Shown here one piece after another: positions 1 through 64,000 of a stretch of 64,000 bases of DNA. Source of the DNA: Chloroflexota bacterium (lineage in GTDB: Bacteria; Chloroflexota; Anaerolineae; Anaerolineales; Villigracilaceae). The position numbers were made by a program, and so were the translations under genes. Location of the stretch: assembly GCA_016235445.1 (NCBI GenBank), contig JACRLB010000015.1:248001-312000 (forward strand). The letters run 5' to 3'. Within the stretch, counting starts at the first letter, position 1. The number at the start of each line of letters is the position of its first letter. The notes under the pieces are model-generated. The model did no database searches. It worked only from the letters and a program-made list of their open reading frames with translations, and was not told the origin of the DNA.

Positions 1-1
1 G

Positions 2-1306
2 CCAGGCGACCCCCCCGCCAGTTGCGGCGTCGAGCAGGCCAGTGAGCTATTTAATCCTGAAGGTACGCCGATTGTGGATTTGCCCCCGACCCCCGTTGTC
101 CTTCCCGAAGTGGAACTTCCCTCGTGGGATGGAGCCAGCCGCATCAACATCCTCTTCATCGGTTTGGATGCGCGTGACTGGGCGGAGAATGAAGGCCCGC
201 CGCGCTCGGACACGATGATCCTTTTCACGGTGGACCCGATCACAAAGACGGCTGGGATGTTGTCCATTCCGCGTGATCTGTGGGTGAATATCCCTGGCTT
301 TGGGTACAGCCGCATCAACACCGCGTATTCCAGTGGGGAGGGCGCACAGCTTCCCGGCGGCGGTCCCGGCCTTGCAATGAGAACTGTGGAGCAATTGCTG
401 GGCGTGCCTGTGCATTATTATGCCCAGATCGATTTTCTGACCTTTATTGATATGGTGAATATTCTGGGCTGTATCAATGTTGTTCCAGAAGAGCGCCTTG
501 TGCTCGACCCGATTGGTTCCGGGGAAGATCATGTTGTGGTTACGCCCGGCGGCGAACGTAAATTGTGCGGCTGGAAGGTGCTTGCCTATGCCCGCACTCG
601 TAAAACGGAAGGCGGTGACTCTGACCGCTCCCGCCGCCAACAGCAGGTGATCTTTGCCTTGCAGGAAAAAATATTCGACCCTGAGATTTTTCCAACCCTG
701 GTTGCGCAGGCTCCAATGCTTTATGAACAGCTTTCCAATGGCATTCATACCAACATGCCTTTGGAAGATGCCCTTAAACTGGCCGTGCTCGGCAGGGATA
801 TTTCACGCGAGAGCATCAAAACGGGCGTGATCGATACCAGCATGGTGACATTCGATAATACAACCCTCAACGGTCAAGCCGCCAGCGTGATGAAGCCGAT
901 TGCAGACAAAATCCGTGTACTGCGGGACGAGATATTCACCTCCACTGGGCCGCTCAGCCCCATGGCAGTTCCATTCGGCAATGCCGATGTTAATCTGATT
1001 ACACAAGCCATGCGCGACGAAGGCGCACGAGTCCGCATTATGGATGGCACCTTCACCCCCGGCCTGGACCAGCGCGCAGGCCTGTTCTTCCAGTCCTACG
1101 GCATGAATGTGACCGAGGTGGCCGCTTCCCCGGAAGTGTATGGCCAGACCGTCATCATTGTGTACGGCCCCAAGCTATACACCATCCGATGGATGCAAAG
1201 CATCTTTGGCATCGCCAACCGACGGGTTGTCTTTAACCCAGACCCGGCCTCCACTGTGGATATCGAGATACGGCTCGGCTCGGATATTTCGGGAAGCATT
1301 CCGTAA
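2..1306 (+). CDS. LCP (LytR-CpsA-Psr) family protein, 5' truncated
   Basis: The reading frame is open to the left edge, so the N-terminus, with the expected membrane anchor, lies outside the window. The visible part begins with a Pro-rich linker and then the LCP core: the strand NILFIGLDARD, the Arg-containing segment PPRSDTMILFTVDP, SIPRDLWV, and a later YARTRKTEGGDSDRSRRQQ block that matches the family's conserved Arg/Asp cluster. LCP enzymes transfer polyprenyl-pyrophosphate-linked glycans to cell envelope polymers outside the membrane. A C-terminal region of about 120 residues (SPMAVPFGNADVN onward) resembles a LytR_C-type domain. A strong bidirectional terminator follows. The family is certain; the acceptor polymer is not known, and in a lineage without a typical thick wall the substrate could be an exopolysaccharide. 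Confidence 0.9.
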   Translation, partial: PGDPPASCGVEQASELFNPEGTPIVDLPPTPVVLPEVELPSWDGASRINILFIGLDARDWAENEGPPRSDTMILFTVDPITKTAGMLSIPRDLWVNIPGFGYSRINTAYSSGEGAQLPGGGPGLAMRTVEQLLGVPVHYYAQIDFLTFIDMVNILGCINVVPEERLVLDPIGSGEDHVVVTPGGERKLCGWKVLAYARTRKTEGGDSDRSRRQQQVIFALQEKIFDPEIFPTLVAQAPMLYEQLSNGIHTNMPLEDALKLAVLGRDISRESIKTGVIDTSMVTFDNTTLNGQAASVMKPIADKIRVLRDEIFTSTGPLSPMAVPFGNADVNLITQAMRDEGARVRIMDGTFTPGLDQRAGLFFQSYGMNVTEVAASPEVYGQTVIIVYGPKLYTIRWMQSIFGIANRRVVFNPDPASTVDIEIRLGSDISGSIP

Positions 1307-1321
1307 CTTGTGAATTTCAAC

Positions 1322-1361
1322 AAAAAACATCCCCTCCATTTTGTGGAGGGGATGTTTTTTT
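1322..1361. terminator. Bidirectional rho-independent terminator
   Basis: An 11-bp perfect stem (ACATCCCCTCC / GGAGGGGATGT) has a 7-nt loop, an A tract on the left and a T7 tract on the right. It lies between the convergent LCP and DUF4870 genes and can serve both strands. Confidence 0.9.
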
Positions 1362-1375
1362 GTAAGGCAGGAAGG

Positions 1376-1687
1376 TTACGCCCAGCCTTGATTGCGAATG
1401 AAATCGCTGATCATCGGGATCTTGATATCCTGTCCCTGATAAGCGAGGTAAGCCCAGTACAACTGCGCGAAGATCAGGATGGTGCCACAGCCGAAAGTGA
1501 CGGTGGCAATGATCGAAATAACCACAGTAGCAACGATGGATTGAACGGCGGCAAACTTCACATAAGGGCGGGATTTCTTATCTTCCATGAACAATACGAC
1601 GACGGCGATCAAGGGGATCAGGTAGCTGAGCATTGCCCACAGTTTGTCGTCACTGGTGATTTCAGGGTTCATCGATTCTTGAGACAT
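1376..1687 (-). CDS. DUF4870 domain small membrane protein
   Basis: A 103-residue protein with a short hydrophilic N-terminus (DDKLWAMLSYLIPLIAVV), a first hydrophobic helix, a charged loop (MEDKKSRPYVKFAAVQS) and two more helices ending in WAYLAYQGQDIKIPMISDF. The pattern and length fit the DUF4870 (Tic20-like) family of small membrane proteins, whose function is unknown. The start is supported by GGAGG upstream of the ATG. It is a single-gene unit, convergent with the LCP gene across a shared terminator. Confidence 0.85.
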   Translation of the reverse strand: MSQESMNPEITSDDKLWAMLSYLIPLIAVVVLFMEDKKSRPYVKFAAVQSIVATVVISIIATVTFGCGTILIFAQLYWAYLAYQGQDIKIPMISDFIRNQGWA

Positions 1688-1944
1688 GATTTATTCCTCC
1701 GAATAATTTGGGTTTGAATTGGCAGTATTTTACAGCCTTTCAACACAAAACGCAAACCAGTTATTTCATACTTTAGTACCAGCGTTTTGGAGGGTCTGGA
1801 CTAAAGTTTCGGAAATGTGGCGCAAGTCTCTAACTATGCGAGGCAAGTCAGAGATTTGTCCCACGCGGAGTGCCGAAAAAATATTCCACGCCCCATTTTT
1901 GAAATCAGGTTTCAATTTTTTGTAAAAGGCAGTAAAATTTTTAT

Positions 1945-2871
1945 ATGTCCATCAAAATTGTATTCATGGGGTCTCCCGATTTTTCCCTGCAATCCCTGCG
2001 TTTGCTTGCCCACAACCATACTATCGTTGGCGTCGTCACCCAGCCAGACCGCGCCTCCGGGCGCGGGCGTGAAATAATGAAAGCGCCCCCCGTCAAAACC
2101 CTGGCGCTCGAGTTGAACATCCCAATCATTCAACCGGAGAAACTGAGCGAGCCTCGCGAAGCGGCCATGCAGAAACTTCAAGAATGGAATCCCGACCTCA
2201 TCGTTGTTGCGGCATTTGGGCAGATACTCAAAAAGGATGTTTTGGATCTTCCCAAATATGGCTGTATCAACATCCACGCTTCGCTTCTGCCACGCTGGCG
2301 CGGCGCGGCTCCCATCAACGCCGCCATTCTTGCAGGGGATGAAACAACCGGCGTGACGATTATGAAAATGGATGTGGGCTTGGATACCGGACCCATGCTT
2401 GCGATGAAAAACATCCGCATCCGCCGGGACGATACGGCTGGTTCCGTTTTTCAGGCATTATCCAAGCTGGGAGCGAATCTCCTCATCGAAACCCTGCCCG
2501 ATTATTTATCAGGCAAGCTGACGCCAACCCCCCAACCCGATGAAGGCACAACCTACGCGCCCATGCTCAAGAAACAGGATGGCTTGCTGGATTTCACCCG
2601 CTCCGCCATCGAGTTGGAGCGGCGCGTGCGGGCGATGAATCCGTGGCCGGGGGCGTGGTTCGAGTGGAATGGAAATGTGCTCAAGGTTGCGCGGGCATCT
2701 GTCAGCGGGGAAAAAGGCTCGAGCATCGGAAGCAGGTTCACGGTCGAAGGAAGACCCGCAATCATGTCTGCGGATGGGGCATTGATTTTGGATGAAGTCC
2801 AACCGGCGGGCAAGAAGATCATGCCGGGGAAGTCTTTCCTCTCCGGCGCGCGGGATTGGGAATCCTCGTAG
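1945..2871 (+). CDS. fmt: Methionyl-tRNA formyltransferase
   Basis: The enzyme formylates Met-tRNAfMet using 10-formyl-tetrahydrofolate, for translation initiation. The 308-residue length is typical. Visible hallmarks are the N-terminal IVFMGSPDFS strand, the TQPDRASGRGR loop, the catalytic NIHASLLPRWRGAAPI region with Asn and His, and GVTIMKMDVGLDTGPML, followed by a C-terminal OB-fold domain. The upstream 257 bp hold no gene; the region immediately before the ATG is A/T-rich with only a weak ribosome binding site. The gene is followed after 51 bp by an aquaporin gene on the same strand. Confidence 0.97.
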   Translation: MSIKIVFMGSPDFSLQSLRLLAHNHTIVGVVTQPDRASGRGREIMKAPPVKTLALELNIPIIQPEKLSEPREAAMQKLQEWNPDLIVVAAFGQILKKDVLDLPKYGCINIHASLLPRWRGAAPINAAILAGDETTGVTIMKMDVGLDTGPMLAMKNIRIRRDDTAGSVFQALSKLGANLLIETLPDYLSGKLTPTPQPDEGTTYAPMLKKQDGLLDFTRSAIELERRVRAMNPWPGAWFEWNGNVLKVARASVSGEKGSSIGSRFTVEGRPAIMSADGALILDEVQPAGKKIMPGKSFLSGARDWESS

Positions 2872-2922
2872 CGTATCGAGACGCGAGGGGTTATATTTGA
2901 AAATCGTTCGATTGGAGAAAAA

Positions 2923-3681
2923 ATGTTTAATTCAAAAGTGTTCGTTGCGGAATTTATTGGCACGTTCGCGCTGGTGTTCATTGGCGCTGGCGCTGGTATG
3001 GTGGGCGCGGGGCTGGTGGGTGTGGCTTTCGCGCATGGCTTTACGCTGGCGGTTTTTGCCTATGCCTACGGGCACATCTCCGGCACGCATGTGAACCCGG
3101 CGGTGACCTTTGCGCTTGCATTGAATCAAACAGTGAAATGGGGGCAGGCTGTTTTTTATTGGATCGCGCAGTTTGCGGGCGCGATTGTTGCGGCAGTGCT
3201 GTTACAGGCCATTGCCACTTCGGTTGGCAGTACGATCGAAGGCGCCGCGACAACCGGCGCGCTGACAGAGTCTCAGCCGATCTTTGCGATGGTTGTTGAA
3301 GCGGTGTTGACTTTCTTTCTGGTGAACACGATTTTGCACACGGCGGTGGCTGGCAATGGCGGTAAATTTGCGGGCTGGGCCATTGGCGCTACGTTGACCT
3401 TTGCCATTCTGGGCGGCGGGGCGCTCACCGGCGCTTCTTTGAATCCTGCGCGCACATTAGGCCCTGCCATTTTTGTTGCGCCAAGTTATGCCAATGTTTA
3501 TACCTATGTGATCTATGTTTTTGGCCCGCTGATCGGCGCCACCCTGGCGGTTTTGGTTTACAACTTCCTCAATGGTATTGAAGATGAAGTGGAGGAGATT
3601 GAAGAACTTGAACCCGTTTTTGAGGAAGCCCCTGTAAAGAAGGTTAGAAAACCAGCGGCACGCAAGGCTGTGAAGAAATAA
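2923..3681 (+). CDS. MIP family aquaporin / glycerol channel
   Basis: A membrane channel for water or small neutral solutes. The 252-residue protein has six predicted membrane helices, two half-helices and both signature loops: HVNPAVTFALA and SLNPARTLGPA. The second loop has Arg after NPA, as required for the selectivity filter. The C-terminus carries an acidic then Lys-rich tail (about residues 215-252, ending in AARKAVKK) beyond the usual family length. glpK lies 2.2 kb downstream with prfC between, so a glycerol role is possible but not shown. A terminator follows. Confidence 0.93.
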   Translation: MFNSKVFVAEFIGTFALVFIGAGAGMVGAGLVGVAFAHGFTLAVFAYAYGHISGTHVNPAVTFALALNQTVKWGQAVFYWIAQFAGAIVAAVLLQAIATSVGSTIEGAATTGALTESQPIFAMVVEAVLTFFLVNTILHTAVAGNGGKFAGWAIGATLTFAILGGGALTGASLNPARTLGPAIFVAPSYANVYTYVIYVFGPLIGATLAVLVYNFLNGIEDEVEEIEELEPVFEEAPVKKVRKPAARKAVKK

Positions 3682-3706
3682 GTTTTAGATTGCAAGTTCT
3701 ACACTT

Positions 3707-3739
3707 ACAGTCTCCGTAAATTTTGCGGGGACTGTTTTT
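3707..3739 (+). terminator. Rho-independent terminator after the aquaporin gene
   Basis: ACAGTCTCCG pairs with CGGGGACTGT (10 bp with one G-T pair) and is followed by a T5 run. Confidence 0.8.
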
Positions 3740-3792
3740 ATTCCAGAAATCCATGTTAAAATGTACGGCCTTTGCTGGCTTCTGGAGAAAAT

Positions 3793-5415
3793 ATGCAAGA
3801 CCTAATTTCAAATGTTAATCTCGATCATAAAAATAATCTGAGCGAGGCGATTGCCGCCCGCCGTACCTTTGCCATTATCTCTCACCCGGATGCGGGGAAG
3901 ACTACTTTAACTGAGAAGTTGTTGTTGTACGGAAATGCCATCGAGCTGGCGGGGAATGTGCGCGCCCGCAAGAATCAGCGTGCCACTACCTCCGATTGGA
4001 TGGAGATGGAGCGCGAGCGCGGGATCTCGATCACATCCACGATTTTGCAGTTTCCGTATCACAACCATATTATCAACTTGTTGGACACGCCCGGCCATCA
4101 GGATTTTTCCGAAGACACGTATCGGACTTTATCCGCAGTGGATTGCGCCGTCATGGTGATGGATGCGGCGAAGGGCATCGAGCCGCAGACGTTGAAGTTG
4201 TTCGAAGTCTGCCGCAAGCGTGGGATTCCCATTTTCACATTTATCAACAAAATGGACCGACCCGCCCGCGATCCGTTGGACCTGCTGGATGAGATCAAGA
4301 AAGTGCTCGGCATGGAACCCATCCCGATGAATTGGCCTGTGGGGGATGGCCCAAATTTCCAGGGCGTGTATGACCGTGAAGCCAAAGGCGTTTATGTGTT
4401 TGAACGCACCGAGCGTAACGAGCGCATGGCTCCCGAAGTCTTTATGCCCTTGGAAGACATGGTCAAGAATAATATCCTGAATGAAACGCGCCACAAGGAA
4501 TTGACCGAGAGCATTCATCTGCTGGATGAAGTGGGCGTTGTCTTTGACCATGCGAAAGTATTGAGGGAAGAGCAAACCCCAGTCTTCTTTGGAAGCGCGG
4601 TCACGAACTTTGGCGTGCGTCTGTTTTTGGATGCCTTCGTAAAGTATGCTCCAGTTCCCCAGCCTTATTTGAGCAATACGGGAATTGTTGAGCCCGAAAC
4701 CCCGGAGTTTTCAGGCTTTGTTTTCAAAATCCAAGCCAACATGAATCCCAAACATCGTGACAGCGTGGCCTTCCTGCGGATTTGTTCGGGCCGCTTCGAG
4801 CGCGGCATGGACTTGGTTCATACGCAAAGCGGAAAGATGATAAAGCTGTTGCGTCCGTATAAGCCGTTTGCAAATGAGCGCGAGATCATAGACGAAGCCT
4901 TCGCAGGGGATGTGCTGGGCATTCCAAACAACGGTGACTTCGCCATCGGCGATTCATTGTGCGCGGGAGCGCCGATCCGCTTTGCGTCATTGCCGCGCTT
5001 TCAGCCTGAGCATTTTGCCCTGCTGAGAAACACAGACTTGAACAAGCAGAAGCAATTTGCCAAGGGACTTTCCCAGTTGGAAAACGAAGGCGCGGTGCAG
5101 GTGATGTACAACATCAACGCATTCAAGCGTGAGCCGATTTTGGCGGTGGTGGGTCAATTGCAGTTTGATGTGGTGCAGGCGCGTTTGAAAGCCGAGTACA
5201 ACGTCCCGACCGAGTTGGAACGCCTGCCGCACGTGCTCATGCGCTGGATTAAGGGAACGGACAAGGCGATTGAAGAATTGCCGAACCGCAGTGAGGTCAT
5301 TATCGCTCGGGACTCAAGGGACGGTTGGGTTGCGCTCTTTAGCACGCCCTTCTTTCTGAAATATTTTGCTGATAAAAATCCCGATGTGCAGTTTGTGGAA
5401 ATATCCGAGAGTTAA
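3793..5415 (+). CDS. prfC: Peptide chain release factor 3
   Basis: RF3 is a translational GTPase that recycles RF1/RF2 from the ribosome. The G-domain motifs are clear: HPDAGKTT (G1), the DTPGHQDF switch (G3) and NKMD (G4). The family-typical segments TTSDWMEMERERGISI and LNKQKQFAKGLSQLENEGAVQ follow. The length is about 540 residues. The ATG at 3793 is preferred because GGAG lies 5 nt upstream; an in-frame TTG at 3772 would add seven residues without a ribosome binding site. A strong terminator follows the stop. Confidence 0.96.
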   Translation: MQDLISNVNLDHKNNLSEAIAARRTFAIISHPDAGKTTLTEKLLLYGNAIELAGNVRARKNQRATTSDWMEMERERGISITSTILQFPYHNHIINLLDTPGHQDFSEDTYRTLSAVDCAVMVMDAAKGIEPQTLKLFEVCRKRGIPIFTFINKMDRPARDPLDLLDEIKKVLGMEPIPMNWPVGDGPNFQGVYDREAKGVYVFERTERNERMAPEVFMPLEDMVKNNILNETRHKELTESIHLLDEVGVVFDHAKVLREEQTPVFFGSAVTNFGVRLFLDAFVKYAPVPQPYLSNTGIVEPETPEFSGFVFKIQANMNPKHRDSVAFLRICSGRFERGMDLVHTQSGKMIKLLRPYKPFANEREIIDEAFAGDVLGIPNNGDFAIGDSLCAGAPIRFASLPRFQPEHFALLRNTDLNKQKQFAKGLSQLENEGAVQVMYNINAFKREPILAVVGQLQFDVVQARLKAEYNVPTELERLPHVLMRWIKGTDKAIEELPNRSEVIIARDSRDGWVALFSTPFFLKYFADKNPDVQFVEISES

Positions 5416-5422
5416 GAGTAAT

Positions 5423-5453
5423 GCGGTGATTGATTTCAATCGCCGCTTTTTTT
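5423..5453 (+). terminator. Rho-independent terminator after prfC
   Basis: GCGGTGATTG pairs with CAATCGCCGC (one G-T pair) around an ATTT loop, then T7. Confidence 0.88.
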
Positions 5454-5510
5454 ATACCTCCTTCTTGAATGAGTGCTTGTAAATCGTTCAAAGGCTTAAA
5501 CCGCAATGGA

Positions 5511-5677
5511 GCATAACTTGCTATTCATGGTTTTCTCAAAACATAAAATCTTAACGCGAATGCCGCGAAAGGAGCGAATGACGCAAAAAATTCGCTCTTT
5601 TTCGCCCTATTCGCGTATTTCGCGTTAAAGCCTTGCCTTCAAGTCAATCTATAAGACTGCTCAATAGCAAGTTATGC
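5511..5677. repeat. Inverted-repeat element (MITE-like)
   Basis: The ends are a perfect 15-bp inverted repeat: GCATAACTTGCTATT at 5511-5525 and its complement at 5663-5677. Inside is a second, imperfect inverted repeat built of CGCGAA-type units (about 5550-5580 against 5598-5630). It contains no gene. It fills most of the left half of the 431-bp gap between prfC and glpK. Confidence 0.6.
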
Positions 5678-5690
5678 GGTACTACCTTAA

Positions 5691-5760
5691 ACCACTGAGA
5701 ACACGGAGCGCACAGAGATTTAAAAGTTTTTCCTCAGTGATCTCAGTGTGCTCTGTGGTG
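5691..5760. repeat. Gene-less CACAGAG-type inverted repeat
   Basis: The left arm ACCACTGAGAACACGGAG and a right arm ending GTGTGCTCTGTGGTG pair at about 21 of 27 positions across a short A/T spacer. The sequence type is the same as the ends framing the GxxExxY gene at 23.5 kb, but no gene lies inside. The rest of the gap up to the glpK ribosome binding site shows nothing else I recognise. Confidence 0.6.
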
Positions 5761-5847
5761 ATATTTGGTTGTTTGATCCAGAAAATAGGTTTCTTCGGAT
5801 GGCTTTTTGTTTTACAATTACGAAGCAGGTTATCTCAGGAGGTTCTT

Positions 5848-7362
5848 ATGCCAAAATACGTTGCCGCAATTGACCAGGGTACGACCAGCGCTCGTTGTAT
5901 TATTTTTGACCACGGGGGAAATATCATTGCCGTTGACCAAAAGGAACATGAACAAATTTATCCCAAGCCAGGTTGGGTGGAGCATGACGCTCTGGAGATT
6001 TGGGCGAATACGCAGGGTGTGATGAAGGGGGCGTTGGAGAAAGCCAGTGATCAGTTATTAGTTGGCAGTAATCAGTATTCAGTTATCAGTGATCAGATTG
6101 CGGCAATTGGCGTGACCAATCAACGCGAGACGACGGTGGTGTGGGAGAGGAAATCGGGCAAGCCAATTTACAACGCCATCGTCTGGCAGGATACGCGGAC
6201 GGATGTCATTTGCAGCGAGTTAGCCAAAGACGGCGGCCAGGACAGACTGCGCTCAAAGACAGGTCTGCCGCTTGCCACATATTTTTCTGGTCCCAAAATA
6301 AAATGGATTCTGGATAATGTGGAAGGCGCGCGTGCCAAAGCCGAAAATGGGGAGTTGTTGTTCGGCAACATGGATACCTGGGTTATCTGGAATTTAACGG
6401 GCGCGCACGTCACCGATGTAACCAATGCATCCCGCACTTTGTTGATGGATTTGAATTCCCTCGATTGGGACGATGAAATTTTGCAGTTGCTGAACATCCC
6501 GCGCGTGATGCTGCCAGAAATTCGATCTTCATCTGAGGAATATGGCAAGGCGAAAATAATTTTGGAAGGCGTGCCCGTCTCCGGGGATTTGGGCGATCAG
6601 CAGGCCGCGCTTTTTGGGCAAACCTGTTACAGCGCGGGTGAAGCGAAGAACACCTATGGAACGGGCTGTTTCATGTTGATGAACATGGGTGAGATTCCCG
6701 TGCCTTCCAAATCTGGTTTGTTGACGACGCTTGCGTACAAGATCGGTGACCAAAAAGCGGTGTACGCATTGGAAGGGTCGATTGCGATTGCGGGGGCGTT
6801 GATCCAGTGGCTGAGAGATAACTTGGGACTGATTCAATCGTCGGCGGAGGTGGAGGCGTTGGCGAAATCTGTCGAGGATAACGGCGGCATTTATTTCGTC
6901 CCAGCATTCAGCGGATTGTATGCTCCGTATTGGAAGTCTGATGCGCGCGGCGTGATCGCGGGCATGACGCGCTATGTCACCAAAGCTCATATTGCGCGGG
7001 CGGCATTGGAAGCGACGGCGTATCAAACCCGCGAAGTGCTGGACGCGATGGAGATGGATTCGGGCGTCAACCTCAAAGCTCTGAAAGTGGATGGCGGCAT
7101 GGTCTTCAACGAATTGCTGATGCAGTTCCAATCCGATATTTTGGATGTGCCTGTGGTGCGTCCGAAAGTTGCAGAGACAACGGCTCTCGGCGCGGCGTAC
7201 GCGGCGGGACTTGCAGTGGGCTTCTGGAAAGATTACGATGAATTGCGCGCGAATTGGGGACGTGACAAGGAATGGTCTCCCAAAATGGATGCGAAGCAAC
7301 GCGAGGGTTTATACTCAGGTTGGAAGAAGGCAGTAACACGTACGTTTGATTGGGTTGAATAA
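5848..7362 (+). CDS. glpK: Glycerol kinase
   Basis: Phosphorylates glycerol to glycerol 3-phosphate. The 504-residue FGGY-family protein starts with [20 protein letters not shown]; the ATG at 5848 has AGGAGGT 5 nt upstream, so a long in-frame upstream extension is rejected. Family markers include [43 protein letters not shown] and [18 protein letters not shown]. At residues about 67-82 there is an insertion of repeat DNA (see the repeat at 6045), in frame, in a surface loop before [13 protein letters not shown]. The gene was probably followed directly by glpD before a GxxExxY cassette entered. Confidence 0.96.
6045..6096. repeat. In-frame repeat insertion inside glpK
   Basis: CAGTGATCAG occurs at 6045-6054 and again at 6087-6096. 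The 42 bp from 6055 to 6096 are a multiple of three and are made of TCAGTTAT/AATCAGTA-type units. Removing them leaves [11 protein letters not shown], which matches the usual glycerol kinase reading (known family sequence), so the insertion is tolerated in frame. Confidence 0.65.
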
Positions 7363-7440
7363 TTCTTTGCCGCTAACACTTGCGCCGCACAGCGTTTGTT
7401 GCAGTGCAGGTGTTGCGCTAATTTTCGCGAATTCTTAATT
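7363..7440. repeat. Left inverted end of GxxExxY cassette 1, with nested hairpin
   Basis: After the glpK stop come TTGCCGCTAA and GCGCTAATTTTCGCGAATT. These match in inverted orientation the region 7831-7874. At 7377-7412 the end is interrupted by a sequence running from CACTTGC to GTGCAGGTG, related to the 28-nt hairpin found in two DUF559 pseudogenes. Confidence 0.55.
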
Positions 7441-7451
7441 TGGGAGGAACT

Positions 7452-7889
7452 ATGGTTGAACTGCTTTATAAACAATTGTCCTTCGATATTGTCGGCGCGG
7501 CGATGGAAGTGTACAACGTCCTTGGCTCTGGTTTTCTTGAGGCCGTTTATCAAACGGCTCTTGAAAAAGAATTGACTCTTCGCGGGCTTCTTTTTGAACG
7601 CAAAGTGAAGTTGCCTGTATCGTATAAAGGCGAATTGATTGGAGAGTACGAAGCGGACCTTGTAGTAGATGGGAAAATTGTTGTTGAACTAAAATCAGTT
7701 TCTCGATTTAATTCCGCTCATGAAGCGCAAGCCATTCATTACCTGACTGCAACAGGCTTGCAACTTGCTCTACTCATAAATTTTGGCGCAAGCTCTCTGG
7801 AGCATCGCCGTATCGTTAAATCACAAAAACAAAAATTCGCGTCAATTCGCGAAATTAGCGGCCAAAATTCTTTGGAACCAAAAACATGA
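7452..7889 (+). CDS. GxxExxY family protein (PD-(D/E)XK nuclease-like), copy 1
   Basis: A 145-residue member of the GxxExxY family, which is grouped with the PD-(D/E)XK nuclease superfamily but has no established function. The signature is GSGFLEAVYQTALEKEL, followed by GEYEADLVVDGKIVVELKS, where the D and the ExK are the expected metal-binding residues, then HEAQAIHYLTATGLQLALLINFG. ATG 7452 is chosen because GGAGG lies 5 nt upstream. It sits between glpK and glpD. Its last codons run through the right inverted end of the cassette, and its stop overlaps the glpD start as ATGA. This looks like a cassette inserted into a glpKD operon. Confidence 0.88.
   Translation: MVELLYKQLSFDIVGAAMEVYNVLGSGFLEAVYQTALEKELTLRGLLFERKVKLPVSYKGELIGEYEADLVVDGKIVVELKSVSRFNSAHEAQAIHYLTATGLQLALLINFGASSLEHRRIVKSQKQKFASIREISGQNSLEPKT
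7831..7874. repeat. Right inverted end of GxxExxY cassette 1
   Basis: ATTCGCGTCAATTCGCGAAATTAGCGGCC is the imperfect inverse of the left end at 7363-7440. It encodes the C-terminal residues of the GxxExxY protein. Confidence 0.5.
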
Positions 7890-9589
7890 ATCGAAACGAA
7901 ATTCTCTCCTCTCTCAAAGCAAAACCTGAAATCTCTGTGTTGATCGTTGGCGCGGGGATCAATGGCATTGGCACATTTCGTGATCTTGCGCTGAACGGCG
8001 TGGATGTTCTGCTCATAGACCGCGCGGATTTTTGTTCGGGCGCGAGCGCGGCATCCTCGCACATGGCGCATGGCGGCATTCGCTATCTTGAAAATGGAGA
8101 GTTTCGTCTGGTGCGCGAGGCGGTGGGGGAACGCAACCGCATGATCCAGAATGCGCCGCACATTGTCAAACCCCTGCCCACGACCGTGCCCATGTTCAAA
8201 TATTTTTCGGGCTTGCTCAATGCGCCGCTGAAATTTTTGGGCCTGCTCGAAAGACCCTCCGAGCGCGGCTCCATCATCATCAAACTTGGCATGATCATGT
8301 ACGATGCCTACACTGGCAAGGCGCGCACCGTTCCCCGCCATAAATTTCTTTCACGCACCGAATCGCTGAATCGCTGGAATCGACTCAACCCCGAAATTGC
8401 CAACACCGCCACCTATTATGACGGCCTGATCTCCAACCCCGAAAGGCTCGCGCTTGAAATCCTTTTGGATGCGGAAGCCGATACCCCAAACGCACACGCG
8501 TTGAATTACGTCAGCATGGTCAGTGGACAAAAAGACACGGTTATTCTCCGCGATGAACTGAGCGATGAAACCTACGAGATTCGTCCCAGCCTCGTCATTA
8601 ATGCCGCAGGCCCGTGGATCGATTTCACCAATCACAGCCTCGGCTTTTCCACGCGATTTATCGGCGGCACCAAAGGCTCGCACCTTGTTTTGAATCATCC
8701 CGAACTGCGCGCCGCCATCGGCGGCAATGAATTCTTCTTTGAAAATAAAGATGGCCGCATTGTGCTCATCTTCCCGCTCTTTGACCGTGTTCTCGTGGGA
8801 ACATCCGATATCAAGATCGATCACCCCGACGAAGCGCACTGCACCGATGAAGAGATTGATTATTTCATCGGCATGATCGCGCATGTGTTCCCCTCCATCA
8901 AAGTGACTCGCGAGCACATCGTCTTTCAATTCACGGGCGTTCGTCCGCTGGCAAACAGCGGCGCAAAAACCACAGGTCAATACAGCCGCGACCATCACAT
9001 CGAAGTGCTGAGCGGCGAATGGACGGAACTGCAATTCCCAGTCTTCTCTTTGGTGGGCGGCAAGTGGACATCCTTCCGCGCCTTTGCAGAGCAGGTGACA
9101 GACAAGGCGCTGGCTCATCTTGGAAAGCCCCGTCAGAAAAGCACGCGCGAACTTCCCATCGGCGGCGGGCGCGGATATTCATCCGACGAAGCCGAACAGA
9201 AACGCCAGATCGAAGGCTTTGCCGCGTGGACGGGTTTGAGCAGGGAACGCCTGCAAACTTTATACAACCGTTACGGCTCGCGCACCGAAGCCGTTGCAAC
9301 CTTTATCAACCGCACAACAGACGAACCGCTCAAGACCCTGCCCGAATACACCCGCCGCGAGATCGCATTCCTCGCGCAAAGTGAAAAGGCAATTCATCTC
9401 GACGATATTCTTCTGCGCCGCACCATGCTCGCCATGCTCGGACGTTTGACAAAAGCCAGCATCGAAGAGATCGCCGATGCAATGGGCGCGGCTCTCGGCT
9501 GGAGCATCGAGCAGAAAACTGCCGAGGCGGCGCGCACCCTCCGTCTACTGGCTGACAGGCACGGGGTTGTCCTGAGCGAGCCGTCCTGA
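7886..9589 (+). CDS. glpD: Glycerol-3-phosphate dehydrogenase (FAD)
   Basis: Oxidises glycerol 3-phosphate to dihydroxyacetone phosphate and passes electrons to the membrane quinone pool. The 567-residue protein has the FAD-binding motif VLIVGAGINGIGTFRDLAL near the N-terminus, SGASAASSHMAHGGIRYLE, KGSHLVL, a DAO domain and a C-terminal DAO_C domain. The start overlaps the stop of the GxxExxY gene by 4 nt; the only upstream Shine-Dalgarno-like sequence is weak. The last residues (VVLSEPS) are encoded by two copies of the dispersed CTGAGCG/GTCGAAGG repeat, which has replaced the native 3' end. Confidence 0.95.
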   Translation: MNRNEILSSLKAKPEISVLIVGAGINGIGTFRDLALNGVDVLLIDRADFCSGASAASSHMAHGGIRYLENGEFRLVREAVGERNRMIQNAPHIVKPLPTTVPMFKYFSGLLNAPLKFLGLLERPSERGSIIIKLGMIMYDAYTGKARTVPRHKFLSRTESLNRWNRLNPEIANTATYYDGLISNPERLALEILLDAEADTPNAHALNYVSMVSGQKDTVILRDELSDETYEIRPSLVINAAGPWIDFTNHSLGFSTRFIGGTKGSHLVLNHPELRAAIGGNEFFFENKDGRIVLIFPLFDRVLVGTSDIKIDHPDEAHCTDEEIDYFIGMIAHVFPSIKVTREHIVFQFTGVRPLANSGAKTTGQYSRDHHIEVLSGEWTELQFPVFSLVGGKWTSFRAFAEQVTDKALAHLGKPRQKSTRELPIGGGRGYSSDEAEQKRQIEGFAAWTGLSRERLQTLYNRYGSRTEAVATFINRTTDEPLKTLPEYTRREIAFLAQSEKAIHLDDILLRRTMLAMLGRLTKASIEEIADAMGAALGWSIEQKTAEAARTLRLLADRHGVVLSEPS

Positions 9590-9603
9590 GCGAAGTCGAA
9601 GGA
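9568..9603. repeat. CTGAGC/GTCGAAG dispersed repeat at the glpD stop
   Basis: GTCCTGAGCGAGC followed by GTCCTGAGCGAAGTCGAAGG spans the last codons and stop of glpD. It belongs to the same family as the copies in glmS, ggt, the DUF559 copies and the 59.5 kb spacer. Confidence 0.7.
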
Positions 9604-9628
9604 TGAAGCGCATGGTAAAATCTTCCCG

Positions 9629-10588
9629 ATGTCTCCCAAAAAACAAAAACTCAAAATAGACCTCGTCATCCCCATCTTCAACGAATCCGAAGCGATAAGC
9701 CAAACCTATGCGGATATTTGCCGCGTGGTGGATTCCCTGCCCTTTGACTTTAATTTCATCTACGTGGATGACGGCTCTTCCGACGGGACGGCTGATACGC
9801 TCCGAAAAACAGCGGACGACGACCCGCGCATTTCCCTGCTCCAACTCAGCCGCAACTTTGGGCATCAAGCCGCGCTGACGGCCGGCATGGACGCATCCAC
9901 CGGCGACGTGATGATCTCGCTCGATGGCGATGGCCAGCATCCGCCTGAGATGATCCCGCAGATGATTCATCTCATCCAACAGGGCTACGACATTGTGCAA
10001 GCCCAACGCATCGAGAATGGCCGCTCGGTTTCATTCAAGAAAGTGACTTCTAATTTTTTCTATTGGCTGATCAATAAAATTAGCGGCACACAGGTCTTGC
10101 AGGGCGCGGCAGATTTCCGCGCGCTTTCGCGCAATGCCTTGAATGGCGTGCGCTCCATGCACGAATATCATCGCTTCCTGCGCGGCATGATCTCGTGGAT
10201 GGGATACAAGAGCGTCATCCTTCCATATCATGAACCCGCCCGCATTGCGGGAAAATCGAAATACTCCCTCGGCAAAATGGTGCGCCTTGCTTCAGACGCC
10301 ATTTTTTCATTTTCACTTGCGCCTTTGTATATTGGCCTGAGCGCCGGCCTCGCGTTTTTCATTTTGGCAGGCGCGCAATTAATCTACGTTCTCTCCCTCT
10401 GGCTGACGGGTAACACGCAACAGGTGGAACCAGGCTGGAGTTCGTTGATGGGCATCCTGCTAATCGCAAGCGGCATTATCATGATCCTGCTGGGTTTCAT
10501 TGGCGTATATGTCGGCTACATTTTTCAGGAAGTCAAACGCCGCCCAATTTATTTAGTAAAGGGGAAATTGCCAGATGACAGAGAATAA
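9629..10588 (+). CDS. Glycosyltransferase family 2 (GtrB/DPM1-like) membrane protein
   Basis: Likely transfers a sugar from a nucleotide donor to a polyprenyl phosphate at the inner face of the membrane. The N-terminal GT-A domain shows LVIPIFNESEAI, YVDDGSSDGT, LSRNFGHQAALTAGMD and SLDGDGQHPPEMI. The C-terminal half has two membrane helices (about residues 230-260 and 272-300), as in GtrB and bacterial dolichol-phosphate mannose synthase homologues. Length is 319 residues. It overlaps the following phosphatase gene by 14 nt, so the two are cotranscribed. The sugar and the acceptor cannot be read from the sequence. Confidence 0.9.
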   Translation: MSPKKQKLKIDLVIPIFNESEAISQTYADICRVVDSLPFDFNFIYVDDGSSDGTADTLRKTADDDPRISLLQLSRNFGHQAALTAGMDASTGDVMISLDGDGQHPPEMIPQMIHLIQQGYDIVQAQRIENGRSVSFKKVTSNFFYWLINKISGTQVLQGAADFRALSRNALNGVRSMHEYHRFLRGMISWMGYKSVILPYHEPARIAGKSKYSLGKMVRLASDAIFSFSLAPLYIGLSAGLAFFILAGAQLIYVLSLWLTGNTQQVEPGWSSLMGILLIASGIIMILLGFIGVYVGYIFQEVKRRPIYLVKGKLPDDRE

Positions 10589-11219
10589 ACCCAAACCCTT
10601 CTTCATCACCTTACTGCGTCACGGAGAATCAGTGGGCAACGCTGAATCCCGCTGGCAGGGACAGGCCGATTTTCCATTAACTGAGCGGGGCCGCGCACAG
10701 GCTTTCGCCCTGGCCGAACGCTGGAAAAAGGAAAACGTAAAATTCGACCATGTGATCTCCAGCCCGCTCGTCCGCGCAAAAGAGACGGCGGAAATCATCG
10801 CCTCAGCGCTGGATTTGAAAATTGAATTCGAGCCGCTCTGGCTGGAACGTGACAACGGCGAATTCGCAGGCCTGACCGCGCACGAAGTCCGCCAGAATTT
10901 TACGCATCCCTCGTTCACCACGCCGTACGACCCCGTCGGCTTTGACGGGGAAGGGGATTGGGAATTATTCCTGCGCGCAGGACAGGCATTGCACGACTTA
11001 TTGAAACACGAGCCAGCCCGTTATTTGATCGTCTCTCACGGCGGCTTGTTGAACCAGGTGATGCATGCGGTTGTGGGTGTCGCTCCGCAGGCCAACAATG
11101 CAGGCACACGATTCCGCTTTAGCAATACAGCTTTTGCCCAGTTGATCTATTCCCCCTACCAGCATCGCTGGGCGATTGACACCCTCAACGACCACGCCCA
11201 CTGGCTGGATGCGGAATAA
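10575..11219 (+). CDS. Histidine phosphatase (phosphoglycerate mutase-like) family protein
   Basis: The catalytic RHGE motif lies at the N-terminus (LLRHGESVGNAESRWQGQ), followed by PLTERGRAQA, SSPLVRAKETAEII and the second catalytic His in LIVSHGGLLNQVMHAV. Length is 214 residues. The family includes phosphoglycerate mutases and broad phosphatases, and the substrate is not evident. The gene overlaps the upstream glycosyltransferase gene by 14 nt. Confidence 0.9.
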   Translation: MTENKPKPFFITLLRHGESVGNAESRWQGQADFPLTERGRAQAFALAERWKKENVKFDHVISSPLVRAKETAEIIASALDLKIEFEPLWLERDNGEFAGLTAHEVRQNFTHPSFTTPYDPVGFDGEGDWELFLRAGQALHDLLKHEPARYLIVSHGGLLNQVMHAVVGVAPQANNAGTRFRFSNTAFAQLIYSPYQHRWAIDTLNDHAHWLDAE

Positions 11220-11252
11220 ACCGCCAGTCACCAGTCGCTAGTCGCTAGTCTA

Positions 11253-11343
11253 AAATCGTAAATCGTAAATCGTAAATCGTAAATCGTAAATCGTAAATCG
11301 TAAATCGTAAATCGTAAATCGTAAATCGTAAATCGTAAATCGT
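11253..11343. repeat. Thirteen perfect tandem copies of AAATCGT
   Basis: A 7-bp unit is repeated 13 times without error (91 bp). It is preceded by CAGTCACCAGTCGCTAGTCGCTAGTC, itself made of CTAGTCG-type units. The tract ends 5 bp before the GGAG ribosome binding site of the next gene, so copy-number change would alter the 5' region of that gene. Confidence 0.95.
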
Positions 11344-11356
11344 AATTCGGAGCCTC

Positions 11357-12457
11357 ATGGTACAACCTATTTCCCCTAATTCATCTGAAATGAAATTTCT
11401 GATCTTCGGCGCTGGCGCCATTGGCACCTACATCGGCGGCTCGCTTGCGCTGGCAGGGAATCAGGTTGTGTTCGTGGAACAGCCGAAAATGGTAGAGCAG
11501 TTGCGTGAAAAAGGCCTGCGTTTGGACCTGACAATAGATGAAAGAAGAAAGATGAAAGATGCGTTTGTGATTGAGCCGCGTTCTTTCAGCACCGAACCGT
11601 CGCTTGAAGAAGCCTTTAAATTTGGCCCCTTCGACGTTGCCATCTTCGCCCTGAAATCCTTCGACACCATCCCCGCCATGGAGGGACTCAAATCCTTCGC
11701 CGAAAAACTTCCCCCGATCCTCTGCCTCTCCAACGGTGTGGAAAATGAACAATCCATTGCGCGCGTGCTCGGCGCGGACAAAGTCATCTACGGCACAGTC
11801 ACCACAGCAATAGGCCGCCGTGGAGCGGGTGACATTGTCCTCGAAAAACTGCGCGGCGTGGGTATTGCGGCGGGGCATCCGCTTTCGGAAAAACTCGTCA
11901 CCGCGTTGGACAAGGCATTCTTGAAATGCCGTCTGTATCCCGAAGCGCACAGCATGAAATGGTCGAAGATGCTTACCAACCTCATCGCCAACCCAACCTC
12001 TGCCATTCTCAATTTGACTGCGGCGCAGGTCTTCGCCAACAAGGATTTGTATAAACTGGAAATCGAAATGTTGAAGGAATGCCTCGCAGTGATGAAGGCC
12101 CAAAATCTCCAAGTGTATGACCTGCCTGGCACACCCGTCCGCGCATTGGCGTTTGCCACAAAATTACCTCTCTGGCTATCCAAACCTTTCCTCTCCCGCG
12201 CCGCAGGCAGTGGACGCGGCGCAAAAATGCCCTCCTTTCACATTGACCTGTACTCAGGCCGCGGACAAAGCGAAGTGGAATTCCTGCACGGCGCAATCGT
12301 CCGCGAAGGAAAAGCGCGCGGCATTCCAACCCCCGTCAACGAATTGCTGACGAACACGCTTTTGGCTCTAACTAAAAAAGAAATCCCACTCGAAGAATTT
12401 GCAGGAAAGCCTGAGAAATTGCTGGCGCAGATTGGAAAGTGGAGAGTAAATAAGTAG
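11357..12457 (+). CDS. Ketopantoate reductase family (2-dehydropantoate 2-reductase-like)
   Basis: The family reduces 2-dehydropantoate to pantoate with NADPH in pantothenate synthesis. The N-terminal Rossmann motif is FGAGAIGTYIGGSLALAG; the catalytic Lys is in SMKWSKMLTNLI, and the C-terminal domain has SEVEFLHGAIVREG and GIPTPVNELL. At 366 residues it is longer than typical PanE (about 300) because of a segment around residues 255-295. ATG 11357 is preferred (GGAG 4 nt upstream) over the internal ATG 11390, which lacks one. A small GATGAAAGAAGAAAGATGAAAGATG run near residues 64-70 is repeat-like. Assignment as true PanE is moderate, because many bacteria carry several paralogues. Confidence 0.85.
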   Translation: MVQPISPNSSEMKFLIFGAGAIGTYIGGSLALAGNQVVFVEQPKMVEQLREKGLRLDLTIDERRKMKDAFVIEPRSFSTEPSLEEAFKFGPFDVAIFALKSFDTIPAMEGLKSFAEKLPPILCLSNGVENEQSIARVLGADKVIYGTVTTAIGRRGAGDIVLEKLRGVGIAAGHPLSEKLVTALDKAFLKCRLYPEAHSMKWSKMLTNLIANPTSAILNLTAAQVFANKDLYKLEIEMLKECLAVMKAQNLQVYDLPGTPVRALAFATKLPLWLSKPFLSRAAGSGRGAKMPSFHIDLYSGRGQSEVEFLHGAIVREGKARGIPTPVNELLTNTLLALTKKEIPLEEFAGKPEKLLAQIGKWRVNK

Positions 12458-12530
12458 ACAAGGAAACAAGTTTCCAATTCTCCACTCCTCCAATTCTCCA
12501 CCATTAATCTCCAGTCTCCAATTTACAACC

Positions 12531-14225
12531 ATGTCCATCCAAATCACCCAACCCAGTAAAAATATCGAACTCCATCTTCCCGATGGACGAGTCCTCTTCG
12601 GCCCACGCGGCACACAGGTGGGGGAGTTTCTCGCCCAGGTGAAAGATGATTTCTCCGCGCCGATTGTGGCGGCCATCATCAACAACCAGATTCACGAGCT
12701 GAATTTTCCCATTGTGGTTGAGTCACACTGCCAGCCCGTCACCATGGATACCGCCGACGGCGCGCGCATCTATCGCCGCTCGCTGATCTTTTTGGTGGAA
12801 ATGGTCTTTGCCAAACTCTTTCCAAAAGGGAAATTGAACATCGATCATTCCGTTTCGTCTGGCGGGTTTTATTGCGAAGTGACAGGGCGGGATGCGCTTG
12901 CCAATGAAGAGCTTGATTCCCTGAAAACTCACATGCAAAAACTGATCGAAGAAGACCATGCCTTCCTTCGCAAGGAAGTCCCCATTCAGGAGGCGGTCGA
13001 ATATTTTAAAAAACATAACTACGACGATAAACTGCGCCTGCTGAAACACCGCAGTAAAAATTACCTCACCCTGTACAGCTTCAACGGCCAGATGGATTAC
13101 ATGCACGGCTACATGGTTCCATCCACTGGATATTTGAAATGGTTCGACCTCAAACTGATCAGCGGCGGATTTCTCATTCAATTCCCGCGCCGTCATTCAC
13201 CAACGCACCTCGAGCCGATGGGGAATTATCCAAAACTGCTTAAAACATTTCGTCAATATGGCGACTGGCTCGAAACCCTCAACATCGATAACGTCGGCGC
13301 GCTCAACGACGCCATCGCCGCAGGCCGCGCCGATGAGATCGTGCTCGTCTCTGAGGCGCTCCACGAATTAAACTTTGCGGACGTGGCCCAGCAGATCGCC
13401 GAAAAAAAATCGCGCATCATTTTGATCGCAGGCCCCACATCTTCGGGCAAAACAACTTCCTCGCGCCGCCTGGCCATTCAACTGCTTGCGCGCGGCATTT
13501 CACCTTTCCCGCTCGAACTCGATCATTATTTTGTAGACCGCGATAAAAATCCGCTCGACGAAAACGGCCAGCCAGATTTTGAAACCATCGAATCGTTAAA
13601 CCTCACGCGCCTTGCAAATGATTTGGAAAAATTAATCAGCGGAGAAAAAATTCAATTGCCGCGATTCAACTTCAAGGAAGGAAGAAGCGAAGAGGGGGAC
13701 GTTGTCCAATTGCAGGACGGACAACCGATCATCCTCGAAGGCATTCATGGGATGAACCCCCGCCTCATTCCTGACCGTTGGGCTGATTCAGCTTTTCGGC
13801 TATATGTCTCCGCGCTGACACAGCTCAACCTCGACCGCCACAATCGCGTCTCGACGACAGACACGCGCCTCATCCGCCGCATCGTCCGCGACGCGCGCGA
13901 GCGCGGGTATTCCGCGCAGGGGACGATCTCGCGCTGGGAGTCTGTGCGCCGCGGCGAGAAGCGGCACATCTTCCCCTATCAGGAAAACGCAGATGTGATG
14001 TTCAACTCGGCCCTGGTCTTTGAACTCGCCGCGCTCAAACAGGCCGCCGAGCCTCTGCTTCGCCTCGTCCCGCACACCGCGCCAGAATACATCGAAGCCC
14101 GCAGACTGCTGGCCTTCCTCGAATGGTTCCTGCCCCTGGATATCAACCTCATCCCCGCCAACTCCATCGTCCGCGAATTTTTGGGCGGCTCGAGTTTGAA
14201 GGATTTCAAGATTTGGAGAGGGTGA
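12531..14225 (+). CDS. Nucleoside (uridine) kinase with N-terminal TGS and SAD-like domains
   Basis: The 564-residue protein has three parts. An N-terminal TGS domain covers residues about 1-65. A threonyl-tRNA-synthetase SAD-like region (DHSVSSGGFYCEV and onward) reaches residue about 200. A C-terminal uridine kinase/phosphoribulokinase domain carries the P-loop AGPTSSGKTTSSRRLA, the LDHYFVDRDKNP loop and EGIHGMNPRL. This architecture is known for nucleoside kinases related to Udk. It is preceded by a C/T-rich spacer (12458-12530) made of CCAATTCTCCA-type units. Its last 17 codons plus terminator are repeated 900 bp further on, flanking a toxin module. Confidence 0.9.
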   Translation: MSIQITQPSKNIELHLPDGRVLFGPRGTQVGEFLAQVKDDFSAPIVAAIINNQIHELNFPIVVESHCQPVTMDTADGARIYRRSLIFLVEMVFAKLFPKGKLNIDHSVSSGGFYCEVTGRDALANEELDSLKTHMQKLIEEDHAFLRKEVPIQEAVEYFKKHNYDDKLRLLKHRSKNYLTLYSFNGQMDYMHGYMVPSTGYLKWFDLKLISGGFLIQFPRRHSPTHLEPMGNYPKLLKTFRQYGDWLETLNIDNVGALNDAIAAGRADEIVLVSEALHELNFADVAQQIAEKKSRIILIAGPTSSGKTTSSRRLAIQLLARGISPFPLELDHYFVDRDKNPLDENGQPDFETIESLNLTRLANDLEKLISGEKIQLPRFNFKEGRSEEGDVVQLQDGQPIILEGIHGMNPRLIPDRWADSAFRLYVSALTQLNLDRHNRVSTTDTRLIRRIVRDARERGYSAQGTISRWESVRRGEKRHIFPYQENADVMFNSALVFELAALKQAAEPLLRLVPHTAPEYIEARRLLAFLEWFLPLDINLIPANSIVREFLGGSSLKDFKIWRG

Positions 14226-14270
14226 GTTAAAAGCAGACCTCCGAGTTCTCGAAGAACTCGGAGGTCTTTT
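14173..14270. repeat. 98-bp direct repeat, copy 1 (kinase 3' end plus terminator)
   Basis: Covers the last codons of the nucleoside kinase (EFLGGSSLKDFKIWRG and stop), the spacer and the terminator. It matches 15073-15170 at most positions, offset by exactly 900 bp. Confidence 0.9.
14236..14270 (+). terminator. Rho-independent terminator of the nucleoside kinase
   Basis: GACCTCCGAGTTCT pairs with AGAACTCGGAGGTC around a CGA loop, followed by T4 and more T-rich sequence. Confidence 0.92.
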
Positions 14271-14279
14271 ATTTTTTAT

Positions 14280-14513
14280 TTATGAATACCTTGCTCTGCT
14301 TTCGTGAATTGCTTCCAGAATATCCATTCTTGTAATTGGTAACTTAATGCTTCGAATCTCAAAGGGGGATTTCCTCGCAGGTATTTCAGGGCGGATGACA
14401 AAGATTTGCCCGTCTTTGGTTTTAAACATAACCTGTCCTTCGCTCAACGCTTTCTTGAGCAGGGTGGAAAATTGTTTTTGTACTTCGATGGATGTGTAGA
14501 TCATCATGGTCAT
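14280..14513 (-). CDS. Probable Phd/VapB-type antitoxin
   Basis: A 77-residue protein. It begins MIYTSIEVQKQFSTLLKKALSEGQVMF, the pattern of Phd/YefM-like or related antitoxins that bind DNA with the N-terminus. It lies downstream of the PIN toxin gene and overlaps it by 4 nt (ATGA). That order, toxin first, is the reverse of most vapBC pairs. There is a second possible Met three codons in. The family assignment rests on the N-terminal pattern and the partner, so it is moderate. Confidence 0.65.
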   Translation of the reverse strand: MTMMIYTSIEVQKQFSTLLKKALSEGQVMFKTKDGQIFVIRPEIPARKSPFEIRSIKLPITRMDILEAIHESRARYS

Positions 14514-14902
14514 ACCTCTATTACTTGAACGCCTTCTTTGATTGCAATGTCAATCAGGTTTTTGTCGAGCGAGATAAGCGGAGTATCCTGTTCGATTGCG
14601 CATTGAAGGATGTACGTATCATACGCATAAATATTATACTTGCCTGCCAGTTGTATTGCATCTTTCAAATTGATCTCAATAATTTCCAGTGAAATCTCCT
14701 GATAAATTTCAATTGCCTCGATTGCCTGTTCGAGATTAATTCGAGCTTTTTTCAGCATTGCAGAAAAAGCGTTCCCAACTTCCCATTTGATGGAAGGCGG
14801 CGCAACGATGACCGCCTCTTTTGTTAACTCGATTAATCTGGCTTTTTCGGGTTCGTCGGCGATTACTGCGATGATGGCGGAAGCGTCAACTGCAATTCTC
14901 AT
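14510..14902 (-). CDS. vapC: VapC-type PIN domain toxin
   Basis: A 130-residue PIN ribonuclease. The acidic residues are visible: D6 in IAVDASAIIAVI, E41 in SIKWEVGNAF, the D in AYDTYILQCAIEQ and the D in LISLDKNL. PIN toxins cut tRNA or rRNA and are neutralised by a partner antitoxin. The pair with the downstream Phd-like gene forms a toxin-antitoxin module, on the strand opposite to the nucleoside kinase and bracketed by the kinase-end direct repeats. Upstream lies a 113-bp hairpin element. Confidence 0.88.
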   Translation of the reverse strand: MRIAVDASAIIAVIADEPEKARLIELTKEAVIVAPPSIKWEVGNAFSAMLKKARINLEQAIEAIEIYQEISLEIIEINLKDAIQLAGKYNIYAYDTYILQCAIEQDTPLISLDKNLIDIAIKEGVQVIEV

Positions 14903-14952
14903 GTGGCTATACCTTTACAGCCATTATAGCATGGCTTGTTTTGACGTTTTTT

Positions 14953-15065
14953 CGTATCTTCTCAATATTTTGGGGTGAAACCGCACCGTCCCGAAGGTTT
15001 CCTCGAACAACAGGGCAATCTGCCTGAACCTTCGGGACGGTTCCCCGTTTTTTTGAGAAGATACG
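14953..15065. mobile_element. 113-bp MITE-like hairpin element
   Basis: The ends are a perfect 13-bp inverted repeat (CGTATCTTCTCAA / TTGAGAAGATACG). A second long inverted pair lies inside, CCGTCCCGAAGGTT against AACCTTCGGGACGG. Both flanks have a run of T, which could be a short A/T target duplication. No coding potential is visible. Confidence 0.65.
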
Positions 15066-15072
15066 TTTTTCA

Positions 15073-15170
15073 GCGAGTTTTTGGGCGGCTCGAGTTTGAA
15101 GGATTTCAATATCTGGAAACGGTGAGTTAAAAGCAGACCTCCGAGACTTTAAAAATCTCGGAGGTCTTTT
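15073..15170. repeat. 98-bp direct repeat, copy 2 (orphan kinase 3' end plus terminator)
   Basis: Encodes an orphan C-terminal fragment EFLGGSSLKDFNIWKR with stop, spacer and a terminator, corresponding to 14173-14270. It is not attached to any gene body and begins 8 bp after the hairpin element. Confidence 0.9.
15136..15170. terminator. Terminator in the duplicated segment
   Basis: GACCTCCGAGA pairs with TCTCGGAGGTC, followed by T4. The loop differs from copy 1. It lies just beyond the 3' end of the minus-strand DUF6056 gene. Confidence 0.8.
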
Positions 15171-15174
15171 CAAT

Positions 15175-16623
15175 CTATTGCTGGTCTGCCTGCACTTTCA
15201 AACCGTCCACGCCGTAGTAGCGGGCGGCGCAGTTGAGGGAGAATTGAGTCCAGCCTTTGCCGCGGGAGCCGAACATGTCGCGGGTGTCGATGTCTGCCGT
15301 GTCAATCACAGGGACTTCGACCAGCAGAATGCCCTGCTCTTTTGCGGATTCGATGATTGCATCCCTCTCATCCCAAATTTCGGCGCGGTGGATGAAGCCT
15401 GGCAATTCGGCATAAATGATCGTGAAACTGCGGGCGGTGTATGCCAGCCCCAAAAGCAGGATGGTTGCGGAAGCAAAGGTGAGCCAGTTTTTATCGAGCT
15501 TTTGCGCAGTCCATGTGCCGCCGAGCCAGGATATAAATCCCAGCCCTGCGAGAAGCGTGAACCTTGCGAGGGATTTTCCACGCGGGTCTGGGGTGGCGCT
15601 GTAGAAATACGCGCTCGGCGCTTGAATGGACACGACCAGCAGGAAGGTGATCAGCGTGGCGAATGCCAATAGAATCAGAACCCGCTTGAAGGTTAAGGGC
15701 GGGGCGGATGTGTTTTTTGTCGCGATGATGGAGAAGCTGAATAACGTCCCGATGAAGATGGCGTGCGGGATGGGCAATGTCCGTAATGAGATGAAGATGA
15801 AGTCAATTGCGTGGCGAATGGACAGGGCGGGGATGGCGAGCAGGCTGTTGCGCCGTACGCCCATGTTTTCGATGCGCGCGTTGGATGGAGAGACGATGAG
15901 CGCGATCATTCCAAAGAGAAGAAAAAGCCATGCAGTGAAAATGGTCTGGAAGGATTTTTTTGCCCAATCCTGTTTTCTTGCAAGCCACGCCGCGAGGAGC
16001 AAAAGGCTTGCGCCGCTGAACAGAAACACGCAACTGATTTCGCCCAACCCTGCCGCAAGGAAGGCGAGCGGCGCGATGCCGTAGGGAATCCATTTTGCGG
16101 GTGTGGCGCGAATCATTTGATGGGTGATGAAACCGAGGATGATAAGCCAGAACACGATGGCCGTGCTGTATGGCAGTACGCCAGAACGCCAGTATAAAAT
16201 TTGAAAACGCTGGGGCGAAATGTACAGGTTGTAAAAAAGCAAAAATGCGGATGCGAACAAAAGCGCGCCGAATGGAACGGAATGCGTGAGGCGTGAAATG
16301 TTGTAAAGAGTCCATGCGATGCCGATGAGCCAGAAAACGATGGTGAGCGTGGCAAAGACCTGGTTGCCGAACATGCCGAGCGTGTTTTCGGTGAGGGCAG
16401 AGAAGAAGGTCAGCGAGTAGCGGTTGGATGAATAGCCCGTGCCTGCGGGGTTGAAATATTGCAGGGTGGCTTGCGTGGTTCCAAGCTGGCGCGCGTCTGC
16501 GCTGTAGCACCAGTCGTCGGCCCAGTAGCGGTTGTAAAAACCGAGGTAGGCCAGCAGGGCCAGCCCCGCAAACGCGGTGATGTTGCCAACTAGAATGGCG
16601 AAGGGTGGAAGGCGTTTTAGCAT
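15175..16623 (-). CDS. DUF6056-like polytopic membrane protein
   Basis: A 482-residue protein with about ten hydrophobic helices. The first periplasmic loop carries YNRYWADDWCYSADARQLG, the acidic DDW-type motif common in GT-C-like polytopic glycosyltransferases and in the DUF6056 family; YSSNRYSLTFFSALTE follows. A soluble C-terminal tail of about 70 residues ends the protein. The start codon follows directly after the stop codon of the upstream epimerase gene, so the two are translationally coupled. The function is unknown; surface glycan modification is a guess from family architecture. Confidence 0.75.
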   Translation of the reverse strand: MLKRLPPFAILVGNITAFAGLALLAYLGFYNRYWADDWCYSADARQLGTTQATLQYFNPAGTGYSSNRYSLTFFSALTENTLGMFGNQVFATLTIVFWLIGIAWTLYNISRLTHSVPFGALLFASAFLLFYNLYISPQRFQILYWRSGVLPYSTAIVFWLIILGFITHQMIRATPAKWIPYGIAPLAFLAAGLGEISCVFLFSGASLLLLAAWLARKQDWAKKSFQTIFTAWLFLLFGMIALIVSPSNARIENMGVRRNSLLAIPALSIRHAIDFIFISLRTLPIPHAIFIGTLFSFSIIATKNTSAPPLTFKRVLILLAFATLITFLLVVSIQAPSAYFYSATPDPRGKSLARFTLLAGLGFISWLGGTWTAQKLDKNWLTFASATILLLGLAYTARSFTIIYAELPGFIHRAEIWDERDAIIESAKEQGILLVEVPVIDTADIDTRDMFGSRGKGWTQFSLNCAARYYGVDGLKVQADQQ

Positions 16624-17655
16624 TTATACAAATCCCTGTTCGATCAAACTTTCAGCCATCGAAAGGATGGCTTCCTCTTTCGAGCGCGGAGTCCATTTGA
16701 GGATGCGTTTTGCTTTTTCATTGGAGAGTTCGTAATCCCAATCGAGGCTGTTGGCGACGAGGGCGATCTTTTTATCGAATAACGCCAGCGCGCGAACGAT
16801 GAAACTTGGAAATTGAATCGAGGGAATTTTTTTATATCCACGCGGCTCATACTCCCTGCGTAGAATATCTGCAATTTCATTTATCCAAAGCGTGGCGGCA
16901 GGGCAGGCGAAGCGATTCCCAGCCGCCTCAGGCGTGGCCATGCCCAGGATGATCGCAGATGCCACATCACGCACATCTACAAATCCCATTCTGATCCGCC
17001 CAACGCCAGGGACTTGCCCAAGCATGAACGTGCGAATCATCTCTGCGGAGGTGGGGAAATCTTTGTTGGGAATTGGCCCGAAGATCAAAGGCGGGTTGAT
17101 GGTGACGAGTTCCAGTTTATTCACATTCTCCGCGCCGTTGATAAAACTCCATGCGGCGCGTTCAGCCTGGGTCTTGCTCTTTGAATAAGCGCCGATATTA
17201 TTTTCCACAACCGACCAGTCTGCTTCGGTAAATGTTTTGTTCCTGCCATTGTGCCCCGCTGAAATGGCGGCATTGGATGAAACCTGCACCACGCGCTTCA
17301 CTTTTGCCTTGTGCGCCGCGCGCAGGACTCGCAGAGTCCCTTGCACGGCGGGGATGATTAACTCGTCTTCGTGTTTTGGTTCGAACAATGGAAATGGCGA
17401 CGCGATGTGCAAAACATATTCGACGCCGTTCATCGCTTCTTCCCACCCTGATTCCTGCTCCAAATTTGCAGACAGAATCTCCAACCGATCATTGATCTGG
17501 ACATGCTTCGAAATTGTCTCGCGGATTTCGGCTTCGCGTGAGAGAGTCCGCACCGTGCCGCGGACGTTGTATCCCTGCTCGAGCAGTTGGATGATGGTGT
17601 GAATGGCGACGAATCCGCTCGCGCCAGTGATGAGGATGGGGGAGGAGGTTGGCAT
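16624..17655 (-). CDS. NAD(P)-dependent epimerase/dihydroflavonol-reductase-like SDR
   Basis: A 343-residue extended short-chain dehydrogenase. It has ILITGASGFVAIHTIIQLLEQGY for cofactor binding, NGVEYVLHIASPF, VQVSSNAAI and the catalytic YSKSKTQAE. The overall pattern resembles the dihydroflavonol 4-reductase/aldehyde reductase branch. Substrate unknown. Its TAA stop is immediately followed by the ATG of the DUF6056 gene, which suggests joint expression. Confidence 0.85.
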   Translation of the reverse strand: MPTSSPILITGASGFVAIHTIIQLLEQGYNVRGTVRTLSREAEIRETISKHVQINDRLEILSANLEQESGWEEAMNGVEYVLHIASPFPLFEPKHEDELIIPAVQGTLRVLRAAHKAKVKRVVQVSSNAAISAGHNGRNKTFTEADWSVVENNIGAYSKSKTQAERAAWSFINGAENVNKLELVTINPPLIFGPIPNKDFPTSAEMIRTFMLGQVPGVGRIRMGFVDVRDVASAIILGMATPEAAGNRFACPAATLWINEIADILRREYEPRGYKKIPSIQFPSFIVRALALFDKKIALVANSLDWDYELSNEKAKRILKWTPRSKEEAILSMAESLIEQGFV

Positions 17656-17678
17656 GATGTTTTTCCTGGTATAGAGTT

Positions 17679-18035
17679 TTACTTTGATAATGGCAGATAC
17701 AGAATCTGCCCTTCCAATTCCCCGTGTTCGCAGGTTTCCGCAATGAATAAAATATTTTCTATCGCAATTCCGAGGGGAACTTTACGGCTGACTTCGATAA
17801 CCCCGGGCATATATTTCCCCACATTCACCCGTTCGTAGGCATATTTGGTAATGGTCGCTACGTCATGTGTTAACAGGATGCGATCTTCTTTCGCGGCCCA
17901 TTCCAATACAGTTGGATCGTCTGCTGAAAATAATCCAACATCCTGTACACGGACAATGTCAAGATCAGGTTCAATTCTCAACAAGCCGCGAACGATAGTG
18001 TTGTTGAAGTTTTCATCCGCAATGAGGAAGAGCAT
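17679..18035 (-). CDS. DUF5615 PIN-like toxin candidate
   Basis: A 118-residue protein starting LFLIADENFNNTIVRGLLR. It has the D-E near the N-terminus and DRILLTHDVATITKYAYER in the middle, the acidic pattern of DUF5615 (Mut7-C/PIN-like). Such genes are commonly partnered with DUF433 genes and are treated as predicted toxin-antitoxin pairs. Here the DUF433 gene ends 1 nt before this start. Confidence 0.8.
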   Translation of the reverse strand: MLFLIADENFNNTIVRGLLRIEPDLDIVRVQDVGLFSADDPTVLEWAAKEDRILLTHDVATITKYAYERVNVGKYMPGVIEVSRKVPLGIAIENILFIAETCEHGELEGQILYLPLSK

Positions 18036-18036
18036 C

Positions 18037-18372
18037 TTACTTTTTTCCGCTTTTACGGCGGGCTAGAAGTCTTTCTCGAATTCCAGAAGAACTAAATCTT
18101 TCTTCGTTGATTTTGCGAACTTCCTGGGCTTGTTTTTCGCGGCGTTTTAGATATGTGTCTACTTGTTTTTTTTGGCGCAGGTAGTAGCCAATAACAGAGT
18201 AAATATCAGCCAGTGGCACGGATGGATATTGATAGGAGATTTCTTCTGCGGTTGCGCCTTCGGTAAATGCGGCGATGAGCGTATCCAGCGTTACCCGTGT
18301 TTTGCTGACAAGGATGACGCCATCCTTGTTCATTTTTAGTGGGATGATTTCTGTGATTGTCGTAACTACCAT
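18037..18372 (-). CDS. DUF433 domain protein, candidate antitoxin
   Basis: A 111-residue protein with the DUF433 core: DGVILVSKTRVTLDTLIAAF, GATAEEISYQYPSVPLADIYSVIGYYL. This is a helix-turn-helix-like fold often found as the antitoxin partner of DUF5615. The C-terminal 40 residues are Arg/Lys-rich. It directly precedes the DUF5615 gene in the same operon. Confidence 0.82.
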   Translation of the reverse strand: MVVTTITEIIPLKMNKDGVILVSKTRVTLDTLIAAFTEGATAEEISYQYPSVPLADIYSVIGYYLRQKKQVDTYLKRREKQAQEVRKINEERFSSSGIRERLLARRKSGKK

Positions 18373-18391
18373 ATATACCTGTCTTTCCTGG

Positions 18392-19195
18392 TTACAAGTA
18401 TAGCATGACGATAAATGCCACTACAACCCCAAACGCGCCGCACGCAAAGTTGACCCAGTCGTTGTCCAGCCATTTCCAGCCGCGGATGTGGACGGTCTGT
18501 GTGCCGCAGGTGTGGAGGGGATGTTTCTCGGTTTCCTTTTTATCAACGGGGCAGTAGTACATGGCTTGGACGGTTCCGCCGAGGAGCGAGTCAAAAAGCG
18601 AACCAGCCAACCCTGAGAAAGTGACCAGCAGGAAGAGCGACCAGTTATCCGTTAAGAAAGAGGCGAGGAATGCGATTAAGGCGGAGCCTGTCAACGAGGC
18701 GAGGGTGCCCATTAATGAGATTCCGCCTGAGGTGCCTTTTTCCACAATTTTGTTTAGGTTGGTGATCATGCGCGGGGGATGGGGGTTTAGCACACCGAGT
18801 TCGGTGGCCCAGGTATCGGCGTTGACGGCGGCGAGGGCGGCGGCGAACCCAAGCCAGGGCCAGAGTTCATTTGGAAAGAAAAAATGCAGCGCGGCGAAGA
18901 GAGTTGCAATACCGCCATTGCCGAAGACCTGCCCCGCGTCGCGTTCGTGGCCTTTCGAGAATTTTTCGTCGAGACCTTGTTTTCGTTTTTTGAAGGCGCG
19001 GCTCAGCGCGGAAGAGGTGATAAAAAACGTGAGCAATAAAATTGCCCACTCCCAGCCGCCGATGCCGAAGATGATCGTGCCTGTGAAGGCCGCGGCCAGC
19101 GCGCCGCTTTTGTTTAAGCTGTGGGCTTTGCAGGCGAGGAATGCGATGAGAATTGCAAGGAGGAAACCGAGGAGAAGTTGGCAGGGGAGGGGCAT
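18392..19195 (-). CDS. DUF92 (TIGR00297) membrane protein
   Basis: A 267-residue integral membrane protein with about six helices. Family features are LNKSGALAAAFTGTIIFG, GHERDAGQVFGNGGIATLF, AAVNADTWATELGVL and GTSGGISLMGTLASLTGS. Plant relatives act as phytyl-phosphate kinases, so a polyprenyl phosphate kinase role is conceivable but not shown. It has a CPVDKKETEKHPLHTCG loop near the end. The start is near an AGGGG run. Confidence 0.85.
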   Translation of the reverse strand: MPLPCQLLLGFLLAILIAFLACKAHSLNKSGALAAAFTGTIIFGIGGWEWAILLLTFFITSSALSRAFKKRKQGLDEKFSKGHERDAGQVFGNGGIATLFAALHFFFPNELWPWLGFAAALAAVNADTWATELGVLNPHPPRMITNLNKIVEKGTSGGISLMGTLASLTGSALIAFLASFLTDNWSLFLLVTFSGLAGSLFDSLLGGTVQAMYYCPVDKKETEKHPLHTCGTQTVHIRGWKWLDNDWVNFACGAFGVVVAFIVMLYL

Positions 19196-19255
19196 GAGGG
19201 GTGAAGGAGCGGTTCGTGTGGTGTGTTTACGTGTGCATCTGTCTACTTGTTTACA

Positions 19256-20164
19256 TCACACAGGAGTTGTGATGATGAAAAGTACGGCGAGCAGGAACAA
19301 TAAGCTTGTCAGTGTGCTGGAGCCCCACATGAGGAAGGCGAGCACGCGTTCGCGTTCCCAGCGATAGTAATATAGCCCCGCGATCCAGCCGATGACGGCG
19401 AGCAGAAGGCTTGCGACAGGGAAAATGAGAAGCTGGGAGGATGGCACAGTATCAAGCGTAGCGCCTGCAAATTGTTGGCCGATTGCCACAAGCGGCGTGG
19501 ATGGGATGATGAGGCTTGCCCAAATGAACAGGCCGATGTTCAGGAATAATGCGCTGAGCCAGAGATAACGCGCTGTGCCGTTTTCCCATGCCTGTGTGAC
19601 GACAAAGGATGGATAAATTGATTTTGCTTCGACGGGTTGCAAACTGCCCATCTCTGTTGCGCGGGCAAAGGTCTGTGAAAGGCCAGATGGATTTTCAGGC
19701 GAAATGACGAAGACGCGTTTGGCAGTGGCAATCAGCAGAAGTTTTTTTGCGTCTGAGGCGAGGAATTCGACGATGCCGAGTTCAGAGTGACGGCGAATGC
19801 CGAGCAATCCGCCGGGGAATGGAAGCGCAGGCAAGGCAAGCGGGTCGATCAGGTCGTCGGCGGAGCGCATCCATTCGATGTCGGAGAGGGGGATGTCTTC
19901 GACGCGCAGTCCCCAACTGATGGCGAGGCTGTCGCGGTCGATGTGATAATCCGCGCGCCAGAGCGAGTAGGCGCGATACGCAAAGAAGGGAATCGGCGCA
20001 AAGGAAGCCAGCGCCACCAACAACCAGATCAAAAAGCTGGGGCCGACCTCTGCGCTGGAGAGATTGAAGAATCCAATGATTGCAATGAGCGCCAGCACAA
20101 GCAGGAGGATGCTGTGGACGATCAGGCCGCGTCTTTTGGGTGGGGGGTAATGTCCAACATTCAT
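19256..20164 (-). CDS. Membrane protein with PH-like domain
   Basis: A 302-residue protein with two N-terminal helices (about residues 13-34 and 43-65), a soluble central part that looks like a bacterial PH domain (DSLAISWGLRVEDIPLSDIEWMR to VFVISPENPSGLSQTFARA), then three C-terminal helices. The function is unknown. It begins 3 nt downstream of the stop codon of the ProRS-like gene, so it is probably cotranscribed with it. Confidence 0.65.
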   Translation of the reverse strand: MNVGHYPPPKRRGLIVHSILLLVLALIAIIGFFNLSSAEVGPSFLIWLLVALASFAPIPFFAYRAYSLWRADYHIDRDSLAISWGLRVEDIPLSDIEWMRSADDLIDPLALPALPFPGGLLGIRRHSELGIVEFLASDAKKLLLIATAKRVFVISPENPSGLSQTFARATEMGSLQPVEAKSIYPSFVVTQAWENGTARYLWLSALFLNIGLFIWASLIIPSTPLVAIGQQFAGATLDTVPSSQLLIFPVASLLLAVIGWIAGLYYYRWERERVLAFLMWGSSTLTSLLFLLAVLFIITTPV

Positions 20165-20167
20165 GGT

Positions 20168-21367
20168 TTATAAAATTTCAGAAATATCTTTTAGATTCAG
20201 GATTTTTTCCAAAGGCACAGTACTTGCACCTGAGGCTGTGCGGATTTTCAATTCCACCATTTCGTCTTTCAGCGCCTTTTCGCCTGCGGTAATTCGGATG
20301 GGACAGCCGATCAGATCCGCGTCGTTGAATTTGACTCCTGCGCGTTCATCGCGATGATCGAACAAAACGGAAATACCTGCGCGTTGCAATGCGTTGTAAA
20401 TTTCTTCGGCTTTCTCCAATGTGTCGATGGTCTTGCCGGGCACATGCATCAGGTACACATCGAACGGCGCGGCAGATTTTGGGAAAGCCAGTCCCTTTTC
20501 ATCATGGTGCGTTTCAGCGAGCGCAAGCAAAATATTTTCAAACTGGAACCCGGAGCCTGAAGCCAAACTAATGGTCACAAGCGTCGAAAGCGGATTTCCA
20601 CAATTCACACAAAGATCGCCCGCTTTGGCTTGCGTCACATCTGCAACAATTTCGGCGGAATAATCGCGCAGATAATTTGTGTTCTTGAGATGATAGCCCG
20701 CCTCATTTGCACCCGCCACAAGATTTTGCGAACGGGGGATCAATTCATCCATGACGATGAGCGCATTGCTCAGCCCAATGGGGGATGCAAACCCCGCCTC
20801 TGCTCCCGCCCTGCGAACTGATTCTGCATCTGCCAGTTTTATCTCCCCGACAATGTTCTTCAGTTTCGCTTCGCTCAACTGCATATCTCCGCGCACCACG
20901 ATGAAGATGAATTGCCCGTCTGAGACGCGGGTGTACATCAGCGCTTTTGCTGTTTTCTCTTTTGGCACACCGAGGAAATTTGCCAGCGACTCGATGGTGT
21001 TGCAATCAGGTGTGGACACTTTTTCGAGCGGAAGTTCTTCTTCACGCGGCAGGGCTTTCTTTTTGAATTGAGCAAACTCGATGCGCTCCGCATATTTGCA
21101 GGATTCGCAATGGGCGATTTCCACATCCCCAGTGGGGAGGGGGAAGAAGGTTTCGTGATCGTTTAGTAAAAGATGCAACGAGAGATGAAAGAGGAAAGAA
21201 GCATCTTCTGACAAATGTTGCAGGCGTAAAATGGCTTGCTGACCGAGCGGCAGTATTTCATTTTCGCGGGTCAAATATCCGGCGCGGACGAGGAAGGCGA
21301 ATCCCTCTGTCCGTGCATTGTTGGGGGCTTCACGCTGGGTTTGAATTTTGAGGTCTGTATATTTCAT
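20168..21367 (-). CDS. ProRS-like protein with INS editing and anticodon-binding domains but no visible catalytic core
   Basis: The ATG at 21367 gives 399 residues, against about 570 for INS-containing bacterial prolyl-tRNA synthetase. The N-terminus (FAFLVRAGYLTREN, LPLGQQAILRLQ) resembles the start of ProRS. The roughly 150-residue block that normally holds class II motifs 1 and 2 is missing, and the protein passes straight to EIAHCESCKYAERIEFA. The INS/YbaK editing domain is well kept (about 120-240, with GVPKEKTAKALMY and VVRGDMQLSEAKLKN). After CVNCGNPL the motif 3 region is replaced by unrelated sequence lacking the usual GIGxSR. APFDVYLMHV starts a full anticodon domain to residue 399. 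It could be a trans-editing factor or a degenerate paralogue. In-frame extension upstream of 21367 runs into repeat DNA and is rejected. Confidence 0.82.
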   Translation of the reverse strand: MKYTDLKIQTQREAPNNARTEGFAFLVRAGYLTRENEILPLGQQAILRLQHLSEDASFLFHLSLHLLLNDHETFFPLPTGDVEIAHCESCKYAERIEFAQFKKKALPREEELPLEKVSTPDCNTIESLANFLGVPKEKTAKALMYTRVSDGQFIFIVVRGDMQLSEAKLKNIVGEIKLADAESVRRAGAEAGFASPIGLSNALIVMDELIPRSQNLVAGANEAGYHLKNTNYLRDYSAEIVADVTQAKAGDLCVNCGNPLSTLVTISLASGSGFQFENILLALAETHHDEKGLAFPKSAAPFDVYLMHVPGKTIDTLEKAEEIYNALQRAGISVLFDHRDERAGVKFNDADLIGCPIRITAGEKALKDEMVELKIRTASGASTVPLEKILNLKDISEIL

Positions 21368-21376
21368 GGGATTTAA

Positions 21377-21458
21377 TATTGTAGGGATAGGGTTTGCCCC
21401 TATCCAATGGTCCAGTTTGTTTGCAAAAGGGCGACCGCAAGGGTCGCCCGTACAATTT
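21377..21458. repeat. Paired-hairpin intergenic repeat
   Basis: ATTGTAGGGATAGGG with its partner CCCCTATCC, then GGGCGACC / GGGTCGCCC and a closing GTACAAT. The outer ends TTGTAGGG and CCCGTACAA are inverted. No gene lies inside. It separates the ProRS-like gene from the bactofilin gene. Confidence 0.7.
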
Positions 21459-21459
21459 A

Positions 21460-21984
21460 TTAGGCTTCGCTTTTCTTTTTCCGCACTATTTTCTGTGTGG
21501 ACTCGATGGCAGGTTCTGTTGTGGGAATCTGGATCGGCGTCTGCGCGATGGACTCTGCCTGGGCGGCTTCCGAAGGCGTGGACTCGGGAGCAGGTTCCAG
21601 GTCCAGTTCGACCGTTTCTTCCATCCGAATTTGGCCGCGCAGGAAGGCGCCTTCTTCGGTCACGAACGCGGTGGTGATCACGTCTCCCCAAACGCGGCCC
21701 GAAGCGCGGATTTCCAATTTTTGAGTGGTGATGTTGCCGCGCACCGCGCCCGCCACAATGACGGTGTTGGCACGCACGTTTTGGCAGGTGACGCGCCCCG
21801 TCTCGCCGACGACGAGCATCCCGCGCAGGGCGATCTCGCCCTCGAATGCGCCCTCAATACGGACGCCGCCTGAGCCGTTGATACTTCCGTGCCAGATGAC
21901 GCCCGAACCAAGCACCGAAGTGATGCGTTCGACAGCTTGTACAGGTTGTGGAGATTCAGTGGGGGCTGTGTTGCGTTTGAACAT
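21460..21984 (-). CDS. Bactofilin (polymer-forming cytoskeletal protein)
   Basis: A 174-residue protein with the central bactofilin beta-helix: TSVLGSGVIWHGSINGSGGVRIEGAFEGEI, ANTVIVAGAVRGNITTQKLEIRASGRVWGDV. It is flanked by a short disordered N-terminus and an acidic/Pro-rich C-terminus ending in a basic KIVRKKKSEA. Bactofilins form membrane-associated filaments involved in cell shape and envelope patterning. Confidence 0.92.
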   Translation of the reverse strand: MFKRNTAPTESPQPVQAVERITSVLGSGVIWHGSINGSGGVRIEGAFEGEIALRGMLVVGETGRVTCQNVRANTVIVAGAVRGNITTQKLEIRASGRVWGDVITTAFVTEEGAFLRGQIRMEETVELDLEPAPESTPSEAAQAESIAQTPIQIPTTEPAIESTQKIVRKKKSEA

Positions 21985-22011
21985 GTTGAGATTATTTTAC
22001 CCTAAAAGAAA

Positions 22012-22038
22012 AAGGACGTTGATTTTGCCAATCAACGT
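22012..22038 (-). terminator. Terminator downstream of fabI
   Basis: GGACGTTGATT and AATCAACGTCC form an 11-bp stem. On the minus strand it is followed by T5CT4, so it fits the end of the fabI transcript, separated from it by a minisatellite. Confidence 0.8.
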
Positions 22039-22046
22039 CCATATCT

Positions 22047-22104
22047 GCTAACTTGTAACTTGTAACTCGTAACCTGTAACTTGCAACTCCTAACTCGTAA
22101 CCTG
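22047..22104. repeat. Degenerate minisatellite of TAACTTG/TAACTCG units
   Basis: About seven units of 7-9 bp (TAACTTG, TAACTCG, TAACCTG, CAACTCC) lie directly after the fabI stop. The same unit type appears inside the DUF1786 gene at about 44100-44128. Confidence 0.85.
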
Positions 22105-22108
22105 CTTC

Positions 22109-22906
22109 CTACTCGCCCTTCTCTTCCTGTTCCGAAATCTGCACGCCAATGGTATTGAAGCCAGAGTCTACATAAAGTACTTCACCTGTGATACGCCGTG
22201 AAAGATCGGATGCCAGGAACACAGCCGAGTTGCCCACATCTTCGATGGTCACATTTTCGCGCATGGGGGCCATGTCTGCGAAATGCTTGTACATGTCGCG
22301 GAAGCCGCCCACGCCAGCCGCCGCCAGCGTGCGGATGGGTCCCGCCGAAATTGCATTCACGCGAATATTTTGCGGGCCGAGATCATACGCCAGATAACGG
22401 GTCGATGATTCCAGCGCGGCCTTGGCAACGCCCATCACGTTGTAGCGCGGCGCAACCTTTACCGAACCGTAATACGTCATACACATGACCGAGGCGCCAG
22501 GGTTGAAGATTGGCAGGAAGGCATGGGTCAACGCCACGAGCGAAAAAACACTGATCTCCAGCGCGGTTTTGAATCCCTCGCGGCTGGTTTCATGATACGG
22601 TTTGCTCAACTCATCGCGGCCCGCATACGCAATCGAATGAACAAGCACATCGATCTTTCCAAAATGTTTCGCGGCCTTCTCGACCGTCAATGCGATCTGG
22701 TCATCTCTGGTCACATCACATTCTTCGACCCATTTGCAATCCACCTTTTCAGCAAGCGGCTTCACGCGGCGTTCGAGCATCTCCCCCGCATAACTGATCC
22801 CGATGTTCGCACCCTCGCGTTTGAACGCCTGCGTGATTCCCCACGCAATGGATTTGTCATTTGCAAGACCAAAAATAAGTGCATTCTTTCCTTCAAGTAA
22901 ACCCAT
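22109..22906 (-). CDS. fabI: Enoyl-[acyl-carrier-protein] reductase (NADH)
   Basis: Carries out the last reduction in each cycle of type II fatty acid synthesis. The 265-residue protein has the modified FabI cofactor segment ALIFGLANDKSIAWGI, VLVHSIAYAGRDEL, TYYGSVKVAPRYNVMGVAKAAL with catalytic Tyr and Lys spaced YxxxxxxK, and the SAGPIRTLAAAGVGGF substrate loop. GGAGG lies 5 nt before the ATG. Confidence 0.96.
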   Translation of the reverse strand: MGLLEGKNALIFGLANDKSIAWGITQAFKREGANIGISYAGEMLERRVKPLAEKVDCKWVEECDVTRDDQIALTVEKAAKHFGKIDVLVHSIAYAGRDELSKPYHETSREGFKTALEISVFSLVALTHAFLPIFNPGASVMCMTYYGSVKVAPRYNVMGVAKAALESSTRYLAYDLGPQNIRVNAISAGPIRTLAAAGVGGFRDMYKHFADMAPMRENVTIEDVGNSAVFLASDLSRRITGEVLYVDSGFNTIGVQISEQEEKGE

Positions 22907-22925
22907 CGTTCCTCCGAAAATTTTA

Positions 22926-23537
22926 TTAGAGACTAGTGACTAATCTCCAGTTGTTTACCAAAAACCGCCACGGCATGGACAGCCACGGCTCTGGTGTTTT
23001 GTTTAAACCCACACGAGGGCCAATCGTCACGCTTTTATCTGGGACGACTTGCCCCGCCTCGATTCTTAAACTGGAAGCTGGTTCCGTCAAATCGGCATAG
23101 TTCTCGCTTTTGGTGATCCCCAGCGCCTGAGTCAGTTTCCCCGGCCCGAACGTATCCCGCCCCTGACGGCGCTCCATCATCACCTCGATCCCTTCAATTG
23201 GCTGAATCGCGCGGATCAACACCGCCGCAGGGAAACCTTCTACCTCGGTGACCGCGTTCAGCATCCAATGATTCCCGTAGGTGAAATAGATATACGCCAG
23301 CCCGGGCGGGCCATACATCGGCTCGGTGCGAATCGTCCGCCCTGCTTTGGCATGGCAGGCCAGGTCTTCCCCGCCAATGTACGCCTCGGTTTCGGTGATG
23401 AGTCCCACCAGCTTGACTCCACTTGAAATATGTACCAGCCGCGCACCAAGTAATTCACGCGCAACGGTCAATGTTGGGCGGTTGTAGAATTTACGAGGGA
23501 GAGGAAGAGATTTAACCACGGAGATCACAGAGGGCAC
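22926..23537 (-). CDS. 3-methyladenine DNA glycosylase (AAG/MPG type), ends remodelled by repeats
   Basis: Removes alkylated purines from DNA. The conserved core is present: FYNRPTLTVARELLGARLV, ITETEAYIGGEDLACHA with the catalytic Glu, GPPGLAYIYFTYGNHWMLNAV, and FGPGKLTQALGI. The usual N-terminus of this family begins just before FYNR. Here the only upstream starts are GTG codons at 23537, 23528 and 23519, and the first lies inside the CACAGAG-type inverted end of the neighbouring GxxExxY cassette. The last residues (NNWRLVTSL) are encoded by an ACTGGAGATTAGTCACTAGTCTC-type repeat. Whether the gene is still well translated is uncertain. Confidence 0.88.
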   Translation of the reverse strand: MPSVISVVKSLPLPRKFYNRPTLTVARELLGARLVHISSGVKLVGLITETEAYIGGEDLACHAKAGRTIRTEPMYGPPGLAYIYFTYGNHWMLNAVTEVEGFPAAVLIRAIQPIEGIEVMMERRQGRDTFGPGKLTQALGITKSENYADLTEPASSLRIEAGQVVPDKSVTIGPRVGLNKTPEPWLSMPWRFLVNNWRLVTSL

Positions 23538-23541
23538 AGAG
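23514..23541. repeat. Inverted end (left) of GxxExxY cassette 2
   Basis: The 28-bp arm starting AACCACGGAGATCACAGAG matches the complement of 24001-24028 at 23 of 28 positions. It overlaps the apparent start region of the DNA glycosylase gene. Confidence 0.75.
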
Positions 23542-23554
23542 ATTCTTTTGAGGT

Positions 23555-23947
23555 TTAGTTGACGAGCCTTTTGATGCCGCCGTGTTTGAGCATTTTGACG
23601 TTGAAATTTAACAGCAAACTAACTTTGCCGCCAGAGATTTTCAGATAGGAGAGGAGCTGTGCTTCGTGGATTCCTGCTAAACTCTCGACTGATTTTATTT
23701 CGACAATCACAGCATCGTTTACAAGCAGGTCAAGCCTATAGCCGCAATCAAGTTTTATCTCCTTATAAGATAGTGGAAGTGGAACCTCTTGCAAGGCTTC
23801 ATACCCGCGTTGCAACAATTCATATCGCAGGCACTCACGGTAGGCAGACTCGAGCAAACCAGGCCCAAGATAACGATGCACTTCAATCGCCGCTCCGATA
23901 ATTGCTTCTGTAATCTTATTAAATTCTTCCATGCTCAGTTGTTTCAT
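23555..23947 (-). CDS. GxxExxY family protein (PD-(D/E)XK nuclease-like), copy 2
   Basis: A 130-residue protein with GPGLLESAYRECLRYEL (the GxxExxY signature), LDCGYRLDLLVNDAVIVEIKS (D...ExK metal site) and HEAQLLSYLKISGGKVSLLLNFN. The ATG at 23947 is chosen for a GGAGG about 6 nt upstream. It lies between two 28-bp inverted repeats (23514-23541 and 24001-24028), giving a cassette of about 515 bp. It shares the family but only limited residue identity with copy 1 at 7.4 kb, so the two were not recently duplicated from each other. Confidence 0.88.
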   Translation of the reverse strand: MKQLSMEEFNKITEAIIGAAIEVHRYLGPGLLESAYRECLRYELLQRGYEALQEVPLPLSYKEIKLDCGYRLDLLVNDAVIVEIKSVESLAGIHEAQLLSYLKISGGKVSLLLNFNVKMLKHGGIKRLVN

Positions 23948-24000
23948 TTTTCCTCCATTTGCAACGGAGACCACAAAGGTCACCAAGGACTCTTTAAAAA

Positions 24001-24028
24001 CTCTGTGCTCTCGGTGTTCTCTGTGGTG
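24001..24028. repeat. Inverted end (right) of GxxExxY cassette 2
   Basis: CTCTGTGCTCTCGGTGTTCT and onward to GTGGTG, inverse of 23514-23541. A related unit, CGGAGACCACAAAGGTCACC, lies at about 23965-23984, just upstream of the gene. Confidence 0.75.
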
Positions 24029-24032
24029 AAAA

Positions 24033-24956
24033 TTATTTAAACCTTGCGTCGCGCTGTAGCGTCAATCGTAGGCCTTCTTCTAATTTGATGGAAGGTACAA
24101 ATCTCAATTTTTCTTTTGCGAGATTTACATCTGCTCTCATGCGCGAGACGCCGCCAGAGGTTTGGGAGTTGTAGACCACGTTGGCTTTGCTGTCTGTCAC
24201 ACCCAAAACGATGCGGATCAAATCCTTGATGGCGGTTTCCACGCCTGAGCCGATGTTGATAACCAGCCCATTGATATTGGGCGCCGTGGACGAGGCCACC
24301 ATTGCGCTGACCACGTCGTCCACATAAATATAGTCGCGGGTCTGGCTTCCGTCGCCGTGTGCCACCAACGTCCCGCCGCGCAGGGCCTGGCGAAGGTAAT
24401 GCGGTACAACAGGCGGGTGGGAGGGCGGCAGGTGTTGGCCTGGCCCATAGGCGTTGAAGATTCTCAGGCTGACGGTTTCTATATTCCATAACCCGCCAAT
24501 GGTGCGCACGTAATATTCTGCGGCGAGTTTGGAGACGGCATACGGAGAACGCGGGTTTGGGGTGGCGGACTCTGTCAGTGTTGAGTCTCCCAGGTCGCCG
24601 TATACAGCCCCGGACGAAGCAAGAACGACGCGTTTGACTCCCACGTCGCGCATGGCTTCCATCAAAGCCACCGTTCCGCTCACGTTGACGGAGTTATAGT
24701 CGCGTGGATATAAAATGGATTCCTGCACCGAAACACGCGCCGCGAGGTGATAGACGACATCCACATCTTGAAGGAGAGTCCACAGTTTGGGGCGGTCGCT
24801 CACATCCCCGCGTGTGAAGTGAACATCGGGCGCGAGCGCTTTGGGGTCGCCTGTGGAGAGGTCATCCAGCCCGCGGACTTGATGTCCCTCGCGGGCGAGG
24901 TGGTTGGCAAGCGAAGAGCCGAGGAATCCCGCGGCTCCGGTGATTAAAAAGTTCAT
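24033..24956 (-). CDS. NAD-dependent nucleotide-sugar epimerase
   Basis: A 307-residue extended SDR of the UDP-glucose 4-epimerase type. It has MNFLITGAAGFLGSSLANHLA, VYHLAARVSVQES, LASSGAVYGD, the catalytic YAVSKLAAEYY, RIFNAYGPGQ and RDYIYVDDVVSAM. The start at 24956 removes an implausible upstream extension. Its stop lies 4 bp from the inverted end of GxxExxY cassette 2. The substrate sugar cannot be told. Confidence 0.9.
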   Translation of the reverse strand: MNFLITGAAGFLGSSLANHLAREGHQVRGLDDLSTGDPKALAPDVHFTRGDVSDRPKLWTLLQDVDVVYHLAARVSVQESILYPRDYNSVNVSGTVALMEAMRDVGVKRVVLASSGAVYGDLGDSTLTESATPNPRSPYAVSKLAAEYYVRTIGGLWNIETVSLRIFNAYGPGQHLPPSHPPVVPHYLRQALRGGTLVAHGDGSQTRDYIYVDDVVSAMVASSTAPNINGLVINIGSGVETAIKDLIRIVLGVTDSKANVVYNSQTSGGVSRMRADVNLAKEKLRFVPSIKLEEGLRLTLQRDARFK

Positions 24957-24999
24957 AGGCTGGGGATTATACTCGTTATATTTTCGTGCCGCCTTTCGA

Positions 25000-25028
25000 T
25001 TGACTTGCAATGGGTAGTATGTTATTCT
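25000..25028 (+). promoter_or_regulatory. Sigma-70-type promoter of the cold-shock gene
   Basis: TTGACT, a 17-bp spacer, then TATTCT. The predicted transcript would have a leader of about 140 nt before the csp ATG. Confidence 0.7.
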
Positions 25029-25076
25029 TGCATTTAATAGGAAAACGGTAAGTTACGTTGGTTTGAAGAACAGCCA

Positions 25077-25110
25077 CAGCTCACGGTTTAACCGTGGGCT
25101 GTTTTGTTTT
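25077..25110 (+). promoter_or_regulatory. Leader hairpin with T tract in the csp 5' UTR
   Basis: CAGCTCACGG pairs with CCGTGGGCTG over a TTTAA loop and is followed by TTTTGTTTT. It looks like an intrinsic terminator or attenuator, placed between the promoter and the csp start. Cold-shock mRNAs often carry structured leaders (established knowledge); a regulatory role here is inferred. Confidence 0.6.
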
Positions 25111-25173
25111 ACCCTCCGATGGAACAAACAGATTTACCTAAAACAATTTTTTAGTTGCCATAAGGAGGCAAAA

Positions 25174-25386
25174 ATGTCTGATCGTATAATTGGTACAGTG
25201 AAGTGGTTCAACGGTGATAAGGGCTTCGGCTTCATCGAGCGCGAAGGCGGCGCGGACGTGTTCGTCCATTTCTCTGCCATTCAGGGTGACGGTTTCCGTA
25301 ACCTGCAAGAAGGCCAGAAGGTCGAATTCACTGTCGAGAAAGGCCCCAAGGGCCCCCAGGCTACGAACGTTACTGTTCTGAGCTAG
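25174..25386 (+). CDS. csp: Cold-shock domain protein
   Basis: A 70-residue single-stranded nucleic-acid binding protein with RNP1 [10 protein letters not shown] and RNP2 [15 protein letters not shown] lies 5 nt before the ATG. It has its own promoter, a long leader with a hairpin, and a strong terminator. Confidence 0.96.
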
Positions 25387-25393
25387 TTTTAAA

Positions 25394-25425
25394 AGAGCCT
25401 GGCGCGAAAGCGTCAGGCTCTTTTT
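25394..25425 (+). terminator. Terminator of the cold-shock gene
   Basis: AGAGCCTGGCGC / GCGTCAGGCTCT, 12 bp with one G-T pair, GAAA tetraloop, then T5. Confidence 0.93.
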
Positions 25426-25489
25426 GATTCGGTTGGCTTGGGTGGAAAATTCTTGTCGAAGCGGCTGGGATATCGTCCCCTGCCTTGAG

Positions 25490-26063
25490 GCGGGATATGG
25501 AAATTTCTTAAATGGACTCCCAACTTATTCGCACGCAGTTCCTGCCGAAAGAGCAAGGATGAATTATGAATGATGAAGGATGAATTACCGTCCGCGAATG
25601 AAAAACGAATTCACGAATTGGACTCCGTCATTCGTTTATTCGTGAAAAACTTGTACTGAGCTTGTCGAAGTATTCGTGGATGGTCTTTTCACTCAGCTTA
25701 TTCGCGCGCAATTCCTGCCGAAAGAGCAAGGATGAATTATGAATGATGAAGGATGAATTACCGTCCGCGAATAGAAAACGAATTCACGAATTGGTCTCCG
25801 TCATTCGTTTATTCGTGAAAAACTTGTACTGAGCTTGTCGAAGTATTCGTGGATGGTCTTTTCACTCAACCTATTCGCCCGCAATTCCTGCCAAAGGATT
25901 TTCTCAGCAGGAGTCATGTCGCGGCGACTCTCTCCATTTTCGTTTTGCCTGCCCCGCTGTTCTTTGCGGGGTGAAAATGGGGAGATGTCCGAAGGACAGA
26001 GGGGTCGCGTTGAAGTTTTTCTTTGGTGACGGTTTGACCTGGGATGATGTTTTTGACTGGCAT
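25490..26063 (-). pseudogene. DUF559 endonuclease-like gene, copy A (disrupted)
   Basis: The start (26063; MPVKNIIPGQTVTKEKLQR) matches the intact copy at 30825-31193. After residue 19 an insert at about 25927-26006 replaces the next few codons; it consists of the CCCTCTGTCCTTCGGACAT type with an internal CCCCGC/GCGGGG hairpin. RRDMTPAEKILWQELRAN follows at about 25926-25871. The gene is then split by two tandem 173-bp units, and only KLGVH recurs at about 25505-25523. The C-terminal two thirds are gone. DUF559 proteins resemble very-short-patch-repair-like endonucleases. Confidence 0.8.
25524..25869. repeat. Two tandem 173-bp units
   Basis: Copies at 25524-25696 and 25697-25869 are nearly identical. 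Each begins with a DUF559 fragment (CTTATTCGC..CAATTCCTGCC type) and continues with AGGATGAATTATGAATGATG, CGAATTCACGAATTGG, ATTCGTTTATTCGTGAA and a CTGAGCTTGTCGAAG repeat. A third start of the unit at 25870 continues as the DUF559 copy A sequence. The unit is therefore a composite of gene fragment plus repeats. Confidence 0.9.
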
Positions 26064-26073
26064 GATTGGAATT

Positions 26074-26304
26074 TTACCCCTCTCCCGTCTCCCCCAAGGG
26101 GGAGAGGCTAATGCTTCTTCAAAAAAAATTGCTTTGGTATGGAAAATCAACAATCTCATCATGCATCAAACCCGCCTCACCGAATGGACAATCACCACAG
26201 CCATCACGCGCCTAGCCCCCTTCCCATGCCTGCCCTGAGCCTGTCGAAGGGTGGGAAGGGCGGGGGGATAGGTCACATCCCATCCTCATCTCCTCCCCAA
26301 TTTG
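26074..26304. repeat. DUF559-associated upstream repeat, copy at A
   Basis: About 230 bp upstream of DUF559 copy A are shared with 31228-31430 (copy D) and partly with 29953-30060 (copy E). Landmarks are CCCCTCTCCCGTCTCCCCC with its hairpin partner GGGGGAGAGGCTAATG, GGAAAATCAACAATC, CCGAATGGACAATCACCA and GGGCGGGGGGATAGGTCACA. A CCTGAGCCTGTCGAAGG repeat is inserted in this copy only. No protein gene is supported. Confidence 0.75.
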
Positions 26305-26580
26305 TTATCTTTGATGTTCCTGCATATAAGCGCGTAACAACATATTGATTTTTGTTTGGTAGCCACGCCCCTGTTTTTTGTACCATTCCAGCACATCGCT
26401 ATCCACGCGCAAAGTCAATTGAGTTTTGGTGCGCGGCTTTAGACCGCGCCGTACAATGGACTTTGCGAACATTTCGGGCGTGATTGCTGGAGCATCGGAA
26501 TAATCGATGTCTTCATCTTTAATTTTGTCGAGACGGGTAAAGTCAGTCTGAGATTTCTTTGAAATCGGTTTCTTCTTCAT
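26305..26580 (-). CDS. BrnA-type antitoxin (orphan)
   Basis: A 91-residue protein: basic N-terminus MKKKPISKKSQTDFTRLD, then IDYSDAPAITPEMFAKSIVRRGLKP and TLRVDSDVLEWYKKQGRGYQTKINMLLRAYM. The DSDVLEWYKxxGxGYQTxINxxLR pattern is characteristic of BrnA-like ribbon-helix-helix antitoxins. No BrnT toxin is adjacent; instead higBA lies directly upstream on the same strand. A TTG start at 26610 would overlap higA but has less support than the ATG at 26580. Confidence 0.85.
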   Translation of the reverse strand: MKKKPISKKSQTDFTRLDKIKDEDIDYSDAPAITPEMFAKSIVRRGLKPRTKTQLTLRVDSDVLEWYKKQGRGYQTKINMLLRAYMQEHQR

Positions 26581-26602
26581 ATTGGTTCGATGAATTTTAC
26601 GG

Positions 26603-27001
26603 TTATACAAACACTGCGCTTGAAACTTTGAACTTCTCCGCCAAAGAGCGGACTTGGCGAACGTTCAACTCACGTTTTCCATTCAATATTTCAGAGACTA
26701 CACCTTGTGAGCCCACTTCTGGCAAATCAGATTGAGTTAATCCATATTCATCCATAAGGAAGCGCAATACTTCCGCGCCACTGACATCTGGAATCGGATA
26801 GTGCTCTTCTTCATAAGCATGGACTAATGTGCCGAGCGTATCCAGTAAACCATAAAGCGGATGTTTCTCGTTATCCCCAATTTCATCCAGCAATTCGTTG
26901 AGTCGTTTCACTGCCGCGTTGTATTCGCGCTCGTTGCGGATGGTGAGCAGGGGAGCGATGTTCATCCAGTGGATTTGGAGTTCTTCATTTAGGAGTGTCA
27001 T
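26603..27001 (-). CDS. higA: HigA-type antitoxin, XRE helix-turn-helix
   Basis: A 132-residue protein. The C-terminal helix-turn-helix is clear (LRFLMDEYGLTQSDLPEVGSQ, VSEILNGKRELNVRQVRSLAEKF), after an N-terminal domain typical of the longer HigA family (RNEREYNAAVKRLNELLDEIG). The ATG at 27001 is preferred over upstream in-frame starts. It overlaps the higB gene by 17 nt. The antitoxin binds the toxin and its own operator in this family. Confidence 0.9.
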   Translation of the reverse strand: MTLLNEELQIHWMNIAPLLTIRNEREYNAAVKRLNELLDEIGDNEKHPLYGLLDTLGTLVHAYEEEHYPIPDVSGAEVLRFLMDEYGLTQSDLPEVGSQGVVSEILNGKRELNVRQVRSLAEKFKVSSAVFV

Positions 27002-27284
27002 TTTTCCAATCTCCTCGATCATATTCTGCATGGGTCAGAACATAACGGATATAAACTTTGCCGCGATTGAAATGGATGGATGTGATCAACCTGTATTTGT
27101 TGCCGCCAATATTGAAAATGATCCAATGATCTAACTTATCGGCGGAGGGGAATACTTGTCTCAATTCGGCAAAACTGTTGAAATCAGTTTTTTGCACGAT
27201 CTTGAACCAGCGCATTAACCCCGTTTGGATGTCAGGATGTTTCTCCCAAAACTGGATCAGCGTTTTGCGGGTGATGATGTGCAT
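26985..27284 (-). CDS. higB: HigB-type mRNA interferase toxin
   Basis: A 99-residue RelE-fold toxin of the HigB family: MHIITRKTLIQFWEKHPD, FNIGGNKYRLITSIHFNRGKVYIRYVLTHAEYDRGDWK. These proteins cleave ribosome-bound mRNA. It is the first gene of a higB-higA pair with overlapping coding regions, followed by brnA on the same strand. Confidence 0.92.
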   Translation of the reverse strand: MHIITRKTLIQFWEKHPDIQTGLMRWFKIVQKTDFNSFAELRQVFPSADKLDHWIIFNIGGNKYRLITSIHFNRGKVYIRYVLTHAEYDRGDWKNDTPK

Positions 27285-27394
27285 GGATGAGATTGTATCT
27301 CAATTTGAGATATTGGGCAAGGCGAAAACCTCACTTCCCAACCAACTCGTGTATTTTCCCCAAAACAGCGGACAATTCCCTCATAACCTCTTCA

Positions 27395-27632
27395 TTCCCA
27401 AAGCCCTAAAACGGCAATCCGCAGCCCATTTCCCTCAAAACTTTCTCCCGTCTTGCATCTTCTTCCTGCTGTAAATCGTGAATGTCTCCACCCACTTCAA
27501 CAACTAATCCCGCCTTGTGACAATAAAAGTCAATGATGAACCCTGCGACACTTGCACCAGCACGCAAGTGCAGGTGTGACTTGCTGCCTCCTAAAATGGA
27601 CTCCCAATTTATTCGCACGTAATTCCTGCCAG
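27395..27632 (-). pseudogene. DUF559 endonuclease-like gene, copy B (truncated)
   Basis: Only the part from QELRANKLGVHF onward remains; homology stops abruptly at about 27630. DFYCHKAGLVVEVGGDIHD and DLQQEEDARREKVLREMG are readable. The frame is shifted by a 28-nt hairpin insert at 27549-27576. A 5-nt-longer stretch near 27405-27420 (CAAAGCCCTAAAACGG) destroys the C-terminus. Copy E shares both lesions, so B and E descend from one damaged copy. Confidence 0.85.
27549..27576. repeat. 28-nt hairpin insert in DUF559 copy B
   Basis: CACTTGC pairs with GCAAGTG around an 8-nt loop, ending CAGGTG. The intact DUF559 copy lacks it at this site. Confidence 0.85.
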
Positions 27633-27663
27633 ACGCTTCGCAGTCTTTTTGGCGGTGGTCGTT

Positions 27664-27903
27664 TTACGCTGTCGTAACCTGGCGCAAGTCTGCAATAACA
27701 GGCAGGGAGAAGAGTTCCCTTCTTAGCAGGCGGCTGGTAAAGAACAACACTTCAAAATTCTCGATCTTGCCTGTTTTCGGGTTGAGACGCGCAATAATCT
27801 CATCGGCTAACTCTTCAGATTCCTGTTCGGCGTAGGGAGTGACGGTATTGATATACAGGATGTCTGCCTCACGGTCATATTGGAAAGTTAATTTTTCTGC
27901 CAT
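27664..27903 (-). CDS. DUF2283 protein, candidate antitoxin (a)
   Basis: A 79-residue protein: FQYDREADILYINTVTPYAEQESEELADEIIARLNPKTGKIENFEVLFF, matching the DUF2283 pattern of small proteins with DxxADILYI and a late E-N-F/E-I-L strand. It overlaps the upstream RelE/barnase-like gene by 16 nt and is likely its antitoxin partner. Function is not proven. Confidence 0.8.
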   Translation of the reverse strand: MAEKLTFQYDREADILYINTVTPYAEQESEELADEIIARLNPKTGKIENFEVLFFTSRLLRRELFSLPVIADLRQVTTA

Positions 27904-28214
27904 TCTATTTCTCCATCGATTAAACGGCGGGTGACATAGGCGGTGATGATCCAGTTCCGCTCGGTGGGAGCGGCTTCGCTTACGACCACCACTACTACGT
28001 ACTTGCCTTGACGAACATCATCGAACCAACGATAAAAAATTCGAGCGCCGCTCATGCGAATACTGCGCCGTACTTGATCGGGATCAGCCAGTGTTTGCTT
28101 TACCTGCGGAAGATATTCTGGCAACAGGTCTGGATGCGTTTCAGCAATATGCGCTTCACGCTCATCCGTTAATTCAACCTCGCTTTTCAAGTAGGGACAC
28201 GGAAAGGTCTGCAT
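27888..28214 (-). CDS. Small RelE/barnase-like (PBECR/DUF4258-type) toxin candidate (a)
   Basis: A 108-residue protein. The order ELTDEREAHIAETHPDLL, VKQTLADPDQVRRS, ARIFYRWFDD, KYVVVVVVSE and NWIITAYVTRRL is that of small phage-barnase/EndoU/RelE-like nuclease domains: a His early, then a D-P turn, a tyrosine strand and a T-A-Y strand. It is paired by overlap with a DUF2283 gene, as is the similar gene at 29142-29465. Exact family assignment is moderate. Confidence 0.65.
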   Translation of the reverse strand: MQTFPCPYLKSEVELTDEREAHIAETHPDLLPEYLPQVKQTLADPDQVRRSIRMSGARIFYRWFDDVRQGKYVVVVVVSEAAPTERNWIITAYVTRRLIDGEIEWQKN

Positions 28215-28232
28215 GGCGCTCCTTGCTTGTTA

Positions 28233-28630
28233 TTATACAACGATAACCAATTTGCGAATTTTCCCCACCACAGCGGACAAATTCTTCACAACCTCTTCAT
28301 TCCTCAATCGAACAACCCTCAGCCCCATCTCTCTCAAAACCTTCTCCCGCCTCGCATCTTCTTCCTGCTGTAAATCATGGACATCTCCATCCACTTCAAT
28401 GACCAACGCCGCCTTGTGACAATAAAAGTCAACGATGAAACCCGCGATGACCTGCTGCCTCCTGAAATGGACTCCCAACTTATTCCCGCGTAATTCCTGC
28501 CAGAGGATTTTCTCTGCAGGAGTCATGTCACGCCGCAGTTCTTTTGCGCGTTGGAGTTTTTCTTTGGTGACGGTTTGACCTGGGATGATGCCTGCCCTGA
28601 GCGGCGTCGAATGGTTTTTTTGACTGGCAT
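28233..28630 (-). pseudogene. DUF559 endonuclease-like gene, copy C (5' frameshifted)
   Basis: The ATG at 28630 and first codons (MPVK) match the intact copy, but a 25-bp CTGAGC/GTCGAA repeat at about 28591-28615 shifts the frame. From codon TPAEKILWQELRGNK onward to the C-terminus (RKLVIVV) the sequence is intact, so an N-terminally shortened 97-residue product could start at 28526. The active-site-like DFYCHKAALVIEVDGD is preserved. Confidence 0.8.
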
Positions 28631-28674
28631 AACCTCGTCATTTTACCCCTTCCATGCCTTGACTCAACATGATC

Positions 28675-28709
28675 AAAACAAAACTCCGAGTTTCCTCGGA
28701 GTTCGTTTT
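28675..28709 (-). terminator. Terminator after the DUF2283 (b) gene
   Basis: AACTCCGAG / CTCGGAGTT stem with a TTTC loop; T-rich on the minus strand exit side (TTTGTTTTG). Confidence 0.8.
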
Positions 28710-28712
28710 AAT

Positions 28713-28919
28713 CTATCCCGTTACAGGCGAGACTTGATATTCAATCTTGCTTGGTAAGTTGACACGCCGCGACACGTCCAAAATTTCAAGCGACATAAGG
28801 TTGCCTTTATCATCGTAATCAAGAATCACACCAGGCTTATCCTCATCGCTCTCGGCAACGGGAGTTTCAGCGAAGATGATGGTAAGAATATCGGTTTTGC
28901 TATCGTAATTTACTTTCAT
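28713..28919 (-). CDS. DUF2283 protein (b)
   Basis: A 68-residue protein starting MKVNYDSKTDILTIIFAETPVAESDEDKPGVILDYDDKGNLMSLEILDVSRR, the complete DUF2283 pattern. No separate toxin lies directly with it; it follows the module formed by the DUF2283 (c) gene and its overlapping partner. Confidence 0.85.
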   Translation of the reverse strand: MKVNYDSKTDILTIIFAETPVAESDEDKPGVILDYDDKGNLMSLEILDVSRRVNLPSKIEYQVSPVTG

Positions 28920-28941
28920 GGCTTATCTTCACTACTTTTAT

Positions 28942-29154
28942 CTACACAGCGACTGTCTCAAATGCAACCTTGATTGCATCTCCCATTTGTCCCGTGAAAT
29001 TCAACTTCTCAAACCCGATAACCTTGCCCTCACGGTCTTTCATGAGCACAATCTCTTCGCCTGTTTCTTCCGCGACATATTCATCGGCGGGATTGCCAAA
29101 CCAGACAGTAAGTGTATTTCCTTCTCTATCGTAATAAACTTTTACTTGTGCCAT
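28942..29154 (-). CDS. DUF2283 protein, candidate antitoxin (c)
   Basis: A 70-residue protein starting MAQVKVYYDREGNTLTVWFGNPADEYVAEETGEEIVLMKDREGKVIGFEKLNF. The ATG at 29154 is chosen for a GGAG about 8 nt upstream. It overlaps the upstream gene (29142-29465) by 13 nt, the same arrangement as at 27.9 kb. Confidence 0.85.
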   Translation of the reverse strand: MAQVKVYYDREGNTLTVWFGNPADEYVAEETGEEIVLMKDREGKVIGFEKLNFTGQMGDAIKVAFETVAV

Positions 29155-29465
29155 ATCTGTACTCCTTCTTTGATCGCGTCTGTTGGATAAGTCGTGATCA
29201 AAAAACCTGCTTCGCCTGTTTGCCTGGAAACTGCGCAAATCCATCTCTTTTCACGTTCTGCTTTATAAAATAGATAAACATCCGTATCTGACTTGCTTTG
29301 ACGAATTTCATCTGGGTTTTCCAGCGCACTTCGGACATCATCTTCGCGCCCAGCCATCACCGGATGTTTTACGCTGACTATCAGATCCCAATATCCATGC
29401 ATTACACGGACACGAAACCCAAGCGGGGTCATCACTTCAAATAAGACATCTTTGTTATCAGTCAT
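29142..29465 (-). CDS. Small RelE/barnase-like (PBECR/DUF4258-type) toxin candidate (c)
   Basis: A 107-residue protein: VMHGYWDLIVSVKHPVMAGREDDVRSALENPDEIRQSKSDTDVYLFYK, then ICAVSRQTGEAGFLITTYPTDAIKEG. The His early, the ENPDEI turn, the Y-L-F-Y strand and the F-L-I-T-T-Y strand match the gene at 27888-28214. It forms an overlapping pair with a DUF2283 gene. Confidence 0.68.
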   Translation of the reverse strand: MTDNKDVLFEVMTPLGFRVRVMHGYWDLIVSVKHPVMAGREDDVRSALENPDEIRQSKSDTDVYLFYKAEREKRWICAVSRQTGEAGFLITTYPTDAIKEGVQIWHK

Positions 29466-29511
29466 GAAAATATCCTGCCCTTATTTTACCCCACCGTAGC
29501 TATCCTCAGTT

Positions 29512-29922
29512 GCCAAACTCAACACTCAACAAGTTCATTGATTTTACCCACCACAGCGAACAATTCCCTCACAACCTCTTCATTCCCAAAGCCCTAAAAC
29601 GGCAATCCTCAGCCCCATCTCACTCAAAACCTTCTCTCGTCTCGCATCTTCTTCCTGCTGTAAATCGTGGATGTCTCCATCCACTTCAATGACCAATCCC
29701 GCCTTGTGACAATAAAAGTCAACGATGAATCCTGCAACACTTGCACCAGCACGCAAGTGCAGGTGTGACCTGCTGTCTCCTAAAATGGACTCCCAACTTA
29801 TTCCCGCGTACTTCCTGCCAAAGGATTTTCTCAGCGGGAGTCATGTCATGCCGCAGTTCTCGGGCGCGTTGAAGCTTTTCTTTGGTGCCAGTTTGACCTG
29901 GGATGATGTTTTTGACTGGCAT
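29512..29922 (-). pseudogene. DUF559 endonuclease-like gene, copy E (frameshifted)
   Basis: The N-terminus is intact (MPVKNIIPGQTGTKEKLQRA, RHDMTPAEKILWQEVRGNK, VHFRRQQV). The 28-nt hairpin at 29738-29765 then shifts the frame, as in copy B. The end carries the same 5-nt-longer stretch as copy B near 29585-29600. Confidence 0.85.
29738..29765. repeat. 28-nt hairpin insert in DUF559 copy E
   Basis: Identical in sequence and insertion site to 27549-27576. Confidence 0.85.
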
Positions 29923-29952
29923 GGCGGGATTGTAATGCAAAACAGGAAAACC

Positions 29953-30060
29953 CCTCTCCCTTCTCCCCTAAAGGGGAGAAGCTAATACCACCTGAAACAA
30001 AAGTTACTTTGCTTTGGAAAATCACCACAGCCATCACGCGCCCAGCCCCCTTCCCACATC
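29953..30060. repeat. DUF559-associated upstream repeat, copy at E (shortened)
   Basis: CCCCTCTCCCTTCTCCCCT with its hairpin partner, then AAACAAAAGTTACTTTGCTT and AATCACCACAGCCATCACGCG. It resembles the segments at 26074-26304 and 31228-31430, with an internal deletion. The rest up to 30123 shows no gene. Confidence 0.7.
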
Positions 30061-30123
30061 GTCCCCATTCTCTTTTCCAACCCCATCTTGCCTCAAATTC
30101 TGCTTGGAATTGAAAATCATTTT

Positions 30124-30501
30124 TTAATCTTGCGCTTTCATCCATTCAGCAATTTCGTTTAAGACCATTCTCAAATCTCGTTTGATGTTTCCTGTCAATG
30201 GAGATTCATAAACCTTGCCATGTTCATCGTGGAAATGATGTGGAGCAGTGGAAAGATGTTCGTAGTGCGGCGCGTTATCCCAACGCAACAGCGGGACAGT
30301 TGTAAATAATTGATACGCATAATCCAACGACTCTGGCTCGGTATGAATCCAGATTTGCAATTGATGGCTTTTGGGAAGGTCGCAACGGATTTTGACCTCC
30401 AGTTTCCCAGAGGGAGTTTCGTCATAATTAACAACACGCGTGGATTTGACCAACGCGTGTGTTTCCAGCATTTCCAAAATTTCATTAACGAGCGTATTCA
30501 C
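30124..30501 (-). CDS. TumE/DUF6516-type toxin
   Basis: A 125-residue protein with LDYAYQLFTTVPLLRWDNAPHYEHLSTAPHHFHDEHGKVYESPLTG and RDLRMVLNEI. The RWDNAPH...FPHHxH-type block followed by ESPLTG is the signature of the DUF6516 family, now called TumE toxins. The antitoxin candidate lies upstream and overlaps it by 17 nt. Confidence 0.85.
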   Translation of the reverse strand: MNTLVNEILEMLETHALVKSTRVVNYDETPSGKLEVKIRCDLPKSHQLQIWIHTEPESLDYAYQLFTTVPLLRWDNAPHYEHLSTAPHHFHDEHGKVYESPLTGNIKRDLRMVLNEIAEWMKAQD

Positions 30502-30805
30502 TACGCAAATCCTGATAGGTTTTTTGCCAGTCCATTAACATAGAACGGGCGGATTTCCATGCCAGCCAGTCGTCTTCTTGTGTAGGCGTGGCTTTCCCTT
30601 TCAGGCGCGTCGTGAACTTATCGAAGTCCATCCCATGTTTATTCTCCATCCTACGGATTCGGCGGCGATAATATGCCACTTTGCCGCGCACCGTGGACAG
30701 CGCCATATCCCACAAGGCTTCTTCCGTCGTGGAATAGCGTTTTGCAGCGACAAGTGAAGCCGCCACTTTATTCAACACTGAATTTGGAGAAGAGTGTAGT
30801 GTCAT
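30485..30805 (-). CDS. TumA-like antitoxin candidate
   Basis: A 106-residue, Arg/Lys-rich protein (KVAYYRRRIRRMENKHGMDFDKFTTRLKGKATPTQEDDWLAWKSARSMLMDWQKTYQDL). The fold and family are assigned mainly from its position: it precedes and overlaps the TumE-like gene, as the antitoxin partner does in that system. Confidence 0.65.
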   Translation of the reverse strand: MTLHSSPNSVLNKVAASLVAAKRYSTTEEALWDMALSTVRGKVAYYRRRIRRMENKHGMDFDKFTTRLKGKATPTQEDDWLAWKSARSMLMDWQKTYQDLRSEYAR

Positions 30806-30824
30806 GTTCTGTTCCTTTTGGAAA

Positions 30825-31193
30825 TTATATCACCACGAAATTATGGATTTTCGCTAAAACGCCCGCCAAATCTTTCTCCACCTCTTCATTCCGAAAGCGG
30901 ACAATCCTCAGCCCCATCTCACTCAAAACCTTTTCCCGTCTCGCATCTTCTTCCTGCTGTAGATCATGGATGTCTCCATCCACTTCAACAACCAACGCCG
31001 CCTTGTGACAGTAAAAGTCAACGATGAATCCAGCGATGACTTGCTGTCTCCTGAAATGGACTCCCAACTTATTCCCGCGCAATTCCTGCCAAAGGATTTT
31101 CTCGGCGGGAGTCATGTCACGCCGCAGTTCTTTTGCGCGTTGAAGTTTTTCTTTGGTGACGGTTTGACCATGAACGATGTTTTTAATTGGCAT
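30825..31193 (-). CDS. DUF559 endonuclease-like protein, copy D (intact)
   Basis: A 122-residue protein. N-terminus MPIKNIVHGQTVTKEKLQRA, then ELRRDMTPAEKILWQELRGN, KLGVHFRRQQVIAGFIVDFYC, HKAALVVEVDGDIHDLQQEE and REKVLSEMGLRIVRFRNEEV. The D-F-Y-C...E-V-D-G-D set is the expected metal-binding centre of this restriction/Vsr-like fold (PD-(D/E)XK). It is the only undamaged one of five copies in 6 kb and serves as reference for the others. It lies 19 nt upstream of the TumA-like gene on the same strand. Biological role unknown. Confidence 0.88.
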   Translation of the reverse strand: MPIKNIVHGQTVTKEKLQRAKELRRDMTPAEKILWQELRGNKLGVHFRRQQVIAGFIVDFYCHKAALVVEVDGDIHDLQQEEDARREKVLSEMGLRIVRFRNEEVEKDLAGVLAKIHNFVVI

Positions 31194-31430
31194 TGCAGGA
31201 TTCTAATGCAAAACGGAAAAACCCCTCTCCCGTCTCCCCTAAAGGGGAGAGGCTAATGCCACTTGAAACAAAAGTTGCTTTGACATGGAAAATCAACAAT
31301 CGCATCACGCATCAAGCCCGCCTCGCCGAATGGACAATCACCAAACCCATCACGCAACAAGCTCCCTTCCCTTTAGGGAAGGGCGGGGGGATAGGTCACA
31401 TCCCTTCCTCATCTCCTTTCTCTTTCTCTT
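31194..31430. repeat. DUF559-associated upstream repeat, copy at D
   Basis: The longest copy of the segment that precedes DUF559 copies A and E: a CCCCTCTCCCGTCTCCCCT hairpin, GGCTAATGCCACTTGAAACA, GGAAAATCAACAATCGCATC, CCGAATGGACAATCACCAAA, CCCTTCCCTTTAGGGAAGGG and GGGGGATAGGTCACATCC. A His-rich short frame (MENQQSHHAS...) exists on the plus strand but has no ribosome binding site. Apart from the terminator at 31471 nothing else is seen up to 31524. Confidence 0.75.
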
Positions 31431-31470
31431 TCCCTCACCCGTTTGGATTGATGACATGTGCAAAACTAAA

Positions 31471-31506
31471 AGCAAAAAGAACATAGTTTTCTATGTCCTT
31501 TTTGCT
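31471..31506 (-). terminator. Terminator of the methyltransferase/ATPase operon
   Basis: AGCAAAAAG-ACATAG pairs with CTATGT-CTTTTTGCT around TTTT with one mismatch. It lies 18 bp past the ATPase stop on the minus strand. Confidence 0.8.
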
Positions 31507-31524
31507 GAATATCCGCACCTTGAT

Positions 31525-33972
31525 TTAATCAATCCCTGCTGCGTTTTGCTCTTTACTTAGACGGTGCATCAATTCAGCAGATTTCATTGCTTGCTTAACT
31601 TGTATCTGTGCAACTCTTGCGCGTTCTTCTTCAAACAGCTTATCTTGCACATCTTCTTCTAAACCGCTTGAGGAATTTTGGTTTTCATTTTGTTGAAGAA
31701 TAGCATGGTAACCTATCCAAACCTTGTAGTTAGTTTCAAATAGATTGAACAACGCTTCACTTTGCAGTTTAAGTTTTTCAACTTGGTAATTGAATGGTGG
31801 AAACACCGTAGAGTAATAGACGATAATAGCTCCATCATTTTGGGTAATAGGTTTGTATGCAACCGATTTAATTTTCTCATCCGTCTCCTCTAAGTCTGAC
31901 CACACAAGCAAAGACCAAGTTTCTTCGTCAGGGGAGACAGGTTTGACGTCAAAGGGAGGCACAGAACCTTTGTTGTGCTTCGTCCGTTTTTCTACTTCAG
32001 GCAAAATTTCATAGTCAATATCGTCAACAATTTGAGTGCCATCTAATCGAGTAATGGTCACATAAATTTTTCCTGTAGCACCAGGTTGCGCTCCATCAAC
32101 CGCTCTTAACCTCCATCTAATCCTTCCACCACGCAAAGGGGATTTAGAGGCGATTTCCAACAAACTCGGATCAAATCGAATCCCTATTAAACTTCTTTTA
32201 TCAAATTCTGCATCAGCATCGGTCTCTACAAGAATTGTCTCAGAATCGCTCAGGTGAATTTTCATTATTGGCTTAGGTGTGACAATTGCAAATCTTGTGA
32301 CCTGCGGAAAAGGCAGAGTTGGCAGTGGTTCAACCACTCTAGGGGCTTTGGGTTTTTCACGAGGAATTCGCAACATCTCGCCCTTTCCTTCTGACAGGGC
32401 TTGACCTTCAGTTCTTGCGGTAAAACCAGCGTCAAGAAGCAGTTTTGTTATTTGTTTCCTAACTTCTTCATTAGCAGTTTCCGCCTCTTTGCTTGTCAGT
32501 TTTTCTGTTAACTCTTTTTCAAGAGCAAATAGTTTGTCATCTTCGCGCAACATTTTTTCTAAAACTTGCATAATGCTTGACAAAACAGGCCCTTCTTTGA
32601 ATCCTTCCCGTGTTGTTGCGAAAAGGTCACGACGAATTTTTGTAGGAACCTTTGTTGCATCAATATGTATAACAATATAGCGGCTAATTAAACTTAGACC
32701 CATTTCACGCAACAGGTGAGCAGGCATCTCTCCTTGAGTTTGACCATTCATTGTCGCCACAATCGGAAACTTTTTCTGAACATAAAGAGCGCTTGTGTCT
32801 TTTCTTAAGCGATACTCGCCGCTAGATTTCTTCTCGTGATTAAAAACAACCCAATACTCAATACCTACGCAAGGCTCGTACCCAATCGGAGCAACATACT
32901 CCATCGGACGATAATGCTTTAACTGTGTGCGGCCTGTATTATCCTCTTCTTCATTACTTGATCTTTCAGCGTATGTCATTAAGCGATTTCGTGAGCCTTT
33001 AACTACCTCAACTTTCTCTTTTCCGTTTTCACGCAAATCAATAACACGGAATGGTAACAAAGTGTCAAACATAGAGAAATGCAGGAAATGATAAAGGTTG
33101 CCTGGCTGAGGAGAAAGCGTGCCAGTCAAATCCTGTAACTTGTAGGAGTAATGGCGAACAAGAGTGCCATGGTCGAATTTAGAAAGTTTTATTCGACTTG
33201 GTAAATTCCGATATATAGATAAATCATCGGAATTAAACTCAATGCTTGGAACAACAACATTTTCTTTGTCATCTTTTACTGCAAGATAGGCAAAGCAATC
33301 TTCTTTATACTCATCTCCCAAACTTAATATTCGAACTAATGTAAACGCCAGTTTAGATGGCTGCTGTTTTGATCTTGAAAGGATTAAAGCATATTCAGAA
33401 AAAGCCAGAGTTGATGAACCGCCTTGCCCAAAAGCACCAAGTAGATATTTTTTATCAAGCTTATTACCGCTTTGAAGACTCAGGATTGTTTTAGGAAATT
33501 GTTCTGCGGATAGACCGATTCCATAATCCAAAACGTCAACGGTAGGCGCATTTTCATTTTCACTTGGCAAAAGTACGACAGCTACTTTCCTGTCATATTG
33601 ACCGTCAGAATACTCCCAGTTATACAATCCAGAGTCCGCCCCAGTAATTGGACGTCCGAACCATTCACTAGCTGCTCGTTGAGGTGAGGTTGGCTTTGAT
33701 GGGCTAGTAGCTGCTCTCTCTTCAAGAACCGCATCTATGGCATTTGTGATTCTCTCAGTCAAGCTCCTGCCAGATTTTGTGGCTAATCCAATTGTTGACC
33801 AATTTGAACTGTTTCCCCCATAAGGATGCCAAAATAAGTTGAGTTGACCAAACGGTGTGTCAAGACCAATATCCGAAGAATCCCCTACTTCTTCAAGAAT
33901 CTCTTTTATAGCTGGCGATGATGATTCGTACAGAAAACGTGTTAGCAAGTCTGATAATGTATTGATGGGCAT
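31525..33972 (-). CDS. GHKL-type ATPase (large, unknown defence-like protein)
   Basis: An 815-residue protein. Its N-terminal third holds a GHKL/Bergerat ATPase site: N-box TERITNAIDAVLEE (about 72-85), G1 DYGIGLS (149-155) and G2 LLGAFGQGGSSTLAF (178-191). The middle and C-terminal parts (about 400-815) have no motif I recognise, apart from a charged coiled-coil-like segment at about 450-500 and a Gln/Glu-rich end. AGGAGGT precedes the ATG. It begins 15 nt after the DNA methyltransferase stop, in an operon with vapBC. GHKL ATPases paired with methyltransferases occur in several defence or modification contexts, but I cannot match this pair to a named system. Confidence 0.82.
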   Translation of the reverse strand: MPINTLSDLLTRFLYESSSPAIKEILEEVGDSSDIGLDTPFGQLNLFWHPYGGNSSNWSTIGLATKSGRSLTERITNAIDAVLEERAATSPSKPTSPQRAASEWFGRPITGADSGLYNWEYSDGQYDRKVAVVLLPSENENAPTVDVLDYGIGLSAEQFPKTILSLQSGNKLDKKYLLGAFGQGGSSTLAFSEYALILSRSKQQPSKLAFTLVRILSLGDEYKEDCFAYLAVKDDKENVVVPSIEFNSDDLSIYRNLPSRIKLSKFDHGTLVRHYSYKLQDLTGTLSPQPGNLYHFLHFSMFDTLLPFRVIDLRENGKEKVEVVKGSRNRLMTYAERSSNEEEDNTGRTQLKHYRPMEYVAPIGYEPCVGIEYWVVFNHEKKSSGEYRLRKDTSALYVQKKFPIVATMNGQTQGEMPAHLLREMGLSLISRYIVIHIDATKVPTKIRRDLFATTREGFKEGPVLSSIMQVLEKMLREDDKLFALEKELTEKLTSKEAETANEEVRKQITKLLLDAGFTARTEGQALSEGKGEMLRIPREKPKAPRVVEPLPTLPFPQVTRFAIVTPKPIMKIHLSDSETILVETDADAEFDKRSLIGIRFDPSLLEIASKSPLRGGRIRWRLRAVDGAQPGATGKIYVTITRLDGTQIVDDIDYEILPEVEKRTKHNKGSVPPFDVKPVSPDEETWSLLVWSDLEETDEKIKSVAYKPITQNDGAIIVYYSTVFPPFNYQVEKLKLQSEALFNLFETNYKVWIGYHAILQQNENQNSSSGLEEDVQDKLFEEERARVAQIQVKQAMKSAELMHRLSKEQNAAGID

Positions 33973-33987
33973 TTGTACCTCCTGATA

Positions 33988-35160
33988 TTATGCTGGTTTG
34001 TGTACTAGAACAACTTCTTTTGACTGGTATTTTCCATTTACGTCCACATACCATTTTCGATTAGGGACATTACGCCAAAGGCGTTTTATGTTTCCATTGC
34101 GGTTATGGTCTAAAGCAACTTCCTTAAATCCTGCACTTTCCATGATGTCTAGGTATTTTTGTAATTGCCTCGTCGGGTCTGAAAAACCAATTAATTGAAC
34201 TACAGTAGTTGAATCGTCAACAATTTTTCTTATAGAAGAAAAAGATTGCAAAGCCACTTCAAAATATTTTTTATGATGCTGTTGTCGGTAATCGCCAAAG
34301 GTGTAATGAGAACTTGTGTGCCCGTTGGTTTCACCAATTATCCAGAACGGTGCTGATGTTCTTTTTCGACTCTGTACCTGCCATTGATGATAAATTATAT
34401 GAACGCCAGGGTATGGGGGGGAAGTTAGAATCAATTTTGGCTTTTTCTTCAATGATTTAATTTGACTATACTTTTCTAGCCCTACAGATGAATTGTTTAC
34501 GCATAAACAAAGTAGATCTTTCTCTTCCATGGAGTCATTCAATTCATTCATACCATCTATTGATTCGTATGTGTATTCAATAAATTTTTTCCGAAATCTT
34601 TCAACAGATGGGGTCTCTTCTTTGCAATCAATTGCCCATTGAGAAGTTTTCAATAAAACACATTGAGCAAAACGTCTTTGATCTAGTCTTGGCAAATTTG
34701 GAATGTGCGCCAATATTAATTCAATTATTCGCCGCAATGTCCATGGGACATCTTTTTGATAGCCAGATTCTGCCCAGAAGGATGGCATATCCTTTTTTTC
34801 AGACTTGGTTATTTTTACAACATTTTCTGCCCAAGACAGTATTTTGTCTAAACTCTTTTCTCCAAGAGGTGTAGTTTTTACGCTGGATACAAAAGTAGCT
34901 AGTGGGCTAAGGTCAACACCGACTGCATTTCTACCATTCGCCAATGCTTCTACAAGAGTGGTGCCTCCACCCATAAAAGGATCTAAAATTAAATCCTCAG
35001 GCTTGCTAAAAGATAGAATAGCTTGTTTGGCAAATTCGGGGGAGAAGCGAGCTGGGTAACGATAAAAGTTATGAGTTAATCCAGTTACAGGATTGCTGTT
35101 TATTACTGCGTCAGAAAATTTCTCGAATAAGTCATTGGGCAATTCCAGTTTATTAGCCAT
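33988..35160 (-). CDS. DNA methyltransferase (N4-cytosine/N6-adenine type)
   Basis: A 390-residue protein. The SAM-binding motif I is DLILDPFMGGGTTLVEA (about 57-72) and the catalytic motif IV is TSPPYPG (246-252). The SPPY form is more usual in N4-cytosine enzymes. Motif I precedes motif IV with about 180 residues between, where target recognition or a helical insert may lie. It starts 3 nt after the vapC stop. No restriction endonuclease is adjacent except the downstream ATPase and, further on, the DUF559 genes. Confidence 0.9.
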   Translation of the reverse strand: MANKLELPNDLFEKFSDAVINSNPVTGLTHNFYRYPARFSPEFAKQAILSFSKPEDLILDPFMGGGTTLVEALANGRNAVGVDLSPLATFVSSVKTTPLGEKSLDKILSWAENVVKITKSEKKDMPSFWAESGYQKDVPWTLRRIIELILAHIPNLPRLDQRRFAQCVLLKTSQWAIDCKEETPSVERFRKKFIEYTYESIDGMNELNDSMEEKDLLCLCVNNSSVGLEKYSQIKSLKKKPKLILTSPPYPGVHIIYHQWQVQSRKRTSAPFWIIGETNGHTSSHYTFGDYRQQHHKKYFEVALQSFSSIRKIVDDSTTVVQLIGFSDPTRQLQKYLDIMESAGFKEVALDHNRNGNIKRLWRNVPNRKWYVDVNGKYQSKEVVLVHKPA

Positions 35161-35163
35161 TTT

Positions 35164-35574
35164 CTATACCCACAAAATCTTAATCTGACCATCCAACGGC
35201 TTGAATTCATTATCCCCTGTCACCAAGTCTGCTTTTTTGACTTTTGCCAATGCGGCGGCAAAAGCATCTGCATAAGACATCTTGTTTTGCGATTTGAAAC
35301 GCGCCGCTTCCATTGTTAATTCCCAATCCACATTCTCGAATTGAATTCGCAAATCACTGAGCATTTTTACGCCAGCATTGGCTTCTTCTTCTGAGACTTC
35401 CCGCGCCAGCGTATACCAAACCTCTCCGACATTCACCACGCTCATGTAAATGGGAATTTGTTCTTCATGCGCTGTGGCGATCAATTCTTCCACCTGTTCC
35501 CCTGAAGGTTCGTCTTCAAGGTAGGCAATCACCGCCCAGGTATCCAACACGTATGCTTTTGCCTTCTTTGCCAT
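35164..35574 (-). CDS. vapC: VapC-type PIN domain toxin
   Basis: A 136-residue PIN ribonuclease: YVLDTWAVIAYLEDEP (first Asp), VVNVGEVWYTLAREV (Glu), MSYADAFAAALAKV and ADLVTGDNEFKPL (Asp pair). It follows vapB by 1 nt and precedes the DNA methyltransferase by 3 nt, so the toxin pair and the methyltransferase/ATPase genes form a single tight operon. Confidence 0.92.
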   Translation of the reverse strand: MAKKAKAYVLDTWAVIAYLEDEPSGEQVEELIATAHEEQIPIYMSVVNVGEVWYTLAREVSEEEANAGVKMLSDLRIQFENVDWELTMEAARFKSQNKMSYADAFAAALAKVKKADLVTGDNEFKPLDGQIKILWV

Positions 35575-35575
35575 A

Positions 35576-35806
35576 TTACAACTCCCTTTCGCGTTTCTTG
35601 TCCGCCATCAACGCCTTCATCAGTCCCTTGCCCTTATACTTTCCACGCAGGCTGTGGATGTACTCACGGGTTACGGGGGTGAGGATGATCTGCCTGGTTA
35701 CGGCATTCACGTCAATTTGAAGATATGTTCCGTCCTTGATTCCCAATTGCTTGCGAATTTTGGATGGGATGACAACCTGCCCCTTTGAAGTGGCTACAGT
35801 TTCCAT
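35576..35806 (-). CDS. vapB: VapB/AbrB-type antitoxin
   Basis: A 76-residue protein with the SpoVT/AbrB fold: VATSKGQVVIPSKIRKQLGIKDGTYLQI. This family binds DNA as a swapped-hairpin dimer and represses its own operon. AGGAG lies 7 nt before the ATG. It is the first gene of the vapB-vapC-methyltransferase-ATPase operon, so its autoregulation would also control the downstream genes. Confidence 0.92.
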   Translation of the reverse strand: METVATSKGQVVIPSKIRKQLGIKDGTYLQIDVNAVTRQIILTPVTREYIHSLRGKYKGKGLMKALMADKKREREL

Positions 35807-35907
35807 TTTTGTTCTCCTTTAGTAAATCTTGTAAAAGTATACCAAAGAACAAAAAGTAAGTCAATATATAAAAGTATGAAATTTTACAGAAATTCGGTTT
35901 TTCTACC

Positions 35908-35985
35908 TCAATCCACCGTCAGCGTCTTGGACAAATTCCTTGGAAAATCAGGTCGTTCGGATTGAAATCCTTCCTCAGTACATGG
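35908..35985 (-). pseudogene. Decayed second copy of the glmS 3' end
   Basis: On the minus strand 35908-35949 encodes DFPRNLSKTLTVD and stop, the same 13 residues as the end of the live glmS (36067-36108), but with different codons at about nine positions, including TCC against AGT for Ser. Upstream of it a frame with HVLRKDFNPND is readable with single-base shifts. It is a remnant of a diverged GlmS C-terminus, not a recent DNA duplication. Confidence 0.8.
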
Positions 35986-36066
35986 AAGCCCTTCGGGCTG
36001 ATGGTCGAGTCCGCTTTAGCGGACTTCCACGAACTGAGGCAGGGATTTATCCCGCACCGTACCCAA

Positions 36067-37926
36067 TTAGTCAACAGTCAAGGTTTTACTCAAATTCCTC
36101 GGGAAATCGGGATCAAACCCGCGCATCACGCTCATGTGATATGAAAGCAACTGCAACGGCAGGACTCCCAACAACGCGCTGATCTGCGCATCCGATTTGG
36201 GGATAACGACCAGGTCATCGCCGTTGGCGCGCAGGCGGGCGTCCTCTTCGGCGATGGTGATCGTGCGTGCGCCGCGGACTTTGACTTCATTGATCCCGCT
36301 GATGATGAGCGGCACATCGTTCGGTCCCGCGCAGAAGATGATCGGGAATCCCTTGCTCACCGCGGAGAGCGGTCCGTGCTTGAACTCAGTTGAGAGCATG
36401 CCCTCGCAATGGGCATACGTGATTTCTTTTAATTTCAACGCGCCTTCCAAAGCAATCGGGTATGTCGCGCCGTAGCCGAGACAGTACATGTCGTTCCACT
36501 CGTTGATGTCTTTCGCGATCGCTTCGATCTGCGGTCCGACCATCTCAATCGTCTGCTCCATCAATTCAGGGATACGGTCAATCGCACGCCCTGAGCGGAG
36601 CGAGTCCGCCCTGAGCGAAGTCGAAGGGTCGTCGAGCGAAGTCGAAGGGTCGAAACCCGCAGTCGAAGGACCAGCGAGTCGATACGCAAGATACAAAAAC
36701 GTCACGACCTGGTTGGTAAATGTCTTCGTGGCGGGCACGCTGATTTCGTATCCGCAGCACAAGGGTAGACAGAACGAAGTCGCCTTCGTCAACGTCGAGC
36801 CCACAACGTTCGCCAATCCAAAACAAGCCATGCCGCGCTTCTCAGCGGCTTCCAACGCGTTGAGCACATCCTTGGTCTCGCCCGATTGGCTGACGAAAAT
36901 CCCCACGTCTTCATATCCAACTGCGGGCGCGTATTGCGCGATGAACTGCGGCGCAAGCACAGGGATGGCTGTCAGCCCCGCCAGTTGCGCGATGTACACC
37001 GAGCCCACCGCCGCCGCGTGATAACTCGTGCCGCATCCGATCAAATACAGATGACGCGCGTTCTTCATCTTTTCGACCAACGGCTGGACATCGGGACTGC
37101 CATCCAATAAGTGGATTAACTCACGGGCGACCTGTGCCTGCTCGTGGATTTCTTTCAACATAAAATGCGGATACCCGCCCTTCTGCACCGCGTCCATCGA
37201 CTCCGTAACTGTTTCTGGCATTCGTTGAATTATTTTTCCATCTTTGACAGAGCGCACTTCCACGCGGTCTGCCCACAGCGTGACGATCTCCCCATCCTGC
37301 GGGCGGATGACATTGCGAGTCAGCGGCAATATCGAAGGCAGGTCAGACGAAAGACAAGTGAAGCCATCGCCGATACCGATCACCATGCCTGAACCTTTTT
37401 TGAACGCGTACAACTTATCGTCATTCGCGCGCCCGATCACAAAAGCATAATCGCCTTCAAGATCGCCGTACGCGAGACGAATTGCGTCAATGAATTCATA
37501 TCCGCGGCTGATATATCTCTCTACCGCATGGACGCATGTCTCACCGTCATTCTGCGAACGGACAGTCATTCCCTCCGCCATAAATTCCAGACGCAGCTCA
37601 ACATTGTTGACCACGTTGCCATTATGCGCGCCGACCATATCGCCATTCGAATCCAAATGCGGCTGTGAATTAACTTGCGAAGGCTCGCCAAATGTCGCCC
37701 ACCTCAATTGCGTAATCCCGCGTTGTCCGCGCATTTCAGCGATGTTATATTTCGCCGCCACTGAATCCACCTTGCCCACGTCTTTTCGCAAATCAATTTT
37801 CCCGTTGTTGATTGTTGCCGCGCCGACCGAATCATATCCGCGATAAGTTAATCTTTCCGCCGCCGCGATCAAAATGGGTCCCAATGCTTCTTCTTTATTT
37901 GAAACGTATCCGAAAATTCCGCACAT
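36067..37926 (-). CDS. glmS: Glutamine-fructose-6-phosphate aminotransferase (isomerising)
   Basis: Makes glucosamine 6-phosphate from fructose 6-phosphate and glutamine, for cell-envelope aminosugars. The Ntn amidase Cys follows the initiator (MCGIFGYV), then LTYRGYDSVG, RWATFG and HNGNVVNN. Two SIS domains follow (LIGCGTSYHAA, FVSQSGETKDVLNA; GYGATYPIALEGALKLKEITY), ending PRNLSKTLTVD. Total length 619 includes an insert of about 32 residues at 416-450 (DPSTSLDDPSTSL and so on) derived from CTGAGC/GTCGAAG repeat DNA, between the two SIS domains, apparently in frame and tolerated. Confidence 0.95.
   Translation of the reverse strand: MCGIFGYVSNKEEALGPILIAAAERLTYRGYDSVGAATINNGKIDLRKDVGKVDSVAAKYNIAEMRGQRGITQLRWATFGEPSQVNSQPHLDSNGDMVGAHNGNVVNNVELRLEFMAEGMTVRSQNDGETCVHAVERYISRGYEFIDAIRLAYGDLEGDYAFVIGRANDDKLYAFKKGSGMVIGIGDGFTCLSSDLPSILPLTRNVIRPQDGEIVTLWADRVEVRSVKDGKIIQRMPETVTESMDAVQKGGYPHFMLKEIHEQAQVARELIHLLDGSPDVQPLVEKMKNARHLYLIGCGTSYHAAAVGSVYIAQLAGLTAIPVLAPQFIAQYAPAVGYEDVGIFVSQSGETKDVLNALEAAEKRGMACFGLANVVGSTLTKATSFCLPLCCGYEISVPATKTFTNQVVTFLYLAYRLAGPSTAGFDPSTSLDDPSTSLRADSLRSGRAIDRIPELMEQTIEMVGPQIEAIAKDINEWNDMYCLGYGATYPIALEGALKLKEITYAHCEGMLSTEFKHGPLSAVSKGFPIIFCAGPNDVPLIISGINEVKVRGARTITIAEEDARLRANGDDLVVIPKSDAQISALLGVLPLQLLSYHMSVMRGFDPDFPRNLSKTLTVD
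36585..36680. repeat. CTGAGC/GTCGAAG repeat cluster inside glmS
   Basis: Contains CCCTGAGCGGAGCGAG, CCCTGAGCGAAGTCGAAGGG, CGAGCGAAGTCGAAGGG and CAGTCGAAGGACC in tandem. It encodes about 32 extra residues and keeps the glmS frame open. Confidence 0.85.
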
Positions 37927-38022
37927 GAAAATTCATCTCCTGGGTTGAAGTAGGGGAATTATATACTCATCTTATGTACTGCTGTGAAATTAAAAAATAG
38001 ACTTTATCTGAAATAACATACA

Positions 38023-38174
38023 TGCACCGTCCCGACACTCCCTGGCACTGTGCGGCTTAAGCCGTACCAGGGCAAGTGTGCGCCGCACTCCACATCGTCC
38101 CCGAAGCGAAGCGAGTGGGAGTGCGGCGAGGTTCTTTCAAGCAAATAGTGTGCCTGGGGGCAACTTTCGGGACG
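38023..38174. repeat. CGTCCCGA inverted element
   Basis: The outer arms are CCGTCCCGACACTCCCTGGCAC and the inverse of GTGTGCCTGGGGGCAACTTTCGGGACG. An inner perfect pair is CGCCGCACTC (38081-38090) / GAGTGCGGCG (38119-38128). It shares the CGTCCCGA motif with the element at 14953. The remaining parts of the 432-bp glmS-kinase gap show no gene. Confidence 0.55.
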
Positions 38175-38358
38175 TTTTTTCTAATTCAACGAACGGCGCG
38201 AAAAATTCGCATTAAGAATTTTGATACGATGCCAATCGCTTGCACACTCCTTACACATGAGCCCAAATCTTTTGCGCGCCAGACTTTAATTCAATCGTAA
38301 CGAACGAAATGGTAAATGTGTTATAAAATTCACGAACTGTTCAGGCAAAGGAAACGTC

Positions 38359-41300
38359 ATGCAATTCCAATACTCTCCCTACATTCTTCCCTTGATCGCC
38401 GCCGCGCTGGTTTCGGCGGTTGTGGCTGTTTACGCCTGGACCCACCGCTCGATGCGCGGCGCGAAGGCATTGTCCCTCCTGTCGCTGGCGATTGCAATTT
38501 GGGCGGTCGGTTACTCCCTGGAGATTGCGGGCGCGGACCTTGCCACGAAATATTTTTGGGGTGTCATTCAATACATTGGCATCGCCTTTGTGCCTTATAT
38601 CATCTTGATATTTTCCATCATGTACAGCGATCCAATAAAAGTAATTCGGCGCAGTTTTTTTCTCTTTACCGGGTCCGTCCCGATCATTACAGTTTTGCTT
38701 GCGTTCACCACAAAATGGCACGGCCTGATTTGGAGCGAGTATCACATTAACCGGGATGGCGGTTTTTCCGCGCTGGATGTGACGCATGGACCCTGGTTCT
38801 GGATTCATTTTACCTATTCCTATCTGCTTCTTCTGACAGGAACAATTCTCCTTGCCCGCCTCCTGTGGCGCAGGCAGGGACTGGTTCGCAGTCAGATGAT
38901 TGCCCTGCTCGTTGCCCTTTTCGCTCCGTGGATCGGCAACGCGCTGTACCTGACGGGCAACAGCCCCATTCCCTACCTGGATTTAACGCCCTTCGCATTT
39001 ACCGTCACGGTTGCTGCGTTGGCGTGGGCAGTTTTCGGTTTTCACCTGGTGGATATCGCCCCGCTTGCGCGCGACTATATCGTTGATTCCATGCAGGACG
39101 GCATGATCGTGCTGGACATGCGCGGATGGATCGTGGACATCAATCCTTCTGCGGCGCGCATGATCGGCGTTTCTGCCTTGAATGCTGTTGGCAGGGATGC
39201 GCGGGACGTGTTTTCCCCCTGGCCCCATTTGATAGAACGGTTTGGCAATGTCATGGAGGCGGATGAGGAAATTGCTGTGGGAAGCAATAACGCCCAAAGG
39301 CGGTTTCAGGCGCGTATCTCGCCCCTTGCAGGCGTTCAGGGACAACCAGCCGGCCGCCTCATTATGATGCGTGCATTGGGCGAAGGCACGCCGCCGCTCC
39401 AGACTGGGGTAGGGGATGCCATCCGAAGCAGTGACCAGCCCAAGGTTGGGGCTGAGCGAAGTGGCAGTGTCCGGGCGGAGGAGAGTGGCGGCGCTTCATC
39501 GGGGGAAAATCCGATTTGGGGGGCATTCGTCAAATTCTTTTTCGTGCCGCTTAAAATGAACCTGGTTATTCAGGAGGGCTATAACCCTTCATGGTATCGA
39601 ACGCGGGAACGAATTTTCACCGTTGTTGCGAGGGTCGCGGCGGCTGTTGGTTCGACAAGCCTGGCTTTATCTGCGCGGGACATGTTCCATTTGCCAGGCG
39701 CGCTCCTGGGGTTTGCGGTCATTCTTATCCTTCTCTGGGCGTTGGGATTGGCGCGCAACGTCAAATATGAAACCCGCGTAACGGCATTCCTGTTCCTTGT
39801 TTACAGCCTTGGATTCGTGGAGGCGGTCAACTTCGGTTTTTCGGTGGAGTGCTTCGTTTTTTTCATGAGTTTCGCGGTCATCGCGGCGGTGATGACTTCA
39901 CGGCGCGGCGCCATGCGCGCGCTGGCCATCACGATCGTTACGCTGGGCGCATTCGCTGTGTTGATTGGTTCCAAAAACTTCATCCCGCTCTCGAATGTTC
40001 TGGACCATGACTTTATCTCTCCTCAAAGTTTACAGGCTGGGGTCAACAGCCTGTTGGTGTTTACGGCCAGCGCCTTGGCGGTGGTGTCAGCCATTGTCAT
40101 CCTGCTTGAGAACCTGAACGCCGCCTGGCAGAAGGAGACTCAGGCGCTAAGCCTACTGCAACAGGAGCACGACCTGCTGGATCAACGCGTGACAGCGCGC
40201 ACGCGCGAGCTCACGCAGGCAGAGGCGAAATATCGTCTCCTGGCTGAAGGCCTGCCTGTGGTCATCTATCGAGACTCGGCGGACGAGATGGGAAAGAGCA
40301 TCTATATCAACCCGCAAACAGAAAAAATGTTGGGATACTCCATCGCTGAGTGGGAACATGATCCGTTGTATTGGTGGAAGATCATTCATCCCGAAGATCG
40401 CGAGCGCGTCGCCGACGCCATTAGTCAGACTCTTGAGCGAGGAAGTTTCAAGGTGGAATATCGCCTATTGGCTCGCGATGGCCGCGTCGTCTGGGTGCGC
40501 GACGACGCTGTCCTTGTCCGCGATGAAAGCGGCCAGCCCCAATATGTGCAGGGCATTTTGCAGGATGTTACCGAGCAAAAACGGGCGGAGGAAGGCCGTC
40601 TCCGCTCCGAATCTAAATACACAGACCTGTATAACAACACACCGACCATGTACTTTACGGTGGATGAAGATGGAACAACGCTTTCTGTAAATACTTTTGG
40701 GGCATCGCAGTTGGGGTATACGCCTCAAGAATTGATCGGGCAATCAGTATTGCGCGTATTTTATGAAGCAGATAAAGAATCCGCCGTTTTGTACGTTAAA
40801 AAGTGCCTTGAACATGCGGGGCAACTGCAAAATTGGGAACTGCGTAAAGTTCGTAAGGATGGAAGCATGTTGTGGGTGAAAGAAACAGCCTGGGCGGTTC
40901 AAAACCAGGAAGGCAAATATGTTGTGTTTATTGCGTGTGACGACATCACCGTGCGTAAGCGCGCCGAAGATCAAATCCGCAAACTTTCGCAGGCGGTGGA
41001 ACAGAGCGGCAGTTCGATCGTCATCACGGATATCAACGGAAGCATCGAATACGTCAATCCGCAATTCACAAAAACGACGGGCTACACGTTGGAAGAAGCC
41101 TTGGGAAAAAACCCGCGCCTCCTGAAATCGGGCGAACAATCGCGCGAGTTCTACGAAAAATTGTGGAAGACCCTCACCGCGAAGCAGGCCTGGCGCGGGG
41201 TATTCCACAACAAACGCAAGGATGGCTCCCTGTATTGGGAATCGGCGACCATTGCCCCCATCCTGAACCCGGATGGCGCGATCGCCAATTACGTGGCCGT

Positions 41301-42588
41301 TAAAGAAGACATCACACGCCAAAAGGAAATGGAAGAAGCGCTTCACCAAACCCACCAAACCCAATCCGTTTTGAACTCCCTCTTGAGCTTGTCTCTCGAA
41401 GACCAGACATTGGAGCAAATGCTCGATCGCGCCCTCGATATTATTCTCACCATCCCCTGGCTTCCCACGCAACCCAAGGGCGGCATCTTCCTGGTGGAAG
41501 ACCAGCCGAACACCCTGGTTTTGAAATCCCAGCAAAATCTCGGCGCGCCCCTCCTGACCTTGTGTGCCCGCGTCCCCTTTGGACATTGCCTATGCGGACG
41601 CGCCGCCGCCAACGCCAAAATCGAATTTGCAGACTGTGTGGATGAGCGGCACGACAACCGTTACATCGGAATCCAGCCTCACGGACATTACAACATCCCC
41701 ATCCTGTTCCGCGAAGAGGTGTTGGGTGTCCTCGTGCTTTACCTCGATCATGGCCGCGCCCGCGACCCGCATGAGGCTGATTTTTTGGAAGCAGTGGCAA
41801 ACACACTGTCTGCGATGATCCGCGATAAACAGGCTGACGAAGCCCTCGCCATCGCCCGCGACCTGGCGCTCGAAGCCAGCGCCTTCAAAAGCCAGCTCCT
41901 CTCGCGCGTCAGCCACGAATTGCGCACCCCCCTCAGCGGCGTGCTTGGCTACGCCGAATTGATGCAATTCGACGCCTTCGGCGCACTCAATGAAAAACAA
42001 CGCGCCGCCGCGCAGAATATTGTCGGAAGCGCAAGATATCTCGACGTTCTGGTTAACGACTTGCTCGATGAAGCGCAGATCGAATCGAGATCGATCCGAC
42101 TCAATCATGAATCTTTTTCACCCGCCAAACTTCTTGAACGGACGGGGGCGTCGATGTCAATTATGGCAAACAACAAGGGGCTTTCGTTACGCATGGAACT
42201 GGACCCCGGCCTGCCCAACTCAATCACTGGCGACGAAGGCCGCCTTCAGCAAATTCTCTTCAACCTGCTTGGCAATGCAATCAAATTTACCAGGGAAGGC
42301 GAAGTATGCGCGCGCTTTACCCGCGCATACGATAATCAATGGGCCATGCAGGTCAGCGACACCGGCGCGGGCATCCCCGAAGAAGCGCGCGCCTACATCT
42401 TCGACCCTTTTCGCCAGGTGGACAATTCCATCACGCGCGAAAATCGCGGCGCCGGGCTGGGGCTGTCCATCACGAAGCAACTGGTGGAATTGATGGGCGG
42501 AACCATCACGCTCGAAACCGAAATTGGAAAAGGAAGCGCCTTCACCGTCCTTCTTCCACTCATGATCGACCCGCGAGAACCCGTATGA
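38359..42588 (+). CDS. Large membrane sensor histidine kinase with several PAS domains and GAF
   Basis: A 1409-residue protein. Order: seven-helix histidine-kinase sensor (about 1-230); PAS (about 235-330, DSMQDGMIVLDMRGWIVDINP); a low-complexity linker (about 345-385) containing a CTGAGC-type repeat; a second membrane block of five or six helices (about 415-600); a coiled coil (NAAWQKETQALSLLQQEHDLLDQ); three PAS/PAC units (about 620-1000); GAF (about 1010-1155); HisKA with the phosphate-accepting His in SRVSHELRTPLSGVLGY (about 1190); and an ATPase domain with DTGAGIPEE and GAGLGLSITKQLVEL. Two separate membrane modules in one kinase suggest a gene fusion. The stop overlaps a receiver gene as ATGA. 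Confidence 0.92.
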   Translation: MQFQYSPYILPLIAAALVSAVVAVYAWTHRSMRGAKALSLLSLAIAIWAVGYSLEIAGADLATKYFWGVIQYIGIAFVPYIILIFSIMYSDPIKVIRRSFFLFTGSVPIITVLLAFTTKWHGLIWSEYHINRDGGFSALDVTHGPWFWIHFTYSYLLLLTGTILLARLLWRRQGLVRSQMIALLVALFAPWIGNALYLTGNSPIPYLDLTPFAFTVTVAALAWAVFGFHLVDIAPLARDYIVDSMQDGMIVLDMRGWIVDINPSAARMIGVSALNAVGRDARDVFSPWPHLIERFGNVMEADEEIAVGSNNAQRRFQARISPLAGVQGQPAGRLIMMRALGEGTPPLQTGVGDAIRSSDQPKVGAERSGSVRAEESGGASSGENPIWGAFVKFFFVPLKMNLVIQEGYNPSWYRTRERIFTVVARVAAAVGSTSLALSARDMFHLPGALLGFAVILILLWALGLARNVKYETRVTAFLFLVYSLGFVEAVNFGFSVECFVFFMSFAVIAAVMTSRRGAMRALAITIVTLGAFAVLIGSKNFIPLSNVLDHDFISPQSLQAGVNSLLVFTASALAVVSAIVILLENLNAAWQKETQALSLLQQEHDLLDQRVTARTRELTQAEAKYRLLAEGLPVVIYRDSADEMGKSIYINPQTEKMLGYSIAEWEHDPLYWWKIIHPEDRERVADAISQTLERGSFKVEYRLLARDGRVVWVRDDAVLVRDESGQPQYVQGILQDVTEQKRAEEGRLRSESKYTDLYNNTPTMYFTVDEDGTTLSVNTFGASQLGYTPQELIGQSVLRVFYEADKESAVLYVKKCLEHAGQLQNWELRKVRKDGSMLWVKETAWAVQNQEGKYVVFIACDDITVRKRAEDQIRKLSQAVEQSGSSIVITDINGSIEYVNPQFTKTTGYTLEEALGKNPRLLKSGEQSREFYEKLWKTLTAKQAWRGVFHNKRKDGSLYWESATIAPILNPDGAIANYVAVKEDITRQKEMEEALHQTHQTQSVLNSLLSLSLEDQTLEQMLDRALDIILTIPWLPTQPKGGIFLVEDQPNTLVLKSQQNLGAPLLTLCARVPFGHCLCGRAAANAKIEFADCVDERHDNRYIGIQPHGHYNIPILFREEVLGVLVLYLDHGRARDPHEADFLEAVANTLSAMIRDKQADEALAIARDLALEASAFKSQLLSRVSHELRTPLSGVLGYAELMQFDAFGALNEKQRAAAQNIVGSARYLDVLVNDLLDEAQIESRSIRLNHESFSPAKLLERTGASMSIMANNKGLSLRMELDPGLPNSITGDEGRLQQILFNLLGNAIKFTREGEVCARFTRAYDNQWAMQVSDTGAGIPEEARAYIFDPFRQVDNSITRENRGAGLGLSITKQLVELMGGTITLETEIGKGSAFTVLLPLMIDPREPV

Positions 42589-42944
42589 ATCAACCCTACG
42601 CCATCGTCATCGAAGACGACCCCCAACTTTCCCTGATTTACATGACCGCCCTGCAACAGGCAGGATTCGACGCCGCCCTCGACATAAACGGAGACCAATA
42701 CCTCACGCTTCTTTCCGCCGCCCAACCTGATCTTGTTATCCTCGATCTTCACCTCCCCTTTGCAGACAGCGCCGAAGTCCTCAACACCATCCGCGCCAAA
42801 TCACCAAAAACAATGATCGCAATCGTCACCGCCGATTTCATCAAAGCCAAAACTTTCGAAGGAAAAGCCGACCATATCCTCATCAAACCCGTCAGCGTGG
42901 CGCGGCTGATGAAAATCGCAGAAACAATCCGGGAGGCAAAATGA
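42585..42944 (+). CDS. Stand-alone response regulator receiver protein, first
   Basis: A 119-residue receiver domain without an output domain. Acidic pocket EDD (residues about 10-12), phosphoacceptor Asp in PDLVILDLHLPF, Thr in IVTADFIKA and Lys in HILIKPVS. Its ATG overlaps the kinase stop by 4 nt, and its own stop overlaps the next receiver by 4 nt. Confidence 0.92.
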   Translation: MNQPYAIVIEDDPQLSLIYMTALQQAGFDAALDINGDQYLTLLSAAQPDLVILDLHLPFADSAEVLNTIRAKSPKTMIAIVTADFIKAKTFEGKADHILIKPVSVARLMKIAETIREAK

Positions 42945-43294
42945 CCGACCCCCTCGCAATCATCATCGAAGACGATCCCCAACTCAGCCATATCTTTTGC
43001 GTGACCCTCCAGAATGACTTTCACGTTGAACCCATTTTGGACGGAACAGAAGCCCTCATCCGCCTCAGCCAGGTTATCCCCCGCCTCATTCTCCTCGACC
43101 TGAACCTGCCCGGCGTTTCAGGAACCGATCTCCTTGCCTCCATCCGCTCAGACGCCCGATTGAAAGAAACAACAATCATTCTTTGCACAGCAGACAATCG
43201 CCAGGCAAACGCCATTCAGGAGCAGGCCGATTATGTTCTGCTGAAACCCGTCAGCCCCGTACAACTACGCCAGTTGGCTTCGCGGCTGAGATAA
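42941..43294 (+). CDS. Stand-alone response regulator receiver protein, second
   Basis: A 117-residue receiver domain: IIIEDDPQLS, phosphoacceptor in RLILLDLNLPGVSG, ILCTADNRQ and YVLLKPVSPVQL. It shares EDDPQLS and LKPVS features with the first receiver, so the pair likely arose by duplication. The output must be made by other proteins, or by acting as a phosphate sink. Confidence 0.92.
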   Translation: MTDPLAIIIEDDPQLSHIFCVTLQNDFHVEPILDGTEALIRLSQVIPRLILLDLNLPGVSGTDLLASIRSDARLKETTIILCTADNRQANAIQEQADYVLLKPVSPVQLRQLASRLR

Positions 43295-43298
43295 CAAA

Positions 43299-44453
43299 CT
43301 AACTGGATTCCGCATCCCACGGCGCGACACCGCGCCCGCCTCTCAACGCCCCGACAATTGATTCAGTCACGTTCGGCATCACCTCCGCCGTCGCCGCCAG
43401 CAGACCGAAACACCCCGCGATCATCATGTCACCGAATGGAGTTGCAAAATAAGGATGAAGGCTAAAGGATGAAGGATGAATTGGTTGAAACAAGGAACGT
43501 CTTGGTCCAGTTACAACAACATCAAACTCATCCTTCCCAAACTCAAACGGATGATCACCATACACCAGCGCGCCGTGACCCATGTCATCGAAAATGTCCT
43601 GATGTTTCAAAGAGCCATCCGCCAGCGCGCGGATATATTTTTCAAGTTTGGGCAAATCAATTTCGCCCGTGTGATGCTCGAAGACACCCTCGATTCCCAT
43701 TTCACCCAAACGAAACGCCAGCGTATGAAAATTCCCCACATTGACAATGATCTTGCGCTCGCACCTCGCAACCATCGGGTCAAAGTTTGCGCCGAGAACA
43801 GCCGCGGGCGCAGTATCCATCACCAATAATGGGCAATCGAGATCATCTGCTGAATCAGCAACCGCTTGAAGCCGTGTCATGATCTTTGGAATGTCGTTTG
43901 ATAAATAGGCAAAAGCTGAAAGTGAATTTTTCGCTTTGATTCTTTCATCCAGATAATCGAAACGAAATTGCCTGTCCGAAACCCCCGCAGGCGCATTGCC
44001 ATGATCGAAGACCGCCACAGCAATTGCCGACAAATCATTCAATGACACGCCGTAATCTAAAAATGTTTTTGAGATTAACTCAAAATCAAAATCCTTCAAC
44101 TCGTATCTCGTAACTTGTAACTTGTTACCCTCCTCTTCCGAAACTATCTTTATCCCCAACGCCTCCACCTTATCCAACTCATCATTCAGCGTCGTCGCGG
44201 CAGACGGCGTCATATACACGGGAATCCCTGCGCGGGCAACTTCTTCGATTGCCCATGCCGAGGGGCCGCCCCCCATCTGATGTCCAGTCAACAGGATGGG
44301 GGTGCGACGCGGAAGCGTCTGCTTGAGACGGCGGTGAACCATCATGGTAGGCGAAGGCAAAACGAGTTTGAATCCGTTCTCGATGTCGAGATTCGAATCG
44401 TAAAGAAAAATATCCTGCGTGCCTGTGCCAATGTCTACTGTTAATATTTTCAT
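43299..44453 (-). CDS. DUF1786 protein (ASKHA-like), carrying two repeat insertions
   Basis: A 384-residue protein beginning KILTVDIGTGTQDIFLYDS, an actin/hexokinase-type phosphate-binding strand, then LLTGHQMGGGPSAWAI and, later, VMDTAPAAVLG and IVNVGNFHTLAFRLG. This fits DUF1786, which has no known function. Two stretches look foreign: residues about 108-118 (NKLQVTRYELK), encoded by TAACTTG/TATCTCG minisatellite units, and about 321-338 (HPSSFSLHP), encoded by GGATGAAGG units. Both keep the frame. It converges with the second receiver gene with a 4-bp gap and no visible terminator. Confidence 0.8.
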   Translation of the reverse strand: MKILTVDIGTGTQDIFLYDSNLDIENGFKLVLPSPTMMVHRRLKQTLPRRTPILLTGHQMGGGPSAWAIEEVARAGIPVYMTPSAATTLNDELDKVEALGIKIVSEEEGNKLQVTRYELKDFDFELISKTFLDYGVSLNDLSAIAVAVFDHGNAPAGVSDRQFRFDYLDERIKAKNSLSAFAYLSNDIPKIMTRLQAVADSADDLDCPLLVMDTAPAAVLGANFDPMVARCERKIIVNVGNFHTLAFRLGEMGIEGVFEHHTGEIDLPKLEKYIRALADGSLKHQDIFDDMGHGALVYGDHPFEFGKDEFDVVVTGPRRSLFQPIHPSSFSLHPYFATPFGDMMIAGCFGLLAATAEVMPNVTESIVGALRGGRGVAPWDAESS

Positions 44454-44495
44454 ATCGTATTTCCCCTCTCCTTTTGGGAGAGGGCAGGGTGAGGG

Positions 44496-45371
44496 TTAGA
44501 TTTCTATCCCCAGCCAGGTGCGGATGAAATATCCGATCACAAATGAGAAGGCCGCCACGCTCAGGCTCAAGCCTGCCATCTCCACAAACCGCTCGCGGAA
44601 GGATTCGCCTTTGGCGACGGAGATGTAATAATTGAAGACTGCGATAATGACAACGGCGGTGGTGAGCGCAATGACGAGGTCGAGATAATAATTTTCAAAA
44701 AGCAGATATGGAAGGATGAGCAAAGTGACTGTAGTGATGTATGCAATGCCCGTGTACACTGCGGCGCGCACGGGATGCTTGCTTGTTTTTTCGGAACGGG
44801 TCGAAAGATATTCGCTCGCGGCCATCGAAAGCGATGCGGCGATGCCGGTGATGAGTCCTGAAAGGGCGATCAACTTTACGTCTTGCAGGGCAAGCGTCAG
44901 CCCGGCCAGAGCGCCTGTCAACTCCACGAGGGCGTCGTTGAGTCCGAGCACCACTGATCCCGCATATTGCAATCGCTCCTCATCCAGCATGTCGATGAGT
45001 TGTCCTTCGTGTTTGTTTTCTTCCACCTGATATTTGGCCGCTTCAGGAATGACTTTGGAAACAGATTCGTAATTTGCCTGCGCCTTCTCCTCGCCCTGCT
45101 CCATGAGCTTGACGCCAAAGGTGAAACCGAACAGGATGCTGATGAGATAGTAAAACCAGACATGCACCCAGCGTGGTTGAATCTCTTCCTTGCTGTATTG
45201 CTTCCAGCCATTGTAGTGGCGCAATTCATCCTCGGCGATCCGATCCAGAATTTTTGCGTTTTCTTCGGATTTGATGCGTTTGGCTAATCTTTTGTAGATG
45301 TGATATTCGGTGATCTCCGTCTCTTGAAAGAGGATGATTTTTTTGCGAATGTCTTCGCTGAGGGTTTGCAT
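44496..45371 (-). CDS. Ferritin-like domain fused to VIT1/CCC1 transporter domain
   Basis: A 291-residue protein. The N-terminal half (1-140) is a ferritin-like four-helix unit with metal-site patterns ETEITEYHIYKRLAKR, ENAKILDRIAEDELRHYNGW and EENKHEGQLIDML. The C-terminal half is a VIT1/CCC1 membrane domain with GSVVLGLNDALVELTGALAGL, GLITGIAASLSMAASEYLSTRSE and three more helices. Related fusions export iron or manganese across the membrane under metal stress. A GATGCGC hairpin terminator lies upstream and separates it from the methyltransferase gene. Confidence 0.9.
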   Translation of the reverse strand: MQTLSEDIRKKIILFQETEITEYHIYKRLAKRIKSEENAKILDRIAEDELRHYNGWKQYSKEEIQPRWVHVWFYYLISILFGFTFGVKLMEQGEEKAQANYESVSKVIPEAAKYQVEENKHEGQLIDMLDEERLQYAGSVVLGLNDALVELTGALAGLTLALQDVKLIALSGLITGIAASLSMAASEYLSTRSEKTSKHPVRAAVYTGIAYITTVTLLILPYLLFENYYLDLVIALTTAVVIIAVFNYYISVAKGESFRERFVEMAGLSLSVAAFSFVIGYFIRTWLGIEI

Positions 45372-45424
45372 GATGTGCTCCTTGTCTGATATTTCTTCGG
45401 CTATTGTAAGCGATTTTATTAAGT

Positions 45425-45454
45425 AAAAAGATGCGCTGTGAGGCGCATCTTTTT
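45425..45454. terminator. Bidirectional terminator
   Basis: AAAAAGATGCGC / GCGCATCTTTTT perfect 12-bp stem, TGTGAG loop. A second hairpin GCGATAT / ATATCGC lies just right of it at about 45460-45481. Confidence 0.9.
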
Positions 45455-45507
45455 ATAGCGCGATATGCTTCGCAATATCGCATTTTGGCCGCAGAATAAA
45501 TTCCGCG

Positions 45508-46314
45508 TTATACCTTTTGCAGAACGAAGTACCAATACCTGCGGTTATCCAGGTGCGGCAGGGCGTTGGGTGAGTTGGGGGTGAGGCCTGCAAAGTGATA
45601 AAACTGTTTGCGTAAAATGGCTGGCACATATTTGTTAACCAGCGCAATGCGGCGCTCACGGTCCAGCTCCATGGCTTTCAACACATTGTCGGTAATGTCT
45701 TCCTCGTGAACAAGCTTCAAGCCCATGTTCTTTAATTGAGCGTGCCAGATGGCAACTTTCTCTTCGTAACGCAAGTCGGTGTAAAGAAAATATCCATTGG
45801 GCTTGAGCACGCGTTTGACATGCTCGTAGAATTTCGTGATGTTCGGGTAGTAGAGCGACGCTTCCACATTCACCACCACATCGAAGGAATTGTCGGGGAA
45901 GGTCAGCGCCTCTGCATTGCCGTGATGGAATTTAAGACTCTCCAAATGGCTGTAATGCTGGCGGCAAAATTCGATGGCGCGGGATGAAAAGTCCACACCC
46001 GTATAGGATTTGGGCTTGAAGTGCCGCACGATGAAGGATGCGCCTCCTCCCCGCCCGGAGCTGACCTCCAGTGCGTCGGCATTTTGCCACTCTATATGCT
46101 TTGCCACATGATGATAAAGCTGCATCGGGTAGCGGTGAATCTCCTCATCCTTTTCAAGAGAGATGGGCGCATTTCCCTGGTGATGGGCAGTGTAGCCAAA
46201 GTTCATGAAGATGGCATTCTTGTCCTTGTCAAAGGAGGATATCATTTCATATTGCAGGCGGGTAAGCCAGCTTTTAAGGTTTGGAAAACGGTGGAATAAC
46301 AGCTTGTTCAGCAT
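45508..46314 (-). CDS. Class I SAM methyltransferase (phthiotriol methyltransferase-like)
   Basis: A 268-residue protein with a motif I variant ALEVSSGRGGGASFIVRHF, GVDFSSRAIEFC, LKFHHGNAEALTFPDNSFDVVVNVEASLYY and HVKRVLKPNGYFLYTDLR. The GRGGGA form, SLYYP and the N-terminal FMNFGY resemble O-methyltransferases acting on long-chain lipids or phenolics. The substrate is unknown. Confidence 0.88.
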   Translation of the reverse strand: MLNKLLFHRFPNLKSWLTRLQYEMISSFDKDKNAIFMNFGYTAHHQGNAPISLEKDEEIHRYPMQLYHHVAKHIEWQNADALEVSSGRGGGASFIVRHFKPKSYTGVDFSSRAIEFCRQHYSHLESLKFHHGNAEALTFPDNSFDVVVNVEASLYYPNITKFYEHVKRVLKPNGYFLYTDLRYEEKVAIWHAQLKNMGLKLVHEEDITDNVLKAMELDRERRIALVNKYVPAILRKQFYHFAGLTPNSPNALPHLDNRRYWYFVLQKV

Positions 46315-46620
46315 CTTCTCTCCTCTTCAGGGCTTGTCGATTAATTTTGAATGCCGCGTATTATAACCCTGCAAGCCCGGGGAAGTGGCGCACGGTTTTG
46401 AAAGGGATTGCCTAAACGTTTGTAAGTGAGTTCGCCCTCTGCGCCTTCCTCGACGCAGGATTGCTTGTAAAACTCTGCCGAAGACGGTGGCTTGGGCGTT
46501 GCTCTGATGGTTTGCCCCGTACCCGTATCTGTGCCAGTTTGAAGAACAGTACTAAAATAGAAGCAGAAGTTGACAAGACGGTTGTCTATTGAAGGGTGTA
46601 AGCTCGTCAGGAGGATTCGT

Positions 46621-47883
46621 ATGAGTACAGGAAAAGTATTCGCTTGGATTTTCTCGCTGGTTATGATATTTGTGCTGGTTGTTGGCTGTGGTCCGCAGTC
46701 ATCCCCTGGGGCGCCCCAGGGGGAAGTTGTAGTGAAGGAAATTAAAGAAAACGATCTTGTCACAGGTGAAATTATTCAAACCAAAACCTTTGATCAATGT
46801 GACGCCGCCAGTTCGCTCGATGTGCAGGTCCAATTCAGCGATACCACGAGTGAATCCAGCCAGGAGGAGCTTGTCTTAAGCGGCAGTGTCTCTGGAGAAG
46901 CGGGAGTATCCAGCGTGGCAAAAGTACAATTGCAGGGATCGATCGAGAAGCATTTCGCTTCCTCTGAAACCATTGGGGCGGGGCATGTGGAAAGTATCAA
47001 TATCCAGGTTCCCGCTTATACCCGCCAGGAATATACAATTGTCTGGACGGAAACCCGCCGGGAAGGCACGGTGGAATATCTGGAAGATGGGGAGGCAAAA
47101 TTTGCCGATTACAGCTATCGGGTTGGGCTTGAACTCGCTTCTTCATCTGCAAGGAACATTGACTGCTCTCTGCCAACCGAGACGCCGCCCCCGGCAACTT
47201 CGATACCTTCCCCGGTGACTGAAAGTTCTTCGCTTTCACAGGGAGAGATGTTGGCGGATGGTTGTATATCTTCGCAAAATTGGAAGCCAGATTCCACCGA
47301 TCAAACAATGCTGGATGCTGTTTCGACTGACGCGAATAACTGCCATTCCATGGAGGCGTTGGGTATCTTTGCCGACAGGCAGGGCGCTTTGCATATTTAT
47401 AAAAGGGACAGGCGGCAACGTGAAGCGCTGGGGATGTACACGCCTATCGATACCAACTACTCCATCATCGAGTTCAAAATTTTTGTTAATTCGATGTACA
47501 TTGTTTACCCTGAAAACCCGGTATTTGTCACTTTTGCGGTGGCGCCGGCCGGCGCGCCAACCTCGGCCAGGGATTCAGCGCGGTTTAATCTCCAGGTTCA
47601 ATCCAGCGGGAAAAACCCCTTTGTTCTCTTTGTACTCGCCGATGCAGGGGAGCGAAGCGGTACACAGCTTGGAACCCAGCATTATGAATATAACCGCACC
47701 TATGCCATTCGCTTCGAATTGACAGGCAGTCTGATGGATATTTATATCAATGACTTAAAAGTAAGCGAAAGCCTCTCCATCCCTGATGGCGCAAAGGTGT
47801 TTTATATTGGCTACGACCTGCCGGTTCTGGCGGGTGTGGATGTTGAAATTACGGACATCCGTATGGACGATGTTCAGAAATAA
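46621..47883 (+). CDS. Lipoprotein of unknown function
   Basis: A 420-residue protein with a lipoprotein signal (MSTGKVFAWIFSLVMIFVLVVGC, lipobox VVGC). GGAGG lies 5 nt before ATG 46621. The first 180 residues are beta-rich (TRQEYTIVWTETRREGTVEYLEDGE), followed by a Pro/Thr/Ser linker (PTETPPPATSIPSPVTESSS). The C-terminal 190 residues resemble a concanavalin-like jelly-roll (YAIRFELTGSLMDIYINDLKVSE). It probably sits on the outer face of the membrane. No enzymatic motif seen. Confidence 0.72.
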   Translation: MSTGKVFAWIFSLVMIFVLVVGCGPQSSPGAPQGEVVVKEIKENDLVTGEIIQTKTFDQCDAASSLDVQVQFSDTTSESSQEELVLSGSVSGEAGVSSVAKVQLQGSIEKHFASSETIGAGHVESINIQVPAYTRQEYTIVWTETRREGTVEYLEDGEAKFADYSYRVGLELASSSARNIDCSLPTETPPPATSIPSPVTESSSLSQGEMLADGCISSQNWKPDSTDQTMLDAVSTDANNCHSMEALGIFADRQGALHIYKRDRRQREALGMYTPIDTNYSIIEFKIFVNSMYIVYPENPVFVTFAVAPAGAPTSARDSARFNLQVQSSGKNPFVLFVLADAGERSGTQLGTQHYEYNRTYAIRFELTGSLMDIYINDLKVSESLSIPDGAKVFYIGYDLPVLAGVDVEITDIRMDDVQK

Positions 47884-48161
47884 ATAATTCACCTTACGCA
47901 GTAGGAGCGATATCATACCCTTGTGGTACCCATCCATATTCTTGAAAACCTGATTGCGCAAAAGGCGGGTCGCCCTGTTCCCACGGGATGCCTTCATGCA
48001 CTGGGCCACCCTCCCTTTGAGAATAAGCCTCTTGTAATGCCTGGACGGGTTGCCCCTACTACGGAAGAAACTATAAAAAAGCCGTTCTTTTCCGTGATAT
48101 CCGTGTACCAAAAGAAGAGCGGTACGGACTTAAGAAACGCTGTCTAAGGTGAGTTACTGAA
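47884..48161. repeat. TAAYTCACCTTA inverted element 1 (about 278 bp)
   Basis: Left end TAATTCACCTTACGCAG (about 47885-47901), right end complement TAACTCACCTTAGACAG (14 of 17 match). It begins right after the lipoprotein stop. The interior has no convincing gene. The rest of the gap to 48307 shows a CAGGTC-GCGA-GACCTG hairpin followed by T5 at 48244-48264, which could be a terminator. Confidence 0.6.
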
Positions 48162-48307
48162 TTTTCCAAAAATAACAGTACGTGATTTTAGAAACGATGA
48201 GTCGGCCTGGCCGAAACAATTGAAGATAAATTTCCAGCAGGGGCAGGTCGCGAGACCTGTTTTTGTAGATTCTGATCCTCATTCTGTTACGTTCAACGAG
48301 GCATGGC

Positions 48308-49468
48308 GTGCCGTCCCTTTTCGATCTTCTCCAAATGTTCGATCTTCAAACAGCAACTGTTCTACTCAGCCTGGCCATGCTGGTGCAGGCCTTCTCTTTT
48401 TTTCTTCAGTTTGTGCTTGTCAGGGAATATCAGGGGATTCGTACTGTAACGATGGCGTATCTGGGCATTGCGCTTGGCATTTTCCTGGCGGCCCTGCGGG
48501 GCTCCCTGCCAGTCTTTCTTTCCATTATTTTCTCGAATTATTTTTTGGTCATCGGCGTGGCGTTGTACTATGTAGGAATTAGCCGCTTCGTTTCAGAAAA
48601 CTATAACCGTATTTTAGTTACAGCCGCCGTGGCGCCGGCGATCATCCTGTTCCCTTATTTCACCTATGTCAATGACAATATTACAGCGCGCGTCATGCTG
48701 ATTGGTTTTAGCGGCACACTGCTTTACGGCGGGGCCGCTTTTTCCCTGTTGCGAATGCGCCAGCCTGCCTATCGGTTTACGGCCAATTTATTGGGAGTTA
48801 CCTACATCATACAGACCCTGGCGTTGATTCTTCGTACGGTGGGGTTGGTTCGGTACCAGGTTCGGGATGTTTTCGAGCCCAACGGGTTCCTGTCTGTTAT
48901 TTTGCTGGTGGTATTTGCGAATACGTTTTTATCTGCGCAAATATTTTTGCTGATGATCGGCCAGCGCCTGCAAAGTGACCTGGGCGCTCTTGCCAGGGTG
49001 GACAGCCTGACCAGCGTGCTCAACCGCCGCGCAATGACTCAATTGCTCGATGCGGAATTTTCACGCAGGATGCGGACACGAATGGATTTTTCGATCCTGC
49101 TCATCGACCTCGACCATTTCAAATCGATTAACGATTCATACGGCCATAAGGCGGGGGACATTGTCTTGCATGAAGTGGCCCAACTCATAAGGGGTTCGCT
49201 TCGCGCGCAGGATTTTATTTCTCGCTGGGGCGGCGAAGAGTTTTTAGTATTACTGCCTGTTACCGGCCCGCGCGAAGCCCTGGAGATCGGTGAACGATTG
49301 CGGACTGTTATTGGCGATGGACAGTTTCCTGTGGGGGATGATTTCATCTCGGTGACGGCAAGCATCGGAATGGCGCATTCGAATCACTGCGACAACCTGG
49401 AAAAGATATACAAATTTGCGGATGTGGCGTTGTACAAAGCCAAGCTCACACGCAACTCGGTGGTGTAG
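48308..49468 (+). CDS. Membrane diguanylate cyclase (GGDEF domain)
   Basis: A 386-residue protein with seven hydrophobic helices (about 12-220) and a C-terminal GGDEF domain: ARVDSLTSVLNRRAM, LLIDLDHFKSINDSYGHKAGD and the active-site loop SRWGGEEFLVLLP, with GGEEF in the active form. It makes cyclic di-GMP. The N-terminal helices do not match a sensor family I can name. Start either GTG 48308 (weak GAGG upstream) or ATG 48335. Confidence 0.92.
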   Translation: MPSLFDLLQMFDLQTATVLLSLAMLVQAFSFFLQFVLVREYQGIRTVTMAYLGIALGIFLAALRGSLPVFLSIIFSNYFLVIGVALYYVGISRFVSENYNRILVTAAVAPAIILFPYFTYVNDNITARVMLIGFSGTLLYGGAAFSLLRMRQPAYRFTANLLGVTYIIQTLALILRTVGLVRYQVRDVFEPNGFLSVILLVVFANTFLSAQIFLLMIGQRLQSDLGALARVDSLTSVLNRRAMTQLLDAEFSRRMRTRMDFSILLIDLDHFKSINDSYGHKAGDIVLHEVAQLIRGSLRAQDFISRWGGEEFLVLLPVTGPREALEIGERLRTVIGDGQFPVGDDFISVTASIGMAHSNHCDNLEKIYKFADVALYKAKLTRNSVV

Positions 49469-49624
49469 CGAAGATGTATTTGCTTTTCGCGCCGCGAATG
49501 CTCATTTTTGCCGACCAGCTTTCAGGGAGACGATGAAGCGTCTCTTCTTTTATCGAAGGGATTTGGAGGGGTATAATTTTCCTGCAAGTTGTCCCCTCCG
49601 ATTATTTTCGTAAAAGGAATCGCC

Positions 49625-50002
49625 ATGAACATTGCCATTGCTCTCGTCCTGGGTTTGTTGATCGGTTGGTTAATTGAATGGGTGATCGACTGGTTCTATT
49701 GGCGGCGCCCGCGGCAGGAGCAAGGCCAGCCCGCGGCGATGGCTGTGCCCACGCAGAGAATTCGATACAAGACCCCGCCCGATGATGCGGACGATCTCAA
49801 AAAGATCAAGGGCATTGGCCCTGTCATTGCAAAGCGTTTGAATCAGGCGGGCATTTATAAATATGAGCAACTTGCAGACTTGACGCTGGATGAATTCGAA
49901 GAGGCGCTCGGCGACCTGTTACAGCGTTTCATCAATGAGCGCGCCATTTTGCGGCACGCGCGCGAACTGGCGGATAAAAAACGGCAGGGGGAATTGGCAT
50001 GA
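49625..50002 (+). CDS. Membrane-anchored helix-hairpin-helix protein
   Basis: A 125-residue protein with one N-terminal helix (MNIAIALVLGLLIGWLIEWVIDWFYW), a short linker and a DUF4332/flap-endonuclease-like HhH domain: DDLKKIKGIGPVIAKRLNQAGIYKYEQLADLT. AAAGGA lies before the ATG. Its stop overlaps the next gene by 4 nt. HhH domains bind nucleic acid or proteins; the role here is unknown. Confidence 0.85.
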   Translation: MNIAIALVLGLLIGWLIEWVIDWFYWRRPRQEQGQPAAMAVPTQRIRYKTPPDDADDLKKIKGIGPVIAKRLNQAGIYKYEQLADLTLDEFEEALGDLLQRFINERAILRHARELADKKRQGELA

Positions 50003-50610
50003 AACAAAACGGCGGAACAAGATACGTTCCGGGCTATGATCTCTTCAAGCTGATCGTTGCTGTGATTCTGACGGTCGTCTTGATTATGCTGTTACTGCGG
50101 GAGAGTGGCGGGCGGCCTGCAACGCTGGAGGCAAGCCCCACGCCCACGGTGACGAAGACGATACAGCCGACATTTACATCCACGCCCACGATGACGCATG
50201 AGCCGACTTTGACCCCAACTGTCACATCAACTGCATCGCCTGAAATTATTGTCACCGAAACGAAGGCTACAGAAATTACACCCACTGAAATACCTGCCAC
50301 TGAAACGCCGCCTGTTCCCGATCCGAATGGATGCCCCGCAAACCCAACTCACATTCAGGTGGGCGTGACTGTGCGCGTGCTGGACTGGTTGAACTTTCGC
50401 ACGGGACCTGGTTTGCAGTACACGATCCAGCACACGAACCGCCCCGGCACAGAATTGGAAGTGATTGATGGCCCTGTTTGCACAGTCAAGGGGGGTGACC
50501 CTCCGAGGGCGTATTTATGGTGGAAACTGCGTATGAAGGATGGACGCGAAGGCTGGTCTGCCGAGGCGCCGTTGAATTTCCCCAATTATTTTTTGGAACC
50601 GATTCGGTAA
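49999..50610 (+). CDS. Membrane-anchored SH3-domain protein
   Basis: A 203-residue protein with one helix (LFKLIVAVILTVVLIMLLL), a Thr/Pro-rich stalk of about 80 residues, and a bacterial SH3 domain (LNFRTGPGLQYTIQHTNRPGTELEVIDGPV...WWKLRMKDGREGWSAE). It starts in an ATGA overlap with the upstream HhH gene and ends at a strong terminator. Probably extracellular with an envelope role. Confidence 0.82.
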   Translation: MKQNGGTRYVPGYDLFKLIVAVILTVVLIMLLLRESGGRPATLEASPTPTVTKTIQPTFTSTPTMTHEPTLTPTVTSTASPEIIVTETKATEITPTEIPATETPPVPDPNGCPANPTHIQVGVTVRVLDWLNFRTGPGLQYTIQHTNRPGTELEVIDGPVCTVKGGDPPRAYLWWKLRMKDGREGWSAEAPLNFPNYFLEPIR

Positions 50611-50646
50611 AAAAATGCCCGCGTCATGACGCGGGCATTTTTTTTT
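50611..50646. terminator. Bidirectional terminator
   Basis: AAAAATGCCCGCGTCATGACGCGGGCATTTTT is a near-perfect palindromic stem followed by extra Ts, between convergent genes. Confidence 0.94.
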
Positions 50647-50655
50647 GCGCCTTTG

Positions 50656-51180
50656 TTATGGGACCGTTGTTGTGCCCGTCAGGCTGGCAGTGAATGTGCA
50701 TTGACCACTTTGTTCATAACTATTCCCGCCAGTGACGGTGATGGTTGCGCCGTCAAATGCGATTGTGCCTGAATAGCTTTCTGTGCCAGGCCCAACCACT
50801 GCCGATGTGGCGAATGCGCCGCTGGCAGGTTCATACGTTCCCGTGGTTGTAACACCCGCATCCACTTGCAAGAGGGAGAGCGAAGTTTCATCGATTGTAA
50901 ATGTGTAGGGATGTTCTGTCGTGCCGCCGCTCCCGCAGGTCAGGTTGGTCAATGCGAGCGTAATGTCGAAAATGGGTGGAAGCGCAGGCGGCGCGGGTGT
51001 AACCGTGAGTGTGGGAGTGGAATTTCGAGTTGCAGGTGTGATCGTTGGGGTTGCTGTCGGTTTTGGTTTTTCAGTGGTGGGTGTGCGTGTTGGCGCAGAC
51101 GATGCAACTGTAGATGAACATCCCGCCAGGAACATATTGAAGATCATGACAACAATAAGAAACGAAACGACTTTTTTCAT
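50656..51180 (-). CDS. Small Thr/Pro-rich lipoprotein
   Basis: A 174-residue protein with a signal MKKVVSFLIVVMIFNMFLAGC (lipobox LAGC), a low-complexity linker of TPT/TPTIT units (residues about 30-68), and a C-terminal beta-rich domain with two Cys (NLTCGSGGT; GQCTFTASLTG). No known function. Confidence 0.75.
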   Translation of the reverse strand: MKKVVSFLIVVMIFNMFLAGCSSTVASSAPTRTPTTEKPKPTATPTITPATRNSTPTLTVTPAPPALPPIFDITLALTNLTCGSGGTTEHPYTFTIDETSLSLLQVDAGVTTTGTYEPASGAFATSAVVGPGTESYSGTIAFDGATITVTGGNSYEQSGQCTFTASLTGTTTVP

Positions 51181-51244
51181 GATTCACCTCTCTCTAAAAT
51201 GGCTGTACAACGTAGTGTCATTGTATGATAAACACAGGTGAAAT

Positions 51245-52837
51245 TCAAGACTTTTTTCTTTCAATCCTGCTCATGGCATATTCTGCCAGTGCGGTAATGG
51301 TCAACGAAGGATTCACACCCGGGTTGGCAGGCATGATCGAACCGTCAATGATGAATAAGCCATCGTAATTGTGTACGGCAAAGTTCTCGTCCACCACGCC
51401 ATTGTCAGCGGTTTGTCCAATGGGCGCGCCGCCCAAAATGTGCGCGGTGGTGGGCAGGTTGAATACATTTTCAGTGACGGAGCCAAGCGCCGCGCCATTG
51501 ATTCGTTTTGCAAACTCGCGGGTCACATCATGGCCTGCATCCACGCGCGCGCTGATCTCATGGTCGGTCTCTCGTTCGGCAACCAGCCCGCGGCGGAAGA
51601 GTGTGAGCGGGCTTCGTCCAATGCGGAGCTTCATATAGTTATCCACATTTTGCATAACCAGCAAAATAGTCATATTGTGCGCCCAGCCCGGCAGGGCCAT
51701 TGCGCGCAGATAGTCTATTGGGTTGCGAAAGATCCACGTGAGTGTTCGGAAGATGCGCGCAGGGACGCTCGTCACATCTGAAATGAGCGGCGCGCCGAGA
51801 AAACGCATGAGCGAAGAACCATCCGGGTAGCGGACAGGTTCGATGCGCGTGACTTCGTCTGCGTTGAAAATGGATGAAATCGAAACGCCCTCCGAATAAT
51901 TGAAATCCGATTTGCGCGCAATCGAACCAAGCAGGGCTTCGGAATTTGTGCGCACCACATCACCCAGCCGCCGCGAAAGTTTTGGCAATGACTTTTTCAC
52001 ATCCCGCAGGTTCAACAATAATTTCATCGTCCCCAGCACGCCCGCCGAAAAGATGACATTCTTTGCATAAACGCTTTCCTCACTTTTGAATAGCGATGTC
52101 GAAGAACGATACACAACTTCATAGCGACAGAAATTTGAAATGACTGGAATTACGTCCATAACCTCAACTTCCGCTTGCACCTTCGCCCCATGCTTCTCTG
52201 CAAAATATAAATAATTTTTCGGGAGTGTATTCTTCGCGTTGTGACGACAGCCCACCATGCACCCGCCGCAGTGTTGACATCCCGCCCGCTCGGGTCCTTC
52301 CCCGCCGAAAAATGGATCAGCAACTGTGACACCCTCCTCCCCGAAAAATGCGCCCACATCCGTCGCGCGGAAGGTGCCGCCCATGCCGCGTTCTTCGGCT
52401 ATCTCTTTTAATAGAAGGTCTGCCTTCCACAGCTTGGGGTTGCGCGAAACGCCGAGCATTTTTTTGGCGGTTTCGTAATGACTTTTCAACGCCTTACCCC
52501 ATCTCACATTTTGATTCCACGCGGGGGTGGCAAAGGTTTCATCGGTGGGAACTTCGAGCACGTTGGCATATCCCAAACTCCCGCCGCCCACGCCCGCGCC
52601 ATGCAGAACCATCACCCCTTTGAGCAGGCTGATCTGCAAAATTCCATGTCCACGCAGGGCAGGCAGCCAGAGATATTTCCAATACTGCCAGTTGGACTTT
52701 GCGAAATCGCTGTCTTTGAATCGTTTGCCTTTTTCCAGCACGAGAACGGAATAGCCTTTTTCAGTTAATCGCATCGCTGAAACACTTCCCCCGAAGCCCG
52801 AACCGATGATGACATAATCGTAAACTTTTTCGCTCAT
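51245..52837 (-). CDS. GMC-type FAD oxidoreductase (cholesterol-oxidase-like)
   Basis: The start at 52837 gives 530 residues (an ACAGGA run lies 7 nt upstream). It has the FAD motif YDYVIIGSGFGGSVSAMRL, LLKGVMVLHGAGVGGGSLGYAN, a Cys cluster CQHCGGCMVGCRHNAKNTL common in bacterial members, and C-terminal HILGGAPIGQT and MPANPGVNPSLTITALAEYA. The substrate is probably a hydrophobic alcohol such as a sterol or hopanoid, but this is not shown. Confidence 0.88.
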   Translation of the reverse strand: MSEKVYDYVIIGSGFGGSVSAMRLTEKGYSVLVLEKGKRFKDSDFAKSNWQYWKYLWLPALRGHGILQISLLKGVMVLHGAGVGGGSLGYANVLEVPTDETFATPAWNQNVRWGKALKSHYETAKKMLGVSRNPKLWKADLLLKEIAEERGMGGTFRATDVGAFFGEEGVTVADPFFGGEGPERAGCQHCGGCMVGCRHNAKNTLPKNYLYFAEKHGAKVQAEVEVMDVIPVISNFCRYEVVYRSSTSLFKSEESVYAKNVIFSAGVLGTMKLLLNLRDVKKSLPKLSRRLGDVVRTNSEALLGSIARKSDFNYSEGVSISSIFNADEVTRIEPVRYPDGSSLMRFLGAPLISDVTSVPARIFRTLTWIFRNPIDYLRAMALPGWAHNMTILLVMQNVDNYMKLRIGRSPLTLFRRGLVAERETDHEISARVDAGHDVTREFAKRINGAALGSVTENVFNLPTTAHILGGAPIGQTADNGVVDENFAVHNYDGLFIIDGSIMPANPGVNPSLTITALAEYAMSRIERKKS

Positions 52838-52948
52838 GATTTTTCCTGTCAACGTGATTTGATGTCTGAATTATACTTCTCTAAATTAGCAGACTAATGC
52901 TTCGACAGGCTCACCACAAGAGTCTGCGCTTCATTAATAAAGGCACAC

Positions 52949-54622
52949 ATGAAAACTCCCACCTTCACCTCCCGCCGTTCCCCCGTGTACAGCCGCCGCG
53001 GAATTGTCGCAACATCCCAGCCGCTGGCAACTGCCGCGGGCATCGAGATTCTTTCAAAGGGCGGCAATGCCGCAGATGCCGCCGTGGCCGCCGCCGCCGC
53101 GCTCAACGTCACCGAGCCAACCTCCACGGGGATTGGGGGTGACATGTTCGCTTTGTATTTTGACTCGCGGACAAAAGGAGTCACAGCCTTGAATGGATCG
53201 GGCCGCGCTCCTTCCGCGCTGACAATTGATCGGCTAAAGAGTGAGGGACTCTTCGCTGAATCATTGCCGCCGTTCCACGCGCACACCGTCACTGTCCCTG
53301 GGGCGTGTGCAGGCTGGTGTGACCTGATCGAAAAACACGGCTCGCGTTCGATGTCTGAAATCCTTGCGCCTGCCATCCGTCTCGCGGACGAGGGCTTTCC
53401 CGTTGCGCCGCTCACATCCTACTTTTGGTCACGCGGCGCGGATAGGCAATTGAAGTCCGCGTTGAATGGAAGTGAATTAACCATTGATGGGCGCGCGCCG
53501 AAGGCTGGAGAAATTTTCCGTAACCCTGGGCTGGCGAAGACACTGTCCGTTGTTGCCGAGAAAAATGCTGAGGGGTTTTACCAGGGTCAAATTGCAGAAT
53601 CAATTGTCGGCGTGATAAAAGAGGCGGGCGGATGCTTGTCCGCCGATGATCTCGCATCGCATGTATCCACATGGGAGACTCCGCTTTCGGTGGGTTATCG
53701 CGGACTGCGCGTGTATGAATGTCCGCCGAACGGACAGGGCATCACGGCGCTCATCGCGTTGAATTTGTTGGAAGGCTTTGATCTGGCCAAGCTTGATTCA
53801 TTGTCGCCTGAAAAAATGCACTTGATGATCGAAGCCATGCGCCTCGCCTTTGCGGATGCGAAATGGTATGTCTCTGACCCCGCGTTTTCAAAGATACCAA
53901 TGGACGAGTTGTTGTCGAAGGAATATGCAAACGAACGCCGCAAACTAATTAACATGCAACACGCAACACTTGATTTTCTACGCGGTACTCCCGTTTCATC
54001 TTCCAACACAGTGTACCTCAGCGTGGTGGACGGTTTCGGGAATGCGTGCTCGTTCATCAACAGCAATTACATGGGCTTTGGCACGGGCATGGCGCCGAAG
54101 GGCTGGGGCTTCACCCTGCAAAACCGTGGACATAATTTCAACCTCGACGAGAATCATCCCAACGCGCTCGCGCCGCGCAAACGACCGTATCACACGATCA
54201 TCCCCGCAATGGTCACTCGCCCTATCGTTCGCGCTGAGCGGAGCGCTAGCGCAGTCGAAGCGCAGGTTATCGGTGAATCGCTCTACGCTTCCTACGGCGT
54301 GATGGGCGGATTCATGCAGCCGCAGGGACATGTGCAAGTGTTATCGGCCTTGGCTGATAATGGACACGACCCGCAGTCCGCGCTCGACCTCCCGCGCTTC
54401 TGCATTGATGTGGACGAAGCAGGCGGGCGCGTTGCCATCGAAGAAGGAACGCCAAAAGAAACAATGGATGCCCTGCAAAAGATGGGGCATCCATTGTATG
54501 AAGTTTCTGGCTACGAGCGTGCGCTCTTCGGCAGGGGACAGGTGATTCTGCGCGATGATAAATCTGGTGTGCTGTGCGCGGGGAGCGATATGAGAGCGGA
54601 TGGGTGCGCGGGGAGTGTGTAG
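52949..54622 (+). CDS. Gamma-glutamyltransferase family protein
   Basis: A 557-residue Ntn-hydrolase. It shows GGNAADAAVAAAAALNVTEPTSTGIGGDMFALYFD, the processing region SSNTVYLSVVDGFGNACSFINS with the candidate catalytic Thr in NTVYLS, and GVMGGFMQPQGHVQVL. No N-terminal signal peptide is visible. At residues about 427-445 (PIVRAERSASAVEAQVIGES) an insert made of CGCTGAGCGGAGC/GTCGAAG repeat DNA widens the loop just before LYASYGVMGG. Confidence 0.88.
   Translation: MKTPTFTSRRSPVYSRRGIVATSQPLATAAGIEILSKGGNAADAAVAAAAALNVTEPTSTGIGGDMFALYFDSRTKGVTALNGSGRAPSALTIDRLKSEGLFAESLPPFHAHTVTVPGACAGWCDLIEKHGSRSMSEILAPAIRLADEGFPVAPLTSYFWSRGADRQLKSALNGSELTIDGRAPKAGEIFRNPGLAKTLSVVAEKNAEGFYQGQIAESIVGVIKEAGGCLSADDLASHVSTWETPLSVGYRGLRVYECPPNGQGITALIALNLLEGFDLAKLDSLSPEKMHLMIEAMRLAFADAKWYVSDPAFSKIPMDELLSKEYANERRKLINMQHATLDFLRGTPVSSSNTVYLSVVDGFGNACSFINSNYMGFGTGMAPKGWGFTLQNRGHNFNLDENHPNALAPRKRPYHTIIPAMVTRPIVRAERSASAVEAQVIGESLYASYGVMGGFMQPQGHVQVLSALADNGHDPQSALDLPRFCIDVDEAGGRVAIEEGTPKETMDALQKMGHPLYEVSGYERALFGRGQVILRDDKSGVLCAGSDMRADGCAGSV
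54228..54267. repeat. CTGAGC/GTCGAAG repeat inside the gamma-glutamyltransferase gene
   Basis: CGCTGAGCGGAGCGCTAGCG followed by CAGTCGAAGCG; the reading frame stays open. Confidence 0.7.
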
Positions 54623-54642
54623 TGATTGGTAATTGGTAAATA

Positions 54643-54832
54643 GTAACTCACCTTACGCAGAACGGGAATTTTATGCCCAATGTCCTTCGACTGCGCTCCT
54701 CGGCTTGCGCTCGTCGCTCCGCTCACATCGTCCCGATGTCCTTCGGGAGGACGAAATTCGCCCTGAGCGAAGCGCGGGTGCTTTTCCCGCTCGTAGTCGA
54801 AGGGCAGGTGTATAAGGTAAGTTAGTAATTAG
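54643..54832. repeat. TAACTCACCTTA inverted element 2 (about 190 bp) carrying CTGAGC/GTCGAAG repeats
   Basis: Left end GTAACTCACCTTACGCAG, right end complement ACTAACTTACCTTATACAC. The ends are related to the element at 47884. Inside are TCCTTCGACTGCGCTC, GTCCTTCGGGAGGACG and CTCGTAGTCGAAGGGC type units and no gene. Confidence 0.6.
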
Positions 54833-54838
54833 GATTGA

Positions 54839-57800
54839 TTAACCATGTGATGAAATGACATCAGGAATATTCGGCTGGTAGGCGTCGTAGTGATAGTCGC
54901 ACAGCCAGCGGAAATCACCAGTGTAGGTGGCAACGCGGTGCAGGCCGAGCTTATCTTGTGTGGGATCGAGTTCGTTGAGCAGGCGGTGAAGGGCAAGGAT
55001 GCCAGACCGTTCGGGTTCGCTGACGAGGCCGCGTTGAAGCATGGGGCGATCGGGAGTTTTGATTTCATCGGGCAGTTTGCCAAGGACGGCATTTCCCAAA
55101 CTCAACAGATTATCAACGCCCCATTTCTCGGTGGTCTTCGCGCCGAAGGCAACATTGATGGCAGGGGCGGCAATGGGCGCGACCGTTTTCAAAATTTCCA
55201 AAGCCATGTTGGCATACGGCGCGATCTGCATGACCCAATCATGCGGCTGGTCTATGGAATACAAGCCTTTGCCGTCCTCGATAATGGGATGCTGGCAACC
55301 TTCCGCTTCGCACCAGAGTTGCAGAGAGATCGGACGCGTGAAGATTTGTTTTGGTGAAAGCCCGGCATCACGCGAGCGGAAGGTGAAGAGGCGCGGACCG
55401 TTCCTGGCTTCATCGGCGATGGCGTGCATGGTTGCCCAGAAGTAATGGGCAATACGACTGTCCAACCCTGCAAGGCGTTCATTGATCTCGCGCAGTTGAA
55501 TTTCAATTGGGCGTTCTTCAAAGCCCAAAAGCAATTTGGTAATGAGATGAGGTTTGAAACATTCCTGGCAGGGATACTCTCGAATGCCATTCGACATAAA
55601 TTGTCGCAGGGCTTGAATGCTGAATCGGCCTTTGCAATTCGGCGTGGGACACGGAACGGAAAAACGATAACGTCCTTCCAGGCCAGGCCAATTGTCTGTT
55701 ATCAATTTTTGAAGCGTTTCCTGAAGAACGTTCATGAAGTATTCAGGATACGTTGCCTGGGCATAAACATGAAAATCGCGTCCACGCTGTTCCAGCATGG
55801 CTTGACCGTGAGTCCCATGACCCAGGAACATCCCTTTTTGCCAATGCAGATGATGATTGCCTTTCTCAACAGAATAATCATGCGTGCGGACGATCATCCA
55901 CGGAACCAAGCCAGGCGGGTCTTCTTCCATTGAACAGACCATCGCGATGCGGCGTTGGTCTGTTGGCGGCTCTTGTTCTGGCAGCCACGGCAGTTCGGGG
56001 CGTGTCTGCGGGACATGTTGCGCGACCAAACTGGCTTTACGGTCATCGGGCAGGCGGTAGCAAACATCGTACTTTTCCATCAGGCGCAGGAAGAAGGGAT
56101 AGAGATCAGGCGTGTAGCGTGGTTCGTTGGGGAAGGCGTGGTCATGCCAGACTTTGTACAACTGGTCGTCGGGCAAAATCCCTTCGCGTTCGGCTGTGCC
56201 GCGATTTTCCAGCACGAAGCCGATGGCTTTGGTGAGCCATTCGGGTTTGAGGATGACGTCGTCGCGCAGTTTTTCGTCGTCGCTGTAGTGGACGATGTAG
56301 CCGAGGTCGTGCATGAGATGGGCGAGGGTCTCGGTGTCGATATCGCTCAAGCCGCGCGCGGCGCAGACTCCGCTAAAAGTCGAGAATGAGATGCGTGGCT
56401 CGGGGTAAACGAGCAGTTCGTCGCGGGCGGCTTTCCAGTCGCGGTTGAAGCCCATCCCCATTTGTTCGAGTTTGGAGGCGTACACAGCGATGACTTTTTT
56501 CAATTCGGCGATGCCGATCATCTCGCCTGTGGTTGGATCGGGGACGAGGCTGTCCACTTCGTGAAAGCCGACGATCATGTCGCCGTATTGCTGTTTGAAG
56601 ACGGGCTGGTCAATGCGCGCGATGCGCTCGCCCGTTTTGCAGTGCGTGGAGACGATAATGACGCGCGCGTCGTCGCCGACCCGCAGGCGGATCATGTTCA
56701 GCCAGTCTTCCACCTGACCCTGCTGGACGCCGCGGCGCGGTTCCCAGACCAGCAGGTAGAGCGAGCGGCGGCTGAAGAAGAACTGGTGCGTGACGCGGTA
56801 GACATCCTGCCCGCCGAAGTCCCAGGCGTTGAGTTGGATCTCGACGCCGTCCTGGGCAGGGTGCGGCAGGCGCAGTCCGTGAATGTCAATTTCGACGCCG
56901 TGCGTGGTAGGTTCGTGTTCCTGCGGGGCTTCGCCTGCCTTGCCCTTCAACGCCTTGAGCAGGGTGGTCTTGCCGACGTTGCCTTCGCCGACCAGCACCA
57001 GTTTGGCTTCGTAGAGCGGTTCGGCGTTTTCGAGACTGCGGAGGTAGGCAAAGAGTGGTTCATAATTGCCACGCTCACATATGTCGTATACGCTTTGCAG
57101 GGCGGGGTTGAGGGGGTTGTCGTCGAGTTTGAGATTTGTCAAATGCTCAAGTTGGGCGAGAGATGGGGGAAGATCGGTGAGTTGATTACTGAATACATGT
57201 AATTCTTTCAACCTTGTGAAATTACTAATCCAATCTGGAATTTTTGTTAGTTTGTTGCCATAAAGCCGTAGCATTTCTAATTTTGTAAGACTGCCCATAG
57301 AGTCTGGAAGATTATCTATTTTGTTTTGAGCAATGTTTAGCAAATTTAGATTAGAGAGAGTACCAATCGCTGTTGAAAGGGTTGTTATATTGTTGGTGTA
57401 GAGATTTAGCCATGTCAGATTTGTGAGTTGTCCCAGCCACTCTGGTAGGGTTGTCAGTTGGTTGTTGGAGAGATCTAGGTTTGTCAACTGCGTGAGTTGC
57501 GCTTGCGCGAGCGAGTCTGGCAGGGTGGTCAGTTGGTTGCTGGAGAGATCCAGTTCTGTCAACTGCGCGAGTTGTCCCAGCGAGTCTGGCAGGGCGGTCA
57601 GTTGGTTGTTGGAGAGATTCAGCGTCTGCAACTGCGTGAGTTGTCCCAGCGAGTCTGGAAGGGTCGTCAGTTGGTTGGAGGAGAGATTCAGTTCTGTCAA
57701 CTGCGTGAGTTGTCCCAGCGAGTCTGGCAGGGTGGTCAGTTGGTTGTTGGAGAGATCCAGTTTTGTCAACCGCGTGAGTTGTCCCAGTGAGGGTGGCAGT

Positions 57801-57961
57801 GTGGTCAGTTGGTTGTTGGAGAGGTTTAATTTTTGTAACTTCGTAAGTTTCCAAAGTGAATCTGGCAGTTCAGTAAGTTTTGAATCCTTACTGCCGTGGA
57901 GATCAAGTTCCGTTGCGCCCGATTGCAGGGCTTGTTGGATTTTTTGTTCGGCTTGGTTCAT
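54839..57961 (-). CDS. Leucine-rich repeat Roc/COR (ROCO) GTPase-like protein
   Basis: A 1040-residue protein. Residues about 15-300 form 11-12 LRR units of 23 residues (LTQLTELNLSSNQLTTLPDSLGQ). A Roc GTPase domain follows at about 318-500 with P-loop LVGEGNVGKTTLLKAL, NAWDFGGQD, IIVSTHCKTGE. A COR-like region (about 510-720) follows; then a zinc-ribbon-like CPTPNC...CQEC (about 775-805) and an unassigned C-terminus. Bacterial ROCO proteins dimerise through COR; the cellular role is unknown. The LRR-coding DNA is a near-identical 69-bp tandem array, prone to copy-number change. Confidence 0.92.
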   Translation of the reverse strand: MNQAEQKIQQALQSGATELDLHGSKDSKLTELPDSLWKLTKLQKLNLSNNQLTTLPPSLGQLTRLTKLDLSNNQLTTLPDSLGQLTQLTELNLSSNQLTTLPDSLGQLTQLQTLNLSNNQLTALPDSLGQLAQLTELDLSSNQLTTLPDSLAQAQLTQLTNLDLSNNQLTTLPEWLGQLTNLTWLNLYTNNITTLSTAIGTLSNLNLLNIAQNKIDNLPDSMGSLTKLEMLRLYGNKLTKIPDWISNFTRLKELHVFSNQLTDLPPSLAQLEHLTNLKLDDNPLNPALQSVYDICERGNYEPLFAYLRSLENAEPLYEAKLVLVGEGNVGKTTLLKALKGKAGEAPQEHEPTTHGVEIDIHGLRLPHPAQDGVEIQLNAWDFGGQDVYRVTHQFFFSRRSLYLLVWEPRRGVQQGQVEDWLNMIRLRVGDDARVIIVSTHCKTGERIARIDQPVFKQQYGDMIVGFHEVDSLVPDPTTGEMIGIAELKKVIAVYASKLEQMGMGFNRDWKAARDELLVYPEPRISFSTFSGVCAARGLSDIDTETLAHLMHDLGYIVHYSDDEKLRDDVILKPEWLTKAIGFVLENRGTAEREGILPDDQLYKVWHDHAFPNEPRYTPDLYPFFLRLMEKYDVCYRLPDDRKASLVAQHVPQTRPELPWLPEQEPPTDQRRIAMVCSMEEDPPGLVPWMIVRTHDYSVEKGNHHLHWQKGMFLGHGTHGQAMLEQRGRDFHVYAQATYPEYFMNVLQETLQKLITDNWPGLEGRYRFSVPCPTPNCKGRFSIQALRQFMSNGIREYPCQECFKPHLITKLLLGFEERPIEIQLREINERLAGLDSRIAHYFWATMHAIADEARNGPRLFTFRSRDAGLSPKQIFTRPISLQLWCEAEGCQHPIIEDGKGLYSIDQPHDWVMQIAPYANMALEILKTVAPIAAPAINVAFGAKTTEKWGVDNLLSLGNAVLGKLPDEIKTPDRPMLQRGLVSEPERSGILALHRLLNELDPTQDKLGLHRVATYTGDFRWLCDYHYDAYQPNIPDVISSHG

Positions 57962-57968
57962 TGTCTTA

Positions 57969-58180
57969 ACCTTGATTTGCTTGATTTACTTGATTGCCAT
58001 GATGGATTGGCTTGATTATCTCGATTTTTGAAATCATGATAATCCTGTAATCCTTGTAATCATGGTCTGACCTTGATTTTCCTGATTTACCTGATTGCCA
58101 TGATGGATTACCATGATAGATTGGCTTGATTGTCTTGATTTTTGAAATCAGGGTAATCCTATAATCCTTGTAATCATGGT
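57969..58180. repeat. Two tandem copies of a TGATT-rich repeat of about 105 bp
   Basis: CCTTGATTTGCTTGATTTAC...TGATTGCCATGATGGATT...TTTTTGAAATCATGATAATC...CCTTGTAATCATGG is repeated almost exactly at 57969-58067 and 58070-58180, directly upstream of the ROCO gene. Confidence 0.85.
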
Positions 58181-58191
58181 TAAGATGTTTA

Positions 58192-58444
58192 TGTTCTGCT
58201 TCGAGGTAGGGTTGGTCATGGGGCATGTTAAAAACCCCCTTCCAACTTCCCCCTAAAGGGGGAAGGGCTTGTGCTGTTGTAACAAGAGGTTGGGTGAATC
58301 ATAATTTGCCTTGCCTTTGGCTTCTCCCCTTTAGGGGAGACGGGAGAGGGGTCAAGTTCCGTTGTTCGGCTTCGAAGTAGGGTTGGTCATGAGGCATGGT
58401 TAAAAACCCCCTTCCAACTTCCCCCTAAAGGGGGAAGGGCTTGT
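58192..58444. repeat. Direct repeat of about 82 bp with AGGGGGAAGG hairpins
   Basis: Copies at 58192-58272 and 58362-58444: GCTTCGAGGTAGGGTTGGTC...AAACCCCCTTCCAACTTCC with GGGGGAAGGGCTTGT. Between them is TCTCCCCTTTAGGGGAGACG, the same hairpin family as upstream of the DUF559 copies. The remainder of the gap to 58683 shows no gene, only CAGTGACCACTGATTACTGC-type repeat units near 58649. Confidence 0.8.
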
Positions 58445-58683
58445 ATAGGTTAAGTCAAGTTGACTTGTTTGGTTTGCGTTTTGTGTTGCGTTCCAGAAAT
58501 TTTTATTCATTTTGGATTACGCCTTATAGCTCCTCCCCGCTCGGGGAGGCGGGGGAGGGGTTTGCTCGTTGAATTCAATTGTACTTCCCAAGTGCAGACC
58601 CGACAGGTTTCAGTGAATGTGTATCCAAGAACTTGTCAGGTCTCACCAGTGACCACTGATTACTGCTCATTGCTCTCCGCTCC

Positions 58684-59529
58684 CTAATACCTATAAAACC
58701 CTCTCCCGCTCTTTCTTCCCAAATACCCCGCATCCACCATCTTCCTCAGCAAATACGCGGGACGATATTTATCCTCGCCCAAATCCCTTTGTAAAACTTC
58801 CATCACAAATAGAACAACATCCAGGCCGATGAGGTCGGCCAAGGTCAACGGCCCCATCGGATGATTCATCCCCAGCTTCATCACCTGGTCAATCGCCTCA
58901 GGCGTGCCGACATTTTCCTGCAAAGCAAAAATCGCTTCGTTGATCATCGGGCAGAGGATTCTGTTCGAGATGAACCCAGGCGAGTCGTTGGCTTCGACAG
59001 GTTCCTTGCCCATGACCTTGCACAAGTTCACGATGGTTTTTGTTGTTTCATCGGATGTTCCTAATCCGCGGATGACTTCGACCAGCTTCATCAACGGCAC
59101 GGGATTCATGAAATGCATCCCGATCACTTTATCGGGACGGCTGGTCACTGCGGCGATCTTGGTGATCGAAATTGACGAAGTGTTGCTTGCCAAAATCACG
59201 CCTTCGCGCGCGTTCGCGTCCATGTCCTTGAATATCTTGAATTTCAGTTCGGGGTTTTCAGTGGCGGCTTCGATGACGAGGTCCGCATCTTTCATCGAGT
59301 CCATATTGCTCACGAATCGAATCGCATCTGCCGAGGATTTTTGCTCCGCTGTGATCGTCCCTTTTTCCAAAAGTTTCCCCGTGGATTTGGAAATCGTCGC
59401 TTTGGCTTTTTCAAGCGCGGCTGGTATCACATCCATGCACGAAACTTGATAGCCCGATGTCGCCGCAACCTGTGCGATGCCGTTGCCCATTGTCCCTGCG
59501 CCGATGATGAAGATGTGTTTGATGGTCAT
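58684..59529 (-). CDS. 3-hydroxyacyl-CoA (3-hydroxybutyryl-CoA) dehydrogenase
   Basis: A 281-residue NAD(P)-dependent enzyme: HIFIIGAGTMGNGIAQVAA, LASNTSSISITKIA, MHFMNPVPLMKLVEVIRG and GMNHPMGPLTLADLIGLD. The length fits 3-hydroxybutyryl-CoA dehydrogenase. ATG 59529 has AAGGAG 5 nt upstream; an upstream in-frame extension through repeat DNA (KRFDYAQREKQG) is rejected. It may work with the thiolase at the right end, 3.4 kb away, with unrelated genes between. Confidence 0.95.
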   Translation of the reverse strand: MTIKHIFIIGAGTMGNGIAQVAATSGYQVSCMDVIPAALEKAKATISKSTGKLLEKGTITAEQKSSADAIRFVSNMDSMKDADLVIEAATENPELKFKIFKDMDANAREGVILASNTSSISITKIAAVTSRPDKVIGMHFMNPVPLMKLVEVIRGLGTSDETTKTIVNLCKVMGKEPVEANDSPGFISNRILCPMINEAIFALQENVGTPEAIDQVMKLGMNHPMGPLTLADLIGLDVVLFVMEVLQRDLGEDKYRPAYLLRKMVDAGYLGRKSGRGFYRY

Positions 59530-59548
59530 GTGATCTCCTTGTTTTTCG

Positions 59549-59606
59549 CGCTGAGCGTAGTCGAAGCGCTTATGCAAAGTGTCCTTCGACTGCGCTCAGG
59601 ACGAAT
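59549..59606. repeat. CTGAGC/GTCGAAG repeat, inverted pair
   Basis: CGCTGAGCGTAGTCGAAGCG followed by GTCCTTCGACTGCGCTCAGGAC in opposite orientation, between the dehydrogenase and DinB genes. Confidence 0.8.
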
Positions 59607-60088
59607 TAAATTTTCTTCCACACTGACACATTATTTTGTATCTGCTCGATGTGCCCCGGAATATGCCTTGAATAAATATCAACCCACTTATCGAAGGTAT
59701 ACTCGCCCTCGATTTCGGGGTGCTTGATCCAATGGCTGAATACTTCCTCTGGCTGGCGTTTCAATAACTCGTAGGTTGTTTTTCTTGCAAGCCTCGTTAC
59801 TTCCAGGGCGTCTTCAAAGTTGTGGTCGTGATAGTTCAACTCGATTGCCCATTGATCCTGGTTGTAGCCCATCAACGTGCCGCCTGGCTCCACGATCAAC
59901 TTCCGCGCACGCAAAGCCGCATTGGATTCACTGTCCGCAATGTGGATGATAATCTCGTGGACGCTCCACTCCCTCGGCTCGGGCTTGAACAACATCGCCT
60001 CCTGCGGGACCTCCGCCAGAGCGGCTTTCAATAAGCTGAATCCACGCCCGTACAGTTCGATCTTTTCACTGCGTTCTTTCATATCCAT
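59606..60088 (-). CDS. DinB family protein
   Basis: A 160-residue four-helix DinB/YfiT-like protein: REWSVHEIIIHIADSESNAALRARK, a His in HIAD, and IYSRHIPGHIEQI near the end for the metal site. These are thiol- or damage-related metalloproteins of unclear function. A degraded 5' fragment of a second copy lies at 61607-61699. Confidence 0.88.
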   Translation of the reverse strand: MDMKERSEKIELYGRGFSLLKAALAEVPQEAMLFKPEPREWSVHEIIIHIADSESNAALRARKLIVEPGGTLMGYNQDQWAIELNYHDHNFEDALEVTRLARKTTYELLKRQPEEVFSHWIKHPEIEGEYTFDKWVDIYSRHIPGHIEQIQNNVSVWKKI

Positions 60089-60204
60089 TTTGTTTCTCCT
60101 GGTGTTTGGGTAGAGGATGGCATCCTTCTGGCTTTTATGTTTTGCCTTGCTATTTTTTCCTGCTCCGAAAAAGTCAGATTAAGACGGAAACTAAAATACA
60201 AAAC

Positions 60205-60447
60205 CACGAAGGAAACCTTTGGGTTTAGCATTTTGCTCTCCTCTGTGCCTCTTTGTGGTAAAGATTTTGAAATGCCGCATTGTCAAACTACTTTGACAAT
60301 GTCACATTAAAGCTGAAATCAAAGTTCTTAACCACAAAGGTCACTAAGTAACACGAAGGAAACCTTTGGGTTTAGCATTTTGCTCTCCTTTGTGACCCTT
60401 TGTGGACTTTGTGGTAAAAGGTTTTGAAATGCCGCATTGTCAAACTA
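60205..60447. repeat. Two direct copies of a GGAAACCTTTGGG repeat
   Basis: CACGAAGGAAACCTTTGGGT to GCCGCATTGTCAAACTAC occurs at 60205-60292 and 60353-60447, each with CTTTGTGG ends similar to the CACAGAG-type repeats. The second copy ends exactly at the stop codon of the beta-helix gene. The rest of the 360-bp gap has no gene. Confidence 0.85.
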
Positions 60448-60448
60448 C

Positions 60449-61531
60449 TCACGGGACAGTCGTAAGGGTTGAAGTAACAGTGACAGACACGGTTGCCAGC
60501 GGGGAAGGAGTGGCAGATATTTCAATATTTCCCGTCACAGTCGACCCGCCCGGCTCGCGCACGAAAACAGGCTTGTCGGAGATATTGCCCCTGATGATCA
60601 CATCCACATTCACCGTGTTCAATTCAATCGAACGCCCAATGGTATGAAAGATGCGGTTTCCTTCGATCAACAAGCGGACTTCCCTGCCCGTTGGCAGTTC
60701 GGAAATCCACGAGACAATACCCGCATCGCACCCATTGACCTGGTTGCTGATCGCGCTGTTGTCATGCCTTTGAGTCCCCCAATCCTTGTACGATTCCTCG
60801 GCGAACGAAATTCCAGTGGGCCGCTTTCCTGCCCTTAGATAAATGCCACTGCAATAAACTACATTGTTTTGAACCGTCACGTTGTAGGAATTATCCACAT
60901 AAATATTGACCGAAAAATTATCCCAGACGGTATTACCTTCGATCAGCACATTGTAAGACATCGTGGATGCAATCCCCTCCCCGCAATTCTCGTACACTTT
61001 ATTCCCGCGGATGGTCACATCATGCGAGCCTCTTTCGGCTTTGATGCCGCTTCCCCAGCCGCCGTCTGGATTATCGCAATTTACTTTTCCGTTTTCAGTA
61101 ACGCTGTATCGGACAGTATTATTTTCCACGGTCACATCATTTCCTAATATCAGAATGGCGTGAGATTCGCAATCTTCGACAATAAAATTTTTGACCGTAA
61201 CATGACTGCCTGTCACTTTAACACACTGGGCTGTGAATCCGTTCCCGTCTATCACAACAGGGTCTGATTTTGTCCCGCTCTGTTCGATCAGGTATGTCCC
61301 CGCGACATTTTCAGAAAGCATCATGTCGTTGGCATTCGGCGTCGCTTCCTTCGCCGTTGGCGGCACGATGGTCAGCGTAGGCGCCGCACGAGTCTCTGTA
61401 GCAGGCACAAGATTTGCGGTAGGCGTCCACGCGTTTGCAGCTTGAGACACATCATTGATCGCGATCACTGCAAGGATTACGCCAATGCCTATCACCAAAG
61501 CGCCCAATATTTGTAAAATTTGTTTGTTCAT
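60449..61531 (-). CDS. Secreted or anchored right-handed beta-helix protein, paralogue 1
   Basis: A 360-residue protein with an N-terminal hydrophobic helix (ILQILGALVIGIGVILAVIA), a Thr/Pro linker and a right-handed parallel beta-helix from about residue 85 (VTGSHVTVKNFIVEDCESHAILILGN and DVTVENNTV, with NN/GN turns). This fold is shared by pectate-lyase-like and NosD-like carbohydrate-binding proteins. It ends in a Thr/Ser-rich tail. It shares most of the helix with paralogue 2, so the two are recent tandem duplicates. Confidence 0.85.
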   Translation of the reverse strand: MNKQILQILGALVIGIGVILAVIAINDVSQAANAWTPTANLVPATETRAAPTLTIVPPTAKEATPNANDMMLSENVAGTYLIEQSGTKSDPVVIDGNGFTAQCVKVTGSHVTVKNFIVEDCESHAILILGNDVTVENNTVRYSVTENGKVNCDNPDGGWGSGIKAERGSHDVTIRGNKVYENCGEGIASTMSYNVLIEGNTVWDNFSVNIYVDNSYNVTVQNNVVYCSGIYLRAGKRPTGISFAEESYKDWGTQRHDNSAISNQVNGCDAGIVSWISELPTGREVRLLIEGNRIFHTIGRSIELNTVNVDVIIRGNISDKPVFVREPGGSTVTGNIEISATPSPLATVSVTVTSTLTTVP

Positions 61532-61606
61532 GTGGTTCCCTGCTTATAAATGGGTGACGATTGTCGATTAAAGGCGGGCAACTTGATTTTCGATTTCAAT
61601 TACCCA

Positions 61607-61699
61607 CGCCTCTTGCGGGACCTCAACCCGTTGCCGCTTTCAACAGCTCGAATCTACTCCCGTACAGTTTGGCTTTTCACTTCACTCTTTGATGTCCAT
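61607..61699 (-). pseudogene. DinB 5' remnant
   Basis: The minus strand from the ATG at 61699 reads MDIKE then stop, and further codons match the N-terminus of the intact DinB gene (ERSEKIELYGRG and VPQEAM) with frameshifts. It lies where a second DinB copy is expected if a DinB plus beta-helix unit was duplicated in tandem. Confidence 0.75.
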
Positions 61700-61700
61700 T

Positions 61701-61856
61701 TCTCTCTACCGTACATCCGTCATTGCGAGCCGCCGCTTTTGTACTTGGGCGGCGAAGCAATCTCCCTCGCGTTCGGGATTGCTTCGGGCACACCTGCCCT
61801 CCCGCTCGCTCCGCTTCGGGAAATGACGAAATCACTCGTATTTGTACGGTAGAGAA
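61701..61856. mobile_element. 156-bp MITE-like element with 7-bp target duplication
   Basis: Inverted ends TCTCTACCGTACA (61703-61715) and TGTACGGTAGAGA (61843-61855). GTCCATT occurs directly on both sides (61694-61700 and 61857-61863). The sequence across the duplication matches the start region of the intact DinB gene (TCCATTTTGTTT against TCCATTTTATTT), so the uninterrupted site is known. The interior holds CGTCATTGCGAGC and GAAGCAATCTC, a common bacterial repeat type, and no gene. Confidence 0.85.
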
Positions 61857-61882
61857 GTCCATTTTATTTTCCCTTGGCAATG

Positions 61883-62854
61883 TTATGGAGCAGGCGCAGT
61901 GGCTTCGATATTCTCCGTCACCTCCGCTCCTTCTGGTTCGCGCACAAAGACGGGCTTGTCGGAAATATTATTTCTGATTACAACACCCTCGTTCACGGTA
62001 TTCAATTCGATGGAACGTCCGACGGTATTGAAAATCTGGTTGCCCTCGATCAACAAGCGGACTTCCCTGCCCGTTGGCAGTTCGGAAATCCACGAGACAA
62101 TACCCGCATCGCACCCATTGACCTGGTTGTTGATTGCGCTATTGTCATGCCTCTTCGTCCCCCAGCCTTCATATGATTCCTCGGCGAACGCAATGCCAGT
62201 CGGTTGTTTTCCTTCTCTCAAATAGACGCCGGTGCAGTACACCACGTTATTCTGGACGATGACATGATAGGAATTGTCCACATAGATATTGACCGAAAAA
62301 TTATCCCAGACGCTATTGCTTTCGATCAGCACGTTGTAAGACATTGTGGAGGCAATCCCCTCCCCGCAGTTTTCATACACTTTATTCCCGCGGATGGTCA
62401 CATCATGCGAGCCTCTTTCGGCTTTGATGCCGCTTCCCCAGCCGCCGTCTGGATTGTCGCAATTTACTTTTCCATTTTCAGTGACGCTGTATCGGACGGT
62501 GTTGTTTTCCACGGTGATGTGCTTCCCAAGAATCAAAATGGCATGGGATTCACAATCTTCGACGATGAAATTCCTGACCGTGATGTAATCCCCTTTTACC
62601 TTTAGGCATTGGGCGGTAAAGCCCTTACCGTCGATTACGACGCGGTTGAATCTTGTCCCATCCTGGTTGATTGTGTATGTCCCTGAAACATTCTCTTTAA
62701 TGGTCACATCGTTGAATTTGATCGCAACAAATAAGCCAGCCACAAGCGCAAAAACACCTGCAACAAGGAAGATCAAAATTCCTGTATTATCCTTTTTATT
62801 GAGATGCTTCACCGTATCTTTGTTTAGCCTGATGGGTCTGTTTGTTTTTTTCAT
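61883..62854 (-). CDS. Right-handed beta-helix protein, paralogue 2
   Basis: A 323-residue protein with an N-terminal membrane helix (GILIFLVAGVFALVAGLFVAIKF) and the same beta-helix domain as paralogue 1, almost identical over WGSGIKAERGSHDVTIRGNK and VRLLIEGN, with a different N-terminus. The beta-helix repeats carry NN and GN turns. Probably secreted or surface-anchored. Confidence 0.85.
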   Translation of the reverse strand: MKKTNRPIRLNKDTVKHLNKKDNTGILIFLVAGVFALVAGLFVAIKFNDVTIKENVSGTYTINQDGTRFNRVVIDGKGFTAQCLKVKGDYITVRNFIVEDCESHAILILGKHITVENNTVRYSVTENGKVNCDNPDGGWGSGIKAERGSHDVTIRGNKVYENCGEGIASTMSYNVLIESNSVWDNFSVNIYVDNSYHVIVQNNVVYCTGVYLREGKQPTGIAFAEESYEGWGTKRHDNSAINNQVNGCDAGIVSWISELPTGREVRLLIEGNQIFNTVGRSIELNTVNEGVVIRNNISDKPVFVREPEGAEVTENIEATAPAP

Positions 62855-62927
62855 AAATAAAACCTGCTATTAAAAAAGGTGAAAGTATCATGGGCTTGTG
62901 TGAGTTGTAAACATCCTTGATCATTCT

Positions 62928-64000
62928 CTATTCGATTTCAACCGCCATTGCCACCGCCTCGCCGCCGCCGAGACATAACGAAGCGATGCCGCGTTTCAGG
63001 CCGCGATCTTTCAAGGCATAAATGAGAGTCGTCAGCACGCGAGCGCCGCTGGCGCCGAGTGGGTGACCGAGGGCAATCGCGCCGCCGTTCACGTTGACTT
63101 TGTCCCAGTCCCAGCCCTGGTCGGCGAGGGCGTAGCCATCCGCGAGGACTTGGGCGGCGAAGGCTTCGTTGACTTCGATCAGGTCAACATCTTTCAACGT
63201 CCAGCCAATTTTCTTCAAGAGTTTGGGAATGGCATGAGCGGGCGCGGCGAAGAGATACTTCGGCTCCAAAGCGGCCTGCGTGTAACCAGTAATTGACGCG
63301 ATGGGCTTGAGATTATTTTTTTCAGCATATGCGCGGGATGAGATCACCACCGCCGCCGCGCCATCGTTCATGGATGAGGCGTTGCCAGCGGTCACTTTGC
63401 CATCGGCTTTGAAGGCGGGCTTGAGTTTGGCGAGTCCTTCAATTGTGGAGTCTTTGCGCGGGCCTTCGTCTTTGTCGAAGACCGTCACTGCCCCTTTGCG
63501 GCCAGGAATTTGGACGGGAACAATTTCCAGCGTGAACCGTCCCGCTTCTTGAGCCTCTACAGCTTTCAGGTGGGAGCGAAGCGCGAATTCATCCATCGCG
63601 GCGCGGGTCACTTCATATTCATCCGCAATGAATTCTGCGGCCATGCCCATGCCCCAATCCTCGAACGGGTCCCACAGCCCGTCATTGAGCAGGGCGTCGG
63701 TCATTTGGGCGTTGCCGAATTTCAGTTCGCCCATGCGCCCATTGATGAGGTACGGAGCGCGACTCATCGACTCCATGCCGCCTGCGATGAAAAGCTCCGC
63801 ATCTCCCGCGCGGACGGCCTGGGCAGACAGCATGGCGGCTTTCAAGCCTGAGCCGCAAACCTTGTTGACGGTGGTGGCGCTGACGGTGGCTGGCACGCCT
63901 GCAAAGATCGCCGCCTGCCGCGCTGGAGCCTGTCCCTCGCCCGCCTGCACGACATTGCCCATCAGAACTTCTTCCACATCTTTTGGGTTAATACCTGCGC
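62928..64000 (-). CDS. Acetyl-CoA acetyltransferase (thiolase), 5' truncated
   Basis: The minus-strand frame is open to the right edge (AGINPKDVEEVLMGNVVQAG), so the start lies outside. Active-site residues are visible: Cys in NKVCGSGLKA, His in GHPLGASGAR and Cys in SLCLGGGEAV. SMNDGAAAVVISS and DLIEVNEAFAAQ also match the family. It condenses or cleaves acetoacetyl-CoA in beta-oxidation or butanoate-type pathways. Confidence 0.96.
   Translation of the reverse strand, partial: AGINPKDVEEVLMGNVVQAGEGQAPARQAAIFAGVPATVSATTVNKVCGSGLKAAMLSAQAVRAGDAELFIAGGMESMSRAPYLINGRMGELKFGNAQMTDALLNDGLWDPFEDWGMGMAAEFIADEYEVTRAAMDEFALRSHLKAVEAQEAGRFTLEIVPVQIPGRKGAVTVFDKDEGPRKDSTIEGLAKLKPAFKADGKVTAGNASSMNDGAAAVVISSRAYAEKNNLKPIASITGYTQAALEPKYLFAAPAHAIPKLLKKIGWTLKDVDLIEVNEAFAAQVLADGYALADQGWDWDKVNVNGGAIALGHPLGASGARVLTTLIYALKDRGLKRGIASLCLGGGEAVAMAVEIE

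Follow-up and report, generated by a model that had tools for sequence, protein, structure and literature searches.

A prolyl-tRNA synthetase derivative without a catalytic core as a probable trans-editing factor for tRNAPro in Anaerolineae-type Chloroflexota

Introduction

Archaeal ThrRS-ed works beside a threonyl-tRNA synthetase (ThrRS) that has no editing domain. This pairing agrees with the title of a work cited in PMC4787780, the accessible part of which lists ThrRS-ed as a stand-alone trans-editing factor. In the accessible sections of a 2024 review, it is a trans-editing protein derived from a synthetase, with an editing and an anticodon-binding domain (ABD) (PMC11295145). For prolyl-tRNA synthetase (ProRS), the available sections of PMC3973320 describe an editing domain, INS, that has no intrinsic recognition of tRNAPro and depends on the ABD reading G35 and G36, the identity of the acceptor stem being irrelevant to INS. 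In the same sections, ProXp-ala reads G72 and A73 of the acceptor stem, and YbaK lacks intrinsic tRNA specificity (PMC3973320). According to the accessible part of the review, members of the INS superfamily besides INS are single-domain proteins, although it also describes a ProXp-ala of plants that has an additional domain at its C-terminus and fusions of ProXp-ala to ProRS (PMC11295145).

The protein described here is encoded in a 64,000-nucleotide stretch of DNA from a Chloroflexota bacterium, which was analysed as a whole and is called the window below. Like ThrRS-ed, it has a coreless layout and occurs beside a separate charging enzyme, a likeness of working and not of descent; unlike ThrRS-ed, it has an unrelated editing domain (INS), would act on tRNAPro instead of tRNAThr, and is bacterial instead of archaeal. 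Its expected reaction would be that of ProXp-ala, which deacylates Ala-tRNAPro in trans where the ProRS has no INS domain, but in contrast with ProXp-ala the protein keeps an anticodon domain. The freestanding INS proteins YbaK and ProXp-x share the fold of its residues 110 to 247 but have no anticodon domain. Searches of open-access full texts gave no title or abstract that describes a ProRS stripped of its core but still equipped for editing and anticodon binding. The available part of PMC9437257 names only ProRSx under ProRS, and since it covers only duplicates that keep the catalytic domain, its silence says little.

Results

Gene and domain layout

The gene occupies positions 20168 to 21367 on the minus strand of the window, with its ATG at 21367 and its stop codon ending at 20168. 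Profile searches and the alignments of relatives identify the product, of 399 amino acids, as a coreless, ProRS-derived (ProRS-ed-like) protein. A longer frame of 507 amino acids that starts with TTG is present at the same locus. A wrong start codon for the 399-residue frame was ruled out because all 18 named relatives (18/18) have an ATG precisely at the point that matches residue 1; the invariant M1 of our alignment A1, for which starts were picked by hand near that ATG, carries no weight.

The initial annotation had assigned INS/YbaK and anticodon-binding domains and two CxxC pairs to a 399-residue protein, and all of these were recovered. The INS/YbaK-type tRNA editing domain (PF04073; residues 119 to 234, positions 20666 to 21013, minus strand, with K141 and H226) scored 77.5 bits against a Pfam cut-off of 25.5. 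The ProRS anticodon-binding domain (PF03129; residues 304 to 390, positions 20198 to 20458, minus strand), identified by Pfam and by PDB sequence matches, scored 61.4 bits against a cut-off of 21 and retains the conserved DxR...RAGxKFxDAD core. The first CxxC pair (C87 and C90; 21098 to 21109, minus strand) lies ahead of the editing domain and the second (C253 and C256; 20600 to 20611, minus strand) lies past it. C87 and C90 are invariant in 17 of 17 aligned coreless proteins, and in a set of 19 sequences C87 is invariant and C90 nearly so; C253 is invariant and C256 nearly so among the 17, and both are invariant among the 19. The two pairs flanking the editing domain presumably form a zinc knuckle. 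Full-length ProRS-II relatives from the class also have the CxxC region.

Bacterial P-type (family II) ProRS with INS is the parent family, to which the INS domain, the ABD and the N-terminal remnant align. The closest sequence relatives in the PDB are family II ProRSs, aligned in separate pieces, of which the weak first piece covers residues 1 to 35. Residues 1 to 32 (21272 to 21367, minus strand), aligned to the N-termini of the Enterococcus faecalis and Escherichia coli ProRSs, look like a leftover of the ProRS N-terminus; on their own they match it with only 7.5 bits, and they are alike across the 17 aligned coreless proteins.

Loss of the synthetase core

No synthetase-core Pfam family was found in the protein at an E value of 1 or better. 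The full-length ProRS model NF006625 gave 244.8 bits, below its cut-off of 558. The YbaK model TIGR00011 gave 18.6 bits (cut-off 153.25), and NF011500, a Ser-tRNA(Thr) hydrolase model, matched just the anticodon domain, at 18.2 bits (cut-off 362). The best NCBIfam matches, all under their cut-offs, are proline--tRNA ligase models, which calls for caution in annotation.

In the alignment with E. coli ProRS, the coreless protein has no counterpart of T109 and E111, of R140 and E142, or of R450, which we take to represent the TXE motif, motif 2 and motif 3, respectively. The motif 1 proline has no aligned equivalent either, and of 15 catalytic sites scored none is kept (0/15). In these residues, which are needed for the activation of ATP and proline, the protein differs from P-type ProRS, and the earlier observation that class II motifs 1 and 2 are absent and motif 3 replaced is thereby borne out at the level of the motif residues.

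Predicted structure

The AlphaFold model built with 18 relatives reached a pLDDT of 92.0 and a pTM of 0.85, with no stretch below 50. The top Foldseek match was E. faecalis ProRS (2j3l; E value of 1.8e-36, TM-score of 0.79 by query), and VIA-align superposed 394 residues of the model on this enzyme with a Z score of 28.7 and an rmsd of 3.7 Å. The structural scaffold thus seems, in the model, to remain though the catalytic part is lost. Structure prediction had been proposed initially as a way of recognizing a divergent true ProRS: the model is indeed compact, but the active-site residues of a synthetase are gone. Residues 110 to 247 matched the freestanding INS proteins 1wdv, 2cx5 and 2dxa with Z scores of 17.2, 15.8 and 14.8, respectively. 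The model also matched 1g5h, the accessory subunit of polymerase gamma (Z score of 15.7), another derivative of a class II synthetase that is not known to charge tRNA.

Editing site and selection

We take E. coli H369 to shape the alanine pocket and L266 to have a role in INS as well. The alignment of catalytic INS residues, suggested as a check at the outset, places E. coli K279, H369 and L266 at K141, H226 and L128 of the coreless protein, all three kept. Replacement of K279 by alanine makes E. coli ProRS editing defective, according to the accessible text of PMC3973320.

The editing Lys is present in 56 of 56 copies with decayed cores and in approximately 98% of 52 coreless copies, and the editing His in all of both groups. 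On average, decayed copies keep 94% of the reference-invariant columns in INS, 92% in the ABD and 35% in the core, the 56 including two near-coreless copies (G231 and G156) and a truncated ORF (L102, from G030) that is listed separately in the class tally below. The corresponding means for the coreless copies are 90%, 87% and 2%; these include a misclassified fragment of a frame-broken full-length gene (L168, from G153) and a copy broken by in-frame stops (L196, from G155), both of which drag down the lowest values. Conservation is lower than in INS and the ABD for the N-terminal remnant and for the region of the first CxxC, at 74% and 57% in decayed copies and 46% and 52% in coreless ones.

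Compared with its closest relative (from G257), the gene has an overall dN/dS of 0.096 (N-terminus 0.097, INS 0.094, ABD 0.071); five more distant relatives gave 0.11 to 0.14, with dS near saturation. Judged by these ratios, the coreless protein is under purifying selection. Together with the conservation of the domains, this upholds the earlier remark that the intact frame does not look like a fresh pseudogene.

Other proteins and tRNAPro in the same genome

The source assembly consists of 55 contigs and has a completeness of 98.28%. Four of its proteins match PF00587 and were read from their translations as ThrRS, SerRS, HisRS and a family I ProRS (ProRS-I). The last (L008, P0002) scored 555.5 bits on TIGR00408 (cut-off 437) and is the complete ProRS that the initial annotation had proposed to look for elsewhere in the genome. 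None of the five PF04073 places of this genome falls within ProRS-I. The ProRS-I gene and the coreless gene are on different contigs, the latter more than 100 kb from a contig end. An exact pattern search, which may miss others, located two tRNAPro genes, whose anticodons are UGG and CGG; each of them has C1:G72 and A73.

The four other PF04073 proteins of the genome are freestanding. L003 is nearest to YbaK (2dxa) and L002 to 2cx5, with L001 and L005 less clear-cut. In the accessible part of PMC11295145, 2cx5 is ProXp-x and 5vxb is ProXp-ala. The PDB matches of these four proteins at an E value of 0.001 do not include 5vxb, and on this criterion ProXp-ala would be absent from the genome.

Two further pairs of small ORFs were observed on the minus strand of the window. 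The adjacent ORFs at 17679 to 18372 (118 and 111 amino acids) look, in our reading, like a DUF5615/DUF433 toxin-antitoxin-type pair, and the overlapping ORFs at 26603 to 27284 (142 and 99 amino acids) resemble a HigA/HigB-type toxin-antitoxin pair.

The coreless form within the family

Among 120 genomes of the family, 111 match the coreless protein (G150 and G252 solely through their ProRS-I) and 113 have ProRS-I. The coreless class accounts for 52 of the 81 family genomes examined by residue, 77 of which have complete ORFs. In the rest of the family, the ORFs have approximately 514 to 566 amino acids with decayed cores or approximately 599 to 655 with intact cores, two of the long ones (from G163 and G192) being partly decayed, with 9/15 sites. 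Named metagenome-assembled genomes with the coreless form include, among the matches listed, Anaerolineae bacterium UTCFX1 and other Anaerolineales, and among the family matches listed internal stops occur only in G155. A coreless-type gene and ProRS-I share one contig in G027, G197, G201, G185 and G221, on which ground a mis-assembly or binning artefact was rejected. G257 has a coreless copy and no ProRS-I match in an assembly that is 95% complete; we take this as a probable assembly gap.

Core decay and ProRS-I across the class

In a sample of 150 genomes of the class, 125 match the coreless protein, although matches near 1e-11 may be just the anticodon domain of ProRS-I, and 109 have ProRS-I. 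The 15 catalytic sites were scored on complete ORFs from 115 class genomes, a core being called intact with at least 12 sites and decayed with at most 10. Of the matching genomes, G088, G090, G105, G107 and G143 were omitted and five others had only edge-cut ORFs; 195 ORFs were aligned in all, and the 10 that reach the edge of a contig enter neither the conservation figures above nor the class tally. Where ProRS-I is present (82 genomes), the core of the family II enzyme (ProRS-II) is decayed in 50, intact in 31 and truncated in one. Where it is absent (33 genomes), 32 cores are intact and one is decayed (G024, with 10/15 sites in an assembly 79% complete). Fisher's test, which ignores shared ancestry, gave a p value of 1e-9 for ProRS-I versus decay. 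With the ProRS-II core intact in 31 of the 82 ProRS-I genomes, decay is not an inevitable consequence of having ProRS-I. The reference residues of 15/15 sites also occur in E. coli ProRS, and the scoring is thereby anchored outside the genomes free of ProRS-I as well.

Decayed copies occur in 19 of 42 listed class families. In a quick tree of INS and ABD, in which long branches meet, the decayed state needs 15 changes and the starred branches force at least three; the tree has 148 rows, with 17 coreless or near-coreless representatives of the family, and was made without L102, L168, L183, L196 and L198. An independent-pairs test, powerless at 8 pairs, gave on average 1.2 pairs in the same direction and 0 in the opposite one. 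Of the at least 80 named loci listed, 8 sit in records of other phyla, and their 7 complete ORFs score 14 or 15 of 15 sites; in this small sample of the matches listed, no core decay was seen outside Chloroflexota.

Several observations concern individual genomes. In another family of the class, G086 has a ProRS-II relative of 511 amino acids (L021) with a decayed core (3/15 sites) and recognizable editing and anticodon domains, a separate case in which the loss has gone less far. Leu replaces Lys in the motif 2 stretch REF.MKD in L091, L030, L038, L106, L167 and L032 (genomes G031, G092, G118, G131, G069 and G094), the cores being otherwise nearly intact and ProRS-I present in all six; this replacement may mark an early stage of inactivation. 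The genes for ProRS-I and ProRS-II are only a few kilobases apart, on a single contig, in G163 (L184), G182 (L187), G151 (L190), G218 (L180) and G213 (L171) of the family and in G012, G048, G056, G084 and G118 of the class, which suggests that they were once a tandem pair and that the coreless genera subsequently lost this linkage.

ProRS-I genomes in which the coreless protein has no match

Of the 150 class genomes, 21 carry ProRS-I but nothing that matches the coreless protein at an E value of 1e-10. Ten of these were searched for PF04073. Freestanding INS genes, one or two per genome, turned up in eight of them, and 11 of the 12 genes were typed, as YbaK-like, ProXp-x-like or of unassigned type. 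The two other genomes, G074 (93% complete) and G140 (100%), gave no PF04073 match at an E value of 0.001 and may be without INS-type editing. Genomes with ProRS-I that have no matching protein imply that some lineages can do without this way of editing Ala-tRNAPro. A distribution complementary to that of ProXp-ala was not borne out, no ProXp-ala being recognized among the typed INS genes of these ten genomes. A plasmid search for a ProXp-ala query led only to places that were unannotated or annotated as ProRS, as a hypothetical protein or as YbaK/EbsC.

Discussion

The coreless protein is probably, at a rough probability of 0.8, a dedicated trans-editing factor for mischarged tRNAPro that arose from a family II ProRS by loss of the active site. 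The presence of ProRS-I and the kept INS and ABD argue for the role first proposed, that of a trans-editing factor that would choose tRNAPro by means of a ProRS anticodon domain. In the proposed mechanism, ProRS-I would charge tRNAPro, at times with the wrong amino acid, and the anticodon domain would grip G35 and G36 of tRNAPro, including tRNAPro released by ProRS-I. The 3' end would then be set into the INS pocket, where the Lys/His site would hydrolyse the wrong ester. This ester is most likely that of alanine, based on the descent of the protein and on the role taken for H369. Ala-tRNAAla would be spared, as its anticodon would not fit. Since INS needs the ABD to recognize tRNAPro, a lineage that sheds the core while INS stays in demand is predicted to retain the ABD, as is observed. 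For misacylated tRNA, EF-Tu can face competition from complete ProRSs, according to work cited in the accessible part of PMC4787780.

A main substrate other than Ala-tRNAPro, for instance tRNAPro charged with Cys or with a non-protein amino acid, or a different tRNA, is unlikely, and this alternative overlaps the preferred reading in all but the substrate. It draws on the common active-site features and differing amino acid choice of INS-superfamily members, described in the part of PMC11295145 available, and on some ProRS-I genomes without any recognized Ala-tRNAPro editor. However, H226 and L128 preserve E. coli H369 and L266, the genome already has a YbaK-like protein and a 2cx5/ProXp-x-like one, and the ABD retains its DxR...RAGxKFxDAD core.

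The regulator that the initial annotation had offered as an alternative gained little support. As a regulator or assembly partner, the protein would be a pseudo-synthetase that binds tRNAPro and either detects its uncharged form or modulates ProRS-I, the editing pocket being structural only. Synthetase-derived proteins can turn into partners or regulators, such as SLIMP in the available text of PMC9437257, and the neighboring ProRS-I and ProRS-II genes of several genomes would fit a complex. A pure binder would, however, have no need of the hydrolytic Lys and His, which are among the best-kept residues; moreover, Pfam reveals no effector domain, and in its own genome the coreless gene is on a different contig from ProRS-I. 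We regard this reading as improbable, more so than a different substrate.

A decaying pseudogene or a divergent active ProRS, to which the descent from ProRS and at least one broken coreless copy (G155, with in-frame stops) might point, is scarcely credible: a pseudogene was ruled out by the dN/dS of 0.096 and the residue conservation, with internal stops only in G155 among the matches listed, and an active ProRS was rejected given the missing TXE, motif 2 and motif 3 residues and the complete ProRS-I in the genome.

For a trans-editing factor with this ancestry, the class-wide pattern points to a possible route. The presence of ProRS-I would have relaxed selection on the core of ProRS-II, leading to its decay or deletion, with proofreading still selected. 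We find it reasonably probable that in Anaerolineae-type Chloroflexota a second, family I ProRS repeatedly made the resident ProRS a dedicated proofreader, its core having decayed in at least three lineages, and in one family to the point of deletion, with INS and the anticodon domain staying under selection.

If this is true, the coreless protein would be the first trans-editing factor known in the INS superfamily to have the anticodon-binding domain of a synthetase, and would parallel ThrRS-ed in bacteria with specificity for tRNAPro. How anticodon recognition reaches the distant INS site is given as an open question in the accessible sections of PMC3973320, and the molecular basis of this coupling was still poorly understood in 2024, as stated in those of PMC11295145. 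With approximately 400 residues and little beyond INS and the ABD, the protein would be a minimal system for studying it. The class would offer a natural experiment in which proofreading is split from charging within one synthetase, and its series of intact, decayed and deleted cores may illustrate how an enzyme sheds its main activity and survives on quality control.
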